Shown here: positions 1-64,000 of the stretch, in pieces
Layout of the letters: every line of letters begins with the position of its first letter
How positions within the stretch are numbered: the stretch's first letter is position 1
Origin: an uncultured Pelagibacteraceae bacterium
GTDB taxonomy: Bacteria > Pseudomonadota > Alphaproteobacteria > Pelagibacterales > Pelagibacteraceae
NCBI GenBank assembly: GCA_902595125.1
Contig: CACJOY010000003.1
Location: 1 to 64,000 of the forward strand
DNA: 64,000 nt
Direction of reading: 5' to 3'
Translations under genes and position numbers: made by a program
The notes under the pieces: generated by a model
Told to the model about the DNA's origin: nothing
Databases searched by the model: none
The model's input: the letters and a program-made list of their open reading frames with translations, nothing else

Positions 1-96
1 AAAGATATTTGTAACTATTGTGAAGGCCGAGGTTATATAGTTTTTAAACGTAAGTACGAAGATATTAATAATTATCAAAGTTTTTTGGAGCACTAA
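1..96 (+). CDS. 3' end of an unrecognised Cys-containing protein (partial)
   Basis: Frame 1 is open from the first base to a TAA at 94-96 and encodes the last 31 residues of a protein that begins outside the window. The visible part contains a CNYCEGRGY stretch, a CxxCxGxG pattern like one half of a DnaJ-type zinc knuckle, followed by a basic and acidic tail ending in LEH. Its stop codon overlaps the ATG of the next small ORF (TAATG), which suggests that it is the upstream member of the coupled operon running to base 4391. The function is not recognisable from this fragment. Confidence 0.5.
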   Translation, partial: KDICNYCEGRGYIVFKRKYEDINNYQSFLEH

Positions 97-179
97 TGAT
101 GAAAACTCCAAATATTCCTTATTATATGGGCCTTTTTACCATTCTCTGTGTTTTGTGCTTTCTAAAGGAGATTATATGA
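96..179 (+). CDS. 27-residue predicted membrane peptide
   Basis: This small ORF starts at the ATG overlapping the preceding stop. GGAG lies at 87-90, a good ribosome binding site 5 bases upstream. It encodes 27 residues with a hydrophobic central segment (YYMGLFTILCVLCFL) that could span a membrane once. Its TGA overlaps the next ATG (ATGA at 176-179), so it sits in a chain of translationally coupled genes. I recognise no family. The ribosome binding site and the overlaps on both sides are the only support that it is translated. Confidence 0.4.
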   Translation: MMKTPNIPYYMGLFTILCVLCFLKEII

Positions 180-322
180 TTTTATTCAAAATCCTAATTT
201 CTATTTTTCTACCGGCTAAAAATTTAATATTGAATCTTGGCCTGGGGCAACCTTCCTTTCTTTCTTTCTGTTATGCCCCAGACCTAGATTCAAATGTAAA
301 AAAAATGAAAGGTAATGTTTAA
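176..322 (+). CDS. 48-residue small protein, hydrophobic N-terminus
   Basis: The ATG at 176 follows a near-ideal Shine-Dalgarno AAGGAG at 165-170. The ORF encodes 48 residues and ends at TAA 320-322, which overlaps the next ATG at 322. The N-terminal half (MILFKILISIFLPA) is hydrophobic and resembles a signal or membrane segment; the rest is polar and basic. The coding sequence contains a large imperfect inverted repeat (232-291), so it could instead serve as a translated leader or attenuator. No family is recognised. Confidence 0.4.
   Translation: MILFKILISIFLPAKNLILNLGLGQPSFLSFCYAPDLDSNVKKMKGNV
232..291 (+). repeat. Long imperfect hairpin inside a small ORF
   Basis: The 18-base arm 232-249 is complementary to 274-291 with only two mismatches, including a perfect core CTGGGGCA/TGCCCCAG. 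The loop is about 24 bases and rich in C and T (CCTTCCTTTCTTTCTTTCTG). It is GC-rich for this region and lies about 30 bases before the start of the RHH-like gene at 322. It could be an attenuator, a translation-controlling structure or a small inserted element. There is no T-run after it, so a simple intrinsic terminator is unlikely. Confidence 0.6.
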
Positions 323-615
323 TGACTGATAAAACAAAATACTCAAATATAAGTGTTTCAAAAGAGACATATTCTTCATTACAAAAATTAAGCAAAGAAA
401 TATTGCCAGACGCTTCTTTATCTATTGCAAAAACAGTCACTTATTTAGTGAATTGTAAAATCAAAGAAAGGAAAATGACCACTGGGGAAGCCGAAAGAAT
501 AACAGGTGGTTTAGAACTTTGGGGTCAATCAGAAAACTTTACACCACCTAAAAAAATAATTGATTGGGTAAAAAATAATACAAATAACAAAGGAGATAAA
601 AATGGAAAAAAATAA
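322..615 (+). CDS. Small ribbon-helix-helix-like protein
   Basis: This encodes 97 residues. The N-terminal segment (YSNISVSKETYSSLQKLSKE, then a helix ending in NCKIKE) has the strand-helix-helix pattern and the Val/Ile-Ser-x-Glu-x-Tyr spacing of ribbon-helix-helix DNA-binding proteins, which often act as autoregulators or antitoxins. The C-terminal half is polar and basic with no recognised domain. It has AAGG about 8 bases upstream and overlaps the ATPase gene by 14 bases. As the small DNA-binding member ahead of the large genes, it could regulate the operon. The family assignment is inferred from pattern only. Confidence 0.5.
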   Translation: MTDKTKYSNISVSKETYSSLQKLSKEILPDASLSIAKTVTYLVNCKIKERKMTTGEAERITGGLELWGQSENFTPPKKIIDWVKNNTNNKGDKNGKK

Positions 616-2179
616 AAAAATAGAAATATACAAAAATCTAATATTAGATGTGCCAGGAGTAAATAGTGTACAATTTGATAAGTCTATTGAAAGCTCAGTA
701 ACTACATCATGGGGTGTAAATTGGGACGCTGATTTTATTGCAAGAGATATTTTACAAAATTTTAGAGATTCAAATTTATCTGAAATTGAGAAAGTAGTTG
801 TAAATACAAAAAATGATAAAATACTTATAGAGGGTAATAATTGTTTTGATTTAAGAAAACTATTTTTTGTAGGTTCTAATAAAGCTGGTGATGACACAAC
901 CGTTGGTGAATATGGTGAAGGATTTAAAGCAGCCGTGGTTTCAATGCTGAAACGAGGTATTCAAGCACCAGTATCAGTTTCTGGAGATACAGCGATAGTG
1001 ATAGACGTGGGAGATGAAGTAGTCGAAGATTTAAGGCCACTCGTTTATCATTTTTTTAAGGTTAATAAACAAAACAAAACATCATTTCTTATTCACACTT
1101 ATGATAAAGAACTTAAAGCAGCGTTTGATTTTGGAATGTCACATTTTTGGTTTGAAAAAAATCCTTTAGTTGGTGAAGAGCTTCATTCTTATAACGACAT
1201 ATCGTGCTACAAAAGTAAAAACCCAAAAGAAGGGTATTTATTTTATAGAGGAGTAATGAGAGGAAAAATTTCTCACATTCCAGTAGTGATAAATATTCCA
1301 AAAAAATATGCTCAAATAGAAAATAAGATTAAATCAGATAGAGATCGTAATTCATTTGATAATAAGCTTGTGAATAGTTTTTTAAGTATTTGGGCAAGAT
1401 CTGGTTTCCATTATCATGGAATGACTAATAATCCCGCAATTAAGTTTGTATTAGAAAGTTCAAAAAAGACTTGGGATAAGGGCCATCCTTTACTTGCTGC
1501 TCTAGCAAATAACGCTTGGAACATTAAAGATGATAAATCTTTAATAAAATTATTTGGTAATAAATACTTTGCCGATTCAGCTCATTATCATTCGAGAGGT
1601 ATTACTTGGTCCGAATGGTATGACCGTAAGACGCAAACTTACATTATCAAAAAAGATAGAGAACTTGAAAAAAAGGGTAAAATAAAACTGCCAAGTTATT
1701 TTGTAAGGTTTGGAGTTATTTCTTCACTTGAAATGTTTATTAAAAACAAAGAGGCTTTAGAAAGAAGAATTAGAACTAAAAAAACTGCAGCCTTAAGTCC
1801 AAAACAAAAAAAAGCAGTTAATTATGCTATGGAATGCATTTCAAAAGTAGCACCTAATTTTAGCTCGCTTTATAATAATTTTAAAGAGGATCAGGGAATC
1901 TACGAGCTTGATTTTAAAACAATCGAGTCGAAGGATCTTCTTGGAGAGTTAAAGGACTCAAGAGACTATGATGGAAAAACTATTTATCTAAATAAAGATT
2001 TATTTAAAAGCAATTTTGGTAAATTCTTTGCAATAATGACTCATGAAATGGGTCATGTATTCGGAAAAGATGGTGAAAGAGAGTTTTCAGATGTCTTAAC
2101 CCATATCATTGCTCAAGCTGTAGATAAAAATTCTGTGATCTCAAAATATTCTAAAAATTGGAGTAGGTATAAAATATGA
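602..2179 (+). CDS. GHKL-type ATPase fused to a HEXXH metallopeptidase-like domain
   Basis: The 525-residue protein has an N-terminal Bergerat-fold signature. ARDILQNFRDSN (residues 47-58) resembles the Asn-containing helix that binds Mg-ATP in Hsp90, MutL and histidine kinases, and VGEYGEGFKAA (101-111) resembles the glycine-rich ATP lid. The C-terminus carries HEMGH at 481-485 followed by acidic residues (E492, E494), the zinc-binding pattern of gluzincin-type metallopeptidases. The middle (about 200-440) is unrecognised. Translation starts 6 bases after AGGAG. The gene overlaps the next one by 4 bases (ATGA). An ATP-driven chaperone or protease in a conflict system is a possible role, but this is inference from domains and neighbours. 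Confidence 0.75.
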   Translation: MEKNKKIEIYKNLILDVPGVNSVQFDKSIESSVTTSWGVNWDADFIARDILQNFRDSNLSEIEKVVVNTKNDKILIEGNNCFDLRKLFFVGSNKAGDDTTVGEYGEGFKAAVVSMLKRGIQAPVSVSGDTAIVIDVGDEVVEDLRPLVYHFFKVNKQNKTSFLIHTYDKELKAAFDFGMSHFWFEKNPLVGEELHSYNDISCYKSKNPKEGYLFYRGVMRGKISHIPVVINIPKKYAQIENKIKSDRDRNSFDNKLVNSFLSIWARSGFHYHGMTNNPAIKFVLESSKKTWDKGHPLLAALANNAWNIKDDKSLIKLFGNKYFADSAHYHSRGITWSEWYDRKTQTYIIKKDRELEKKGKIKLPSYFVRFGVISSLEMFIKNKEALERRIRTKKTAALSPKQKKAVNYAMECISKVAPNFSSLYNNFKEDQGIYELDFKTIESKDLLGELKDSRDYDGKTIYLNKDLFKSNFGKFFAIMTHEMGHVFGKDGEREFSDVLTHIIAQAVDKNSVISKYSKNWSRYKI

Positions 2180-3126
2180 GTTTAAATAATAATTCAAATT
2201 TCCAATTTTTTGTTTCTGAACCCTTGAGAAAGAATAATTTATCAGTTTTCTTTTTGAGCTCTGAGGAAAAAAAAACAGAAAATTATTTATGTTTTTCTGA
2301 GGCTTTAAAAAAAGACTTAGTCTCAGTCAATGAAGTTAATGAGAGAGGGTCGATTAGGTATCTTAAGTTATCTAACAAATCAAACCAAAAAATTTTAGTT
2401 TTAGAATCAGAACTAATAACCGGGAATGCTTTAAAACAGGATAGGGTTGTTGATAGAACTACTTTAATTTCCGAGAATACAACTGTAATGTTACAAGTTA
2501 AATGTTGTGAAAAAAAAAGATGGAGTCCATCAGTTGGAAATAATCTTTCTGTTTCAGATACGTTATTTTTTTCTAAAGGACGTTTAGATAATTCTATTGA
2601 TATTTATGAAAAGTCTAAAACTGATCAATATAAAATTTGGGATAACATTTCTGAAAGATTAAATGATTTTAAAATTAAATCCTTTACAGGATCTACTGAA
2701 GAAATATATCAAAAAAGAAAAAAGGATATTGAAGATTTATTATTATCGTTCAAACCAAAATTTAATAGTTTAGGAGTAGCTATTGCAATTGGTAATCGGA
2801 TCATTTCAATAGATATATTTAGTGATTCAAATATTTTTAATATTTATTTTACAAGAATATTGAGGTCTGTAATAATTGATAGTTACACAAAAAAACCTTA
2901 TCAAAATTTTATTTGTAAAAAAAATGTGTATAAACTTCTTAGACAATTTGAAAAATCACAAAAAAAATTGCATAAGTCACCAGGAGGATGTTTGGGAGAA
3001 GAAATAAAATTTAATAATAATCAAGTAGTCGGTTCTTGTTTGCGGTATAATGATATGATGATTCATTTTTCAGGATTTTTAAAAGATAATTCAGATATAC
3101 CTCAATTTAAAAGTGAGGTAGCATAA
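2176..3126 (+). CDS. ARPP-1-like protein
   Basis: The 316-residue protein resembles the ARPP-1 domain (ARG and rhodanese-phosphatase-superfamily-associated protein). The diagnostic part is in the first third: a VNEVNERGSIRYLKL segment, LVLESELITG, a conserved Gln-Asp-Arg-x-Val-x-Arg-Thr block (KQDRVVDRTTLI), and later CCEKKRWSP. The family's biochemical activity is not established; it occurs next to ADP-ribosylation and stress or conflict genes. The gene is coupled to the GHKL/metallopeptidase gene by a 4-base overlap and lies 1 base before the RmuC-like gene, so the three are probably co-translated. Confidence 0.65.
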   Translation: MSLNNNSNFQFFVSEPLRKNNLSVFFLSSEEKKTENYLCFSEALKKDLVSVNEVNERGSIRYLKLSNKSNQKILVLESELITGNALKQDRVVDRTTLISENTTVMLQVKCCEKKRWSPSVGNNLSVSDTLFFSKGRLDNSIDIYEKSKTDQYKIWDNISERLNDFKIKSFTGSTEEIYQKRKKDIEDLLLSFKPKFNSLGVAIAIGNRIISIDIFSDSNIFNIYFTRILRSVIIDSYTKKPYQNFICKKNVYKLLRQFEKSQKKLHKSPGGCLGEEIKFNNNQVVGSCLRYNDMMIHFSGFLKDNSDIPQFKSEVA

Positions 3127-3127
3127 A

Positions 3128-4156
3128 ATGAATGATTATATAATAATCATACTTTTAGTAATCTTAATTATTTTATTTTTTCTTAAAAATAAAAAAAATG
3201 ATAATCAAGTGTCTTATGATCCACTAAAACACGAAGGTTATAATAAAGATATTAAGGAAGATATTAAGGGTGATATTTCTACCAAAATTGAAAATTTAAG
3301 AACAGCGATTACTAATAGTGTTAGTACAGTGGGTACAAATGTAGGTGTAAATAAAGGAATTATTGAGTCTAAGTCAGGAGAAATATTAGAAGCACATCGA
3401 AGGTTAGTAGAGAGTATATCGGGCAGTAAAAAATCAGGTATAGCTGGAGAACTTTTGTTAGAAAATTTTTTTAGATCTTCAGGATTAGTTGAAAATACAC
3501 AATGGGTTAAAAATCAATCTTATGAGAAAGATGGAACAACTTTATCTGTAGAATTTGCAATAAAACATCCAACTGGATTAGTATTACCTGTAGATGCACA
3601 TTGGACTAAAACTTTATATGAGCAACTATCTAAACTTAGAGAAGAGGAAAAAAATGATGAAAGAGATAGAAGAATTGATGAGGTCTATAAAGAAATAATC
3701 AAAAGCTATGGCAATAAAGCTAAAGACGTTAGTAAAAAATATATTGATAGTCCGATTAGCACAGATTTTGCTTGTGTTTATGTACCAAGTGAAAGTCTTT
3801 ATTTAGAGCTTAATACTCACATAACAACAGACAAAGAATTATGGATATCAGAAATACAAAAAAAATATAAAATTAATTTTATGGGGCCTTCAACTTTCTC
3901 AGCTTATTGTAGTGCAATTTTATTAGGTTTTAATTCTATTGCAGTTGATCAAAAAGCAAAAACATTTTTAAAACATGTGGACGCTTTGAATCTTTTGATT
4001 AAAAATCATTTTGAAAGTGCAGAAACTCATGAAAATAATATGAAAAGAGCTTTTAAAAGCGCATCAGATATAGTTTCGACATCTGAAAAAATTAAAAATC
4101 AAATGGAAAAAGCAGAAGAGTCAATCAAAGAGATAGAGGATAAAAACAATGGATAA
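3128..4156 (+). CDS. Membrane-anchored RmuC-like protein
   Basis: The protein has 342 residues. Residues 3-20 (DYIIIILLVILIILFFL) form a clear N-terminal membrane anchor, followed by a coiled-coil-prone stretch and an RmuC-like domain (SGIAGELLLENFFRSSGL, then GPSTFSAYCSAILLGFNS). RmuC proteins limit DNA rearrangements and carry a restriction-enzyme-like nuclease fold. In typical members the core reads as an acidic residue, then Asp-Ser-Lys; here the matching part is SVEFAIKHPTGLVLPVDAHW, with Lys replaced by His. The protein may therefore be non-catalytic or altered. It overlaps the next gene by 8 bases. Confidence 0.7.
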   Translation: MNDYIIIILLVILIILFFLKNKKNDNQVSYDPLKHEGYNKDIKEDIKGDISTKIENLRTAITNSVSTVGTNVGVNKGIIESKSGEILEAHRRLVESISGSKKSGIAGELLLENFFRSSGLVENTQWVKNQSYEKDGTTLSVEFAIKHPTGLVLPVDAHWTKTLYEQLSKLREEEKNDERDRRIDEVYKEIIKSYGNKAKDVSKKYIDSPISTDFACVYVPSESLYLELNTHITTDKELWISEIQKKYKINFMGPSTFSAYCSAILLGFNSIAVDQKAKTFLKHVDALNLLIKNHFESAETHENNMKRAFKSASDIVSTSEKIKNQMEKAEESIKEIEDKNNG

Positions 4157-4391
4157 AAAAACAAATTTTCCTGACCTTGAAATATTGCCTCCACATAATC
4201 ATTTCAAACATTTTTTAGATTGGATGATAAGTAAACCAAGAATGATAATTAGGGATTATGTCATAAAAAATTTTCCAGATGAAAATCTAGAATTAGAAAT
4301 TTTAAAATTGAATTTAGAATTGAAAGAATATGAATTGACAGTTTTAAAGAAAGAAATACAAGAGTTAAGAAAATATTCTAATCTTTTGTAA
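4149..4391 (+). CDS. Small coiled-coil protein
   Basis: This encodes 80 residues. The N-terminus is polar; from about residue 45 a leucine- and glutamate-rich heptad-like region (LELEILKLNLELKEYELTVL) predicts a coiled coil. It overlaps the 3' end of the RmuC-like gene by 8 bases and has GAGG about 9 bases upstream, so it is probably co-translated and may be a partner subunit. No family is recognised. Confidence 0.5.
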   Translation: MDKKTNFPDLEILPPHNHFKHFLDWMISKPRMIIRDYVIKNFPDENLELEILKLNLELKEYELTVLKKEIQELRKYSNLL

Positions 4392-4418
4392 AAATAAATA
4401 TATAAACTCAAAGAAAAT

Positions 4419-5849
4419 ATGAAACAAATTATTGTTAAAGATTACGAGACTAGTGACGGCCGGGTTAACTTTGGTCAAGTTATACAGGCTGGAATATTAA
4501 TTACTGATGACAAGTTAAAAATTAAACAAAAGCATGAATTAAGATGTAGGCTAAAGTGTAATGTTATTCCATCTATTGGTGCAAGCTTAGTACATCGCGC
4601 AACGGTTGATCAACTTAAGAACTCTAATATGTCTCACTATCAAATGGTAATGGAACATTACAAAATTATTAAAGATGTAACAAAGGATAACCCAAGTTTT
4701 ATAGCAGGCTTTAATAATATAGCTTTCGATTTGGAATTCACACGAAGAATGTATTTTAAAAATTTAATTCCAGATATTTATCAAACAAATACAAATGGAA
4801 ATAAACACCTGGATATTTTAAATGTCGCTAGAGCATCAAAATTTGCAAATAACAATGTCTTCAAAACAATTCTTTCAGATAAAGGTAGAGATTCATTTAA
4901 ACTTGAAGACCTTTGTAAAGCGAATTCAATTGATAATGGTACCTCACATGATGCTATAACAGATTGTCTTAATACTATTTCTTTAGCTGAAATTATTTAT
5001 AAAAAAACACCTAATATTTGGAATGCTGCATTATCGACAACTTCTAAGAAGGATGTAGAAAATTTTATTTTAAAAAATAAAGTCTATACTTCATTAGAAT
5101 ATTTCTACGGACGCTCAGTTCCCTTTGCCTGTCACCATATTTTATTCCATGAGCAATACAAATGGAGTATAAATTGGGATTTAAAAGTTGACCCATCAAA
5201 ATATTTAGAGATGGACCGACAAACATTAGCAAAAGCTATTGATTCTTCTCCTAAAATTATTAGGACTGTAAGGCAAAATAAATCACCCGTTTTACTAAAT
5301 TCAGACTACGCTTTAAAAACTGATAATTATTCTAAGATTACAAAAAATGAAATTAATAGAAGAGTAAAAATTTTAGATGATAATCCAAAATTTATTGAAT
5401 TAATTGGCTCAATCCTCTCAGATAAAGCAAAAGAGAAAATGTCGATGGATCAAACCGAGTTGCTTCACGAAGAAACTATCTATGCAGCTGGTTTTGCTAG
5501 CGAAAAAGACAAAGTATTAATGAATAAATTTCACGAGGTAGGGTGGAAAGAGAAGGTTAATTTAATTGATAAATTTTCCGAAGAACGTTTTCAATATTTT
5601 GCTGAATGTTTAATCTATGAGGAAAGTCCTGAATCCTTACCTAAATCAATTTATGACAAAATACATAGAAGCTTTGCACAAAGATTGCTATCAACTAATA
5701 AAGAAAAGTGGGAGACGACAGCTAGTTTTTTTAATGAGGTAGATAATTTACGTGAGACTAAATATAAAGATAATCCCGAAATTCTTGAGGTTATTGAAGG
5801 CTATAACAAGCATGTTATGGAGATACAATCTAGATTTGAGAATGCTTAA
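4419..5849 (+). CDS. sbcB: Exodeoxyribonuclease I (DEDDh 3'-5' exonuclease)
   Basis: This 476-residue protein matches exonuclease I, which degrades single-stranded DNA 3' to 5' in repair and recombination. DYE at residues 8-10 supplies the first acidic pair. GFNNIAFDLEF near residue 98 supplies the second. SHDAITDC (176-183) gives the catalytic His and last Asp of the DEDDh class. The remaining two thirds fit the SH3-like and helical C-terminal parts of the family. Exonuclease I is best known from gammaproteobacteria, so its position after an unusual operon in an alphaproteobacterial genome suggests acquisition by transfer. Confidence 0.85.
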   Translation: MKQIIVKDYETSDGRVNFGQVIQAGILITDDKLKIKQKHELRCRLKCNVIPSIGASLVHRATVDQLKNSNMSHYQMVMEHYKIIKDVTKDNPSFIAGFNNIAFDLEFTRRMYFKNLIPDIYQTNTNGNKHLDILNVARASKFANNNVFKTILSDKGRDSFKLEDLCKANSIDNGTSHDAITDCLNTISLAEIIYKKTPNIWNAALSTTSKKDVENFILKNKVYTSLEYFYGRSVPFACHHILFHEQYKWSINWDLKVDPSKYLEMDRQTLAKAIDSSPKIIRTVRQNKSPVLLNSDYALKTDNYSKITKNEINRRVKILDDNPKFIELIGSILSDKAKEKMSMDQTELLHEETIYAAGFASEKDKVLMNKFHEVGWKEKVNLIDKFSEERFQYFAECLIYEESPESLPKSIYDKIHRSFAQRLLSTNKEKWETTASFFNEVDNLRETKYKDNPEILEVIEGYNKHVMEIQSRFENA

Positions 5850-5870
5850 AAATTTGTATAATATAACTCT

Positions 5871-6341
5871 ATGGAATCTAACCCATACAATTTAAAAGTT
5901 TTAGATGAAAAACCTTCTGGTTATTTAAGTGCGGAGGAATTAGTAGATTTTTTAGCGAAACATAAAATACCAATTAAAAGAATGGATAATTTACCAAGGT
6001 TTGCTCATTCAAATAATATAGATATGAAAAAAATTGTTAGAGATGGATCTGGTGGTTCGGTTCCGACTATATATAAAATACCAAATTCTACGCAAATTTC
6101 AAAAATAGCAGAAAGCATGAAGAATAATAACAACTCCGAATTAGGTAAACAGTTATTGAAAAAGAAAAAAGATAAAATATTAGAAATATTTGATAAAGCT
6201 GAAGAGAGAAAAGAAACGAGAACATCAATAGCAGACAAAGTTGCAAAAAGCTTGGGTGTAAATTGTAATAGAAAATTAGTAAGAGCAGTTTTAGACGCTA
6301 AAAGATCGTCTAAGTTGGAAAAGCTAAAAAAAATTTCTTAA
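5871..6341 (+). CDS. Unrecognised 156-residue basic protein
   Basis: The start at 5871 follows TATAAT-like sequence at about 5859-5864 and no clear Shine-Dalgarno, so a short-leader or leaderless start is possible. The protein is lysine- and asparagine-rich. The N-terminal part (AEELVDFLAKHKIPIKRMDN) looks like a helix-turn-helix or merR-like start; the C-terminal part (RTSIADKVAKSLGVN, RKLVRAVLDAKRS) looks like a second helical DNA-binding unit. No family is recognised. It is the last gene before the core region and is followed by a palindrome at 6365. Confidence 0.5.
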   Translation: MESNPYNLKVLDEKPSGYLSAEELVDFLAKHKIPIKRMDNLPRFAHSNNIDMKKIVRDGSGGSVPTIYKIPNSTQISKIAESMKNNNNSELGKQLLKKKKDKILEIFDKAEERKETRTSIADKVAKSLGVNCNRKLVRAVLDAKRSSKLEKLKKIS

Positions 6342-6364
6342 AAATACCAATTTAATAATCTTGT

Positions 6365-6383
6365 AAATGACTATTAGTCATTT
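6365..6383. repeat. Perfect 8-bp palindrome with 3-base spacer
   Basis: AAATGACT and AGTCATTT are perfect inverted repeats separated by ATT. The palindrome lies between the 5871-6341 gene and trxA, and its right arm overlaps a TTGACA hexamer. It could be an operator at the trxA promoter. No T-run follows, so it is a weak candidate terminator. Confidence 0.5.
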
Positions 6384-6409
6384 GACATTGTAATAAAAAA
6401 ATTTATTAC
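6382..6409 (+). promoter_or_regulatory. Candidate trxA promoter
   Basis: A consensus TTGACA at 6382-6387 is followed after 16 bases by TATTAC at 6404-6409. The trxA start is at 6437 with AGAAAGG about 7 bases upstream. The -35 box overlaps the preceding palindrome, so a repressor bound there could block trxA. This is predicted from hexamers only. Confidence 0.4.
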
Positions 6410-6436
6410 TTAATAAATAATTAGAAAGGATAATTT

Positions 6437-6757
6437 ATGCTTAAAGAATTTAAAGATGAAATGTTTGAGACAGATATTAAAAATGAAGACGTATCGGTGG
6501 TCCAATTTTCCGCAGCGTGGTGCGGGCCGTGCAAGAATCTTAAACCTATAATGGATAAACTTTCAGAATCAGAAAAATATAAAAATAAAAATTTTTATAT
6601 TGCAGACATAGAAACAGATGGGATCAATACCGCCTCGGCGGCCGGTATAAGAGGAGTTCCAACTGTAATTGTTTACAAGAAAGGAACAGAGACTAATAGA
6701 ATAGTGGGAGGTGTGCCGGAGGGAAAAATGCAAGAATTCCTTGACGAAAATATCTAA
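6437..6757 (+). CDS. trxA: Thioredoxin
   Basis: The 106-residue protein has the normal length of thioredoxin, the cytoplasmic disulfide reductase that feeds ribonucleotide reductase, methionine sulfoxide reductase and other enzymes. The active site is WCGPC at residues 28-32, and the cis-proline segment is GVPTV near residue 75. It has its own likely promoter and SD. Its 3' end overlaps convergent folC by 4 bases, so no terminator separates them. Confidence 0.95.
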   Translation: MLKEFKDEMFETDIKNEDVSVVQFSAAWCGPCKNLKPIMDKLSESEKYKNKNFYIADIETDGINTASAAGIRGVPTVIVYKKGTETNRIVGGVPEGKMQEFLDENI

Positions 6758-8025
6758 TTTATTTTTAAAACTTCTGACGCCAAATACAAAGATCCTGTAA
6801 TAATCACCACATCATTTTTATTTAATGATATGGATTTGATTGCCTGCTCTATATTATCTTTATACTGAACATTAGGAACAGCATAAAATTTTTCCTTTAA
6901 CTTTTTGCCGTCTATTGAGCCAGGAGTATTTGGAATATCAATAGTGGTAACAGATTTTATATTTTTAAAATACTGGATGTATTCTTCATGGTTTTTTGTT
7001 TGCATCATACCTATGATAGCGTGTACATCACAATTTAAGCTTTCTAGATATTCATTGAGAACTTCGGCCCCACCTGGATTATGAGTTCCATCACAAATTA
7101 GTATGTTGTTTTTTACTAATTCTTTTAGTTTACCTTCTTTAATTTCTTCTAATCTAGCTGGATTATAAGCTTTCTTGACTCCTTTAATTATATGCAGATC
7201 TTTAATGTTTAAATCTCTCAAAGTTCTTAATGTGGCTATTGCTGTAGAAGCATTTTCTAGTTGAAAATCACCTTTAATATTTGGTTTTGGAATTTTTAAT
7301 GAACCGTATTGATCTTCATAAAAAAAGAAATCATTTTCTTTTAAAACAAAATTGTAATCTTCACCATGAAATATTTTATTTGCAGAATTATTTGAAATAT
7401 TTTTTTTAATACATTCAGTAATTTTTTTTGAGCTTTGTTTAGCAACTATAATATTTGAGTTGAGTAGGGATGAAGTTTTTTCGTAAATAATTCTTTCAAT
7501 AGTTCTGTCATTTTCAGGTAACCAGTCGATGTGATCATAAGATATTGATGTAATACAATTAGCAAGATTATTTTTTAGTATATTCACCGCATCTCCACGG
7601 CCGAATAAACCAAATTCAGCTAGTACAATATTATCTTGATACTTCATACAACCTAAAAAAAATCCCGCTGTAAGAGCTTCAAAGTAAGTTAAAGGCTTAC
7701 CATCATTAATTTCATGAACTTCATTTAATAAATCGGCTAGATCATCATCACTAATCATTTCATCATTATAAATAAATCTTTCATTTATACTAATGACATG
7801 AGGCGAGGTATAAACATTACACTTATAATTTGCTTCTTTAAGTATAGATCTTAAAAAAGAAATTGTAGAACCTTTGCCATTAGTTCCACATACCTGAATA
7901 CAATTTATTTTGTCTTGAGGGTTTCCTAGATCTGACATTAATAGACGTATTCGCTCGAGACTAAGATCGTCGATCTTGTGACTATGCAGTTTTTGAAATT
8001 TGCTGAGTATTTTCTGAAGTTTCAT
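6754..8025 (-). CDS. folC: Bifunctional folylpolyglutamate/dihydrofolate synthase
   Basis: This 423-residue Mur-ligase-family enzyme adds glutamate to dihydropteroate or folates using ATP. The P-loop is VCGTNGKGST near residues 45-54, and CDGTHNPGG near residue 312 is the conserved C-terminal domain motif. The start codon lies inside the end of accD (44-base overlap), so the two are coupled. The accD-folC order after trpA is usual for alphaproteobacteria. Confidence 0.93.
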   Translation of the reverse strand: MKLQKILSKFQKLHSHKIDDLSLERIRLLMSDLGNPQDKINCIQVCGTNGKGSTISFLRSILKEANYKCNVYTSPHVISINERFIYNDEMISDDDLADLLNEVHEINDGKPLTYFEALTAGFFLGCMKYQDNIVLAEFGLFGRGDAVNILKNNLANCITSISYDHIDWLPENDRTIERIIYEKTSSLLNSNIIVAKQSSKKITECIKKNISNNSANKIFHGEDYNFVLKENDFFFYEDQYGSLKIPKPNIKGDFQLENASTAIATLRTLRDLNIKDLHIIKGVKKAYNPARLEEIKEGKLKELVKNNILICDGTHNPGGAEVLNEYLESLNCDVHAIIGMMQTKNHEEYIQYFKNIKSVTTIDIPNTPGSIDGKKLKEKFYAVPNVQYKDNIEQAIKSISLNKNDVVIITGSLYLASEVLKIN

Positions 8026-8911
8026 TTATATCTTCAGTGCTTATAGAATTTTTATTTAATAATATAGATAATAATTTTCCGATTTCTTTATTGAGATCTT
8101 TTCTGTGACAAATTCGATCAATGAAACCTGCATCCAGAACTGCTTGAGAAAGTTGAAATCCTGGTGGGAGCTCTTCTTGAACGGTTCCAGATATGACTCG
8201 CTTACCAGCAAAGGCCACCGTAGCGCCAGGCTCAGCTATATGTATATCTCCTAACATTGCATAACTGGCCGTTATGCCGCCCGCAACTGGATCTGACATA
8301 ATTACAATATAGGGTAAGCCTGCAGCTTTGACTTCATTGATAGCGAGAGTCGTACGAGGCATTTGCGATAATGATATGCTAGACGCTTGCATTCTCATAC
8401 CCCCGCCTTGTGCAACAATAATAAGCGGTTGTTTATTTTCTATTGCATATAAAGAAGCATATAATATTGCTTCACCTTCGGCCGCTTCTACGCTTGCGCC
8501 AAGAAATTCCCATGATGAAGCCACTACTGTGCATTTAATTTTGTTAATATCACCACTTGCTACAACCATAGAACAATCTAACCCAGTTTTTTTTCTAGCG
8601 CTCTTCAATTGATCTTTATATGCTTTTACAGCCGTGAATCCTAGAGGGTCATCTTTAGGAATGGGTGTTTTAAAAGTTTCATAAATTCCTTTATCGAAGA
8701 GATATTCAAATCGTTCTGTTGGAGTTAATTTAAAATGTTTTGAGCAATAAGGACATGTATGATAATTACTCGCTATTTCTTTTTTACTCACTAGTCCTTT
8801 GCAACATGAAATATAATTACTTTTTTCTAGTTCCTCTTTTGTAGCACGCTTTCGAATAGCAGCTTTAATTCGTTCTCCCGCAGCGAATACTTTGTTTAAC
8901 CAATTTACCAT
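7982..8911 (-). CDS. accD: Acetyl-CoA carboxylase carboxyltransferase subunit beta
   Basis: This 309-residue subunit pairs with AccA to transfer the carboxyl group from biotin to acetyl-CoA, the first step of fatty-acid synthesis. The N-terminal zinc ribbon is visible as two Cys pairs (SCCKG and CPYC near residues 36 and 54). The crotonase-like core includes QGGGMRMQ and DPVAGGITASYA. The start is directly downstream of trpA, without spacer. Confidence 0.95.
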   Translation of the reverse strand: MVNWLNKVFAAGERIKAAIRKRATKEELEKSNYISCCKGLVSKKEIASNYHTCPYCSKHFKLTPTERFEYLFDKGIYETFKTPIPKDDPLGFTAVKAYKDQLKSARKKTGLDCSMVVASGDINKIKCTVVASSWEFLGASVEAAEGEAILYASLYAIENKQPLIIVAQGGGMRMQASSISLSQMPRTTLAINEVKAAGLPYIVIMSDPVAGGITASYAMLGDIHIAEPGATVAFAGKRVISGTVQEELPPGFQLSQAVLDAGFIDRICHRKDLNKEIGKLLSILLNKNSISTEDINETSENTQQISKTA

Positions 8912-9715
8912 CTAAATAATTTTGTTTTTAAGTTTCTTTATCATTTTATCTAATTTTATAACTGGATCATCTTTTTTTTTAATAGCATTTGTAATGATTT
9001 TTGAGTTAAGTGATCCTACCACAACTCCATTAGCTGATTTAAATTTTGATATATTTTTATCTGTAATGCCAAATCCTATTACACAGTTTTTGCCTTTGGC
9101 TAAATTTTGAATTTTACTATATTTTTTGAGAATATCTTTTGGGTTAACTTTTAATTTACCCCCTGTTGTATTGCTTTGTGAAATATAATAGATCATATTA
9201 TGACTATCTTTGATTATTTGTTTCATTCTATAATATGATGTAGTAGGGCTTAAAAGTTGTACAAATGTAATATTATTTTTTTTACATTTTCTTGCAAAAG
9301 ATCTATTTTCTGGATGAGGTAGATCAACAATAATTAAACCAGAAACGCCTGATTTTTTACACATCTTGATAAACTTATTTTCGTTAAATTGTAAAATTAA
9401 ATTCCAATAACCCATTAAAATTATTGGTCTTGGATATTTTGTCTTTTTAAATTTATTTATAATTTTAAATGTTTCATTGAGATTAATACCAGCTTCTATC
9501 GCTCGGTGAGATGATGTTTGAATATCACCACCGTCAGCAATTGGTGTTGAAAACGCCATGCCGGACTCTATAATATCTACGTTCTTAGATATGACTTTTA
9601 ATATATCTAATGAAATTTTTTTGGTAGGATCTCCAGCTACAGTATAAGTTAATAGGGCAGGTCTTCCCTCTGCTATACATTTTTTAAAAGCCTGACTTAT
9701 TAAAGAAGCAGTCAT
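8912..9715 (-). CDS. trpA: Tryptophan synthase alpha chain
   Basis: The 267-residue TIM-barrel subunit cleaves indole-3-glycerol phosphate to indole and G3P. The conserved catalytic Glu/Asp regions are seen as IESGMAFSTPIADGG (Glu51) and VDLPHPE. Its start ATG shares a base with the stop of trpB, indicating translational coupling that supports equal amounts of the two subunits. Confidence 0.95.
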   Translation of the reverse strand: MTASLISQAFKKCIAEGRPALLTYTVAGDPTKKISLDILKVISKNVDIIESGMAFSTPIADGGDIQTSSHRAIEAGINLNETFKIINKFKKTKYPRPIILMGYWNLILQFNENKFIKMCKKSGVSGLIIVDLPHPENRSFARKCKKNNITFVQLLSPTTSYYRMKQIIKDSHNMIYYISQSNTTGGKLKVNPKDILKKYSKIQNLAKGKNCVIGFGITDKNISKFKSANGVVVGSLNSKIITNAIKKKDDPVIKLDKMIKKLKNKII

Positions 9716-10953
9716 TAATATTTACCCAGCCTTTTTTTAATTATATGTTTGTCCTTCAAGGCGTCTCCACAACTATTTATTATTACCACAGTATCCCTAG
9801 ATAGTTTTGGACAAATTTCTATTGCTCTGGCAAAGGCGTGTGATGGTTCTAAAGAAGGATTAATTTTATTCTCTAATTTTCTAATCAATTTATATGCTTT
9901 AAGTGCATCTTCATCTGTTTTTGAAACATAGGATGCTCTTCCTGTATCCTTTAAAAAACAATGAAGAGGCGAAACGCCAGGATAATCTAATCCCGCCGAT
10001 ACGGAAGACGTTTTGTCAATCTGTCCGTGTTTATCTTGGCACACGTATTGAGCTGCACCATGAAGAACACCAATTTTAGAATTATTACTTAAAGGAGCAG
10101 CGTGTTTTTTTGAATTTTTTGGACCCCCAGCTTCTATACCTTCAAAACTAACTTGTCTTTTATCATAATCCATAAACTCACTCCACATACCATAAGCCGA
10201 CGAGCCACCACCAACACAATTTAGAAGCTTAACTTTTTTAGGCACTTCCCCAAATTCATCAATTATTTGTTGTTTTAATTCTCTAGAAATTTGTGCGGTA
10301 GACCAACCACATATCTTGACGAATATCATGGCGCTTACAGTACTACCTACACCTAAATGAACTTTTTCATGGTTCGCTACCCAATATCTCATAACTTCCG
10401 AAACGGCATCAACCAAGGTCTGACTACCGGTATAGACAGGTACAACTTCAGCTCCATTTTTTTTCATTGCATCAACATTTGGTTTTTGGCGTAAGAAATC
10501 TTTATGTCCCATAAATACTTTACATTTAAGACCAAAGTGTTTAGCCGCGATAGAAAACATCTTACCATTGTAACCGGCCCCCGTGTCGGTTACAAGATAT
10601 CGTTTTCCCATTTTTTTACAAAGCATTGCTGCCGTAATTGCTCCGTAGATTTTATGGGCGCCGCCACGAGCAGCTGATACTACTTTGGCGTATATTTGAG
10701 CACCACCCAAATGATTAGATAAATTTTCTAACTTAATAAATGGGGTAGGGCCTTTATGCACCCAGTTGTTATAATAATAATCTCTTTCAGCTAAAAATTT
10801 TTTATCTTTTCTTAATTTTTCAAATTTTATAGTTAAATCATCTATAGGTTTTCTTAATGTTTCAGGGATATAAGACCCACCAAATTTACCACCCCAAAAA
10901 CCATGTTTGTCATGTTGATCTATTAATGGAATACCTTTTTTAATTTTTATCAT
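9715..10953 (-). CDS. trpB: Tryptophan synthase beta chain
   Basis: The 412-residue PLP enzyme condenses indole and serine to tryptophan. The PLP lysine lies in RGGAHKIYGA near residue 97, and the phosphate-binding glycine loop is CVGGGSSAYGMW. It overlaps trpF by 14 bases upstream and trpA downstream. The length and motifs are normal for the family. Confidence 0.96.
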   Translation of the reverse strand: MIKIKKGIPLIDQHDKHGFWGGKFGGSYIPETLRKPIDDLTIKFEKLRKDKKFLAERDYYYNNWVHKGPTPFIKLENLSNHLGGAQIYAKVVSAARGGAHKIYGAITAAMLCKKMGKRYLVTDTGAGYNGKMFSIAAKHFGLKCKVFMGHKDFLRQKPNVDAMKKNGAEVVPVYTGSQTLVDAVSEVMRYWVANHEKVHLGVGSTVSAMIFVKICGWSTAQISRELKQQIIDEFGEVPKKVKLLNCVGGGSSAYGMWSEFMDYDKRQVSFEGIEAGGPKNSKKHAAPLSNNSKIGVLHGAAQYVCQDKHGQIDKTSSVSAGLDYPGVSPLHCFLKDTGRASYVSKTDEDALKAYKLIRKLENKINPSLEPSHAFARAIEICPKLSRDTVVIINSCGDALKDKHIIKKRLGKY

Positions 10954-11569
10954 TAACCTTTTTAACCTTATTCAAAAAAATATCTATTTTGGAAATATCT
11001 TTTACACCAGAGGACTCAATGCCTCCAGAGATATCAATATAATTACAAATTTTTTTAAATTTATCAATATCATCATCAAATTGAATATTTCCAGCAATCA
11101 TTTTTTTAAAATTATTTGGTATATTATTTAACAAATTATAATCCCAACTCAGTGATTTGTGGTATCCAGCTGAGTCCCATAAAATTATATCAGAAACAGC
11201 TGTATATTCTCTATATTTATTTATGTCCTCATTATGTTTTATAGTTATAGCTGAGATAATTTTTTTATTATATTTTGACTTAATTGATTTAATTTCATCG
11301 GGGTCACAATCATAAATTTGATAATAATCAAAAGGTAACTCTTTAATTTTCTCCAAATCCCTACTATCTGGCTTTACAAGCACGGCTGTGAATTGAGATT
11401 TTTTTTTATCTACATTTAATAAATTTTTAAGTTTATCAGTATCAACAAAACGTTTTGACTTACGCCAATTTACTATGAAACCTATGAGGGCTGGAGAATT
11501 GGGATGATTGATTGCAAAGTTTAATGTCTCTAGATTAGAGAACCCGCAAAGTTTTGTCTTTATTGTCAT
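10940..11569 (-). CDS. trpF: Phosphoribosylanthranilate isomerase
   Basis: The 209-residue protein catalyses the Amadori rearrangement of phosphoribosylanthranilate in tryptophan synthesis. The catalytic Cys lies in KLCGFSNLETL near residue 8. The C-terminal phosphate-binding part is IDISGGIESSGVKD. The sequence is more divergent and Lys/Asn-rich than typical TrpF, but its position between pyrF and trpB supports the call. Confidence 0.9.
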   Translation of the reverse strand: MTIKTKLCGFSNLETLNFAINHPNSPALIGFIVNWRKSKRFVDTDKLKNLLNVDKKKSQFTAVLVKPDSRDLEKIKELPFDYYQIYDCDPDEIKSIKSKYNKKIISAITIKHNEDINKYREYTAVSDIILWDSAGYHKSLSWDYNLLNNIPNNFKKMIAGNIQFDDDIDKFKKICNYIDISGGIESSGVKDISKIDIFLNKVKKVNDKN

Positions 11570-12264
11570 TAATTTAGATGATCTATTAATCTCTTAATAT
11601 TTCTTTTGATGTTTCCAGAATGGATAGATCTGCCAAGGACGATTGCTGATGCGCCAGCTTTAAAAGCAAACTTTGGAGTTTTTACACGTGATTGATCGTC
11701 CAATTTATCTCCTGGTAATCTTATCCCTGGTGTAACAATAAATAAATTTTTATATTTTTTTTTTATTATTTTTGCTTCATTTGCTGAAGCAACAATTCCT
11801 TTAATTCCTGCTTTTTTTAAGAGACCAGCTTGTTTTAAAACTAATTTTTCAACTTTATCTTTATAGCCAATTTCTCTTAATGATTTATTATCAAGGCTAG
11901 TTAAGATAGTTACCCCGCAAACAATTATAGACTTATTTATCATCTTTGCTTGTTTCTGAAAATCCCTTAAACCCTTTAAACCTACGTTTGCCATAACAGT
12001 TATATATTTAATCTTTTTTATATCTTTTAAAGAATTAAGTGCTGATGTTATAGTTTTAGGAATATCAGAGGCCTTTATATCCAAAAAAAATTCTGATTTA
12101 TAATTCTCTAGAAACTTTCTACCATTTTTTGAATAAAAGAATTGTAACCCAAATTTTGGGATAATCTTTAATTTATCAGTTTGAGTTTGACTAATAATTC
12201 TTTTAATTTTCTTTAGATTTGATGTATCATACGCAACAAAGATACTTTTACTTTTACTCTTCAT
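11569..12264 (-). CDS. pyrF: Orotidine 5'-phosphate decarboxylase
   Basis: The 231-residue TIM-barrel enzyme makes UMP from OMP. The catalytic Lys/Asp cluster is FLDIKASDIPKT near residues 80-91, and the C-terminal phosphate site is VTPGIRLPGD followed by GASAIVLGRSI. The gene sits between ihfB and trpF with short overlaps on both sides, suggesting one transcript from rpsA to folC. Confidence 0.92.
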   Translation of the reverse strand: MKSKSKSIFVAYDTSNLKKIKRIISQTQTDKLKIIPKFGLQFFYSKNGRKFLENYKSEFFLDIKASDIPKTITSALNSLKDIKKIKYITVMANVGLKGLRDFQKQAKMINKSIIVCGVTILTSLDNKSLREIGYKDKVEKLVLKQAGLLKKAGIKGIVASANEAKIIKKKYKNLFIVTPGIRLPGDKLDDQSRVKTPKFAFKAGASAIVLGRSIHSGNIKRNIKRLIDHLN

Positions 12265-12544
12265 TATTAATTTTCTTGAACATTTGTTGACTCATACGCC
12301 ATGCTATTACCTTTTTTTCAGGTACAGCCACTTTCTCAGAATTTTTTGGATTTCTCCTTATTGAGGCTTTTTGAGTTTTAATCCTGTAGGTGCCAAAATT
12401 TCGTAATTCTACGCCTTCGCCTCGTTTTAAAGCTCTCTTTATTTCGTTTAACACAACCGAAACAATTTTATCGAGATCTTTAGCGGTAAAATTTGGAAAT
12501 GACTTTTTGAGTTGATTTAAAAGCTTTGATTTTACAATAGCCAA
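12254..12544 (-). CDS. ihfB: Integration host factor beta-like HU-family protein
   Basis: The 96-residue DNA-bending protein has the HU/IHF fold, with the beta-arm sequence RRNPKNSEKVAVP (usually RNPxTGE) and the helix GVELRNFGTYRIK. Its position directly after rpsA is the standard place of ihfB (himD). It acts with IHF alpha in nucleoid structure and promoter architecture. Confidence 0.9.
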   Translation of the reverse strand: MAIVKSKLLNQLKKSFPNFTAKDLDKIVSVVLNEIKRALKRGEGVELRNFGTYRIKTQKASIRRNPKNSEKVAVPEKKVIAWRMSQQMFKKINNEE

Positions 12545-12556
12545 TTTTTTTCTCTA

Positions 12557-13768
12557 TTATTTTTTTTCTTCTTTTTTCTTTAAATTATCAGATTTAGCAA
12601 TATCTTCTTTTAGTGATTTGAATGGTAAATTTTTACCAGATCCTTCAGATCCATATTTTTCTAAAGCTTCTTTTTTTTCTATTTCTTCTAAAAGTTTAAT
12701 ACTTAATACAGCTTTGCGCTTATTCATATCAATTTCTTGAATCGCACAATCGATGCGATCACCTGCATTAAACCTAGTTGGTCTCGCATCTGCTGCATTA
12801 ATTGCAATTTGAGATTTTTTAATATTAAAGTCCATCTCACAACTCTCTGGCCTTACAATTAAACCTTTGCTTTCTGTTGATATAATTTTGACAGTTATAG
12901 TTTGATTTATTTTTTTATCTTTAAACCAATCGAAAGGATCTTTTTGTGTTTGTCTTAATCCTACTCTAATTTTTTGATCAGAAACTTTAATTTCTAAAAC
13001 TTTTACTTTAATTTTATCTCCTTTTTTATACTTCGCTAATTCCTCTTCACCATTGTTTAAATAAGTAAGATCATTGCAATGTAAAAATGCATCAATATCC
13101 ATGTCATCTACTTTTAAAAAAAGTGAATATTCATTTTTATTTACTACCTCACCTTCAACAGTGCTTCCTATTTTATATTTTTTTTCAAATGTTTCAAAAG
13201 GATTTTCTAGAGTTAACTTATGAGAAATAGCTACTCGTCTTTTTTCTTTATCAATTTCCGTTATCACGCAACTTATTTCTTGTCCAACCTTAAACATTTT
13301 TTTTGCTGAAACATTTTTTTTTAGCCAACTAAGTTCACTTGAATGTAACAGAGTCGTGAGTCCCGGTTCTAACTCACAGAAAGCTCCAAAGTCCATAATC
13401 TTAACAACTTTAGCTTTATAAACTTTATTTAACTCATAATTTTCTACATTCTCAAAAGGATCTGGTGTTAATTGTTTTATTGAGCAGCCAATCTGTAATT
13501 TATTTTCATCAATGGAGATCACTTTGAGATCCATTTTCTGGCCAATCTCAACAATTTGATCTGGGTGGTCGACTCGACTCCAACTCAATTCTTGAAGGTG
13601 CGTGAGAACATCTATTTCACCATTGACGTTAAAAAATGCCCCAAAGCTTGAGAAGCCCTTACACTCAGCACCCTTAATAATATCTCCAACTTTGTATTTT
13701 TCGATAATTTTTGCTTTGTCTTCTTTTTTATAAGAAGAAATAATTTCTCTTCTTGATACACATGCATT
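12557..13768 (-). CDS. rpsA: Ribosomal protein S1, 3' part (S1 domains 3-6)
   Basis: Read in the frame that follows the hairpin insertion, this segment encodes the rest of S1 after residue 176. It begins N-A-C-V-S-R-R-E-I, the normal linker after S1 domain 2, and continues through four more S1 domains (for example KGFSSFGAFFNVNGEID and MDFGAFCELEPGLT) to a lysine-rich tail. The open frame extends upstream of the first plausible in-frame start (TTG at 13588), and the homology begins right at base 13768, directly after the GGA at 13769-13771. There is no sensible independent start at that point, so it should be read as a continuation of the 14342 start. The joined protein would be about 579 residues, normal for S1. 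Confidence 0.9.
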   Translation of the reverse strand, partial: NACVSRREIISSYKKEDKAKIIEKYKVGDIIKGAECKGFSSFGAFFNVNGEIDVLTHLQELSWSRVDHPDQIVEIGQKMDLKVISIDENKLQIGCSIKQLTPDPFENVENYELNKVYKAKVVKIMDFGAFCELEPGLTTLLHSSELSWLKKNVSAKKMFKVGQEISCVITEIDKEKRRVAISHKLTLENPFETFEKKYKIGSTVEGEVVNKNEYSLFLKVDDMDIDAFLHCNDLTYLNNGEEELAKYKKGDKIKVKVLEIKVSDQKIRVGLRQTQKDPFDWFKDKKINQTITVKIISTESKGLIVRPESCEMDFNIKKSQIAINAADARPTRFNAGDRIDCAIQEIDMNKRKAVLSIKLLEEIEKKEALEKYGSEGSGKNLPFKSLKEDIAKSDNLKKKEEKK

Positions 13769-13817
13769 TCCAAAAGGACTGGTGCCCCCAACCTTAAAGG
13801 TTGGGGGCCCAGCGCCC
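13769..13817 (-). other. Hairpin insertion (candidate translational bypass element) in rpsA
   Basis: On the mRNA strand the S1 frame reads GTG-CGC-GGG (Gly176 codon, 13817-13815) and then enters a GC-rich insertion. In it 12-base arms GCCCCCAACCTT and AAGGTTGGGGGC are perfect complements. CTGG and CCAG form an extra stem at the base, and an in-frame TAA (13796-13794) is at the tip. The insertion ends in TTTT before GGA (13771-13769). Skipping 13814-13769 (46 bases) from GGG to GGA gives K-V-R-G-N-A-C-V-S-R-R, the expected S1 sequence. The reading frames on the two sides differ, so simple readthrough cannot rescue it. It could be a bypassed coding gap, a removed RNA segment or a disabling insertion. 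Confidence 0.8.
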
Positions 13818-14342
13818 GCGCACTTTATCCAATTTTATTAACGCAAATTTTTGAGGCTCATTCATTAAATGATCGATGTTTTTTAAAGGTTTCGAATCAA
13901 TTTGAGATCCAGGAAGAAACATTAATGAACCTGTATCTATATGTTCAACTATACATCCACCTTTGCATTTACTAGTAATACGTCCCATAATAGGTTCATT
14001 TTTTTCATACGCTTCGACAAGTTTGTCCCAACCTTTAATCTTCATAGCTTTGCTTGCAGATACTACAACCTCTCCAGATTTATTTTCTAAAGTCTCCAAT
14101 AAAACTGGAATTTTTGAACCTTCTTTTAAATTTTCCCCAAGGATTGATTTAGCTTCTTGAATATCTATTACAGGCTCACTCTTTAAATTTTCTATGTAAA
14201 GAAAGACATACTTTTCAGTAATCTTATTTACCACTCCTTCAATGATCTTTCCTTCTTCAATATTGATTTTAGAAAGTTGGCTGTTTAATAGTTTCTCGAA
14301 CTCTTTAGAGGCGGGTGTAGTAAGACTTTTAAATATTTCCAT
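13794..14342 (-). CDS. rpsA: Ribosomal protein S1, 5' part (S1 domains 1-2)
   Basis: Starting from ATG at 14342, this frame encodes S1 domains 1 and 2 (EEGKIIEGVVNKITEKYVF and PIMGRITSKCKGG). Through residue 176 (IKLDKVRG) it matches S1. The following six residues (RWAPNL) and the TAA come from the hairpin insertion and are not S1-like. S1 binds mRNA on the 30S subunit and is normally essential. Without bypass or RNA removal, only a 182-residue two-domain product is made. AAGGA lies about 12 bases upstream of the start. The usual upstream neighbour cmk is absent. Confidence 0.9.
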   Translation of the reverse strand: MEIFKSLTTPASKEFEKLLNSQLSKINIEEGKIIEGVVNKITEKYVFLYIENLKSEPVIDIQEAKSILGENLKEGSKIPVLLETLENKSGEVVVSASKAMKIKGWDKLVEAYEKNEPIMGRITSKCKGGCIVEHIDTGSLMFLPGSQIDSKPLKNIDHLMNEPQKFALIKLDKVRGRWAPNL

Positions 14343-14454
14343 TAATAAAGTTTAATCCTTTTTGTTTTTAATTTATTTAAAAACTTGGAACTTTTAGATA
14401 AATTTAGCATTTTAATCAACATCGAATCGTAAATTTTTGAAAATATTAATTAAC

Positions 14455-14460
14455 ATTATA
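14455..14460 (-). promoter_or_regulatory. Candidate -10 box for the rpsA operon
   Basis: The 164-base gap between aroA and rpsA contains a perfect TATAAT on the minus strand, about 113 bases upstream of the rpsA start, with only a weak -35 match. This would leave an approximately 105-base AT-rich leader, long for this compact genome and consistent with leader-based control of S1 synthesis. The rest of the gap shows no ORF or clear structure. Confidence 0.35.
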
Positions 14461-14506
14461 TAATTTTAAGCTATTTTATTGATTAAAAGCGTTACTTTAT
14501 AGATTT

Positions 14507-15832
14507 TCACTTAATCTGAGCTCCTAGTTGCTTGATTTTCTTAAGAAATGAGGGAAAAGATGTATTTATTGAGATTTTGTCGAATATTTGCCAATTACCT
14601 CCAAAAGTTAAAGCAGCTACAACACTCGTCATAAAAACTCTATGATCTTTTAAAAAATTTTTTATTATAATATTTTTTTTTATTTCTAATTCAGGATTTC
14701 CATAAATTTTAATACTATCTTTTGTTACTTTATTTTTAATTCCCATCTTGTTTAAAATTTTTGATCCCCATAAAAGTCTAGGACTTTCTTTTTGATTAAG
14801 TTCGGACAATCTTTTAAAATACGAAACTCCTTTTGCTTTAGCAGCAACCAAGAAGATTAATAAAAACTCGTCTATAGCTTCGCTATTTAATTTAATTGGA
14901 CAGTTTATCGATTTAAATTCTTTTGTACTTTTGACATGTAAATCTGCTATTTTTTCTCCTTTATAAATTTTTGGATTGGAAATTTTAATTTTGATACCCA
15001 TTAATTTTAAAACTTTTAAAATTCCTGTTCTAGTAGGATTTATATTCACATTTTTGATATTTATTTTTGAATTTTTTGATAGAGCTGTCAGAATAATAAA
15101 AAAAGCACTTGAACTTATATCTGATGGAATCTTGTAATTAATCGGATTAATTTTCTTGCCACCGCTGATATTGATAAAGTCAAATTTTTTTTTTTTATTA
15201 ATCTTAATAGGCAAATTGAGATGTTTGAATAATAGCTCAGTATGATTTCGAGATTTTTTTGCCTTAATCTTTGTGACGCCTTCAGTATTCAATGCAGCTA
15301 ACATAATGCTACTTTTACATTGAGCTGAACCTCTATTTTCATAAAAAGATATAGGTCTTGGTTTATTCGTACCATTTATATAAATTGGAAGTTTTCCTGA
15401 GTTGCTTTTAAAAGTTGCACCAAATTCGGATAAAGGTTTAGTGACTCTTTGAAAATCTCTTCTAGACAAACTTTTGTCACCTATAATTTTTATTTTTTTA
15501 TTTGAATGAACTAAAAGACCAATTAAAAGTCTTCCAAGTGTTCCAGAATTACCAGCATTTAAAACTAAATTTTTTTTATATTTAAAATTATTAAGACCAT
15601 TTCCCGTGATTTCACAAAAATTTTTAAATTGTCTTACTTTTATACCTAGCTTCTTAAGGCATCGTAAAGTATCAATCACATCTTCAGATTTTAAAAGATT
15701 AAAAGATTTTGATTTTCCTGATGCTTGGGAAGCTAATAGGGCCCAACGAATTGATAAACTCTTGTCACCTTCTATTATTAATTCTTTATTAAAAGGTCTA
15801 ATAGTTTTAGAAATTCTTACAAAATTTTTCAT
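14507..15832 (-). CDS. aroA: 3-phosphoshikimate 1-carboxyvinyltransferase (EPSP synthase)
   Basis: This 441-residue enzyme joins PEP to shikimate-3-phosphate, the penultimate step to chorismate. Conserved motifs are GDKSLSIRWALLAS near residue 22, LNAGNSGTLGRLL near residue 91 and the DHRVFMTSVVAALTF segment near the C-terminus. It supplies the Trp and Phe pathways also encoded here. The start is separated from lptB by 13 bases. Confidence 0.95.
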   Translation of the reverse strand: MKNFVRISKTIRPFNKELIIEGDKSLSIRWALLASQASGKSKSFNLLKSEDVIDTLRCLKKLGIKVRQFKNFCEITGNGLNNFKYKKNLVLNAGNSGTLGRLLIGLLVHSNKKIKIIGDKSLSRRDFQRVTKPLSEFGATFKSNSGKLPIYINGTNKPRPISFYENRGSAQCKSSIMLAALNTEGVTKIKAKKSRNHTELLFKHLNLPIKINKKKKFDFINISGGKKINPINYKIPSDISSSAFFIILTALSKNSKINIKNVNINPTRTGILKVLKLMGIKIKISNPKIYKGEKIADLHVKSTKEFKSINCPIKLNSEAIDEFLLIFLVAAKAKGVSYFKRLSELNQKESPRLLWGSKILNKMGIKNKVTKDSIKIYGNPELEIKKNIIIKNFLKDHRVFMTSVVAALTFGGNWQIFDKISINTSFPSFLKKIKQLGAQIK

Positions 15833-15845
15833 TACTTTTCTTTAA

Positions 15846-16622
15846 TTAACTAATTTTAAAAGACTCACCAAAATAAACATTTTGGGCATCTATATTTTTG
15901 ATCAAATTAGTAGGAGTTCCATGTGCAACAACTTTTCCATTATGGATTATTGCAGCAGTATCAACACATGCCAGTAAATCTCTAGCTTGGTGATCACATA
16001 AAATAACAGATATATTATTATTACTTTGAAGATTAACTATAATTTCTTGAAGTGTTTTTATTGTCATTACATCTAGAGCAGCAAATGGTTCATCTAGTAA
16101 AAGAATTTTTGGATCAGATATCAATGCAATTGCAATGACTAATTTTTTTTTCTGACCTCCTGATAGAAAATCAGCCTTAATATCTCTTACAGGATCAAGT
16201 TCAAATTTTGAGACTAATGAATCAATTTTTTCTCCCCTATAACTTTGATTTTCTATAGTAATTTCTGCTATGGCTTTTAAATTTTCATAGACCGTCAGGT
16301 CGTGAAAAAAACCTCCATGTTGCGGTACAAAACCTATCTTAAATTTTAGGGTTCTTTGATAAATTGGATAATCATTAACAATTTCATTATTTATTGAAAT
16401 TTTACCAAAATCAGGAGAAAGCAAACCAGTTATCAGATTAAATATAGTTGATTTACCGACTCCATTGGGTCCTAATAATCCTAATATTTGTCCATTATTT
16501 AATCTTAAATTCAAACTATCTAAAATAATTTTTCTCCCAAATTTAAGAGAAATCTTATCAAGTTTTAAAATTGATATATTTTCTTTAAATGATTTGATCC
16601 TAAATTTTTTGATATTTGACAT
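15846..16622 (-). CDS. lptB: LPS export ABC transporter ATPase LptB
   Basis: The 258-residue ATPase powers LPS extraction from the inner membrane with LptFG. The Walker A is LLGPNGVGKST, the signature LSGGQKKKLVIA, and Walker B ILLLDEPFAALD. An N-terminal extension of about 20 residues precedes the ABC fold. It follows lptC by 8 bases. The expected lptA gene between lptC and lptB is not present. Confidence 0.92.
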   Translation of the reverse strand: MSNIKKFRIKSFKENISILKLDKISLKFGRKIILDSLNLRLNNGQILGLLGPNGVGKSTIFNLITGLLSPDFGKISINNEIVNDYPIYQRTLKFKIGFVPQHGGFFHDLTVYENLKAIAEITIENQSYRGEKIDSLVSKFELDPVRDIKADFLSGGQKKKLVIAIALISDPKILLLDEPFAALDVMTIKTLQEIIVNLQSNNNISVILCDHQARDLLACVDTAAIIHNGKVVAHGTPTNLIKNIDAQNVYFGESFKIS

Positions 16623-16630
16623 ATTTTTTT

Positions 16631-17248
16631 TTATTTAGATGAAATTTCAATTTTTTCATTATTATTTTGCATAAAAATTTCCATATTTTTTGTAATTAAG
16701 TCTAACCTAACATTATCAGCTTTGACCGTGCCTTGTAGACCTTCATATACAACATTTTCATAAATTTTAATAATATTTTCATTAAAATTTACGTCTAATT
16801 TTTCTGATAAGATCACATTAGTTAGATAAATCACTTTGACACTATTGAAAAATTCAGTGTTATAATTCGAATTGTTATAATTTGCGTTTTTAGAAGTAAT
16901 AATAAGTGGAATGCCTTCTTTATCATTATATATGGCTGTTACAAATTGCATTTCGACGATTTCAATATTACCTGAACTAGGAACACCTTGTATTTCACTT
17001 CTGTCGTCCTCATACTTTAACTCACTTAATTCAGCAGTAATTGTATATTTAGTGTTGTCATCAAATGCAACGTTGTATTCAAGATTTTTAATTAAATTGT
17101 TATCACTTTCTAAAAGTGAAGAATTTTCCTTTAACTCGATTTTTTTTAAGTCTGAAGTTTTGTTAGTTTTTAAGAAATAAAAGTAAAATAAAAAAGATAA
17201 TAAAATCAATAAGAGAAAAATGAATAATTGTATCAACTTTTTCATCAA
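16631..17248 (-). CDS. lptC: LPS export periplasmic protein LptC-like
   Basis: The 205-residue protein has an N-terminal membrane anchor (residues 5-26, highly hydrophobic) followed by a beta-rich periplasmic region with repeats such as LIITSKNANYN and GLQGTVKADNVRLDL, typical of the LptC/LptA/OstA jellyroll. In the kdsD-lptC-lptB context the call is LptC, though the fold alone does not exclude a merged LptC/LptA role. It abuts kdsD with no spacer. Confidence 0.8.
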   Translation of the reverse strand: MMKKLIQLFIFLLLILLSFLFYFYFLKTNKTSDLKKIELKENSSLLESDNNLIKNLEYNVAFDDNTKYTITAELSELKYEDDRSEIQGVPSSGNIEIVEMQFVTAIYNDKEGIPLIITSKNANYNNSNYNTEFFNSVKVIYLTNVILSEKLDVNFNENIIKIYENVVYEGLQGTVKADNVRLDLITKNMEIFMQNNNEKIEISSK

Positions 17249-18214
17249 TTATTTTAAATTTTTGATAAGATCATGAATATGTATTACTCCAACAGTTTTT
17301 CTTTTATTTCCTTTTTTAAAGACACAAACATTTGTTACTTTTTTTTTGTTCATTTGTTTCAAAACATCTGTAGCTAGTATATTCTCTTCTACGCAAAATG
17401 GGTTTTTTGTTGTAAAAGATTTTATTTTTGAACTATCAATTTTACGTTTTTTTTGAATTAATCTTTTTAGGTCTCCATCTGTAAAGACTCCAGTTGAATT
17501 ACCTTGATTGTTAATAGTTACAATGAAACCGAGACCTTTTGAATTAAGAGTCTTTAATGCTTCTTTCATAATTTGATTTTCATTAACAAACGGCACTTTT
17601 TTTTTAATTAACATTAAATCTCCAGCAGTTTTTAATTTTACCCCTAAATTTCCAGATGGATGAAATTTTTTGAAATCTAGTTTACTAAATTTTTTTTTTT
17701 TCATTAAAGCAATTGAAAGAGCATCTCCAAATGACAATTGTGTTGTAGTGCTTGATGTGGGTACTATACCATCCCCAGACTCTAATACTTCAGGAATAAA
17801 TAATTTAATATTTGAGGACTTATATAAGATAGAATCTTTATTTGATACGATCCCAATTAAAAGAATTTTATTTGCCTTAGCATATTTGATTATATTTTTT
17901 AATTCAGCAGTATTTCCAGAATAGCTTATCAATATAAGTACATCTTTATTTGTAATTCTACCTAAGTCCCCATGGGAACAATCAGATGCAGAGATCGGAA
18001 AAGAAGGAGTACCTACTGAAGATAATGTAGCTGAAATTTTAGCAGCTATTATTCCACTTTTTCCTACACCGCATACAATAACTTTAGATTTACATTTTAA
18101 AATTGCATTTACTGCATCGTCAAAAGACTCATTTATAGAACTCTTGAGTTTTTTCAAAGCTCTAATCTGTAAATCTACTACTTCTTTTCCTATTTCATTT
18201 ATTTTATTTTTCAT
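17249..18214 (-). CDS. kdsD: Arabinose-5-phosphate isomerase
   Basis: The 321-residue protein joins an N-terminal SIS domain (CGVGKSGIIAAKISATLSSV, SGNTAELKNI) to two C-terminal CBS domains. It converts ribulose 5-phosphate to arabinose 5-phosphate, the first step to Kdo. It works in the same pathway as kdsB at 23286. It lies 3 bases after the RNase D-like gene. Confidence 0.92.
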   Translation of the reverse strand: MKNKINEIGKEVVDLQIRALKKLKSSINESFDDAVNAILKCKSKVIVCGVGKSGIIAAKISATLSSVGTPSFPISASDCSHGDLGRITNKDVLILISYSGNTAELKNIIKYAKANKILLIGIVSNKDSILYKSSNIKLFIPEVLESGDGIVPTSSTTTQLSFGDALSIALMKKKKFSKLDFKKFHPSGNLGVKLKTAGDLMLIKKKVPFVNENQIMKEALKTLNSKGLGFIVTINNQGNSTGVFTDGDLKRLIQKKRKIDSSKIKSFTTKNPFCVEENILATDVLKQMNKKKVTNVCVFKKGNKRKTVGVIHIHDLIKNLK

Positions 18215-18217
18215 TTT

Positions 18218-18829
18218 TTAATGTGACCAGATATCATCTCTAAATAGGGCTAAATCAAGATCAACTCTAGTTTTTAAAAATTTTAAACAATCATTATATA
18301 AATTTATTCTGTTTTCTCTTATGAGAATTTTATTGAGTTCATCATGAATTTTGTGAAGGAAAATAACATCATTTGCACAATACTTTAATTGTGCTGGTGT
18401 TAGCTCACCACCAAAATCAGAACTTTGAGATTGTTTACTTATATCAATATTAATAAATTCTTTTATAAGAGTTTTTAAAGAATGATTTTCTGAATATGAT
18501 CTTGCTAACTTTGAGGCAATTTTAGTATCCAAAACATTTTCAATATCTATTTTCAAATAATGTTTTATATGTGCCATGTCAGCTCTTGCATAATGAAAAA
18601 TTTTTTTAACATTTTTATCATTAAGTAATTTTTTCAGTACAGGTGCATCATATGTCTCTCTATTTAATTGAACTATATGAGCATCATTATTTCCACTTGA
18701 AACTTGAATGAGACAAAGTGGGTCTCTTCGAACATTTAAACCAAGAAATTCTCCATCAAAACTACATATATTGCCTAAGTCTAAATCTTCTGGTAGATCA
18801 TTCTTGTGGAGTTTAATATCAATATTCAT
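18218..18829 (-). CDS. rnd: RNase D-like 3'-5' exonuclease
   Basis: The 203-residue protein contains only the DEDDy exonuclease domain. FDGEFLGL near residue 24 supplies the first acidic pair, HYARADMAHI the second Asp, and YCANDVIFLH the Tyr/Asp end. The HRDC domain of classical RNase D is absent, as in the short alphaproteobacterial form. It probably trims structured RNAs. It is divergently arranged from the epimerase gene with a 16-base gap. Confidence 0.85.
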   Translation of the reverse strand: MNIDIKLHKNDLPEDLDLGNICSFDGEFLGLNVRRDPLCLIQVSSGNNDAHIVQLNRETYDAPVLKKLLNDKNVKKIFHYARADMAHIKHYLKIDIENVLDTKIASKLARSYSENHSLKTLIKEFINIDISKQSQSSDFGGELTPAQLKYCANDVIFLHKIHDELNKILIRENRINLYNDCLKFLKTRVDLDLALFRDDIWSH

Positions 18830-18845
18830 TTTTAATTATATATAT

Positions 18846-19823
18846 ATGAAATTTTTAAAAAGTGTCTTAATTTTTGGTGGTTCTGGACAAATAGGTCGTC
18901 ATTTAATAAGAAAGCTTACAAAAAATAACTACAAAGTCACAGTCGTGACAAGAAATATTCATCAAAAAAGTTATATGATTAAAACTCAAGCAAATCCAGG
19001 CTATATAGATATAGTTGAGGCGAATATTTTTGATGAGAGAAAAATAAGAAAGCTTTTTGAAAATTCAGATATTTGTATAAATTTAATAGGAATTTTATAT
19101 GAAAAAAAAGGCAGTTCTTTTGAAAATATTCATGCCTTATTTCCATCTATTTTAGCTAAACTTTGCAAAGAATATAAGATAAAACATTTTATACATTTAT
19201 CCGCTCTAGGTATTAATGAAGCAATAGAATCAGATTATGCAAGAAGTAAATTAAGTGGTGAAGCAAATATCCTTAATAATTTTCCTTTGTCAACAATATT
19301 AAGGCCTTCAGTAGTATATTCTGTTGACGATAATTTTACGACGACTTTTATGACACTTCTAAGTAGACTTCCAATATTTCCAATTTATTACTCAGGAAGA
19401 ACAAAATTTATGCCCATTCATTGTTCTGATTTGACTGACATAATTTATAATGTAATCTCTAAAAATATTTCCTCTAAAATTATTGAATGTGTTGGTCCTA
19501 AAATAATTACTTTTAGGGAGATTATTGAAATTTTACTGAGATTAATAAATAAAAAAAGAATTCTTTTACCGTTACCTTTATCTATTGCAAATTTGTCAGC
19601 AAAATTTTTTCAATTATTTCCAAAACCCTTGCTTACACAAGATCAATTAAGACTACTAAAATATGACAATATTTCATCTGGAAAATATAAAACTAATTCA
19701 GATTTTGGCATTCCAAGTCTAAGAAATTTTGAAAATGAGGTAAAAAAATATTGCTATATGTGGAAAGAAGGTGGCCAATTTTCTACTGAGAAATATAAAT
19801 TAGATGTAGATAATAAAAAATAG
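18846..19823 (+). CDS. NAD(P)-binding epimerase-like protein (complex I NDUFA9-like)
   Basis: From the ATG at 18846 the protein has 325 residues with a Rossmann dinucleotide motif (FGGSGQIGRHLIRKL) near the N-terminus and SDYARSKLSGE as the YxxxK-type region. It resembles atypical short-chain dehydrogenases related to mitochondrial NDUFA9, which are common in alphaproteobacteria. Earlier in-frame codons lie inside the opposite-strand RNase D gene, so the downstream ATG was chosen. The enzymatic role is not established. Confidence 0.8.
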   Translation: MKFLKSVLIFGGSGQIGRHLIRKLTKNNYKVTVVTRNIHQKSYMIKTQANPGYIDIVEANIFDERKIRKLFENSDICINLIGILYEKKGSSFENIHALFPSILAKLCKEYKIKHFIHLSALGINEAIESDYARSKLSGEANILNNFPLSTILRPSVVYSVDDNFTTTFMTLLSRLPIFPIYYSGRTKFMPIHCSDLTDIIYNVISKNISSKIIECVGPKIITFREIIEILLRLINKKRILLPLPLSIANLSAKFFQLFPKPLLTQDQLRLLKYDNISSGKYKTNSDFGIPSLRNFENEVKKYCYMWKEGGQFSTEKYKLDVDNKK

Positions 19824-19828
19824 CTCTA

Positions 19829-20209
19829 TTAAGCAGATTGGATTTTCTTTTCAATAAATTCTGGAACTTCTTCTTTATTTGGAGCATCTTCTTTTTTATT
19901 TTTTGGCTGATAAGCATAAAGGAGATGTAATTTACAATAAGAAAAATCTTTTAATGACGTTCTTCCACAAAAATAAAATGACTTTTCATCTGGATGACCT
20001 ATAGGCCATTTACATGAATCCTCTGTTAACTCCTCCAGTTGTTTAGGGTTTTCTGGTTCAAAATCTTTTTCAATTATTAGAGATTTAAACCTGCTTCTTC
20101 TTCCTCTTTTTAATTTTTTATTTTTATTCTCTAATGAATTTTCAAAGCTTTGATTTGATGTTGCGGCTCTGGTTTTAATTTTTGCTGAAAGATTCAATCT
20201 GTGTGCTTT
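19829..20209 (-). CDS. gcrA: GcrA, 3' part
   Basis: This frame continues GcrA after the hairpin insertion, beginning K-A-H-R-L-N-L-S-A-K-I-K, the expected sequence after the recognition helix. The C-terminal half contains a Cys/His-bearing segment (CKWPIGHPDEKSFYFCG, CKLHLLYAYQP) typical of alphaproteobacterial GcrA. The first in-frame start-like codon is a TTG at 20197, but the homology runs upstream to the GGA at 20212-20210, so this is a continuation rather than a separate gene. The joined GcrA would be about 164 residues, normal for the family. Confidence 0.88.
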   Translation of the reverse strand, partial: KAHRLNLSAKIKTRAATSNQSFENSLENKNKKLKRGRRSRFKSLIIEKDFEPENPKQLEELTEDSCKWPIGHPDEKSFYFCGRTSLKDFSYCKLHLLYAYQPKNKKEDAPNKEEVPEFIEKKIQSA

Positions 20210-20256
20210 TCCAAATGCGCGTGCCCCTCTAAAATTTAGAGGGGCATAATGCGCCC
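20210..20256 (-). other. Hairpin insertion (candidate translational bypass element) in gcrA
   Basis: The GcrA frame reads GTC-ATT-GGG (Gly38 codon, 20256-20254) and then enters an insertion. It contains perfect 11-base complementary arms GCCCCTCTAAA and TTTAGAGGGGC, flanked by GCGC on both sides that can pair as an outer stem. The first in-frame TAA (20238-20236) lies at the hairpin tip. The insertion ends CATTT before GGA (20212-20210). Skipping 20253-20210 (44 bases) from GGG to GGA restores N-A-V-I-G-K-A-H-R-L. Its layout, both junctions and the GGGGCAC after the hairpin match the rpsA insertion, while arm and loop sequences differ. Confidence 0.8.
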
Positions 20257-20367
20257 AATGACGGCATTACGTGAGATGCCGCCTATAATCTCCGCTATTT
20301 GTGAGGCAGTGTTTCCTTTGCCCCATAACTCTTTTAATTTTGCTACTTTTTCATCTGTCCAACTCAT
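20236..20367 (-). CDS. gcrA: GcrA cell-cycle regulator, 5' part
   Basis: The ATG at 20367 begins MSWTDEKVAKLKELWGKG, the classic GcrA N-terminus. The frame continues to SRNAVIG (residues 32-38), inside the DNA-binding helix-turn-helix. The next five residues and the stop come from the hairpin insertion, giving only a 43-residue product unless the gap is skipped. GcrA binds sigma70 and GANTC-methylated promoters in cell-cycle control. The 183-base gap to argD contains several TATAAT-like elements that could serve both genes, and nothing else recognisable. Confidence 0.9.
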   Translation of the reverse strand: MSWTDEKVAKLKELWGKGNTASQIAEIIGGISRNAVIGRIMPL

Positions 20368-20550
20368 AAATTCTATATAATGTGTATATATTAATATAAT
20401 ACACAATATAATGTTATTAATTAAAAAAATAAACAAGGAAAATTTAAGGTTTATCAACAATAATTGGGTAAATTTTATAAACTTTATATTCAATCACCAC
20501 TTGTATCTATCTATTTTAATTTATAGAAGAATTTGAAGATAATTAAAAAA

Positions 20551-21714
20551 ATGAGTTTTTTAGCAAAAAATTACAATAGAAGAAATATTTCTTTCAAAAA
20601 AGGTAAGGGTAGTTACCTTTATTCTTCAAAAGGAAAAAAGTATTTGGATTTTGTTCAAGGTATAGCAGTAAATTCATTAGGTCACGCTCATCCAGAATTG
20701 ATCAAAGTTATTAACGATCAAACTAAAAAACTTTGGCACGTTTCAAATTCATTTATTATCCCTGAGGGTGAACTATTAGCAAAAAAACTAGCTAAAAAAA
20801 CATTTGCTGACTATATAATGTTTCAAAATAGTGGAGCTGAAGCAACAGAGGCAGCAATTAAAGTTGCAAGAAGATACTTTTATTCTATTGGAAAACCTAA
20901 AAAGAACAGAATTTTATGTGTAAAAAATTCTTTTCATGGAAGAACGATAGCAGCAATTTTTGCTAGTGGATCAAAAAAAATGACAGAGGGGTTTGGTCCA
21001 AAAATAAGTGGTTTCGATCAATTTAAATTTGGAGATCATTATTCATTAAAAAAGAAAATAGGTAAAAATACAGCCGCAATTATGATAGAACCTATAATGG
21101 GTGAGGGTGGTATCAAAGTAATACCTGATTGGTGTTTAAGAGAGCTAAGAAAATTATGTAATAAAAACAATATCCTGTTAATTTTAGATGAAGTACAGTG
21201 TGGGATTTCTCGATCTGGTGATTTTTTTGCTTTTGAAAAAGCAAAAATAAAACCTGATATCGTGCCAATAGCCAAAGGAATAGGTGGTGGATTTCCAATT
21301 GGCGCGGTATTAATGAACAAAAAGGTTGCCAAAAGCATGATACCTGGAACCCATGGCTCTACATTTGGAGGAAATCCTCTAGCTATGGCAGTTGGCAATA
21401 AAGTTATGGATATAGTTTCAAGTAAAAAATTTTTAAATAACGTAAAAAAACTATCTAAATATTTTCTCTCAAATTTAAATAGTCTTAAAAATAGATATCC
21501 AAATATTATCAAGGAAGTAAGAGGAAGAGGTTTATTAATAGGACTGCAATTACATAATGATCAATCAACATTTATTAAAAAATTAACAGAAAATAAATTT
21601 CTGACTATACGTGCTGCCGAAAACGTTGTTCGACTTTTACCTCCTTTAAATGTTAAAAAAAATGAGATAGATCAAGCTTTAAAGATCTTAAATAAAGTTT
21701 GTGCAGAACTTTAA
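20551..21714 (+). CDS. argD: Acetylornithine aminotransferase
   Basis: This PLP aminotransferase of arginine synthesis (also possibly succinyl-diaminopimelate aminotransferase) has NSGAEATEAAIKVARR, LILDEVQCGISRSG, and the PLP lysine in IAKGIGGGFPIGA. The ATG at 20551 gives MSFLAKNYNRR, fitting family N-termini; an upstream in-frame TTG adds only six residues. The gene is followed after 4 bases by argF, forming an arginine pair. Confidence 0.93.
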   Translation: MSFLAKNYNRRNISFKKGKGSYLYSSKGKKYLDFVQGIAVNSLGHAHPELIKVINDQTKKLWHVSNSFIIPEGELLAKKLAKKTFADYIMFQNSGAEATEAAIKVARRYFYSIGKPKKNRILCVKNSFHGRTIAAIFASGSKKMTEGFGPKISGFDQFKFGDHYSLKKKIGKNTAAIMIEPIMGEGGIKVIPDWCLRELRKLCNKNNILLILDEVQCGISRSGDFFAFEKAKIKPDIVPIAKGIGGGFPIGAVLMNKKVAKSMIPGTHGSTFGGNPLAMAVGNKVMDIVSSKKFLNNVKKLSKYFLSNLNSLKNRYPNIIKEVRGRGLLIGLQLHNDQSTFIKKLTENKFLTIRAAENVVRLLPPLNVKKNEIDQALKILNKVCAEL

Positions 21715-21718
21715 TATT

Positions 21719-22648
21719 ATGAAACACTTTATAAATTTAAAAGATATTCCAGTCAAAGATTTAAGAAAAATTTTAGCCGACGCGAAAAAAAGAAAAGCTG
21801 ACAGAAAAAATTTAAATCATTTACAGGCTGATAAAGGAGCACCTCTAAAAGGAAAATTATTAATCCAAATGTTTGAAAAATCTAGTTTAAGAACCAGGTT
21901 GAGCTTTTATCTGGCAATCAAACAACTTGGTGGGGGAACATTAACATTAAGATCTAATGAACTACATCTAGGTGAAGGAGGAGAGTCTATCGCAGATACT
22001 GCTAAGATACTTTCAACATATGGAGATGGATTTATGCTGAGAACTGATAGCGATCTGAAAATTGAGAACTTTAAAAAATATATGACAATACCGATAATTA
22101 ATGGGCTAAGTCCATTCTCACATCCAACTCAAATTTTATCAGATATATTTACAGTAGAGGAAATTAAGAACAAACCTATCTCAAAACTAAATATAGCTTG
22201 GATTGGCGACTCAAATAATGTTTTAAATAGTTTGATTTCTTCGTCAGTAAAATTTAATTTTAAATTAAGTATTGGATGTCCAATAAATTACCAACCTAAT
22301 AAATCTTTATTATCTTGGGCAAAAAAAAATAATAAAAAGATTTACATATACCATGAATCTAAAAAAGCTGTTTTTAATGCTGATATAATATTTTCAGATA
22401 AGGTAATTTCTTTAAATGACAAAGTTAATAAAAAAAAGAAATTGAGTGATTTTAAAAAGTTTAGAATTACTCAAAAACTTTTAAGCTACGCTAAGAAAGA
22501 CTGCTCGTTTCTACATTGTTTACCAAGAGGCAATGAAGTAGATGAAAAGGTTTTTTTTAGTAAAAAATCTAAGGTATGGCAGCAGGCGCTTAATAGAGTT
22601 CATGTACAAAAAAGTATTTTATTATACTGTTTTGGAAAATTACGGTAG
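21719..22648 (+). CDS. argF: Ornithine carbamoyltransferase
   Basis: The protein of 309 residues begins MKHFINLKDI. Carbamoyl-phosphate binding is shown by FEKSSLRTRLSF (SxRTR motif) near residue 51, and the ornithine side by the conserved FLHCLPRG near residue 260. It converts ornithine to citrulline. The ATG at 21719 is preferred over an upstream in-frame start inside argD. Its end overlaps the convergent cytochrome gene by 9 bases. Confidence 0.93.
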   Translation: MKHFINLKDIPVKDLRKILADAKKRKADRKNLNHLQADKGAPLKGKLLIQMFEKSSLRTRLSFYLAIKQLGGGTLTLRSNELHLGEGGESIADTAKILSTYGDGFMLRTDSDLKIENFKKYMTIPIINGLSPFSHPTQILSDIFTVEEIKNKPISKLNIAWIGDSNNVLNSLISSSVKFNFKLSIGCPINYQPNKSLLSWAKKNNKKIYIYHESKKAVFNADIIFSDKVISLNDKVNKKKKLSDFKKFRITQKLLSYAKKDCSFLHCLPRGNEVDEKVFFSKKSKVWQQALNRVHVQKSILLYCFGKLR

Positions 22649-23179
22649 CGGTTTTGGATTATCTGAACTTTGATTTAAATATTTAATAACTGAAGCTCTA
22701 TCTTTTTCTTTTCTGAGTCCGGCAAATGCCATTTTGGTTCCTTTAATCCATTTAGATGGTTTTAATAAATAACCATTTAACTCCTCAAAGGTCCATGACT
22801 TATCATAGTTTAAAAAAGCTTTCGAATATTTGTAATCACTAACTGCTCCAACTTTTCTTCCAACTACATTATATAGTGCAGGACCAATATTATTTTTACC
22901 ATTTTTTACTATCGAATGACATGCAGCACATTTTTTAAAAATTTTTTCACCACTGGCTACATCACCCATGCTCATGAGTGCAGCAATATCAACTTTTGCT
23001 TGAACTACTTCAGCAGTAAGAGTTGAGTTGCTAACAGCTTGATCTAGCTCAACTTTATACCCAGGTGTTTCTGGTTTCTCTACATGAAAAACAATATCAG
23101 AAATCTTACCGATTCCTATAATCAACAAAGCTACCATTAAAATTGCAGCAATTATCTTATTTATTTCAAAAGAATCCAT
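22640..23179 (-). CDS. Membrane-anchored cytochrome c (CycM/c552-like)
   Basis: The 179-residue protein has an uncleaved hydrophobic N-terminus (IIAAILMVALLIIGIGKI) and one heme motif CAACH near residue 86, followed by GPALYNVVGRKVG. The C-terminal region has the Met-ligand segment TKMAFAGLR. It matches membrane-bound class I cytochromes c that carry electrons from the bc1 complex to cytochrome oxidase in alphaproteobacteria. Confidence 0.9.
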   Translation of the reverse strand: MDSFEINKIIAAILMVALLIIGIGKISDIVFHVEKPETPGYKVELDQAVSNSTLTAEVVQAKVDIAALMSMGDVASGEKIFKKCAACHSIVKNGKNNIGPALYNVVGRKVGAVSDYKYSKAFLNYDKSWTFEELNGYLLKPSKWIKGTKMAFAGLRKEKDRASVIKYLNQSSDNPKPLP

Positions 23180-23247
23180 TTTATAAAAACTTATTTTGCA
23201 CGTATAACATTATAAATATAAAATTGCCTATATTTAAATGTACAATT

Positions 23248-23275
23248 TTGCCCCTATTTATATTCTTTATATAAT
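23248..23275 (+). promoter_or_regulatory. Candidate kdsB promoter with near-leaderless start
   Basis: TTGCCC at 23248-23253 and a perfect TATAAT at 23270-23275 are separated by 16 bases. The kdsB ATG is only 10 bases after the -10 box, so the predicted transcript would start about 4 bases before the ATG or at it. No Shine-Dalgarno is visible there. Confidence 0.4.
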
Positions 23276-23285
23276 TTAAAAAACA

Positions 23286-24023
23286 ATGAAAACATTAATT
23301 TTAATTCCATCAAGGCTCTCAGCGACTAGGCTTCCTGGTAAGCCTTTGTTTAAAATCAATGGTTTATCAATTATATCGCACGTTGTTCGTAAAGCGATAG
23401 AGGCTGATATTGGAGAAGTGATTGTTGCAGCGGAAGACCAAGAAATTATTGATGATGTTGAAAATAATGGTGGTAAAGCAATTTTAACCAGCAATGAACA
23501 TACAACTGGGACAGATAGAATTTATGAGGCTTTTGAGAAATTAAAATTACAAGACATAGATTTTGTAATGAATCTACAAGGAGATGAACCGTTGATGAAT
23601 ATTGATGATATTAAAAATTTGAATAATCAGATGATAAAAAATAAATCTGAATTTGGTACATTGGCATCAATTATTACTGATAAAAATTTTCATACAAATA
23701 AAAGCGTAGTAAAGGTAAAAACTAAACAAAAACTATTTGATACTTCATTTCCAGAGGCTTTAGATTTTATGAGAGATTCTAATGAAAAAGCTAGCAATAT
23801 TTATCATCATTTAGGAATTTATTGTTATCAAACTCAGATACTTAAAAAATTTGTTTCTTTCAAACAATCATATAAAGAGAAAGAAAGAAGTCTTGAGCAA
23901 ATTAGAGCCTTAGACAATGGTATCAAGATAAACGTGGCTCTTGCAAAATCTTCACCTATAGGAGTAGATACTGAAGAGGATTTTATGGCTTTAAAAAAAA
24001 TAATGGAATATAAGTCCGAATGA
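23286..24023 (+). CDS. kdsB: 3-deoxy-manno-octulosonate cytidylyltransferase
   Basis: The 245-residue enzyme activates Kdo as CMP-Kdo for lipopolysaccharide. The N-terminal nucleotide motif is IPSRLSATRLPGKPL, the NLQGDEPL segment binds metal and sugar, and ERSLEQIRALDNG is conserved near the end. It overlaps pheA by 4 bases (ATGA), so the two are translationally coupled. Confidence 0.95.
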   Translation: MKTLILIPSRLSATRLPGKPLFKINGLSIISHVVRKAIEADIGEVIVAAEDQEIIDDVENNGGKAILTSNEHTTGTDRIYEAFEKLKLQDIDFVMNLQGDEPLMNIDDIKNLNNQMIKNKSEFGTLASIITDKNFHTNKSVVKVKTKQKLFDTSFPEALDFMRDSNEKASNIYHHLGIYCYQTQILKKFVSFKQSYKEKERSLEQIRALDNGIKINVALAKSSPIGVDTEEDFMALKKIMEYKSE

Positions 24024-24850
24024 AGAAAATTTATTTTCAAGGAACCTTTGGAGCATATTCTCATCTTGCAGCTTTATCAATTGAGCCAAAAGCTGAAATT
24101 ATACCATGCAAAACCTTTGATGAATGTTTTTTGAAAGCAACAAAGGATCCTAGTTCAAAAATGATTATCCCTGAGTCAAATAGAATTACCGGAAATATAG
24201 GTATTGAGTATCTTATTTTTGAATATAGGTTAAATATTTATTCTGAATATTTTCAAAAAATCGAACACAACTTACTTGGAATTCCTGGTACAGATATATC
24301 AGAAATAAAAGATGTTTATTCCCATGGACAAGCATTATCTCAATGCTCCAAATTTATAAAATCTCATAATTTAATTGAACACGTTAGAGCTGATACAGCT
24401 GGATCAGCACAAATGATTTCAAAAAATAATGATAAAAAAAAAGCAGCTATTGCCTCATCTTTAAGCGCAAAAACTTATGGTCTTGAAATTTTAAAAAAAA
24501 ATATTGAAAATGAAAAGGGGAATCTCACTAGGTTTTTAGTTATGGGAAAAAATATTTCCCAACCAGATTTTGGTAAAAAAAAATATATCACTTCTTTCTT
24601 ATTTAAATTAAAAAGTAAACCTGCCGCTCTATATCAATCATTAGGTGGATTTGCGATCAATGGTGTAAATTTGACAAAATTACAAAGTTATCCAGAAAAA
24701 AATACATTTGATTCTTACTTCTTTTTATGTGATCTGGATGGACACATAGAGGATATAAGAGTTCAAAAATCTTTAGAAGAATTGGGATTACATTGTCAAG
24801 ATTTTCACGTTCTAGGTGTTTTCGAAGCCGATAAAATAAGAGAAAAATAA
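24020..24850 (+). CDS. pheA: Prephenate dehydratase
   Basis: The 276-residue enzyme converts prephenate to phenylpyruvate. YFQGTFGAYSHLAAL is the N-terminal substrate segment, and GNLTRFLVMGK carries the catalytic Thr-Arg-Phe. The C-terminal ACT domain (SLGGFAINGVNLTKLQSYP) gives phenylalanine feedback. There is no fused chorismate mutase domain. Confidence 0.94.
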   Translation: MKKIYFQGTFGAYSHLAALSIEPKAEIIPCKTFDECFLKATKDPSSKMIIPESNRITGNIGIEYLIFEYRLNIYSEYFQKIEHNLLGIPGTDISEIKDVYSHGQALSQCSKFIKSHNLIEHVRADTAGSAQMISKNNDKKKAAIASSLSAKTYGLEILKKNIENEKGNLTRFLVMGKNISQPDFGKKKYITSFLFKLKSKPAALYQSLGGFAINGVNLTKLQSYPEKNTFDSYFFLCDLDGHIEDIRVQKSLEELGLHCQDFHVLGVFEADKIREK

Positions 24851-24864
24851 TTATTAATCTTTTC

Positions 24865-24894
24865 TTGTAGATTAGAAATTATTACTGCTATAAT
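24865..24894 (+). promoter_or_regulatory. Promoter of the SRP RNA gene
   Basis: TTGTAG at 24865-24870 and a perfect TATAAT at 24889-24894 are separated by 18 bases. The predicted RNA 5' end at 24901 lies 7 bases downstream, the expected distance. The promoter probably also serves dnaX, which starts 8 bases after the RNA. Confidence 0.6.
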
Positions 24895-24900
24895 AGTAAT

Positions 24901-24984
24901 GGAGGCTAGAGGTGGGTGCTGCTTGAACCCGACCAGATCTTAACGGAAGCAGTCGTAAAGACAGTTATTCAGGTTCTAGTCTCC
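24901..24984 (+). ncRNA. ffs: Bacterial small signal recognition particle RNA (4.5S)
   Basis: Ends GGAGGCTAGA and TCTAGTCTCC pair as a 10-bp closing stem (one G-U). The centre has the universally conserved GGAAGCAG (24945-24952) facing CCAG, the Ffh-binding symmetric loop. Counted against the E. coli RNA the apical tetraloop is UAAC (24941-24944), of the URRC class known in SRP RNAs, instead of the common GGAA. Length (about 84) and the position upstream of dnaX are as expected. Confidence 0.88.
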
Positions 24985-24992
24985 TAAAACTT

Positions 24993-26636
24993 ATGACAGA
25001 TAAAAATACCAAAGTCTTAGCATTAAAGTATAGACCTCAGACATTTACCGATCTTATTGGTCAAGAGGTTGTAGCCGAAACAATCATCAATTCTATAAAA
25101 GCTAATAAAGTTCCTAATGCTTTTTTATTTAATGGAATTCGTGGGGTTGGTAAAACAACAATTGCCAGGATAGTAGCAAAGCTACTTAATTGTCAGAATG
25201 GAATTGAAAATGAATGTAAAAATAAATGTGATAACTGTGAGGCCATAACTAATTCTAATCATATTGATGTTTTAGAGATGGACGCAGCAAGCAAAACGGG
25301 TGTGGATGATGTAAGAGATTTAATTGAATTTTCAAGGTATGGGCCAACTTCATCAAGGTATAAAATTTTCATAATTGATGAAGTTCATATGTTGAGTAAA
25401 CAAGCATTTAATGCATTATTAAAAACACTTGAAGAGCCACCAGAGTATCTTAAATTTATATTTGCAACCACTGAAATAAAAAAAATTCCGATCACAGTTG
25501 TTTCTAGATGTCAGAGGTTTGATTTATCAAGAATAAAATCATCAGAATTATTTACTTTTATAAAGAATATTAAAGATCAAGAAAAAGGAAATGTTTCAGA
25601 TGATGCTTTAAAGTTAATTGTAAAAATATCAGAAGGTTCAGTAAGAGATGCATTATCATTATTAGATAGAGGTTTGTTGACTTTAGAAAAAGATAAAGAA
25701 CTTAATTTAACTGAAGCTTTAAAAATTTTTGGATATTTTGATAAGTCACAATTGATTAATCTTTTTGAATTAATTTTAGAAGGTAAAGAAAATGAAGTTA
25801 TTAAAATATATAGAAAGATTTATGATCAGGGAGTAGAGCCGAAAGTTTTTATAAATGATTTCTTAGAAATGGTTTATTACTTTAAAAATATAAATTCATT
25901 AACCTTGGAAAGCACCAACTTTTCTTTGAATGATGAAGAATTTCATAAAATTAAAGAAATTTCAGATAAAGTAGACAGTGATGCTTTGATATTATTTTGG
26001 CAATTTACATTAAGAACTATTGAGGAATTAGAAATCGTTTCTAATCAAAACTTATCAATCGAAATGTTTTTAATGAGACTAATGTATTTGAGTTCGTCAA
26101 AGCCTAACAAAGAAAATTTAGAAAAAAAAGATCGATCGAAGTCATTTGAGAATGATTTGATTAATAATCTGAAAACTGAGCCTATTAATCAAATTAAAAA
26201 TATATCTCAAGAAAAAAAAGTTAAGTCGGAATTTGAAAACGATGTTAAAGCTCAAGAAAAAATTACGATTAATTCATTTGACGATCTCGTACTGATTTGT
26301 TCACAAAAAAAAGAAATGAAACTAAAATATGAGCTGGAAAAAAATGTAAATCTTGTAAGTTTCGAAAAAAATAGAATTGAAATTTCATTTAATGATAATC
26401 TAGATAAAAATTTTGTTAAAGATTTATCTTTAAAACTTTTTGAATGGACAGATCAAAGGTGGATAATTACTTTTAGCAAGACAAAAGGTGAAATATCAAT
26501 TAAGGAAAAAGAAATAAATAAAAAAATTTCCTCAATTGAAAAAGCAAAAAATACAAACCTATACAAAAGCGTTTTAGAAAAATTTCCAGACGCAAATTTG
26601 ATAGATGTGATTTCAAAAGAAAAAACTGAGGATTAA
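24993..26636 (+). CDS. dnaX: DNA polymerase III subunits tau/gamma
   Basis: The 547-residue clamp loader ATPase has Walker A NGIRGVGKTTIARIVAK near residue 47, a four-Cys zinc module (CQNGIENECKNKCDNC), Walker B IIDEVHMLS and the SRC motif VVSRCQRF. Its C-terminal part is lysine-rich and low in conservation, as usual for tau. The start is only 8 bases after SRP RNA, leaving no normal Shine-Dalgarno outside that RNA. Confidence 0.95.
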   Translation: MTDKNTKVLALKYRPQTFTDLIGQEVVAETIINSIKANKVPNAFLFNGIRGVGKTTIARIVAKLLNCQNGIENECKNKCDNCEAITNSNHIDVLEMDAASKTGVDDVRDLIEFSRYGPTSSRYKIFIIDEVHMLSKQAFNALLKTLEEPPEYLKFIFATTEIKKIPITVVSRCQRFDLSRIKSSELFTFIKNIKDQEKGNVSDDALKLIVKISEGSVRDALSLLDRGLLTLEKDKELNLTEALKIFGYFDKSQLINLFELILEGKENEVIKIYRKIYDQGVEPKVFINDFLEMVYYFKNINSLTLESTNFSLNDEEFHKIKEISDKVDSDALILFWQFTLRTIEELEIVSNQNLSIEMFLMRLMYLSSSKPNKENLEKKDRSKSFENDLINNLKTEPINQIKNISQEKKVKSEFENDVKAQEKITINSFDDLVLICSQKKEMKLKYELEKNVNLVSFEKNRIEISFNDNLDKNFVKDLSLKLFEWTDQRWIITFSKTKGEISIKEKEINKKISSIEKAKNTNLYKSVLEKFPDANLIDVISKEKTED

Positions 26637-26954
26637 ATGACAGACTTTAAAAAAATATTAGAAAAAGCAAAAGAACTTGAAAAAAAAATGAAAGAAAGCC
26701 AAGAAAACATTAAAAGAATTAGAGCCGAAGGTATTTCTGGCTCGAATTCAATAAAGATTATTTTAGATGGGGAGGGAGAAATGCAAAAAATTGAAATTTC
26801 CGAGGAAATTTTAAAAGAAAATAAATCAATCATTGAAGATTTAATAATTGCTGCTCACAATAATGCAAAAGGTCAACTTAAGAGCAAAACCTCAGAGGAA
26901 ATTTCTAAAACAACAGGTGGATTTGGAATCCCAGGATTTAAGTGGCCACTTTAA
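26637..26954 (+). CDS. ybaB: YbaB/EbfC nucleoid-associated protein
   Basis: The 105-residue protein has the N-terminal coiled-coil helix with KAKELEKKMKESQENIKR, the SNSIKIILDGEGEMQKIEI strand region and the C-terminal GFGIPGFKWPL. It binds DNA and lies in the usual dnaX-ybaB-recR order, directly after dnaX. Confidence 0.93.
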   Translation: MTDFKKILEKAKELEKKMKESQENIKRIRAEGISGSNSIKIILDGEGEMQKIEISEEILKENKSIIEDLIIAAHNNAKGQLKSKTSEEISKTTGGFGIPGFKWPL

Positions 26955-26957
26955 AAA

Positions 26958-27575
26958 ATGAAAAATATTACCGAGATAGATGATTTAATTAAACTTATTG
27001 CAAAATTACCTGGATTAGGTCCAAAATCAGCTAAAAGAATTGTGCTAAAATTAATTAATAACAGAGAAGAAATTGTTAAACCTTTGACCAAAGCCCTTGT
27101 AGAGGTGTACAAAAATATTTCAAGATGTAAAATTTGTGGAACATTAAAGCCATCTTATATCGAGTGTAGCTATGATAATTGTAAAATAGCTGAAAAAAAA
27201 TACGATAAAATTTGTGTAGTTGAGAATCTGTCTGATCAATGGAGCATCGAAAGTTCAAGTATATATAATGGATATTTTCATATATTAGGAGGAACAATTT
27301 CATCTATTGGACAAAAAAAAGATGATTTATTGATCAACTCTCTAATTGAAAGAGTAAGAAAAGAAAAAATTGAAGAAGTTATTTTAGCAACAAGTGCAAC
27401 CGTCGAGGGTCAAACAACAGCTTACTATATTCAAGACAGCTTAAAAAGTTGTAAAGTGAAAATAACAAAATTAGCTCAAGGTCTTCCTGTTGGAGGTGAG
27501 ATCGAAAGTTTAGATGACGGTACTTTGTTTTCAGCTTTTAAAAATAGATCAAAATTAAATTCTAATTCTGATTAA
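26958..27575 (+). CDS. recR: Recombination protein RecR
   Basis: The 205-residue protein contains a helix-hairpin-helix (LPGLGPKSAKRIVLKL) near residue 14, a zinc finger with CKIC and CSYDNC, and a Toprim domain (CVVENLSDQWSIE, TSATVEGQTTAYYI). It loads RecA with RecFO at gaps. Its end overlaps convergent glcB by 14 bases. Confidence 0.94.
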   Translation: MKNITEIDDLIKLIAKLPGLGPKSAKRIVLKLINNREEIVKPLTKALVEVYKNISRCKICGTLKPSYIECSYDNCKIAEKKYDKICVVENLSDQWSIESSSIYNGYFHILGGTISSIGQKKDDLLINSLIERVRKEKIEEVILATSATVEGQTTAYYIQDSLKSCKVKITKLAQGLPVGGEIESLDDGTLFSAFKNRSKLNSNSD

Positions 27576-29721
27576 TTTTTTTCTTTAATCTATTATAATG
27601 TAAAAGTGGTTCAGTGTATCCAGATGGTTGGTCTTTTCCCTTAAAAATCAAATCACATGCTGTTTTAAATGCTTGTGATCTTTCAAAGTCATCACTCATT
27701 TTAATATAGTTTTTATCACCTTCATTTTGTTGATCTACAACTTTTGCCATTTGTTTCATAATTTCGATTACTTGTAATTTTGTTGTTATTCCATGATGTA
27801 TCCAATTGGCGATATGTTGAGAAGAAATTCTTAGTGTTGCTCTATCTTCCATAAGGCCAACATTATTAATATCAGGAACTTTTGAACACCCGACCCCTTG
27901 ATCAATCCATCTAACTACATATCCTAAAAGTGTTTGAGCAGAGTTTGATATTTCGGAGTTTATTTCATCAACTGACCAATTAGGTCTATTTGCTATTGGT
28001 ATAGTTAAAAGATTATCGAGTTTAGCTTTGTCACGTTTTAAAAGACTTTTTTGTTCATCAAAAATATTTATTTCATGATAATGTAAAGCATGCAATGAAG
28101 CTGCTGTAGGAGATGGTACCCAAGCACAATTAGCTCCAGCTTTTAAATGATTAATTTTCTCTTCCATCATTTCTTTCATTTTATCTGGCATGGCCCACAT
28201 TCCTTTTCCTATTTGTGCTTTACCAGAAAAACCGCATCTTAATCCTATATCCACATTATTGTTCTCATATGCAGTAATCCATTTTGATGATTTCATTTCT
28301 CCTTTTTTGATCATAGGCCCTGCTTCCATCGATGTATGCATTTCATCGCCAGTTCTGTCTAAAAAACCTGTATTAATAAAAAAAACTCTATTCTTTAATG
28401 TTCTTATACATTCTTTGAGGTTTGCTGAAGTTCTTCTTTCTTCATCCATAATTCCAATTTTACATGTAAATCTTTTTAATCCCAATGAATCTTCAACTTT
28501 AGAAAAAATCAAATTTGTAAAATCTGTCTCCTCAGGTCCATGCATTTTTGGCTTAACGATATAAATTGAACCTTTTCTAGAATTTCTATTTTTTTTTAAG
28601 TCATGTATTGCAGCAGTTGTTGTTATGAATGCATCCATTATACCTTCAGGAATTTCACTACCATCTTTTAAAATTATAGAGGGATTCGTCATTAGATGAC
28701 CTACATTTCTAATAAGGAGCAAACTTCTACCATGAAGTTTCAATTTTTTTCCCTCTCTTGAAATGTAACTTCTATCAGGATTCAATTTTCTTTCTAAGTT
28801 TTTACCATTTTTTTCAAACTGAACTTTTAAATTACCCTTCATTAATCCAAGCCAGTTTCTGTAGCATACGACTTTATCTTCAGCATCAACCGCAGCAACA
28901 CTATCTTCATTATCACAAATAGTTGATACAGCAGATTCAGCTATCACATCGCTTATCCCTGCAATATCATGAGCAGCACTAAAAGCTCTGGGGTTAATAA
29001 TAATTTCGAAATGAAGATTATTGTTCTTAAGAATTATAGCATTAGGTTTACTTGCATCTCCACGGTAACCTATAAACTTATCTTTATCTTTTAAGCTATA
29101 TTTGTAATCATCTTTAAGAATAATTAAATCTTTATTCTCAATTTTTAAACCAGCAATATTCTTCCAGCTTGTTCCGTCAATGGGAATAAATTTATCAAAA
29201 AATTCTCTTACAAATTTTATTACTTCTTGTCCTCTTAGAGGATCATATCTTTCACTACCACCTTCATCTGACTCAATTATATTAGTTCCGTACAAACTGT
29301 CATACAAGCTTACCCATCTTGCATTAGCAGCATTTAGAGTATATCTTGCATTCATTATTGGGACTACTAATTGTGGTCCAGCAATTTGAGCAATTTCATC
29401 GTCTACATTATTAGTCTCTATTTTAAAGTCTGAACCTTCATCTCTTAAATAACCGATTTCTTTTAAAAATTTTTTATAATCTTTTAAATTAATTTCATTC
29501 CCTTTATTTGCAATATGCCAATCATCAATCTTTTTTTGTAAACTTTCTCTTACTTTAATTAAATTTTTATTTATTGGTGCTAATTCGTGAACTATTTTAT
29601 CAAATTTAATCCAGAATTCTTTTGAGTTTATCTCAATATCTTTAAGTAATTCATTATTTACAAATAATAATAACTCTTCGGAAACTTTTAAGTTATTAAC
29701 ACTTTGATAATTAGTTGGCAT
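27562..29721 (-). CDS. glcB: Malate synthase G
   Basis: The 719-residue enzyme condenses glyoxylate and acetyl-CoA to malate. Recognisable segments are YIVKPKMHGPEE, the active-site CKIGIMDEERRTSANL, the FLDRTGDEMHTSM region and GANCAWVPSPTAASLHALHYH. Length and layout fit isoform G. It allows use of glycolate/glyoxylate carbon, of known importance in marine heterotrophs. Confidence 0.95.
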   Translation of the reverse strand: MPTNYQSVNNLKVSEELLLFVNNELLKDIEINSKEFWIKFDKIVHELAPINKNLIKVRESLQKKIDDWHIANKGNEINLKDYKKFLKEIGYLRDEGSDFKIETNNVDDEIAQIAGPQLVVPIMNARYTLNAANARWVSLYDSLYGTNIIESDEGGSERYDPLRGQEVIKFVREFFDKFIPIDGTSWKNIAGLKIENKDLIILKDDYKYSLKDKDKFIGYRGDASKPNAIILKNNNLHFEIIINPRAFSAAHDIAGISDVIAESAVSTICDNEDSVAAVDAEDKVVCYRNWLGLMKGNLKVQFEKNGKNLERKLNPDRSYISREGKKLKLHGRSLLLIRNVGHLMTNPSIILKDGSEIPEGIMDAFITTTAAIHDLKKNRNSRKGSIYIVKPKMHGPEETDFTNLIFSKVEDSLGLKRFTCKIGIMDEERRTSANLKECIRTLKNRVFFINTGFLDRTGDEMHTSMEAGPMIKKGEMKSSKWITAYENNNVDIGLRCGFSGKAQIGKGMWAMPDKMKEMMEEKINHLKAGANCAWVPSPTAASLHALHYHEINIFDEQKSLLKRDKAKLDNLLTIPIANRPNWSVDEINSEISNSAQTLLGYVVRWIDQGVGCSKVPDINNVGLMEDRATLRISSQHIANWIHHGITTKLQVIEIMKQMAKVVDQQNEGDKNYIKMSDDFERSQAFKTACDLIFKGKDQPSGYTEPLLHYNRLKKKINQN

Positions 29722-29773
29722 TAGTATATTTTTAAAACCCTAATAAAATTAAGTCAAATAATTTATGTAAACA

Positions 29774-29801
29774 TTGACATTTTGTTGTCATTTTTCATAC
29801 T
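29774..29801 (+). promoter_or_regulatory. Candidate accA promoter with overlapping palindrome
   Basis: TTGACA (29774-29779) and CATACT (29796-29801), spaced by 16 bases, lie about 22 bases upstream of the accA ATG. The -35 box is the left half of an inverted repeat TGACA-N6-TGTCA (29775-29790), a likely operator. The divergent glcB gene starts 53 bases away, so both genes may be controlled from this 100-base gap. Confidence 0.4.
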
Positions 29802-29822
29802 TATGTAATAATTAGATTTCAT

Positions 29823-30920
29823 ATGAAAAATTATCTTAATTTTGAAACAGATATCAAAGATTTAGAGAATGAAATTGAAAAGTTAAAAGATCCATATAAT
29901 CAAAGTGGACTTTCAGAAGTAGATACACAAAAAATTTCTAAAGTTGAAAAGGAGCTAGATGAAAAATTAAATTTAATTTACTCAAATCTAGATCCTTGGC
30001 AAACAACTATGGTTGCTAGACATGAGGACAGACCTAAATCAAAGTTTTTTATAGATAATTTATTTGAGGATTTTATTTTACTCTCAGGAGATAGAAATTA
30101 TGGAGAAGATAAATCAGTTTTAACTGGGTTTGGTAAATTTAAAGGACAATCAGTTTTAATAATTGGCCAGGAAAAGGGTGAAGATCTGGATTCGCGGATT
30201 GAAAGAAACTTTGGAATGATGAGACCAGAAGGATATAGAAAAACAATACGCCTTATGAAGTTAGCTGATAAATTTAAAATACCAGTTATATCTTTTATAG
30301 ACACACCTGGAGCCTACCCGGGTGTTGGTGCTGAAGAAAGAGGTCAAGCAGAGGCGATTGCAAAATCTATTGAATGTTGCATGAAATTAACAGTTCCTAC
30401 AATATCTATTATAATTGGTGAGGGTGGATCAGGAGGAGCAATTGCTCTAGCCTCGTCAAACAAAGTTGTTATGTTGGAAAATGCAATTTATTCAGTGATA
30501 TCACCAGAGGGATGTGCAACTATTTTATGGAGAGATCCAAAAAAAATGCTTGATGCCGCTAAAGCTATGAAACTTACTTCAAAAGATTTGTTAGAACTTG
30601 AGATAATTGATGAAATAATCTTGGAACCAACCGGTGGGGCTCACAGAGACAAAGAATTAATGCTTCAGAATGTTAGGGCTTCCATATCTAAAAATTTAGA
30701 TATTTATAATCAAATGACACCACAAGAAGTTTTTGAAAATAGAAAGAATAAATTTTTAAGAATCGGACGAAATAAAGGCTTTATTAGTAATTTAGATGAA
30801 ATAAGTTCTTTACAACCACAATCAAATAATTTGTATCAAATTTCAAAATCAAAAAAAGTATTAATCTTTGGCATATCTTTTATAACAGTTATTTTGATAT
30901 CTTTATTTATTTTTTTATAA
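29823..30920 (+). CDS. accA: Acetyl-CoA carboxylase carboxyltransferase subunit alpha
   Basis: The 365-residue protein contains the whole AccA domain to about residue 320: DTPGAYPGVGAEERGQ, IIGEGGSGGAIALA and MLENAIYSVISPEGC. It exceeds the usual length of about 318 because of a C-terminal extension that ends in a hydrophobic segment (SKKVLIFGISFITVILISLF) like a membrane helix. This may anchor the carboxyltransferase to the membrane. AccD is at 7982-8911. Confidence 0.94.
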   Translation: MKNYLNFETDIKDLENEIEKLKDPYNQSGLSEVDTQKISKVEKELDEKLNLIYSNLDPWQTTMVARHEDRPKSKFFIDNLFEDFILLSGDRNYGEDKSVLTGFGKFKGQSVLIIGQEKGEDLDSRIERNFGMMRPEGYRKTIRLMKLADKFKIPVISFIDTPGAYPGVGAEERGQAEAIAKSIECCMKLTVPTISIIIGEGGSGGAIALASSNKVVMLENAIYSVISPEGCATILWRDPKKMLDAAKAMKLTSKDLLELEIIDEIILEPTGGAHRDKELMLQNVRASISKNLDIYNQMTPQEVFENRKNKFLRIGRNKGFISNLDEISSLQPQSNNLYQISKSKKVLIFGISFITVILISLFIFL

Positions 30921-31319
30921 CGTACCGCAGCAATTTTTAAATTTCTTTCCAGTCGCCTCACATCTATCATTTCGAGAAATCTTTTGATCTTTTTTTAATA
31001 ATAAAAGGCATTTAGGGTTATTCATAATATTCGAATTTTTTTCTTTAACATCTGCGTCTTGAATTTTTTCAATAACTTTAAGATTCATTAGAATCGTTAT
31101 AAAATCCAGTTTCAATTTATCTAATAAATTTTCAAATAAATTAAAAGCTTCCTTCTTATATTCAATCAAAGGGTCTCTTTGTCCATAGGATCTTAAACCT
31201 ATAACTTGTCGTAGTTGCTCTAAATATTGAATATGTGATTTCCAATTAATATCAATTGATTGTAAAAACACTCTTTTTTCGATTTCTTTAGACTGAAAAT
31301 TAAAAATTAGTTTATTCAT
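30915..31319 (-). pseudogene. Truncated SecA C-terminal remnant
   Basis: The 134-residue ORF matches only the SecA C-terminal helical scaffold (DINWKSHIQYLEQLRQVIGL, YGQRDPLIEYKKEAFNLF), followed by a degraded linker and a SEC-C-like tail. The Cys-x-Cys of normal SEC-C (RNDPCPCGSGKKYK) reads RNDRCEATGKKFKNCCG here, with one Cys and one residue lost. All ATPase and preprotein-binding parts are absent. It is best explained as a partial duplication or decayed remnant of secA; a small SecB- or ribosome-related protein is less likely. It overlaps glyS and accA ends. Confidence 0.75.
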
Positions 31320-33402
31320 TGTTTGCTTTTACTAAGTGAAAATTTATAAAATGTTGAAACGTTTTACACAGCATATTAATAAGTTCCAATCTGTTTTTTT
31401 TTAAATTTTCATTTTCTTCATTCACTTTTACATTGTCAAAAAAATCGAAAATTTCTGTTTTAGCTGTAGCTAAAATTGATAAAGATTTTTCATAATTTTC
31501 ATCGTCATTAATATCAGAATAATATTTTTTGATTTCTACAATCTTTTTATACAAATTTTTCTCAAAATCTGTTTTAAAAAATCCAGGATCTGTTGAATTG
31601 GTTATTTCAATTTTACTATTTTTGATTTCATAATCTAAAATATTTGATGCTCTTTTGTAGCTTGAAGTAATATCAAGTCCGTCTTGATTATTTATAATCT
31701 TATTAAGAATCCTTGCTTTTTCAAAAGATGAAAATAATTTGTTAAGTGAAAAAGATGAAATTGAAGCATCAATTATATCATTACGAATTAGTTTTTCTCT
31801 CATATAATATCTGAGTCTGTCCTTCAAAAAAGTATTAAGTTCTTTTTGAATATTGGGATTATTAAAAGCATATCCTTGATCTTGATATAAACTTGATGAA
31901 TAAATTAATAAATCTTTTATTTTTAAATCTTTTTTATTTTCAATTACAGTTCTTATAATTCCCAAAGCTATTCTTCTTAATGCAAAAGGATCTTTTGAAC
32001 TAGAGGGTTTCTCGTTAATACCAAAAAAACCGGTCAAAGTATCAATCTTATCTGAAATAGATAAAACAATACTAAAAGGTTTTTTTGGTATTTTTGAATT
32101 AAGTCCGATTGGTAAGTATTGTTCTGTTATAGCAAGTGAAATATCTTTATCGAATCCCTGGTAGCTTGAAAAATAACCACCCATAATACCTTGAAGCTCA
32201 GGAAATTCTCCAACTAAATCTGAGGTTAAATCTGTTTTACATATTGACGCTGACAACTCTGCTTTTTCTTTACTAATGAGTAATTCATCTGATAAGTTTC
32301 CGCATAATTTTCGCATTCTTTGAACTTTGTCGAAATAAGTTCCCAATCCTGTAAAAAAATTCATTAATCTTAATTTAGATACTTTCTTAACAAGATTTTG
32401 AGTTTTATCTTTATTCCAAAAAAATTCTGCATCACTTAGTCTTGCTTCAACAACTCTTTCATTTCCTAACTTTATTAATCCTTTCTGATCTTTTTTATTA
32501 GTCACTATCAAAAATTCATTAGTAAGCTCATCTTTACTATTAAAAGTTGGAAAATATTTCTGATTAGTTTCCATCGTTAAAATTAAAATTTCTTTTGGGA
32601 CTGTTAAAAATTTCTTATCAAATGTACACAAGAAAATATTAGGGTTATCTACTAAATTTACCACCTCTTCGATAAGTTTAGGATTCTCATTAATTTTTAA
32701 CTTTTTTTTATTAAGTATTTTGGAGAAATGTTGATTTATTATTTTTAATCGTTTATTTTGATCAACAATTATTCCTTGTTTTTCAAAAAACTTCTTATAT
32801 TCCTTAAAACTTTCAAAAGTTTTTTTCTTTTCCTCTAAATCTTTATCTGTAAAAGTTGAATTTGATGATATCAAGTGATGAAACTCAAAATTTATAACTT
32901 TTTTATTAAAAATTGATAAAATTGATTTTAAAGGTCTTCCCCAATTCAAGTTAAATTCACCCCATTTCATTGACTTTTTCCACTGATAATTTCCTAAAAT
33001 TTTTGGAATAAATTCTGTCAATAAATCTTGGGTTTTTAATGTTTTCGATTTTGTTTTATAAAAATAAAATTCATCTTTTTCAGTTTTTTTTTTATATAAA
33101 TCTTTTTTTTCAATTTTATTTGACCTAATAAAACCCTCTAGTGCCTGATCAGGAGCATTAATTTTTGGGCCTCTAATTTCCTCAGATTTGATTTGAATTT
33201 GTTTATCTAAGTCTTCAAAAACAATTACAACTCTATTAGGTGAAGAAAGGTAAAAACTCTTTTTTGATCTGATTGATCTTTTGTCAAATAAATTCTTAAA
33301 ATCATCAAAAATTTTTTCTCTTAAATTTTTTTGAAGTCCTGCTGGAATTTCTTCACTAAAGAGCTCTAAAAAAAATTCAGACATTCTATATTTGTGTATC
33401 AA
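31312..33402 (-). CDS. glyS: Glycyl-tRNA synthetase beta subunit
   Basis: The 696-residue subunit of the alpha2beta2 glycyl-tRNA synthetase begins [20 protein letters not shown] and contains [18 protein letters not shown] and [13 protein letters not shown]. It binds tRNA-Gly, and the alpha subunit carries catalysis. It overlaps glyQ by 17 bases. Supply of Gly-tRNA could matter for the two glycine-codon bypass candidates in this window. Confidence 0.95.
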
Positions 33403-34267
33403 TCCAAATTTTTGCGACTGATTTAGTTATTTCTCTTATTCTTCCAATGAATTCAGCTCTTTGTGCAACACTAATTGCACCACGAGCATCTAATATATTA
33501 AAAATATGACTTGCTTTTAAACATTGGTCATACGCTGGGAGGGATATTTTTTTTTCAACTAAAGATTTTGCTTCATTTTCATGCATATCAAAAATCTTAA
33601 ATAAATTTTCTATATCTGCATGTTCAAAATTATATGCTGAAAACTCTTTTTCAGCCTGGTGAAAAACTTCTCGATACTCTACACCATCATTATTCCAAAT
33701 TAAATCATAAACATTATTTTTCTGTTGAGTAAACATGCAAATTCGTTCTAAACCATAAGTCAATTCAACTGAAACTGGTTTACATTCGAAACTTGCCATT
33801 TGTTGAAAATATGTAAACTGAGTAATTTCCATTCCATCACACCAAACTTCCCAACCTAGTCCAGCAGCACCAAGAGTAGGACTTTCCCAATCATCTTCAA
33901 CAAATCTAATATCATGATCTTTATGATTAATACCAATTACTGATAAACTGTTTAGATAAAGTTTTTTTATATTAGAAGGAGAGGGTTTTACTATAACTTG
34001 AAATTGATAATAATGTTGAAGTCTATTAGGATTATCCCCATATCTTCCATCGGTAGGCCTTCTTGATGGTTGAACATACGCTGCTTTCCATGGTTTGGAT
34101 CCAAGAGATCTTAATGTAGTTGCTGGATGAAATGTTCCTGCTCCAACTTCCACATCATAAGGTTGTAAAATTACACAACCATGTTTACTCCAAAATTTTT
34201 GTAAATTAAGAATTGTATCTTGAAAAGTTTGAAACTTAAGTATTTTTTTATTTTTTTTAGAGGCCAT
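33386..34267 (-). CDS. glyQ: Glycyl-tRNA synthetase alpha subunit
   Basis: From ATG at 34267 the protein has 293 residues, normal for GlyQ. It contains the class II core with [33 protein letters not shown] and the QVIVKPSP segment. Earlier in-frame ATG 34291 lies deeper in sppA and adds eight residues without homology. It overlaps the end of sppA and is coupled to glyS. Confidence 0.95.
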
Positions 34268-35063
34268 ATCTTTGCCAGACAGATTTTTCATCCAATAAAT
34301 TTACAAGCTGATCAACATGATCATTCGATGATGATAATTTTTTACTTAACCAGCTTTTTGATTTTTCAAATTTTTTGATTACTACATCTTCTCCAAATTT
34401 TTCTCTTAATATTTGATTGGCGTCTCCAACTCCATCAATTAAACCAAGATCTTTTGCTTTTCTACCTGACCAAAACTCTCCTGAAAATAATTCTTCTTCA
34501 TTTTTTTTTAATTTAGAGCCTCTGCTCTTTTCAACAACATCTATAAAATCTTTATGCAAATCCAGCTGAATATTTTTTAGTCTTTCTATATCCTCTTTTT
34601 TTTCTTCTTGAAAAGGGTCTAGTGTACTTTTGTTTTTGCCGGCGGTATGGACTCTTCTTTCAACACCAATCTTCTTTATCAACTCAGTAAAACCAAAAGA
34701 AGAATAAATAACTCCGATAGAACCAATAATAGAGCTTGAATTTGCATATACCTCATCTCCAGCACAAGCAATTAGATAACCCCCTGAAGCTGCTACATCT
34801 TCAGCAAAAACTATTACTTTTTTCTTATTTTTTTTAGCTTGCTGCCTTATAAAATTGTAAATCAAATGAGATTGAACTGGAGACCCTCCAGGAGAATTGA
34901 TTGTAATTGCAACACATGGCGCTTTTTTTAACGCAAAAGCTTTAGAAATAATATCTTCTTGACCTGAAAAATCTATTCCTTGCTTGAACTTTCCTACATT
35001 TCCAATAACTCCACTTAATTTGATGTGAGGAACAATTTTTTTCTTTTTTAAAAAGGAGAACAT
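34257..35063 (-). CDS. sppA: S49-family signal peptide peptidase (SppA-like)
   Basis: This 268-residue serine protease has the single S49 domain: [15 protein letters not shown], catalytic Ser in [12 protein letters not shown], and a Lys region near [10 protein letters not shown] and [15 protein letters not shown]. It lacks the duplicated N-terminal half of E. coli SppA. The N-terminus ([18 protein letters not shown]) shows no membrane anchor, unlike usual SppA, so it may be cytoplasmic or peripheral. Confidence 0.88.
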
Positions 35064-35178
35064 CTTTAATCTTTATAGAATTTTTAATTGAATATAAAGA
35101 CACCTTATAATTGAAGATTAAGGTGCGTCAATTGATAAGTAATAAATATAAACTTATTATACTAATTTGTTCACATAT

Positions 35179-36192
35179 ATGGGAACTGTAATACAGCTCA
35201 AAAATCAAATAAATAATTCTTATTTTCAACTTAAAGACTCAGTTGAGAACAGATTATTATTAGTTGAGGAGAAGATTAAAACAAAATTATCAAGCGATGT
35301 TGAATTAGTTAAAAAAATGACTGACTACCACCTTGATACTGGTGGTAAAAGATTAAGAGCCTTACTTACTTTAGGTTCTGCAAAATTATGCAATTACTCA
35401 AAAGGTACAAGAGATATAAATTTAGCAGCCTGCGTTGAATTAATCCATTCTGCAACTTTAATGCACGATGATGTAATAGATAATGGCGCTATTAGACGAG
35501 GAAAAAAAACTTTAAATAAAATTTGGGATAATCATTCGTCTATATTAGTTGGAGATTATTTACTAAGCAGATGTTTTGAAATGATGGTAGAAGATGGAAA
35601 CTTAGAAGTTTTAAGATTACTATCGTCAACATCCTCAAAAATTGCTCAAGGAGAAGTGTTACAACTTCAGCACCGAGGTGAAGTTGATATGTTAGAGGAA
35701 ACGTACCTTAAAATTATATCTGCTAAGACTGCAGAATTATTTGCAGCATCAACAAAAGTTGGAGCAATTTTATCTGATAAGAACAATAAAGAGAAAGAAG
35801 CTTTAGAGTTTTATGGTAGAAACCTTGGTTTAACTTTTCAAATAGCTGATGATACTTTAGACTATAATTCAGAATTAAAGTTATTTGGAAAAAAAATTGG
35901 TAAAGATTTTTATGAGGGAAAAGTTACACTTCCTATAATCTTATTATTTCAAAAAGCAAATACTGAGGAAAAGAAAAAATTAAAAGATATTTTTTCTAAA
36001 AGTATCAGAGATGAAAAAAATTTAGATTATTCTTTATCACTAATAAAGAGATATAATATAATCAATGCATGTTATCAAAAAGCTCAACATTATATTAACC
36101 TGGCCTCCAACTCTCTATCTGTTTTTAGTGATTGTGAGGAAAAAAGTATTCTTGAAAATTTAACCTCTTTTAGTTTATCAAGGAACTTTTAA
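35179..36192 (+). CDS. ispB: Octaprenyl/polyprenyl diphosphate synthase
   Basis: The trans-prenyltransferase makes the ubiquinone side chain. The first Asp-rich motif is LMHDDVIDNG near residue 93, and the second QIADDTLDYN near residue 226. Start ATG 35179 gives MGTVIQLKNQI; a TTG at 35167 would add four residues. TATACT at 35158-35163 lies so close that a very short leader is possible. It overlaps the end of convergent pdxH. Confidence 0.92.
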   Translation: MGTVIQLKNQINNSYFQLKDSVENRLLLVEEKIKTKLSSDVELVKKMTDYHLDTGGKRLRALLTLGSAKLCNYSKGTRDINLAACVELIHSATLMHDDVIDNGAIRRGKKTLNKIWDNHSSILVGDYLLSRCFEMMVEDGNLEVLRLLSSTSSKIAQGEVLQLQHRGEVDMLEETYLKIISAKTAELFAASTKVGAILSDKNNKEKEALEFYGRNLGLTFQIADDTLDYNSELKLFGKKIGKDFYEGKVTLPIILLFQKANTEEKKKLKDIFSKSIRDEKNLDYSLSLIKRYNIINACYQKAQHYINLASNSLSVFSDCEEKSILENLTSFSLSRNF

Positions 36193-36815
36193 GGACTTAA
36201 AAGATTTTTGACCCAATTGTTATTTTCATTCAAAGTATATTTTAATCTTTCATGTATTCTGTTATCTCCATCTAACCAAAATTCAATACTTGATGGTTTT
36301 AAATTCCAACCAGACCAGTGATCAGGTCTCGGCACACTATTCTTATCATTATATTTTTTTTTAAAACTTTCCATACAATCTAAAAGTTCTTTTCTGCTTT
36401 TTAAAATACTACTTTGTTTAGATGCCCACGCTCCTATTCTACTTTCGTAAGCTCTAGTATTATAATAATCATCTGCTGTTTTATGGTTAACCAGCTTTAA
36501 AGTACCAACAATTCTTATTTGTCTTAATAAACTTTTCCAATGAAAACACATTGTTGCATTTGGATTATCTTTTAATTCATTTCCTTTTTGGCTATTTAAA
36601 TTCGTATAAAAAACAAATCCATTTTTATCAAAACCTTTCAAAAGAACCATTCTTACAGATGGAATGCCAGTCTTGCTGGCTGTTCCTAAAGCTAAAGCGT
36701 TAGGATCATTAATCTCTTTCTTTTTAGCTTCATCAAACCATTTTTCAAATAATTCAAATGGATCATCAAGATCTAAAAAGCATTTATTAAGGCCTAATGA
36801 GTTTTTTTGATTCAT
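36189..36815 (-). CDS. pdxH: Pyridoxamine 5'-phosphate oxidase
   Basis: The 208-residue FMN enzyme makes PLP, the cofactor used by TrpB and ArgD here. Conserved FMN and substrate segments are VRMVLLKGFDKNGFVFYTN, ESRIGAWASKQS and the C-terminal RPDHWSGWNLKPSSIEFW. It is divergent from aroC with 33 bases between starts. Confidence 0.94.
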   Translation of the reverse strand: MNQKNSLGLNKCFLDLDDPFELFEKWFDEAKKKEINDPNALALGTASKTGIPSVRMVLLKGFDKNGFVFYTNLNSQKGNELKDNPNATMCFHWKSLLRQIRIVGTLKLVNHKTADDYYNTRAYESRIGAWASKQSSILKSRKELLDCMESFKKKYNDKNSVPRPDHWSGWNLKPSSIEFWLDGDNRIHERLKYTLNENNNWVKNLLSP

Positions 36816-36848
36816 AATTTAAACAAAATAATCTATACAATATAAATA

Positions 36849-37931
36849 ATGTCATTTAATACTTTTGGAAAGTTTTTTCGTTTCACTACATGGGGAGAGT
36901 CTCATGGGCTAGCTATTGGTTGTATAATAGATGGTTGTCCCCCATTAATTCAGCTAAAAGAACAAGATATTCAAAAAGAATTAGATAAAAGAAAACCAGG
37001 CCAATCAAAGTTCACAACTCAGAGAAAAGAGAGTGATAAAGTTCACATTCTTTCTGGATTATTTGAAGGAAAAACAACCGGTACACCAATTTCACTAATA
37101 ATTTATAATGAAGATGTGAGATCCAAGGATTATGAAAATATTAAAGATAAATTTAGACCTGGTCATGCTGATTTCACCTATTTTAAAAAATATGGAATTA
37201 GAGATTATAGAGGTGGAGGAAGATCATCAGCAAGAGAGACGGCTGCAAGAGTAGCCGCAGGTGCGATAGCAAAAAAAGTTTTAGAAAATAAATTGGGTAA
37301 AAAATTTAAAATTTCTGCAGCTGTTACACAACTTGGCATTTTGGGTTGCGATACAAAAAAATGGAATGAAAAGGTTATTCATAAAAATCCATTTTTTTGT
37401 CCAGATAAATCGATGATTAAAATATGGGAAAAATATCTTTTAAGTATCAGAAAAGCTGGATCTTCTTGTGGTGCAATCATTGAAGTTAGAGCAAATGGTG
37501 TTCCAGCAGGTTTGGGGGCACCAATATATTCGAAATTAGACTCTGATATAGCTTCTGCGATGATGAGTATTAATGCTGTTAAAGGAGTGAATATTGGATC
37601 AGGAATGAATTCAGCACAATTGTCAGGTGAAGAAAATTCTGATGAAATTTCTCAGAATAGAAAAAATACAAAATTTAAAACAAATAACTCAGGAGGAATA
37701 CTTGGTGGAATTTCTTCTGGACAAGAAATAATTATATCATTTGCAGTTAAGCCAACATCATCAATATTAAAAAGTAGAAAAACAATTACGAAATTTGGTA
37801 AAAATACAACCATATCTGTTAAAGGGAGGCATGATCCTTGTGTCGGCATTAGAGCAGTACCGATCGGTGAGGCAATGCTTTCATGTGTATTATTAGATCA
37901 TTATTTAATGAACAAAGCGCAATGTAGTTAA
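36849..37931 (+). CDS. aroC: Chorismate synthase
   Basis: This 360-residue FMN-dependent enzyme makes chorismate from EPSP. Signatures are [12 protein letters not shown] near the N-terminus, [30 protein letters not shown] and the C-terminal [18 protein letters not shown]. It completes the pathway with AroA and ends 3 bases before the stop of convergent dxs. Confidence 0.96.
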
Positions 37932-37934
37932 ATT

Positions 37935-39851
37935 TTAATTATTTTGCTTTTGTAAAACAATGTTTGAATTTAATACATCTAAAACTTTTTCTTCTATCGA
38001 ATTAGAGTCTAGGTTTGCAATCTTATACATATTATCTGGTGTATCCTGATCAATAAAAAAATCTGGTAAAATCATTGATCTAAACTTTAAATTAGTATCC
38101 ATAAGACCTTTTTTTGTTAAAAAATCTATAACGTGAGACCCAAATCCACCAATGGAACCTTCTTCTATAGTCAAAATACATTCATGTGTAGTAGCTAATT
38201 GCCATATTAAATTTTCGTCTAAAGGTTTTGCAAACCTTGCATCTACTATCGTTATATTAATCCCCTTTTTTTTTAAATTTTCAGCCGCTTTAATAGTTTC
38301 ATTTAGCCTAGCACCAAAATTTAAAATGGCTAATTTTTTTCCTTCTTGAATAATTCTTGATTTCCCAATTTCAATCTTTTCATCAATAGAGGGTAAAATT
38401 GATCCAACCCCAGTGCCCCTAGGATATCTAAAAGCACAAGGTCTATCATTAATTTCTGTCGACGTATTAATCATTCTTACTAATTCTGCCTCATCACTAG
38501 CAGCCATTACTACAAAGTTTGGTAATGTTGATAAGTAAGTTATGTCATAACTTCCAGCATGTGTAGGCCCATCAGCGCCAACTAGCCCGGCTCTATCTAT
38601 TGCAAATCTAACTGGCAGGCTTTGTATAGCTACATCGTGTACTACCTGATCATACGCTCTCTGTAAAAATGTTGAATAAATTGCAGCGTAAGGCTTATAA
38701 TTTTCAGTAGTCAGACCAGCTGCAAATGTCACAGCATGTTGCTCAGCAATACCTACATCAAATGTTCTTTCAGGAAATTCTTTACGAAATATATCTAATC
38801 CTGTTCCATCAGGCATGGCAGCTGTAATAGCAACAATTTTACTATCTTTTTTAGCATGTTTTATCAAAGTGTTAGCGAATACTTTAGTGTAGGAGGGTAA
38901 ATTATTTTTACTTTTAACCTGTTCACCAGTTTGTACGTTAAATTTCGAAACTCCATGATAATTATCTTTTGCTAATTCAGCAAACGAATACCCTTTCCCT
39001 TTTTTTGTTTTAATATGAATTAAAATTGGGCCCTCGTGTTTTGAGTCTCTAGCATTCTTTAAAATTGGAACTAAAGTATTCAAGTCATGTCCATCTATAG
39101 GACCTATATAATAAAATCCTAAAGAACTAAATAATGTTCCTCCAGTAACAGCTGACCTTAATAAATCCTCTGCTTTACCAGCTTTCGCGCTAAATCTTTT
39201 TGAAAATGCAGAAGTAATTAATTTAATTGTTTCTCTTAAACTAAAATAGACTTTACCTGAAAAAATTTTAGCCAAATAAGTGCCCATAGCTCCAACTGGC
39301 CTAGCGATTGACATGTCATTATCATTTAATATTACTATCATTTTTGTTTTTGAAGCACCTGCATTATTCATTGCTTCATAGGCCATACCCGCACTAATTG
39401 CGCCATCACCTATTACAGCTACAACGTTATCTGATTTATTAGAAAGTTTATTAGCTTCAGCTATACCTAAAGCAGAAGATATTGAAGTTGAACTATGCGC
39501 TGCTCCAAAAGTATCATATTCGCTTTCCGATCTTTTTGTAAAACCAGAAAGACCTTTGCCTTGTCTTAAAGTTCTTATTCTATCTCTTCTTCCTGTTAAA
39601 ATTTTATGAGGATAGCATTGATGACCTACGTCCCAAATTAATTTATCTTTAGGTGTGTTGAAAATATAATGAAGAGCTACACTTAATTCAACAACACCTA
39701 AGCTTGCTCCTAAATGGCCACCTGTGACCGATACTGCATCTATCATCTCTTCTCTCAACTCATCAGCTACTTTTTGTAATTGTGTTTCAGGTACTTTCTT
39801 TAAGTCAGAAGGAAAATTTATTTGATCTAAGAATTCGTATTTTTTTTTCAT
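37935..39851 (-). CDS. dxs: 1-deoxy-D-xylulose-5-phosphate synthase
   Basis: This 638-residue thiamine diphosphate enzyme starts the MEP isoprenoid pathway. TPP binding is shown by [18 protein letters not shown], and the catalytic His region by [16 protein letters not shown]. The transketolase-like second half includes [16 protein letters not shown] and [15 protein letters not shown]. It overlaps ispA by 4 bases, so isoprenoid genes dxs-ispA are coupled. Confidence 0.96.
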
Positions 39852-40720
39852 TTTTTTCTATTTAAAATATAGTTTAACGTTATAGACAAATTTTTTGATT
39901 TTGGACCATATTTTTTTAATTTATTATTTATTCTAAAAATTAATTCATTTGCATATTTAATAGTATTTTTATATCCTAGTAAACTAATTAGAGTTGCTTT
40001 TCCTTTTTTTTTATCTTTTCCTGTTTTTTTACCGGCATTTAATAAATCACCTTTATGGTCAATTAAATCATCAGCAATCTGAAATAATAATCCAATATCA
40101 GCACCAATATTTTCAAATTTTTTAATTTCAGTTTTATTTTTTTTCTTTAAAATTAGCGGCGTTGCACAACAAAAACTAAAAAGTTTTCCTGTTTTTTTTA
40201 TTTCCATTTCAACAACTTTTTTTTTTGAAACTTTTTTACGCTCATAACTCAAATCTAAATATTGACCTCCAGCTATACCAAGATGTCCCGAGGTTTCAGA
40301 AATTTTATTTATTAAATTTAGTTTAATCTTTTCAGAAACATTTAAATCCTTATGACTTAAAATTTCAAAAGCCATTGTTAAAAGTGAGTTGCCAGCTAAT
40401 ACAGCAGTTGACTCACCAAACTTGATATGTGTTGCTGCTTTTCCTCTTCTAATTGAGTCATTGTCCATACAAGGTAAATCATCATGTATTAATGAATAAG
40501 CATGAATGCATTCAACTGCAGATCCAATTATAATTAAAGACTTATAATTTATTTTAAATAATGAACCAATATCAATTAAGATTTTTGATCTTATTTTCTT
40601 ACCCCCTGAAAATAATCCATATTGCATAGGGACAATCAGTTTTGATTTTCTTTGTTTTTTAATAAAACTTTTTAAAAATAAATTTGTGTCTTTTGCAATC
40701 TTATTTAATTCTTTTTTCAT
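39848..40720 (-). CDS. ispA: Farnesyl diphosphate synthase (short-chain prenyltransferase)
   Basis: The 290-residue enzyme condenses IPP and DMAPP/GPP. The first motif is [10 protein letters not shown] (DDx4D form, typical of IspA) and the second [12 protein letters not shown]. The order xseB-ispA-dxs is classical. It overlaps xseB by 20 bases. Confidence 0.94.
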
Positions 40721-40955
40721 TTTTTTTTGAAATTATTTTTGCAATATTTTCTTTCGTTTTTTCATTAATAGTTTTTACGTTTTTTTGAAATTTTTTTTCA
40801 ATTATGTTATTTAATTTTATCAATTTTTGATATTTTTCTATTGAACTCTCTAAATCTTTTTGACTTTCTAGATCCTCAACCATCTTATTTGCCACACCAG
40901 TTAATTCCTCCAATGAAAGAGAATTATAATCGTTTGGTAAATTTTTATCTTTCAT
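40701..40955 (-). CDS. xseB: Exodeoxyribonuclease VII small subunit
   Basis: The 84-residue protein contains the XseB pattern LSLEELTGVANKMVEDLES followed by a helical Lys/Glu-rich tail. The C-terminal part is longer and more basic than usual. Context before ispA-dxs supports the call. It is divergent from tsaC with a 20-base gap. Confidence 0.88.
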   Translation of the reverse strand: MKDKNLPNDYNSLSLEELTGVANKMVEDLESQKDLESSIEKYQKLIKLNNIIEKKFQKNVKTINEKTKENIAKIISKKNEKRIK

Positions 40956-40975
40956 ATATTAGTTTGTATTATTAT

Positions 40976-41908
40976 ATGAAAAACAATCTTTCAAATATTA
41001 AAAAAGCTGAAAAAATACTAAATATGAGCGACTGTATAGCTATACCAACTGAAACTGTTTATGGATTGGCTGGCAATGCTTATTCCGATCGAGCTTGTAA
41101 AAAAATATATAAACTAAAAAAAAGACCAAAAAATAATCCTCTTATTATCCACTATCTCGACTCTCAAATTTTGAAAAAAGATTGCATTATCAATAATGAT
41201 TTTATCAAGTTGTATAAAAAGTTTTGTCCTGGACCTATTACATTTGTTTTAGATTTAAAGAAAAACTCAAAAATTTCTAAAATTGCTACTAATAACAAAA
41301 AAACTTTAGCTGTAAGATTTCCAAAACATCCTATTACTAGAAGTTTATTAAAAAGACTAAATTTTCCGCTAGCAGCTCCTAGTGCTAACTTATCATCTAA
41401 AGTCAGTGCAGTCAGCTCTGATCACGTCAAAGAGGATTTTGGAAAAAAAATTAGATTTGTGCTTGAAGGTGGAAAATCTTCTATTGGACTTGAGTCAACA
41501 ATAATTGATATCAGAAATAAACCTAAAATATTAAGATTAGGTGGTCTAGAAATTTCATCTATTCAAAGAGTTTTAAATAAAAAGATTATAATAAATAATA
41601 ATCCTTTAAAAATTTTTTCTCCTGGTCAATTTAAACTCCATTATTCACCAGGTATTCCAATAAGACTAAATGTAAAAAAAATTAAAAAAGATGAAGCTTA
41701 CATACTCATAAAAAAAATGAAAATTAGCAAACCTAATTATTATTTTCTATCTCAGAACGGTAATTTAAGAGAAGCAGCAAAAAATTTGTATAGCACGTTG
41801 AGGAAAATAAAAAAAAATAACTATAAATCTATTGCTGTTTGTAAAATACCAAATAAAGGTTTGGGCAAAACAATTAATGACAGATTAATTAGGGCTTCGA
41901 AATTTTAA
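40976..41908 (+). CDS. tsaC: L-threonylcarbamoyladenylate synthase (Sua5/YwlC type)
   Basis: From ATG 40976 the protein has 310 residues. The YrdC domain is marked by IPTETVYGLAGNAYSD and AAPSANLSS, and a C-terminal Sua5 extension follows SPGQFKLHYSPGIPI. It makes the precursor for t6A at position 37 of ANN-decoding tRNAs. Upstream in-frame codons lie inside xseB on the other strand and are not used. It shares a base with the ABC ATPase start. Confidence 0.92.
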   Translation: MKNNLSNIKKAEKILNMSDCIAIPTETVYGLAGNAYSDRACKKIYKLKKRPKNNPLIIHYLDSQILKKDCIINNDFIKLYKKFCPGPITFVLDLKKNSKISKIATNNKKTLAVRFPKHPITRSLLKRLNFPLAAPSANLSSKVSAVSSDHVKEDFGKKIRFVLEGGKSSIGLESTIIDIRNKPKILRLGGLEISSIQRVLNKKIIINNNPLKIFSPGQFKLHYSPGIPIRLNVKKIKKDEAYILIKKMKISKPNYYFLSQNGNLREAAKNLYSTLRKIKKNNYKSIAVCKIPNKGLGKTINDRLIRASKF

Positions 41909-42645
41909 TGAACACTCCATTAGAAGTAATTAAATTATCTAAAGTCTATAATAACAAAGAAGCTGTAAAAAATATTTCTTTCAAAATTAATAAAAATGAA
42001 ATCATTGGAATTCTTGGTCCAAATGGTTGTGGTAAAACTACTACAATTGGAATGATCTTAGGATTGTTAAAACCCTCAAAAGGTAAAGTGCTAATTAATG
42101 GAAGTGAGGTTGAAATTAAAAGAGTTGATTTGTTAAATAACTTAAATTTTATTTCACCTTACATAGAATTACCAAAAAAACTAACTGTTCGTCAAAATCT
42201 AGAAATATATGGAAGGCTATATGATGTAAAAAATCTTAAGACAAAAATTAAGTATCTTGTAGAAAAATTAAGGCTTAACGAAATTATAGATAGAGTTACC
42301 GGTGAGCTCTCGTCGGGACAAAAAAATAGAGTAAGCCTTGCTAAATCAATAATTAATGATCCATCTGTATTGCTTCTTGATGAACCAACTGCATCTCTCG
42401 ATCCTGAAACAGGAGACTTCGTAAGAAGTTTTTTAGAAAATTATCAGAAAGATAAAAAAGCTTCGATTTTGTTAGCCTCACATAACATGACAGAAGTAGA
42501 AAGATTATGCTCTTCTGTTCTCATGATGAAAAATGGAGTCATTATTGATCAAGATAGTCCTAAGGAACTTATAAAAAAACATGGGAGAAAAAATTTAGAA
42601 GAAGTATTTTTAAAACTTACAAGGGAAGAATATGAATCTAAATAA
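41908..42645 (+). CDS. ABC-2 type transporter ATPase subunit
   Basis: The 245-residue ATPase has Walker A LGPNGCGKTTTIG, signature LSSGQKNRVSLAKS and Walker B LLLDEPTASLDP. It overlaps the permease gene by 14 bases. The pair resembles NodIJ/Ccm-like or drug/polysaccharide exporters of the ABC-2 class; the substrate cannot be read from the sequence. Confidence 0.9.
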   Translation: MNTPLEVIKLSKVYNNKEAVKNISFKINKNEIIGILGPNGCGKTTTIGMILGLLKPSKGKVLINGSEVEIKRVDLLNNLNFISPYIELPKKLTVRQNLEIYGRLYDVKNLKTKIKYLVEKLRLNEIIDRVTGELSSGQKNRVSLAKSIINDPSVLLLDEPTASLDPETGDFVRSFLENYQKDKKASILLASHNMTEVERLCSSVLMMKNGVIIDQDSPKELIKKHGRKNLEEVFLKLTREEYESK

Positions 42646-43423
42646 AATGTATGGCCTTTTTTTAAGGCATTTTTTTCTTATCAAGAGTTCTTTACCAAGA
42701 ATTTTGGATCTTATATATTGGCCAACAATACAAATAATTCTTTGGGGTTTTATTTCAAAATTTTTTTCGATTTACAGTGATTATTACAATAATACTATTG
42801 GTGTAATTCTTACATGTGCAATTCTTTATGATATTCTATTTAGATCAAGCATAAGTTTTAATATGTTATTTTTAGAGGAAATATGGAGTAGAAACTTCAC
42901 TAACTTATTTATAGCTCCACTCAAAATAAAAGAAATAGTTATAGCTTTAATTTTTACAGCTTTAATCAGAACACTTATAGGACTAGTGCCAGCAATTATT
43001 TTAACTTCACCATTATTTGGTGTTTCAATTCTAAAATTAGGTTTTCCTCTACTTCTGCTATTTTTAAGTTTATACATTTTTGGAATAACTTTAGGATTAT
43101 TTGTCAGTGCTGGTCTTTTAAGATTTGGTCCATCTTTTGAAAATATTGCTTGGTCGTCTCTATTTTTATTAGCTCCTTTAGGTTGTATATATTATCCAAT
43201 AGAAATTCTCCCTAATTTTTTTCAGATAATTGCCAAAGGTTTACCGTTAGTTTATATTTTTGACGAAACAAGAAACATTTTATTAAATGGTTTTATAAAC
43301 TATGAAAATTTAAAACAAGCATATCTTTTAAATTTAATTTATTTATTTTTTGGTATTGGTTTATTTTATTTCTCATTCTTAAAAGCACGAATTAAAGGAA
43401 CTTTAATAAATATGGGTGAATGA
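42632..43423 (+). CDS. ABC-2 type transporter permease
   Basis: The 263-residue membrane protein has about six hydrophobic segments and the ABC-2 signature region near LGCIYYPIEILPNFFQ followed by GLPLVYIFDETRNI. It forms the membrane part of the exporter with the preceding ATPase. It ends one base before the opposite-strand tRNA-Arg 3' CCA. Confidence 0.88.
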   Translation: MNLNKMYGLFLRHFFLIKSSLPRILDLIYWPTIQIILWGFISKFFSIYSDYYNNTIGVILTCAILYDILFRSSISFNMLFLEEIWSRNFTNLFIAPLKIKEIVIALIFTALIRTLIGLVPAIILTSPLFGVSILKLGFPLLLLFLSLYIFGITLGLFVSAGLLRFGPSFENIAWSSLFLLAPLGCIYYPIEILPNFFQIIAKGLPLVYIFDETRNILLNGFINYENLKQAYLLNLIYLFFGIGLFYFSFLKARIKGTLINMGE

Positions 43424-43500
43424 TGGTGCGCCTGCTAGGAGTCGAACCCAGAACCTCCTGATCCGAAGTCAGGCGCTCTATCCAGTTGAGCTACAAGCGC
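43424..43500 (-). tRNA. tRNA-Arg (anticodon UCG)
   Basis: On the minus strand the sequence folds as a complete cloverleaf: acceptor GCGCTTG with CAGGCGC, D arm GCTC/GAGC, anticodon stem CCTGA/TCAGG around loop CTTCGGA with anticodon TCG, and T arm CTGGG-TTCGACT-CCTAG. Discriminator A and an encoded CCA follow. It reads CGA codons. It is inserted antisense between two plus-strand genes with only 24 bases to rluD. Confidence 0.95.
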
Positions 43501-43523
43501 ATATAATATTAATATAACATTTT

Positions 43524-44504
43524 ATGAAAAAAAAAATAAATTTGATTGTTAAAGATAATGAAAAAAACCTTCGTGTTGATGTTTTTATCAACAAAAAAGA
43601 AAATGAAATTAGTAGAACTAGGATTAAAAATTTGATTTTAGATAAAAAGTTAAAATTAAATAATAATACTTTGGAAGACCCTTCAAAAAAAGTCTCTACA
43701 GGCGATATTTTGGAATTAATAATTCCAGAGGCAAAAAAAGCTTCTCTTAAACCTTATAAATACAAATTAGATATTATCTATGAAGATGAAGATTTAATTA
43801 TAATAAATAAGCCAGCAGGAATTGTAATGCATCCTGGTGCAGGAAATTTTGATAATACAATTGTTAATGCATTGATGAATTATGATAAAAATTCTTTATC
43901 AAATATAGGAGACAAGTTAAGGCCAGGTATAGTTCATAGAATAGATAAAAATACTTCCGGTTTAGTTGTAATTGCAAAAAATAATCAAACTCATGAACAT
44001 CTCTCAGTCCAATTCAGTAAGCATTCCATCAAAAGAATTTATCAATTACTAATCTGGGGAAAAGTAAGACCTTCGAAAGGAAAAATTGAAACCCTTATTA
44101 CTAGAAGTTCTAAAAATAGACAAATGATGGAAGTTAGCAAGACAAAGGGCAAAAAAGCAATCACAAATTACAAAACATTAGAAATTTTTGAAAACCAAAA
44201 TACTCCGACTTTAAGTTTATTGGAATGTGAATTAGAAACTGGAAGGACTCATCAGATTAGAGTTCATATGAATTATTTAGGTAATAGTATTGTTGGTGAT
44301 GATAAGTATAAAAAAAAATTTAAGAAAATTACAAATATTGATCCATTACTAGAAAAAAATCTTATTAATCTTAATAGACAGTTTCTTCATGCTAAAACGA
44401 TTGGCTTTATCCATCCTAAAAAAAATAAAGAAATGATATTTAACGCAATTTTGCCACAAGAACTTGAAATAATTTTAAAAATGCTAAGAAATACAGGTAA
44501 ATAA
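43524..44504 (+). CDS. rluD: 23S rRNA pseudouridine synthase (RluD family)
   Basis: The 326-residue protein has an N-terminal S4 RNA-binding domain (RVDVFINKKENEISRTRIKN) and the RluA/RluD catalytic motif RPGIVHRIDKNTSGLVV near residue 136. GRTHQIRVHMNYLG lies in the second half. It modifies the 23S rRNA helix 69 if truly RluD; RluA/C-type specificity is not excluded. Confidence 0.9.
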   Translation: MKKKINLIVKDNEKNLRVDVFINKKENEISRTRIKNLILDKKLKLNNNTLEDPSKKVSTGDILELIIPEAKKASLKPYKYKLDIIYEDEDLIIINKPAGIVMHPGAGNFDNTIVNALMNYDKNSLSNIGDKLRPGIVHRIDKNTSGLVVIAKNNQTHEHLSVQFSKHSIKRIYQLLIWGKVRPSKGKIETLITRSSKNRQMMEVSKTKGKKAITNYKTLEIFENQNTPTLSLLECELETGRTHQIRVHMNYLGNSIVGDDKYKKKFKKITNIDPLLEKNLINLNRQFLHAKTIGFIHPKKNKEMIFNAILPQELEIILKMLRNTGK

Positions 44505-44544
44505 AATATTGAAAAAAATAAAATATTAATTAGATAAACTCATT

Positions 44545-47539
<2,995 letters not shown>

Positions 47540-47540
47540 T

Positions 47541-48866
47541 TTATTTAATAGTTTTGGTGATAATTCTTATACATTTTTTTAGCAATTCTTTATTATTACT
47601 TTCACCCATTATTCTTATTTTTGCCTCTGTTCCAGATTTTCTAACTAAAATTCTACCCTGATTTATAATCAATTTTTTCGCAATTTTTATTGAACTTTTT
47701 ACAGATGACTTTTTAAGAATATTATCATTTTTGATCTTTATATTTTTTAATATTTGTGGTGTTTTTTCAAATACGTTAAAAAAATTACTTGCTTTTGTTT
47801 TTTTATTTAAAGCCTGAATAACTTCTAAAGCAACCAATAGACCGTCACCAGTTGTTGCAAATTTTCCAAGAATAATATGTCCTGATTGCTCGCCACCTAA
47901 ATTAAATTTTTTCTTTTGCATAATTTCTTTTACATATCTGTCACCAACTTTTGCTCTTAAAAACTTAATTTTTTTTCTTATAAAAAATTTTTCTAGTCCA
48001 TAATTAGACATCAAAGTGCCAACCACACCACCCTTTAAAATTTTTTTTTTATTCCATTGAATTGCTAAAGCAGCTATAATTTGATCTCCATCAATTATTG
48101 AACCCTTTTCATCGCACATTATCACTCTGTCTGCATCACCATCTAGTGAAATGCCTAAATCAGCATTGTGTTTTTTAACTGTTTTTTGAATTTTATTTGG
48201 AAAAGTAGATCCACAATTTTCGTTTATATTAAAACCATTTGGTTTGTTGCCAATTACTATTAATTTTGCACCAAGAGACTTAATCATTTTAGGAGCAGAT
48301 TTATATCCAGCTCCATTAGCACAATCTAACACAATTTTCATATTTTTAAGTTTAAAATTTCTTGGAATTTTTTTTTTAAGAATTTTAAGATATTCATCAT
48401 TTCCTGTTTCGAGCCTTTTAACTCTACCTAAAAGTTTTGGATTAGAAAAATGACTATCTACTTTTATATCTATCAAGTTTTCAATTTTTTTTTGAATCTT
48501 GTCTGATAATTTTAATCCATCAGGGCCAAATAATTTTAAACCATTATCATAAAATGAATTGTGTGATGCTGTAATCATAATACCAAGATTTGCATTCATT
48601 GATTTTGTTAACATTGCAAGACCATTAGTAGGTAGTGGTCCCAAAGTATAAACATGCATTCCAGCAGATGCTAAACCAGACACTATTGCAGGCTCAAGAG
48701 CATAGCCAGAAAGGCGGGTATCTTTAGCAATTATAGCGGTTTGTTTTTTTTTCTTAAGGTTTGTAAAATATTTTCCTGCTGCTAGTCCAAACTTAAAAAA
48801 CATGTTACCATTAATATTTTTACTATTAACATGTCCTCTAATTCCATCTGTGCCAAAATACTTCAT
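47541..48866 (-). CDS. glmM: Phosphoglucosamine mutase
   Basis: The 441-residue enzyme converts GlcN-6-P to GlcN-1-P for peptidoglycan and LPS. FGTDGIRGHVN is at the N-terminus, the phosphoserine loop is ITASHNSFYDNG, the metal site SLDGDADRVIMCD, and the sugar-binding GGEQSGHIIL. The order ftsH-folP-glmM is classical. Confidence 0.95.
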   Translation of the reverse strand: MKYFGTDGIRGHVNSKNINGNMFFKFGLAAGKYFTNLKKKKQTAIIAKDTRLSGYALEPAIVSGLASAGMHVYTLGPLPTNGLAMLTKSMNANLGIMITASHNSFYDNGLKLFGPDGLKLSDKIQKKIENLIDIKVDSHFSNPKLLGRVKRLETGNDEYLKILKKKIPRNFKLKNMKIVLDCANGAGYKSAPKMIKSLGAKLIVIGNKPNGFNINENCGSTFPNKIQKTVKKHNADLGISLDGDADRVIMCDEKGSIIDGDQIIAALAIQWNKKKILKGGVVGTLMSNYGLEKFFIRKKIKFLRAKVGDRYVKEIMQKKKFNLGGEQSGHIILGKFATTGDGLLVALEVIQALNKKTKASNFFNVFEKTPQILKNIKIKNDNILKKSSVKSSIKIAKKLIINQGRILVRKSGTEAKIRIMGESNNKELLKKCIRIITKTIK

Positions 48867-48868
48867 TA

Positions 48869-49918
48869 TTACTTAATTAGTTTCTTAAAAACCTTAATGC
48901 TTTGGTTGATTTCATTAACATCGTGAACTCTTAATACTTGAATACCTTGCATTATTGCAAAAATACTCGAACTAATAGTGCCTCCTATTCTTGATGAACT
49001 ATCATTACTTAATGATAATTCTTTTATAAATTTTTTTCTAGATATTCCTAGTAATATAGGCAATCCCAATGAATGGTAAATTGATATATTCTTTATTATT
49101 TTCATATTATGTTTCAAATTTTTTCCAAAACCTATTCCTGGATCTAAAATAATATTATTATGATTAATGCCATTTTTTCTTAAGAATTTTATTTTTTTTT
49201 CAAAAAAATCGTAGATATCTAGTAAAACATTTTTATATTTAGGATTATTTTGCATTACATCAGGATTTCCTAGCGAGTGTTGTAAAACGAAAGGTGTTTT
49301 GTATTTTTTAAGAATGTAAATCGAGTTTTTATCATAACTTAACCCCGAAACATCATTAATTAATTTTACTCCTAGTTTTATTCCTTTTTCCATAATATCT
49401 GATTTTCTAGTATCAAGAGATATCATCTTTTTTTTATCAATCTTTTTTAAAATATTTTTTATTCTATTCCATTCAATTTTTGAGCTTACACTCTTTGAGC
49501 CAGGTCTAGTAGATTCACCACCAATATCAACCAAATGAGCACCCTTCTTAAAAAGATAATTTAATTGTTTTATTGCTAAATCACCATGATTGTATTTTCC
49601 GCCATCAGAAAAACTATCAGGTGTAATATTTAAAATACCCATAATATTTGGTATATTTTTAAAATTTAAATTTTTAAAATTTTTTTTTGGTTTTGTAATA
49701 AGTTTAATATCTTTTTTTATAGTCTTTTTAATTTGAGCAGGTAAATCTTTAATTCTTTTAATAGATATCTTTTTTATAGTTTTCCTTGAAATTATTTCGA
49801 CCTTATCAAAAGACAAGTCATTGTTGCCATGGAGCGGCAAAGCCTTTTTTTTTTCTACAAGAAATTTCGATTTAGAACCATAATAGAAATTACACGCTCT
49901 AGTGTAATATCTAGGCAT
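48869..49918 (-). CDS. folP: Dihydropteroate synthase
   Basis: The 349-residue protein has the DHPS core from about residue 88: GILNITPDSFSDGGKY, DIGGESTRPGS, NDVSGLSYD and ILDPGIGFGKN. The 80-residue N-terminal extension (YYTRACNFYYGSKSKFLVEK) is Lys-rich and not part of the catalytic TIM barrel; similar extensions are known from alphaproteobacteria. It condenses pterin and pABA before FolC acts. Confidence 0.92.
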   Translation of the reverse strand: MPRYYTRACNFYYGSKSKFLVEKKKALPLHGNNDLSFDKVEIISRKTIKKISIKRIKDLPAQIKKTIKKDIKLITKPKKNFKNLNFKNIPNIMGILNITPDSFSDGGKYNHGDLAIKQLNYLFKKGAHLVDIGGESTRPGSKSVSSKIEWNRIKNILKKIDKKKMISLDTRKSDIMEKGIKLGVKLINDVSGLSYDKNSIYILKKYKTPFVLQHSLGNPDVMQNNPKYKNVLLDIYDFFEKKIKFLRKNGINHNNIILDPGIGFGKNLKHNMKIIKNISIYHSLGLPILLGISRKKFIKELSLSNDSSSRIGGTISSSIFAIMQGIQVLRVHDVNEINQSIKVFKKLIK

Positions 49919-49923
49919 TAAAA

Positions 49924-51825
49924 TTAATGAACAATTTTAGGTTTAAGTCCCATTGCGCCCATAGCAGAACTTTTATCATCTTCAACTTTAATATCCTCTT
50001 TGTCTGCTGGATATACATTCTTATTAATTATATTTTCAATTTCTTCACCAGTTAAAGTTTCATAAGTTATAAGTGCTTTTGCAATTTTATGTAAATCATC
50101 AATTTTTTCTGTTAATATCTGTTTAGCTTTATTATAGCCCTCATCCACTAACTTTCTGATTTCTTTATCTATCTTCTGTGCAACTTCCTCTGAAACTGAT
50201 TGTGTTTGCGTTACTGATCTTCCTAAAAAAACTTCCTCTTGATTTTCTCCATATTCTACTGGGCCCATTTCTTCACTCATACCGTACTTTGTAACCATAG
50301 CTCTTGCAAGCTGTGTAGCTTGATTAATATCTGATCCACTTCCTCCACCTGCCCCAGTTGATATATTGTCTTTTCCAAAAATTACTTCTTCTGCAACTCT
50401 ACCACCAAAACACACAGCCAATCTAGCTTTTAAATATTTAATTGAATGACCATGCTTATCTCTCTCTGGTAAATTCATAACCATGCCTAAAGCTCTCCCT
50501 CTAGGGATTATCGTGGCCTTATGGATTGGATCATAACTTGGCATATTAAAAGATACTAGAGCATGACCACCCTCATGATATGCAGTCAATTTTTTTTCAT
50601 CTTCGGTCATAACCATTGATCTTCTTTCAGCTCCCATCATCACTTTATCTTTGGCTTCCTCGAATTCAGTCAATGTAACGATTCTTTTATTTTTTCTAGC
50701 TGCAAGCAATGCTGACTCGTTTACTAAATTTGCCAGATCCGCTCCTGAAAATCCTGGAGTTCCTCTAGCAACAGTTCTCAAATTTACATCAGGCGCCATT
50801 TTAATTTTTTTAACATGCACTTTTAATATTTTTTCTCTTCCTATTATATCAGGGTTGGAAACAACTACTTGTCTGTCAAATCTACCAGGTCTTAATAGAG
50901 CAGGGTCTAGAACATCAGGTCTGTTGGTAGCAGCAATTATAATGACTCCTTCATTAGTTTCAAATCCGTCCATCTCAACAAGCAATTGATTTAAAGTCTG
51001 TTCTCTTTCATCATTTCCACCACCCAATCCAGCTCCTCTACTTCTTCCAACTGCATCAATCTCATCAATAAAAATTATACAAGGGGAATTTTTTTTTCCT
51101 TGTTCAAACATATCTCTTACTCTAGATGCACCAACACCTACAAACATTTCAACAAAATCAGATCCAGATATTGTAAAAAATGGCACTCCAGCTTCTCCAG
51201 CAATAGCTCTAGCTAACAAAGTTTTCCCAGTGCCGGGAGGACCAACCAACAATGCTCCACGTGGAATCTTTCCACCTAATCGACTAAATTTTTTTGGGTC
51301 TTTTAAAAATTCAACAATCTCCTCAACTTCCTCCTTAGCTTCCTCAACACCAGCCACATCGTTGAATGTAACCTTTCCTTTAAGTTCATTCATCATTTTA
51401 GCTTTTGATCTTCCAAAGCCCATCGCACCACCCTTGCCACCTTGCATTTGTCGCATGAAAAAAATCCAAACTGCAATTAATAATAACATTGGGAACCAGG
51501 ATAATAAAACTCCAAACAACGACGGCATCTTCTCATCGATTGGTGCAGCTGAAATACTTACACCTTTATCTGAAAGTTTTTCAATTAAATTTGGATCGTT
51601 AGGTGAATATGTGGTAAAACTGTTACCATTAGAATATGTACCTTTAATGTTGTTTCCTTGAATTTCAACTTTAACAACCTCTCCATTGTCTACGGAGGTT
51701 AAAAATTCTGAAAATATAACCTGATTTCCTCCCTTTATATTTGATTGAGGATTTTTAAACATATTATACAGTCCAATAGTTAGAAAAACTATTATTGCCC
51801 ACATTGCTAAATTTTTTATATTCAT
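49924..51825 (-). CDS. ftsH: ATP-dependent zinc metalloprotease FtsH
   Basis: The 633-residue membrane AAA+ protease has two N-terminal membrane segments (about residues 5-21 and 105-123). It has Walker [20 protein letters not shown], Walker [12 protein letters not shown], the pore [11 protein letters not shown] and the zinc motif HEGGH. It degrades membrane proteins and RpoH. It lies 61 bases from tilS. Confidence 0.97.
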
Positions 51826-51886
51826 ACTTATAAAATAAGAATTATTATAAAATTAACAAGTGGCAATTTTGGATATTGTCGCATTA

Positions 51887-52915
51887 TTATCGCTCTTTAG
51901 AGATGATTATTGACTGATTTACCTTTTCAATAATACAACCACCCAGCGTTGTTTTGAATAATATGTTCTTTTCAATATTTCTTAAAATTTTATCTAATTT
52001 TCTTCCTCTAACAGCATAATATTTTTCACCGGTTAGCCTAATCAATTCTGATAAACACCTAAAAGTAACTTCATGAGGCTGCTGAAAAAAGTTTTTATTA
52101 AGAATGAACTTGTTATTTTTGCCTAAGATCATCGCATTTTTTTTTAAATTTTCCTTTACGTAAAAATTAATAGTATTATCTGAATGTTTTAAATTTTTCA
52201 TTGTTTGGATAAATTTTTTCTTATTTAATCCTTCATCTTTAAGTTTTTTAATTAATTTTCTGATCATAATTCTTTGAAATTTCTCATTATCATTTGATGG
52301 ATCATTTACATAGAAATTAAACACGTTTTTTGATAGAAAAATTAAGTCTTCTTTTTTGAAATCTAACAAAGGTCTAAACAAATTTATTTTCTCAATCTTA
52401 TTTTTTTTATCTAATGACACAAGCCCTTTTAAACCGCTGCCTCTTAATATTCTTATAAAAAAGTTTTCTATGTAATCATCTTGATGATGCCCCAAAAGGA
52501 TATTATTTATATTGAGTTTGTTGCATTGTTCGAATAGCAATTCATATCTTTTATTTCTCGCATTAGCTTGAATATTTTTTAATGGTTTTTTTCCTCTCCA
52601 AGATAAGATTTCTGCCTTGATAAGATTTTGATTTAAAACTCTTTTTACTGTTTTTGCCTCAATCGTTGAATTATTTCTTAATTGATGATTTATTATAAAA
52701 AATTTTACTTTTAGATTTTTTTTAATTGCATATATTTTAGACAAAAATGCAAGTGCCAGGCTATCAGGACCACCAGATACAGCAACTACGAAATCTTCTT
52801 CAATTTTAAGTGATTTTTCAAATTTTTTTAAAATTTTAAAAATTCTGTTATTTTCTAATTTATCTTTTAGAAGTTTAGGAATTTTGGTTTTTGCATTCGA
52901 ATTTCTGAGATTCAT
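51887..52915 (-). CDS. tilS: tRNA(Ile)-lysidine synthetase
   Basis: The 342-residue enzyme has the PP-loop motif AVSGGPDSLALAFL near residue 45, LLGHHQDDYIENFFIR and a C-terminal region. It converts C34 of tRNA-Ile(CAU) to lysidine so that it reads AUA. Its start overlaps the end of cpoB by 41 bases. Confidence 0.93.
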   Translation of the reverse strand: MNLRNSNAKTKIPKLLKDKLENNRIFKILKKFEKSLKIEEDFVVAVSGGPDSLALAFLSKIYAIKKNLKVKFFIINHQLRNNSTIEAKTVKRVLNQNLIKAEILSWRGKKPLKNIQANARNKRYELLFEQCNKLNINNILLGHHQDDYIENFFIRILRGSGLKGLVSLDKKNKIEKINLFRPLLDFKKEDLIFLSKNVFNFYVNDPSNDNEKFQRIMIRKLIKKLKDEGLNKKKFIQTMKNLKHSDNTINFYVKENLKKNAMILGKNNKFILNKNFFQQPHEVTFRCLSELIRLTGEKYYAVRGRKLDKILRNIEKNILFKTTLGGCIIEKVNQSIIISKER

Positions 52916-53858
52916 ATTTAGCCTTTTGGATCACAGATTGATTTGCTTCTGGATATTGTTTTTCAACGCCATTTATCATTTTACAACCTTGATCTTTTTC
53001 TCCAATCTGAACCATAGATACACCAAGCTTCAATAGATTTATAGGAGCCTTTTCACCTTTAGGATATTTTTGATAACCTTCTAAATAAGCAGATGCAGCA
53101 TCAGTGTATAGTTGCCTAATCCTAAAAGTTTCCGCGTACCAATATTGTGCATTACCTGCTAAATCGTGATCTGGATTAGTCTGTACAAATTCTCGAAATG
53201 CCTTTTCAGCAGTAGAATAATCTCCTACTTTTAAAAAACTTGTTGCAAACTCATATTGCTTTTTAGGAGGTTCTTGAGGAAGAATCTTTTCTTCAGATTG
53301 AAATATTTCAGTCACAATTGTTGCAGTAGTATCAATTGATTGTGTTTGTTGTGATGACTCATTTGTCGTACTATCTTTATATGATATTGAACCTAAATCC
53401 TGAGGCTGTGAACTTCCCGGTAAAACATCTTCATCAGCTTTTTTTGTAATTTTTTTTTCAGTTCCTTCAGAAATTGTTCCGTTTTCTAAATCTTGGAATC
53501 TTATTTGATTATCTGCCTGTACTTTTGAAAGCCTATTAGATAATTTATCTAACTTAAAATTTATTTCTTCAAATTTATTTGTAAGTTTTTGAAATTCATT
53601 TTCGATTTCAGATAACTTTAACAAGTGTCTTGTTAAAACATCTTCCGAATTATTATCAATTAATGAGGAATTATTATTTGTTGTAATATCTGACTCTACT
53701 GAATTAGAATAAACTGCTTTTTCTAAAGTCTTTATATCTTTTTGTAGTTGCTCTAATATTTCATAAATATTGTGATTATCTGCTAATACTTGTGAAGTTA
53801 TAAAAAAACTAATTATTAATATTAATCTTACAATTAATTTTTTAGAAATAAACTTCAT
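52875..53858 (-). CDS. cpoB: Tol-Pal system protein CpoB (YbgF)
   Basis: ATG at 53858 gives MKFISKKLIVRLILIISFFI, a good signal peptide ending in VLADN; an earlier in-frame start falls inside the pal terminator and is rejected. A coiled-coil (LSEIENEFQKLTNKFEEINF) precedes a low-complexity linker and C-terminal TPR repeats (AQYWYAETFRIRQLYTDAAS). It coordinates peptidoglycan synthesis with outer-membrane constriction. Confidence 0.9.
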   Translation of the reverse strand: MKFISKKLIVRLILIISFFITSQVLADNHNIYEILEQLQKDIKTLEKAVYSNSVESDITTNNNSSLIDNNSEDVLTRHLLKLSEIENEFQKLTNKFEEINFKLDKLSNRLSKVQADNQIRFQDLENGTISEGTEKKITKKADEDVLPGSSQPQDLGSISYKDSTTNESSQQTQSIDTTATIVTEIFQSEEKILPQEPPKKQYEFATSFLKVGDYSTAEKAFREFVQTNPDHDLAGNAQYWYAETFRIRQLYTDAASAYLEGYQKYPKGEKAPINLLKLGVSMVQIGEKDQGCKMINGVEKQYPEANQSVIQKAKYESQKFECKNQNS

Positions 53859-53881
53859 AATAAAGGTTATTATTAAAATAA

Positions 53882-53926
53882 TGGCAAAAAAAAGACCCCT
53901 AAACAATAAATGAATAAGGGTCTTTA
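53882..53926 (-). terminator. Rho-independent terminator after pal
   Basis: On the minus strand, just after the pal stop, AAAGACCC (53918-53925) and its complement (53891-53898) form a stem of 8 or more base pairs with about 19 bases between, followed by a run of eight T. This is one of the few clear intrinsic terminators in the window and separates tolQ-pal from cpoB-tilS. Confidence 0.8.
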
Positions 53927-53934
53927 ATTAAAAA

Positions 53935-54411
53935 TTAATTTGCTTTTACAGTAACTGATCTTCTATTTTTTGACCAAGCTAAAGGGTTTGATCCCGAGTC
54001 AACGGGTCTTTCTTTACCATAACTTAAAACTGAAATTCTGTCTGAAGAAATTCCATAAGTCATTAAATAATCTTTAGCAGCGTTAGCTCTTCTTTCGCCA
54101 AGTGCTAAGTTATATTCTCTTGTTCCTCTTTCATCAGCGTGACCTTCTAAAACAATCGTTATGTCAGAATTTTTTCTTAACCACGCAGCTTGTTTTCTTA
54201 AAGTTTCTCGTGAAGCAGTCGTTAAAACTGACTCATTAGTTGCAAAAAAAACTCTATCAGCAACACCAGATGCAAGATATTCTACTGTGTCTGTTCCAGT
54301 GTAAACATCGCCTTGCATTTGTCCTGTTTTCTTTGTTGTAGCGCACGCAGAAAGCACTAGACATGCAAAAGTTATTAAAAAAGCTTTTTTTAGAATTTTG
54401 TTTAATTTCAT
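53935..54411 (-). CDS. pal: Peptidoglycan-associated lipoprotein Pal
   Basis: The ATG at 54411 gives a lipoprotein signal MKLNKILKKAFLITFACLVL with lipobox LSAC (Cys23). The OmpA-like C-terminal domain contains LEGHADERGTREYN and ALGERRANAAKDYL, which bind peptidoglycan. A longer in-frame start (54471) would place the signal peptide inside the protein and is rejected. Confidence 0.95.
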   Translation of the reverse strand: MKLNKILKKAFLITFACLVLSACATTKKTGQMQGDVYTGTDTVEYLASGVADRVFFATNESVLTTASRETLRKQAAWLRKNSDITIVLEGHADERGTREYNLALGERRANAAKDYLMTYGISSDRISVLSYGKERPVDSGSNPLAWSKNRRSVTVKAN

Positions 54412-54495
54412 TATTGCTCCTTGATCAATATTTCTTAAGCTTACTTTTTCACAACTAAATAGATCTTTCAAGTTAAAAAATCAAGATAATATTGT

Positions 54496-55830
54496 TTAAT
54501 TACTTAATAAAGCTGACCATGATGGGTCTGAGGCATCTGTTGGTGTGTCTACTAACCTCTCATTATAACCAGTCAAATCAATAGACCATAATTTTGCAGA
54601 AAAACCTTCTCCTTTATCATCAGTTTTAGTCTCTCTGTAGAAAATTAAAACTCTTCCATTTGGAGACCATGAAGGAGCTTCCTGATAAAAGTTTTCTGTT
54701 AGTAATCTCTCTCCACTTCCATCTGTTCTCATGACACCTATATAAAATTTTCCCTTATGTAGTTTTGTAAAAGCAATTAAATCACCTCGTGGTGACCAAA
54801 CAGGTGTACCATATAATCCTTTTCCAAAAGAAATCCTTTTTACATTTTTACCATTACTGTTCATTATATAAATTTGCTGATAACCACTCCTATCTGAATT
54901 AAAGCAAATATATTTTCCATCAGGTGAATAAGAAGGTGAAGTATCGATAGATGGATGATTTGTTATTTTTTCAACAATTCTATTTTCCAAATCCATTGTA
55001 TAAATATCTGAATTACCATCTTTTGCAAAACTCATTATAATTTTTTTTCCATCAGGAGAAAATCTTGGAGCAAAAGTCATTCCAGGAAAATCGCCAACTA
55101 CTTCTTGCATTCCTGTTTCAATATCAAGAAGATATACTCTTGGTAGATTTCTAAAATATGATAAGTAAGTTACCATTTGACTAGTTGGATTAAATCTAGG
55201 AGTTAAAACAAGTTCATTACCTAAAGTTAAAAATTTATTATTTGCTCCATCTTGATCCATAATAGCTAATTTTTTTATTCTGTTTGTTTTTGGACCCTTT
55301 TCCGCAACATAAATTATTCTAGTATCAAAATAACCTTTCTCACCTGTAAGACGTTCATAAACTTTGTCTGTTATTATATGTCCTACACGTCTCCAGTTAT
55401 TTGGTACAGTAGTAAATGCAAGCGCCATCATTTCTTTACCAGCAAGAACATCCCAAAGCCTAAATTCAACTCTTAATTTTTCATCAACAAAATTTACTTT
55501 ACCTGTTATTAGAGCCTGAGCCTTAATTAAATTCCAATCTTCAAAACGAGGTTTCAAATTTGCAATATCAGGTGCCTGAAGAAACGCATCTTTATTCAAA
55601 GGGTTAAATAATCCTGAAATTTTAAGATTATTTTCTACAATTTTAGATATTTCTGAACCAATATCGTTTTTTTTTAAAATCTTTTTAAAACTTTGTCTTG
55701 AGTTTTCATCAATTGATAATGGTGAAACTGCAATAGGAAGTGGATTTAAGTTACCTCTTGTTATATCAACTTCAATTAAAGCAAAAGCTTTTATTGGTAA
55801 AAAAATCAATAGAATCAATATTCTTATCAT
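54496..55830 (-). CDS. tolB: Tol-Pal translocation protein TolB
   Basis: The 444-residue periplasmic protein has a signal peptide ([17 protein letters not shown]), an N-terminal alpha/beta domain and a six-bladed beta-propeller. The propeller is seen as [45 protein letters not shown] and [13 protein letters not shown]. It binds Pal and outer-membrane porins. It is followed after 84 bases by pal. Confidence 0.95.
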
Positions 55831-55840
55831 AAAAAATATA

Positions 55841-56650
55841 TTACCCTTCTAACATCTCTCTTGCATCAAAATTTAATTGTAATTCTTTCCATCTTTCATA
55901 ACCTGTTGTAGGAACTCGAAGTGGTTGACACAATTTTACCGCTCTTAATGCACTTTCAGCTAAGACTTTATAAAACCCCTGGCCGGGTTTATTCATTCTC
56001 GCATGGTCTAAAATTTCAGATTGAGATACAGTTCCATCTGGATTTAATTGTAGTTTTATTCTCACAAGTAAATTTTCATTATATGGTAAACCTAGAGGAA
56101 TACTCCAACATCCAAATATTTGTGCTTTTAAAGCATCTTCCTCACTTAATGATAAACCACTGACATCAACACTCTTTTGCTGATCTTGTGTGACCTTATC
56201 TGTTTTGTTTAAAATCTCAGCACTTTCAATTTTAGATTTATCTATAAGAGCAGCTATGTTATTTGGATCAAATAATTCGTCTTTTTCAAACTCTGAAACT
56301 TGTTTAACTTCAGTGTCAATTTTTTCAGGATTTTGTTTATCTTCTTTTATTTTTTCTATCTTCTTTATTTTATCATCTGGCATTGGTACTGAATCTGGTT
56401 TAATTTTTTTAACTTTTTTTGGGGGCGCTTGCTCAGAAACAAGTTTTTTTTCTTTTTCTTTAATTTTTTCAATTGTTTTTTTTGCTTTAGGTGCAAATGG
56501 AATATTAGTTTTATCTGTAATTTGTATTAGTTCAACAGATACAATGGGAGGTAAATCAATTGGTTTTTTTGCTAAAAAAGGCAAACTCATCGCTGTAATC
56601 ATAATCATTATTAAATGTAAGACAGAAGAGATAACTATGCTTCTATTCAC
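55841..56650 (-). CDS. tolA: TolA-like periplasm-spanning protein
   Basis: The 269-residue protein has an N-terminal membrane helix ([17 protein letters not shown]), a Lys/Glu-rich central coiled region and a C-terminal TonB-like part ending [16 protein letters not shown]. It links TolQR energy transduction to TolB/Pal. It is shorter than enterobacterial TolA. It lies 5 bases after tolR and 10 before tolB. Confidence 0.9.
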
Positions 56651-56655
56651 TACAA

Positions 56656-57072
56656 TTACCTTTCTTTATATGGCTCTGATATAAGTGCTACTTTTGTAAA
56701 ACCAGATCCTGATAACAAACCCATGATTTCTAATACTCTACCATAATTAATTGTTTTATCACCACGCACATAAATTCTTGTATCGGTTCTGTTCTTAGAA
56801 ACTGCCAAAACTTTTGCAATAATTTTTTCATATTCAACTTTAGATTCTTGAATAAAAATTTCTCCCTTAGAATTTATCGTCAAAGTTAAGGGCTCTGCCT
56901 CTTCAGGCAAAGAATCTGCTGAACTCTCTGGTAAGTCCACTTGAACACCTACTGTTAATAAAGGAGCTGTAACCATAAATATTATCAGGAGAACTAACAT
57001 TACATCAACAAATGGGGTTACATTTATTTCGCTCATTGGTTCTTTAGATGAACGATTAAATTTAAAAGCCAT
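56656..57072 (-). CDS. tolR: TolR (ExbD family)
   Basis: The 138-residue protein contains the conserved membrane segment EINVTPFVDVMLVLLIIFMV with the proton-carrying Asp (VDVML). The periplasmic part includes IYVRGDKTINYGRVLEIM. It converts proton motive force with TolQ. It is 1 base downstream of tolQ. Confidence 0.95.
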   Translation of the reverse strand: MAFKFNRSSKEPMSEINVTPFVDVMLVLLIIFMVTAPLLTVGVQVDLPESSADSLPEEAEPLTLTINSKGEIFIQESKVEYEKIIAKVLAVSKNRTDTRIYVRGDKTINYGRVLEIMGLLSGSGFTKVALISEPYKER

Positions 57073-57073
57073 T

Positions 57074-57748
57074 TTAGATTATAGTTAAAAATCTTTTAGA
57101 GAAATTTTCTAATTTTCTTGAATATAATATAGAATCATTATTAAATTTATTATACGCAATAACAGCAGGTATAGCAGCCAATAACCCTAAAGCAGTTGCA
57201 AACAATGCCTCAGCAATACCAGGAGCAACAATCGCTAGACTTGTATTTCTTGAAATTGCAATTGATTGAAATGAATTCATAATTCCCCAAACCGTTCCAA
57301 ATAAACCTATAAAAGGAGCTGTGGAACCTACGGTAGCTAAAAAAGTATATCCTTTACTTAATTTCGACATTTGTTTTTCAATTCCTGTTTCCAACATAGT
57401 TGTCATCCTATCATGTAAATCAGTTTTTGATTTTCTTTTTAATAAATTTTGCATCGCATCTTTAAATACTAAAGCCATTGGATCTTCAATGTTGGCTGGA
57501 AGACTGTTATAAAAAGATTCAGCAGACTTAGAATTCCAAAATTTTTTTTCAAATTCTTCTGTAGATTCATTTATCTTTTTGAATAATCTGAACTTTTCTA
57601 TAATTACAGCCCATGAGTAAATAGAACAAACAATTAATATAATTATTACAGATTTTACTATAATATCAGCACGGATAAATAAACTTAGCAAAGAAAAATC
57701 TGTGTTTGATGCTAAACCTACGGCTTGAGATGATATATCAGCTTCCAT
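57074..57748 (-). CDS. tolQ: TolQ (MotA/ExbB family)
   Basis: The 224-residue membrane protein has three membrane segments. The conserved loops are GTVWGIMNSFQSIA and VAPGIAEALFATALGLLAAIPAV. It forms the proton channel with TolR. The usual upstream ybgC is absent; ruvC lies 51 bases upstream. Confidence 0.95.
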   Translation of the reverse strand: MEADISSQAVGLASNTDFSLLSLFIRADIIVKSVIIILIVCSIYSWAVIIEKFRLFKKINESTEEFEKKFWNSKSAESFYNSLPANIEDPMALVFKDAMQNLLKRKSKTDLHDRMTTMLETGIEKQMSKLSKGYTFLATVGSTAPFIGLFGTVWGIMNSFQSIAISRNTSLAIVAPGIAEALFATALGLLAAIPAVIAYNKFNNDSILYSRKLENFSKRFLTII

Positions 57749-57799
57749 AATGCGTTCTCACACTTAATTGTGTCATGAATTTGTCTTAATATTTTGTAA

Positions 57800-58294
57800 T
57801 TAGTCCTCTTTTTTATAAGTTTCATGATGAAAACTTGCAATTAAAATAGCATCAGCCTTATTTGAATCCTTTTTTTTTGATAATTGTGATGAAAAATATG
57901 GAAATATTTCAATTGCTCTTGTTCTACTTGCATCCTTTTCAGAGTTAATTAAGTTAAAATATTTCTTCCATTTCGCTGGCCTGACGAAATACATTGGCAA
58001 TTGCATCGCAGAAGAAATTCCTTTTAAAATTCCAAATGATTGTCCAAAATTAAACATACTAGTAACCCCTTGACCAGGCATTGCAGAAACCTGTTCAATT
58101 ACAATTCTAATTTCTTGTTTTTCAATTTTATTAATTCTTTTACAAATTTCGTTATAAATTTGTGAGCCATTTACTTGTTTTTTATTTTTTTTTCCCTCGA
58201 TCATTGTTGGCATTTCAATTACATCAAGAATTTTACCATCTTGTAGAAAACAAATTGAGCCAGATATACCAGGATCTATTCCTATTATTAACAT
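57800..58294 (-). CDS. ruvC: Holliday junction resolvase RuvC
   Basis: The 164-residue nuclease begins LIIGIDPGISGSICFL with the first catalytic Asp. IEQVSAMPGQGVTSMFNFGQ supplies Glu, and KADAILIASFHHE gives the C-terminal Asp. It cuts Holliday junctions with RuvAB, whose genes are not next to it here. It lies 3 bases after yebC. Confidence 0.93.
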   Translation of the reverse strand: MLIIGIDPGISGSICFLQDGKILDVIEMPTMIEGKKNKKQVNGSQIYNEICKRINKIEKQEIRIVIEQVSAMPGQGVTSMFNFGQSFGILKGISSAMQLPMYFVRPAKWKKYFNLINSEKDASRTRAIEIFPYFSSQLSKKKDSNKADAILIASFHHETYKKED

Positions 58295-58297
58295 AAT

Positions 58298-59020
58298 TTA
58301 TCTTTTAAATTCAGCATTTGAATATATATTTTGAACATCATCATCTTCTTCTAAAGTTTCAAAAAAATTAATCAAATCTTCATTTTTTTCTTTAGAAATC
58401 TTAACATTATTAAGTGGCATCCACTCAATTTCAGTTGATATAAAATTAGTAATTTCTTTTTCTAAATCTCTTTTTACATTATATATTTCATTTACAGGAC
58501 ACTGAATTTCGTGAAAATCGTTGTTTGTTTTACATTCATCTGCACCAGCTTCTATGGCTAGTTCAAATATGCGTTCATCAGATATCTCTTTTTTATCGAT
58601 TTTGATTATTCCTAGTTGATTGAAATTATGAGATGCAGAACCTTTGGTTCCTAGACTTCCGCCTGCTTTTTGAAAAATAGTCCTGATATTTGATGCTGTT
58701 CTATTTTTATTATCTGTCAGTGCTTCTACTATAACTGCAACATTTTCAGGACCAAATCCCTCGTATCTAAGATTTTCAAAATTCAATTCAGTGTTTATGG
58801 ATGATTTATCAATAGCTCTCTCAATATTGTCTTTTGGCATATTTGCAGATCTAGCTGCTTGAATTGCCGATCTTAACCTTGGATTCATTGTAGGATCTTT
58901 ATCTCCAAGCTTTGCAGCCACAGTAATTTCTTTTGATAATTTTGAGAAAATTTTAGATCTTTGTTTGTCAGCTTTACCTTTTTTGTGTTTAATTCCAGCC
59001 CAATGTGAATGTCCTGCCAT
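58298..59020 (-). CDS. yebC: YebC/PmpR-family protein
   Basis: The 240-residue protein begins MAGHSHWAGIKHKKGKADKQ, the family signature, and contains LRSAIQAARSANMPKDNIERAI and RYEGFGPENVAVIVEALTDN. Members act as transcription regulators or, in recent work, as ribosome-associated factors that help poly-proline translation. It lies 8 bases after ymdB. Confidence 0.94.
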   Translation of the reverse strand: MAGHSHWAGIKHKKGKADKQRSKIFSKLSKEITVAAKLGDKDPTMNPRLRSAIQAARSANMPKDNIERAIDKSSINTELNFENLRYEGFGPENVAVIVEALTDNKNRTASNIRTIFQKAGGSLGTKGSASHNFNQLGIIKIDKKEISDERIFELAIEAGADECKTNNDFHEIQCPVNEIYNVKRDLEKEITNFISTEIEWMPLNNVKISKEKNEDLINFFETLEEDDDVQNIYSNAEFKR

Positions 59021-59027
59021 AATTTAA

Positions 59028-59831
59028 TTAAGTATTTTTTAATTGGCCTCCAAAAATATAACTTTCAATTTTACTTGCCAATCCAGTGTCTACATCACAA
59101 TCAACAATAACTCCACTCAAAGTAGCCTCACCCTCTGCTGGAAAATGTTTTGCAGAATTTTTTTTCATAAATCTATTTAATGAGTTATCTTTATTCATGC
59201 CTATTACAGAGTCATAATCCCCACACATTCCTGCATCAGTCTGATAACCTGTGCCACCATTTAAAATTCTAGCATCATTTGTTGGTATATGAGTATGGGT
59301 TCCAATTACTAGTGTAGCTTTACCATCAAAAAAATGGCCAATGGCATTTTTTTCACTTGTAATTTCTCCATGAAAATCAATTATAAGAAAATCATAATCC
59401 TTTTTCAATTTATAGTCACTTAAAAACTTTTTTGAAGTCTCAAAAACATCATCGCATTTCTTCATAAAAACATTTCCCATTAAATTCAGCACTCCAACTT
59501 TAAAATTTTTTTTAGTTTTGAATATATCAAACCCTTTTCCTGGAGCAGGTTCAAATAGATTTTTTGGTCTAAGTAATCTATGTTCTTTATCTATAAAATT
59601 CATAATATCCTTTTGATCCCAGACGTGATTACCCGTTGTAATAACATCAACACCACAATTAAAAAAATCTTTGCAAATTTCTTTAGTGAGTCCGACACCA
59701 GGTTCAGCTGCATTTTCAGCATTAACAATGACAAAATCTATATTTTTTTTTTTTATTAGATCCAAAAGATTACTAATTATTTTTGAACAACCTGAATTTC
59801 CAACAACATCACCTAAAAATAATATTCTCAT
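59028..59831 (-). CDS. ymdB: YmdB-type metallophosphoesterase
   Basis: The 267-residue calcineurin-like phosphodiesterase has FLGDVVGNSGCSK, ITTGNHVWDQKDI, IDFHGEITSEKNAIG and GTHTHIPTNDA, the metal-binding motifs. Family members hydrolyse 2',3'-cyclic nucleotides or cAMP. The start overlaps fau by 1 base. Confidence 0.9.
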   Translation of the reverse strand: MRILFLGDVVGNSGCSKIISNLLDLIKKKNIDFVIVNAENAAEPGVGLTKEICKDFFNCGVDVITTGNHVWDQKDIMNFIDKEHRLLRPKNLFEPAPGKGFDIFKTKKNFKVGVLNLMGNVFMKKCDDVFETSKKFLSDYKLKKDYDFLIIDFHGEITSEKNAIGHFFDGKATLVIGTHTHIPTNDARILNGGTGYQTDAGMCGDYDSVIGMNKDNSLNRFMKKNSAKHFPAEGEATLSGVIVDCDVDTGLASKIESYIFGGQLKNT

Positions 59832-60373
59832 TATACTCTTTTTTTTTCTGTAATTATAAAATCCAATTTAATATCAAATTTATTTGTTTTTATCTTGTTA
59901 ACTCTTTGAAATGAAAACGCCAATCCTATTGTAATAATTTTTTTTGTTTTTTTAATCTTTTTAATATAACGATCATAAAATCCACCTCCATAACCAATTC
60001 TATTTAATTCATTATCAAAAGCCACAAGAGGAACTAAAAGAATATCAGGATATTCTATTTTCTCAGTGACAGGTTCAGGTATACCATATTCGTTTATCAT
60101 TAATGGATCATTAAAAGACCATTTAAAAAAATCCATTTGAAAATTATTTTTTATTTTGGGCAAAGAAATTAAATATTTTTTTTTTTCAAATTCTTTCAAA
60201 ATTTCTATTGCATCCACTTCATAATTATAAGGATAATAACCACCAACATTTTTTCCTTTTATATTTTCACTCTTTAAAATATTTAATAAATTTTTGAAAT
60301 TAACCTTTAATTTTTTAAAATTATTTTTCTTTCTAATTCTTAAAATTTTTTTTCTTATTTGAGATTTATTCAC
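59831..60373 (-). CDS. fau: 5-formyltetrahydrofolate cyclo-ligase
   Basis: The 180-residue enzyme contains DILLVPLVAFDNELNRIGYG and GGGFYDRYIKKI, the ATP and substrate motifs of the family. It recycles 5-formyl-THF. The N-terminus is very Lys-rich. It lies 9 bases after zapA. The gap holds no room for 6S RNA, which sits here in gammaproteobacteria. Confidence 0.92.
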   Translation of the reverse strand: MNKSQIRKKILRIRKKNNFKKLKVNFKNLLNILKSENIKGKNVGGYYPYNYEVDAIEILKEFEKKKYLISLPKIKNNFQMDFFKWSFNDPLMINEYGIPEPVTEKIEYPDILLVPLVAFDNELNRIGYGGGFYDRYIKKIKKTKKIITIGLAFSFQRVNKIKTNKFDIKLDFIITEKKRV

Positions 60374-60382
60374 TGGAATTGT

Positions 60383-60826
60383 TTAAGATAACTTTTCTAA
60401 ATTTGCTTTTTCAACAAAACTTGAAATTTCATCAGCAGCTTCATCAATTAATTTTTCATAATTTTTTTGATTATCTTCAATTTCATTTCTAAGATCTTGA
60501 TGATTTTGCTTTAATTCTTTTATTTCTGACTCTTTTTTTTCTCTGTAATCATAAATTAAAGATTTTAATTCTCTAAATTTATTTGAAAGTTCTTTAATTT
60601 CATTTTTTTTTTGTTCAACTTTTTTTTTGGTCTCATAATATTCATCCATTACTTTTATAGCAGTTATCAATAAAAGCTTGTTCTCACCTAAATTTCCAAG
60701 ATCATTTTTTAAACTATTAAATTTTTGATTAATTTGTATTAATAGCTCCTCAAGATGTTCCTCTTGTCCATCGTCACAAGATAAAATAAATTCCTTACCA
60801 TTAAATTTGATACTTACGTTTGCCAT
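60383..60826 (-). CDS. zapA: Cell division protein ZapA
   Basis: The 147-residue protein begins with the ZapA globular head (KFNGKEFILSCDDGQEEHLE, LLLITAIKVMDEYYE) followed by a long coiled coil. It binds and cross-links FtsZ. It overlaps the next upstream coiled-coil gene by 13 bases, so the two proteins are coupled. Confidence 0.88.
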   Translation of the reverse strand: MANVSIKFNGKEFILSCDDGQEEHLEELLIQINQKFNSLKNDLGNLGENKLLLITAIKVMDEYYETKKKVEQKKNEIKELSNKFRELKSLIYDYREKKESEIKELKQNHQDLRNEIEDNQKNYEKLIDEAADEISSFVEKANLEKLS

Positions 60827-61137
60827 TTATCAATCTCACCTAACAAGGTATCTGTTTCTTGGTTTAATTCATCAATTTTTTCAGAAAACTCTATTTGTTT
60901 TTTTTTCTCCATTTTCTCCTGATTTTGAAATTCATCTAATTTTTTGCTTAAATTATTATAATCATCAAGTAAATTTTTATATTTTTCCTCTAATTCTTGT
61001 TTTTCAATTTCTAATTGATTTTTTTGTGTATTAAGAATTTTAATATTTTTTTTTATATCCGGGTTTTCAAAATTAAAATTTTTTAATTTTGTTAACGCTA
61101 TATTAAGCTTTTTTTCTTTTTCGATTACAGAATTCAT
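60814..61137 (-). CDS. Coiled-coil protein, possible ZapA partner
   Basis: The 107-residue protein is almost entirely Lys/Glu/Leu-rich coiled coil (LEIEKQELEEKYKNLLDDYN, QIEFSEKIDELNQETD). It starts 56 bases from divergent tkt, and its stop lies inside zapA. It resembles small ZapB-like division proteins in form, but no family is recognised by sequence. Its coupling to zapA suggests a partner role. Confidence 0.6.
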   Translation of the reverse strand: MNSVIEKEKKLNIALTKLKNFNFENPDIKKNIKILNTQKNQLEIEKQELEEKYKNLLDDYNNLSKKLDEFQNQEKMEKKKQIEFSEKIDELNQETDTLLGEIDKWQT

Positions 61138-61192
61138 ATATATATAATTATATTATTAAATAGAATCTTCTTAGTCTAGACAGGATAATTTT

Positions 61193-63139
61193 TTGAGTAA
61201 ACTTTATAGAGAATTAGCTAATTGCATAAGATTTTTGTCCATTGACGCTGTTCAAAAAGCTAATTCTGGACATCCTGGGATGCCGATGGGAATGGCAGAT
61301 GTTGCAACTGTACTCTTTAAAGATTTTATAAACTTTAATCCAAATAATCCAAACTGGATAAACAGGGATAGATTTGTTCTTTCAGCGGGTCATGGTTCGA
61401 TGCTTCTTTATTCTTTGCTACATCTTACTGGTTATAAAAGTATTTCTTTAGAGGATATAAAAAATTTTAGACAACTAGACTCTATTTGTGCTGGTCATCC
61501 TGAATATCATCCTAATACTGGTATTGAAACAACAACAGGTCCATTAGGACAAGGAATAGCAAATGCAGTTGGTTTTGCAATTGCAGAAGAAGTTTTAAAA
61601 AAACAATTAGGAAAAAAAATAATTAATCATAAAACTTATGTTTTAGCTGGTGATGGGTGTCTAATGGAGGGAATAAGTCATGAAGCTTTAAGTTTAGCTG
61701 GTCACTTAAAACTCAAAAATCTAATTTTACTTTTTGATAATAATTCTATTTCAATTGATGGTCCAACAAGTTTGGCTGTTTCAGATGATCATGAAAAAAG
61801 ATTTAAAAGCTATGGATGGGACTTTATAAAAATTAATGGACATAATTTTAAGGAAATATCTAGTGCTTTAAAAAAAGCACAAAAATCAAAAAAACCAATT
61901 GCAATTTCTTGTAAAACAACAATAGGTTACGGATCTCCAAATAAAAGTGGTAAGTCCTCGTCTCATGGCAGTCCATTAGGAGATAAAGAAATTATACTTG
62001 TTAGAAAAAAATTAAATTGGAACAATGATCCTTTTAAGATTCCAAAAAATTTATCTAACCAATGGAAACTAATTGGAATTAGAGCATCAAAAAAAGCTGA
62101 GCGGCATGAAAAAATCTCTTCTAAAGTAATTTCTAAACATGACCCTTCAAAGAAAAATGTCAACGATGCAATTGAGAAAGCAAAAACAGATTATCTAAAA
62201 ACTTTAGAGCCAATGGCTACAAGAAAATGTTCAGAAAAATTTTTAGAAATTGTATCAAAACTTCCGAACTTAATAGGTGGTTCTGCTGATTTAGCGGGAT
62301 CGAATAACACAAAAACTAAAAATCATAAAATAATTAAACCAAATGATTTTTCAGGAAATTACATCCATTACGGAGTAAGAGAGCATGCGATGTGTGGAAT
62401 TATGAATGGTATCTCACTTCATAGTAGCTTAATACCTTATGGTGGAACTTTTTTAATATTTAGCGACTATTGTAAACCATCAATAAGATTAGCTGCAATG
62501 ATGAAGCAAAAATTAATATATGTTTTTACACATGACTCAATCGGACTCGGTGAAGATGGTCCAACTCATCAACCAATCGAACAATTAACAAGTTTAAGAT
62601 CAATTCCAAACCTAAATGTTTTTAGACCAGCGGACTTAATTGAAACATTTGAATGTTGGCAAGTAGCGCTTAAAAGTGGAAGCTCACCAAGTGTAATTGC
62701 TTTAACTAGACAAGGAATTAAACCAATAAGAGTAAAAAGTTTATCTGAAAATAAATCATCATTAGGGGCATATGAGGTTCTAAGGACTGGAGACCATATA
62801 AAGTTAACGATAATATCATCTGGATCAGAAACTAGTTTAGCATGTGATATTGGTCATAAATTAGCCACAGAGAATATTTACTCAAAAGTAATATCGATGC
62901 CTTGTCAGGAATTATTTGACAAACAAAATGAAAATTATAAAAAAAAAATTTTAAATGAAACTGACTTAATTGTATCTTTGGAAGCATCAGAAACAAATTA
63001 TTGGAAAAAATATACAGGTGTTAACGGTTTAAATTTTGGTATTGACGATTTTGGTAAAAGTGCACCATACAAAGAAATTTATGATCACTTTAATTTGAGT
63101 TCAGAAAAAATAATAAAAAAAATTAAAACTAAATTATGA
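61193..63139 (+). CDS. tkt: Transketolase
   Basis: The 648-residue TPP enzyme of the pentose phosphate pathway starts at TTG (61193) with AGGATA about 7 bases upstream. The next in-frame ATG is far inside. It contains [60 protein letters not shown] and DLAGSNNTK. It overlaps gap by 4 bases (ATGA). Confidence 0.95.
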
Positions 63140-64000
63140 ATATAAAAGTTGGTATTAATGGAATGGGCAGAATAGGAAGAATGATCCTTCGAGCCATTAT
63201 TGAAAATAATTACAAAAATATTGAAATTAAACACATTAATAACAGAACAAGTACTGAAAATTGTTTGGCTCTTCTAAAATATGATTCAATTCATGGAAAG
63301 TTTAATGCTGAGTTAGGCTTTGATAAAAATCACTTAATCATAAATAAAAAAAAGATTTCTTTTAGTCAAGAAACAGAATTAAATAATATCAATTGGAAAA
63401 AATATGATGTTGATTATGTTTTTGAATGTACTGGTAAATTTAATTCGAAAGATAAATTAAAGACACATCTTAAGAAAGGTGCAAAAAAAGTTATTGTTTC
63501 AGCTCCATGTAAAGATGCTGATAAAATTATTGTTTTTGGAGTTAACGAGTCAGAGTGTAAAAAAGAAGATAAAATTATTTCTGCTGCATCATGTACTACT
63601 AATTGTTTGGCACCAGTGGCTCACGTCATTAATAAAAACTTTGAAATCGAAAAAGGTTTTATGACAACAATTCATGCTTTCACAAGTGATCAAAGAATAT
63701 TAGATAACTCACATAAAGATCCAAGAAGAGCAAGATCTGCAAGTCAATCAATAGTTCCTACATCTACTGGAGCATCAAAGTCTATTGGCGATATAATACC
63801 ATCATTAAAGGGTAAGTTGGAGGGAATAGCAATGAGAGTTCCTATACCCAATGTATCTTTAATTGAATTTATATTTTGCACAAAAAATAAATTATCTGTT
63901 AGAAAAATTAATGAAGTTTTTGAAAATGCTTCAAATAAAGAACTTAAAAATATACTTGAGATTACTCACGAAAAACTTGTCTCAATTGATTTCAATCATA
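63136..64000 (+). CDS. gap: Glyceraldehyde-3-phosphate dehydrogenase (partial)
   Basis: This gene runs off the end of the window; 288 residues are visible. The NAD motif is [15 protein letters not shown], the active-site Cys lies in [16 protein letters not shown], and [17 protein letters not shown] and [13 protein letters not shown] follow. It is coupled to tkt. It is glycolytic or gluconeogenic. Confidence 0.95.

Follow-up and report, generated by a model that had tools for sequence, protein, structure and literature searches.

The stretch of DNA analysed here (the window: 64,000 nucleotides of contig CACJOY010000003.1, from the SAR11 genome G000) contains two genes, rpsA and gcrA, each split into two out-of-frame pieces by a short insert able to fold into a hairpin. 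The question raised by this arrangement is how the pieces of each gene may be read as one protein. The answer favored here, with a probability of about 0.78, is that the inserts are programmed translational bypass elements, located in SAR11 chromosomal genes, which would be hopped over by the ribosome.

Interrupted genes of the source genome

The coordinates of the two loci are reported in Table 1, where codons are named according to the proposed reading. The rpsA insert is located between V-R-G and N-A-C of S1; the gcrA insert falls between V-I-G and K-A-H, after residue 38, within a conserved N-terminal block. When read linearly, the two elements would give G-R-W-A-P-N-L-stop and G-R-I-M-P-L-stop, respectively. 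In both genes the protein profile is continuous over the insert: that of S1 is indicated in the table, while the GcrA Pfam profile covers positions 1-38 before the insert and resumes, without a missing residue, at 39-152.

Table 1. Features of the rpsA and gcrA loci; take-off, landing and element assignments are putative.
Feature	Position	Strand	Profile
rpsA (30S ribosomal protein S1), two out-of-frame pieces	12557..14342	-	NCBIfam NF004955
rpsA piece 1, codons 1-176	14342-13815	-	NF004955 positions 5-171
rpsA piece 2, 403 codons from 13768, stop at 12557		-	NF004955 positions 172-551
rpsA take-off codon GGG (Gly)	13815..13817	-	
rpsA element, 46 nt, last codon being the landing GGA	13769..13814	-	
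rpsA hairpin: CTGG + GCCCCCAACC / GGTTGGGGGC + bulged A + CCAG	13779..13812	-	
rpsA landing codon GGA; decoding would restart at AAT (13768-13766)	13769..13771	-	
gcrA (cell-cycle regulator), two out-of-frame pieces, 38 + 126 codons	19829..20367	-	Pfam GcrA
gcrA upstream stem-loop GGCGGCAT(CTCACGTA)ATGCCGTC, ending 3 nt before the take-off codon	20260..20283	-	
gcrA take-off codon GGG (Gly)	20254..20256	-	
gcrA element, 44 nt, last codon being the landing GGA	20210..20253	-	
gcrA element hairpin, 11 bp, 3-nt loop	20222..20246	-	
gcrA outer GCGC/GCGC pairing	20254-20251 with 20220-20217	-	
gcrA landing codon GGA; decoding would restart at AAA (20209-20207)	20210..20212	-	

The preliminary description had assigned one architecture to both inserts, and this is confirmed: each starts with GGGCGC, contains a GCCCC...GGGGCAC hairpin whose tip is AT-rich, together with a short outer stem (CTGG/CCAG in rpsA, GCGC/GCGC in gcrA), and ends with TTTGGA. 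The motifs GGGCGC, GGGGCAC and TTTGGA hold for these two inserts, but not for the whole family described below. No other hairpin of the window combines 8 or more perfect pairs, including 6 or more G-C pairs, with a loop of 3-12 nt. A 64-nt stretch containing the rpsA element folds at -35.6 kcal/mol (z -4.14), while the z-score for the gcrA element is -4.6; in either case, none of 200 shuffled sequences is as stable. Within positions 13600-20400 of the window, Rfam 15 gave no match above the gathering score and two below it: one, the S15 leader, lies over the rpsA insert, scoring 17.4 bits where the gathering score is 39.5.

An intact copy of rpsA was not found in the source genome, which is 97.7% complete and contains the two pieces only. 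Between two occupied species, purifying selection acts on S1 before as well as after the insert, with dN/dS of 0.071 and 0.062 for the two parts (G000-G262); these values are approximate, because dS exceeds 2. Constraint on the downstream part of gcrA is weaker than on S1, with a dN/dS of 0.39 in two pairs of occupied genomes (G000-G475 and G570-F07).

A family of elements with codons in register

Further copies, anticipated in the preliminary description, were found: a third in the source genome, inside a histone-deacetylase-family gene, and others in relatives. In total, 23 elements (18 from the main table and 5 added) were collected from 15 genomes; they occupy seven positions in five genes, namely gcrA, rpsA, infA, the histone-deacetylase-family gene and a nuclease-like gene. 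Copies per genome are few (three found in G000), and infA of G523 is interrupted twice, nine codons apart. The rpsA element of L025 is identical to that of the source genome, while the one from a third genome has a different sequence and a strong hairpin. The Hist_deacetyl profile, too, is continuous over the insert (1-111 and 112-298); for infA and the nuclease-like gene, judged against uninterrupted relatives rather than by profile, no residue is lost. The gapless profiles, the cut inside the conserved block of gcrA and the double interruption of infA all speak against the two halves being separate polypeptides acting together: the length of the second rpsA piece would suit such an arrangement, which nevertheless appears most improbable.

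Element length ranges from 42 to 53 nt, with remainders of 0, 1 and 2 after division by three in 6, 8 and 9 elements, respectively (6, 3 and 3 in gcrA alone), and linear reading meets an in-frame stop in 22 of the 23. Because all three length classes occur and nearly all elements carry stops, a way of restoring the frame independently of length is needed. A single frame, or readthrough of stop codons, was discarded, since lengths fall in all three classes.

In 22 of the 23 elements the first two bases of the take-off codon recur, in codon register, in the landing codon. The pairs are 20 GGG/GGA, one AGG/AGA, one ATC/ATC and one non-matching CGG/AGA; for the 18 elements of the main table, the search expression required GGG and GGA for all except G445. 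Of the 22 matching pairs, 21 differ at the third base and one, ATC/ATC, is identical there. In a protein-anchored check, where a glycine was required before the insert and the landing codon was left free, GGG/GGA was found in all 13 of the 13 glycine-type inserts located. At all seven gene positions the codon pairs are in register, with a chance probability of about 1 in 2,000, (1/3)^7, if phases are random and positions independent. At empty gcrA sites the take-off position is occupied by GGT in 20 of 30 cases and by GGG in 2; among 19 empty rpsA sites, 3 have GGG. One tRNA each of the Gly-UCC, Gly-GCC and Arg-UCU types is among those found. As suggested earlier, tRNA-Gly(UCC) should decode GGG as well as GGA, and tRNA-Arg(UCU) should likewise decode AGG as well as AGA. 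In infA of G262, full reading of CGG (take-off) and AGA (landing) by one tRNA is impossible.

These features suggest the following course of events. The ribosome would first decode the take-off codon, in most cases GGG; the hairpin, beginning within about 2 nt, would fill the A site; the peptidyl-tRNA would then release, and the ribosome slide past the hairpin, until the same tRNA re-pairs at the landing codon, usually GGA, the correct frame being therefore regained at any insert length. The third-base differences suggest that a take-off codon ending in G may provide a weak wobble pair, favoring release, and a landing codon ending in A a Watson-Crick pair. The ATC/ATC element of G445 is at odds with the weak take-off idea.

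Codon register also weighs on two explanations acting on RNA. The inserts might be mini-introns, where an endonuclease recognises the hairpin and cuts at its base, a ligase then joining the flanks: removal would be exact, length-independent and structure-conserving, and the 5' flanks common to distant occupied genomes recall intron homing. Splicing, however, needs no codon match in register, while 22 of 23 elements have one, and no common splice-site sequence is present, the 5' junction being CGC, TGC, GCG or GGC and the ends GGA, AGA or ATC. The inserts are also much too short for any known group I or group II ribozyme. Mini-introns are, overall, improbable, although the most serious competitor of bypassing. 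Far less credible is the skipping of the hairpin by RNA polymerase between short direct repeats (GG..GG), giving a transcript devoid of insert: two or three identical bases flank 22 of the 23 elements, as it would require, but dinucleotide repeats need no codon register, whereas seven positions have it.

In a four-element alignment all 56 cells pair, in agreement with the earlier claim of structure conserved despite differing arms, and two-sided changes affect 7 of 14 pairs, against a shuffled mean of 1.8, all seven stemming from a single row, rpsA. Stems are long, about 9-16 bp, and the hairpin starts at the A site, right after take-off; in gcrA elements of the GCGC type an internal loop precedes the strong inner stem. 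Immediately after take-off, 16 of the 23 elements have CGC, a codon rarer than any other sense codon (27 of 131,001). Elements of class d feature GGC, followed by TAG as second codon, and CGC was dropped as a universal A-site codon. A stop directly 3' of take-off is not found, CGC, TGC, GCG or GGC being present instead.

Of 12 occupied gcrA genes, 10 have a full 8-bp upstream stem, and of 30 empty ones none has it; the count for occupied genes is 10 of 10 when J03, whose flank is cut off, and G445, which does not have the stem, are excluded. This stem-loop would probably refold behind the ribosome, like that of T4 gene 60. It is weak in rpsA and exo and does not stand out in infA or in the deacetylase gene: as a rule for every gene it was discarded, being seen in gcrA only. 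Both the upstream stem and the CGC codon are partly due to shared descent and GC-rich stems.

Searches, distribution and apparent spread

Search patterns and models R1-R3 were derived from already known elements. The GGGGCAC...TTTGGA pattern matched 64 of 397 genomes, and the 30 places fetched contained one new element (L025). Of the 13 places that another pattern scan found in 399 genomes, 6 are elements, and the reversed control pattern matched one genome; model R1 and one split-gene survey were apparently run on the same 399 genomes. R1, at E<=0.1, also reported terminator-like and weak matches, and missed the rpsA element, which scores 18.8 bits without filters. A further pattern scan produced 38 stretches: 12 are Pelagibacteraceae elements and one of the other 26 is AT-rich. 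A scan for bypass anatomy over 837,162 bases, by design blind to the G000 gcrA element and to infA elements, returned 22 rows, corresponding to 8 elements, 4 shifted or antisense readings and 10 others; one of the latter is outside coding sequence and two, by eye, are ordinary coding or overlapping frames.

Viral contigs were scanned with three patterns, which gave 114, 4 and 2 stretches. The 8 inspected of the 114 (locus below 42% G+C or stem of at least 8 bp) included no AT-rich one, the 4 and the 2 were judged by eye not to be elements, and a phage-borne family was discarded. The nuclease-like gene has viral homologues (75 loci, best identity 47-48%); its being phage-borne was also dropped, since it shares a contig with rpsA in G523 and G603.

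Occupied and empty sites coexist between close relatives: every one of the five genes has an empty allele, and close relatives of two occupied genomes are empty at both the rpsA and the gcrA site. Split genes are rare, affecting at least 4 of 335 gcrA-bearing and at least 2 of 282 rpsA-bearing genomes of the genus, lower bounds derived from how many pieces each genome contains. Partial gcrA matches are present in G143, G464, G545 and G554. Occupied lineages are scattered on the rpsA tree, where starred branches force at most one origin; 8 of its 19 inner branches are open, and the position of G570, a long branch, is uncertain. The scatter is also compatible with one gain followed by several losses. 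The three carriers of the nuclease-like gene form one clade (100/98), and their element may therefore be plainly inherited. The 5' flanks are common to distant occupied genomes: the gcrA 5' flank seems to have moved along with the element, and elements appear to have spread between SAR11 species.

Scatter and rarity might also be expected of gene-killing or truncating hairpin insertions, tolerated or transient, the frame never being restored. S1 and IF-1 are essential in the bacteria studied; with no intact rpsA found in a genome so nearly complete, and both parts of the gene under purifying selection, such insertions are very unlikely. The bypass reading, which further copies, occupied and empty sites and matching codons all support, leads to a wider one, less probable but still more likely than not: the elements would be mobile translational mini-introns, invading conserved genes, S1 and IF-1 included, silenced by bypassing instead of splicing, and passing from one SAR11 species to another through homing-like recombination in which the 5' flank travels along.

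Comparison with known systems

No account of such elements in SAR11 was found in the open-access literature. Short hairpin-forming repeats inside alphaproteobacterial genes recall the Rickettsia palindromic elements. The latter are of greater size, lie in frame and are translated, while most of the SAR11 elements are out of frame and almost every one includes a stop.

Several features described for T4 gene 60 (PMC5009743, PMC11194080) are shared: a glycine take-off with GGA landing (20 of 23 elements here), a gap of about 50 nt, a hairpin at take-off, flanking frames out of register, an insert that would otherwise inactivate the gene and, in most occupied gcrA genes only, an upstream stem-loop. 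The T4 gap is 50 nt, and T4 sliding is reported to lose processivity beyond 56 nt (PMC11194080); SAR11 gaps are near the former and below the latter value. Unlike gene 60, the SAR11 elements are chromosomal, occur in several genes and species and bear signs of horizontal spread; take-off is at GGG rather than GGA, followed mostly by CGC or GGC with no immediate stop; stems are long, and a nascent-peptide signal was not recognised, upstream peptides differing among occupied genes.

The mitochondria of Magnusiomyces capitatus contain 81 byp inserts (PMC5009743). As described there, byps too are short inserts of one kind in several genes, with differing upstream peptides and empty sites in relatives; a rare A-site codon (in byps an unused one) follows take-off in most, and the take-off/landing match is sometimes imperfect. 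The SAR11 elements differ in belonging to bacterial ribosomes and chromosomes, with few copies per genome, and in matching the first two codon bases in 22 of 23 cases, byps being compared here by description.

Efficient natural bypassing of long gaps is well documented in a single phage gene, with a further report from yeast mitochondria; in PMC5009743, other reports are described as not followed up, spurious or awaiting study. If the present reading is true, bypassing is a wider bacterial ability, extending to free-living bacteria, with translation-machinery genes among its targets, and about two dozen natural variants become available for dissecting its rules. The elements would be concealed at the level of translation; gene callers likely split the occupied genes, and scans of SAR11 genomes may therefore misread them as broken.

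Inserts in the window and in related genomes

The two inserts described in the window are both present, in rpsA (S1) and gcrA. By the pairing criteria set, they are its only strong G+C-rich hairpins, with fold z-scores of -4.1 and -4.6; the G+C content of the window is 29%. In both genes the linear reading meets a stop codon inside the insert, and past the GGA reading resumes in a different frame with no residues missing. The window lies on contig C3 of G000, the source genome (1,180,510 bases, 97.7% complete).

The family totals 23 elements from 15 genomes, in five genes. Of the first 18 elements, 12 interrupt gcrA, three rpsA and three a gene (exo) without Pfam match, for which viral homologues exist and whose product may, at a guess, be nuclease-like. 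Five more were found in infA (IF-1; three, two of them in one genome) and in a histone-deacetylase-family gene (two). Further copies, a check proposed in the preliminary description, thus occur both across relatives and in G000, whose third element is located in the deacetylase gene on contig C8. Database records list the named relatives carrying elements as uncultured Pelagibacteraceae; their isolate names begin with AG- or AH-, and they are probably single-cell genomes. The source is accordingly a SAR11 bacterium.

Elements were found by sequence patterns, by covariance models and by protein queries assuming nothing about the insert. The last route produced the most divergent ones: the rpsA element of G570, unlike the others in sequence, yet forming a strong hairpin at the same place, and the gcrA element of G445, with an AT-richer, 16-bp stem and ATC codons. 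R1, a covariance model built on known elements, also repeatedly matched a conserved terminator-like hairpin, CCCCCTAA/TTAGGGGG (loci L245-L250 and similar), flanked by two genes which, by eye, look like transporter operon parts.

Location of elements in the deacetylase gene and infA
Element	Genome:contig:position	Strand	Locus	Take-off/landing	Remarks
Deacetylase gene, class d	G000:C8:16158-16204	minus	L507		outside the window
infA (IF-1), two elements	G523:C1:59602-59731		L491	AGG/AGA and GGG/GGA	
infA	G262:C4:42062-42111		L495	CGG/AGA	unmatched

The G000 deacetylase element reads GGG followed by GGCTAG...GGA, and sits between P-P-G and H-H-A-E. In infA of G523, another species, 74 nt separate the two take-off codons; the second of these sites is empty in G262.

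Folding, codon matching and frame

Base pairing had been described as kept while arm sequences differ, and this holds in a four-element alignment: all cells are paired at each of 14 pairs, and seven pairs are changed on both sides (shuffled mean 1.8), all seven double changes coming from the rpsA row. The alignment of class d, the infA and deacetylase set, is fully paired as well; its two double-changed pairs are not clearly in excess, 61 of 500 shuffles scoring as high. An additional stem upstream of the gcrA insert, GGCGG(C/T)AT/ATGC(C/T)GT(C/T), is complete (8 of 8 pairs, three sequence versions) in all ten occupied genes tested, a set omitting J03 (flank cut off) and G445 (stem absent) from the 12, and in none of the 30 highest-scoring empty homologues, where the best has 7 of 8 pairs; the p-value of this comparison overstates its significance, because the empty set is top-scoring and the occupied genes share ancestry.

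Take-off and landing codons agree in their first two bases, in codon register, in 22 of the 23 elements: 20 pairs are GGG/GGA, one AGG/AGA (infA, G523) and one ATC/ATC (G445), the exception being CGG/AGA (infA, G262). All 13 glycine-type inserts located by a protein-anchored check that put no condition on the landing codon have GGG/GGA; this check did not pick up J03. Where sites are empty, glycine is encoded by GGT (20), GGA (6), GGG (2) or GGC (2) in 30 gcrA genes, and GGT (7), GGA (5), GGC (4) or GGG (3) in 19 rpsA genes, one duplicate row being dropped. One empty rpsA site, in L348 (AG-908-O13, around position 6445), has kept GGG, in flanks resembling those of occupied G262, a state to be expected either before insertion or after exact loss; two others of the 19 have GGG as well.

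Both glycine codons were proposed to be read by one tRNA-Gly(UCC). A single such tRNA is indeed found by ARAGORN among 30 tRNA loci of G000, along with one Gly(GCC) and one each of Arg(UCU), (UCG) and (ACG); the UCC anticodon is expected to decode GGG and GGA, and UCU to decode AGG and AGA. The codon right after take-off is CGC in 16 elements, GGC in five, TGC and GCG in one each. No sense codon is rarer than CGC across 384 long ORFs of G000 (27 of 131,001), in which GGG makes up 6.5% of glycine codons. Since ascertainment favoured GGGCGC elements, the greatest weight falls on the G445 and infA cases: in these non-glycine elements of differing sequence the match is in register in two out of three (AGG/AGA, ATC/ATC), and CGG/AGA breaks it.

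As to frame INDEPENDENCE, insert lengths of 42-53 nt leave remainders 0, 1 and 2 in 6, 8 and 9 elements, respectively (6, 3 and 3 for gcrA alone). A linear-frame stop codon lies inside the insert in all but the exo element of G627, where one follows shortly past it, and an identical KAHRLNL block comes right after the insert in all 12 occupied gcrA genes. Lengths in all three frames, together with internal stops, indicate either a decoding process blind to insert length or no read-through at all. RNA removal of the insert, the main rival explanation, gives no reason for the insert end to match the preceding codon in register. Bypassing of the insert by the ribosome would involve re-pairing of peptidyl-tRNA with the landing codon; take-off codons ending in G and landing codons ending in A may be tuned for release and capture.

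Distribution and probable mobility

Occupied and empty sites in relatives, another check proposed at the outset, are found in two sister pairs. The tree of rpsA proteins pairs G000 with G666 (support 100/99) and G262 with G598 (99/99); in G666 and G598 both gcrA and rpsA sites are empty. In the genus sample, split gcrA is present in at least 4 of 335 gcrA-bearing genomes (G000, G445, G475, G570) and split rpsA in at least 2 of 282 rpsA-bearing ones (G000, G570), the third split rpsA, of G262, coming from outside the sample. Twelve low-scoring rpsA matches turned out intact, and G443 has two intact gcrA copies. Two points speak against mobility: a single gain followed by repeated losses is a possible account of this scatter, compatible with the tree, and the three carriers of the exo element form one clade.

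Around the gcrA insert, the proportion of synonymous differences is 0.92 upstream and 0.37 downstream between G000 and its sister G666, and 0.08 and 0.53, respectively, between occupied G262 and M03. From +23 to +66, G262 and its sister G598 show no differences, while the last 88 nt before the insert are 64-77% identical per 22-nt bin; over the same flank, G262 is 91-100% identical to occupied G000, G570 and M03. Two further occupied genomes, J19 and C08, have a different flank, at 0.59 identity to G000 in the nearest bin. Either the flank may have moved together with the element, or selection at the RNA level may preserve it; a switch of serine codons, from AGT/AGC to TCN, speaks for transfer. 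Between G000 and G570 the deacetylase allele has about 92% DNA identity (mean of 16 bins, range 85-98%), although synonymous sites of their rpsA genes are saturated. The five host genes are clustered within about 32 kb (G262:C4, 21.4-53.9 kb; G523:C1, 39-71 kb), a pattern suggestive of local spread or of recombination in that region, and one that may partly reflect ascertainment, genomes having been searched unevenly.

Comparison with known bypassing systems

The open-access literature yielded nothing relevant on bypassing in Pelagibacter or SAR11, and no bacterial chromosomal bypassing family appears in titles and abstract openings of 40 of the 63 open-access papers since 2016 using bypassing terms. 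Passages of two papers (PMC5009743, PMC11194080) report for T4 gene 60 matched GGA codons, a 50-nt gap, an A-site hairpin assisting release and a 5' stem-loop folding behind the ribosome; processivity is high up to 56 nt (a passage of PMC11194080), and in mitochondrial inserts the A site holds an unused codon (a passage of PMC5009743). The SAR11 elements differ from T4 gene 60 in having no immediate stop codon after take-off and no recognised peptide signal. As far as these passages describe the two systems, they share with T4 gene 60 the codon match, a similar gap size, the A-site hairpin and, possibly, in most occupied gcrA genes, the 5' stem-loop, and with the byps a rare A-site codon in most elements. 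From these shared features we infer bypassing by peptidyl-tRNA re-pairing: the elements would work like T4 gene 60 and the byps, a likeness of mechanism that need not extend to descent or to identical signals.
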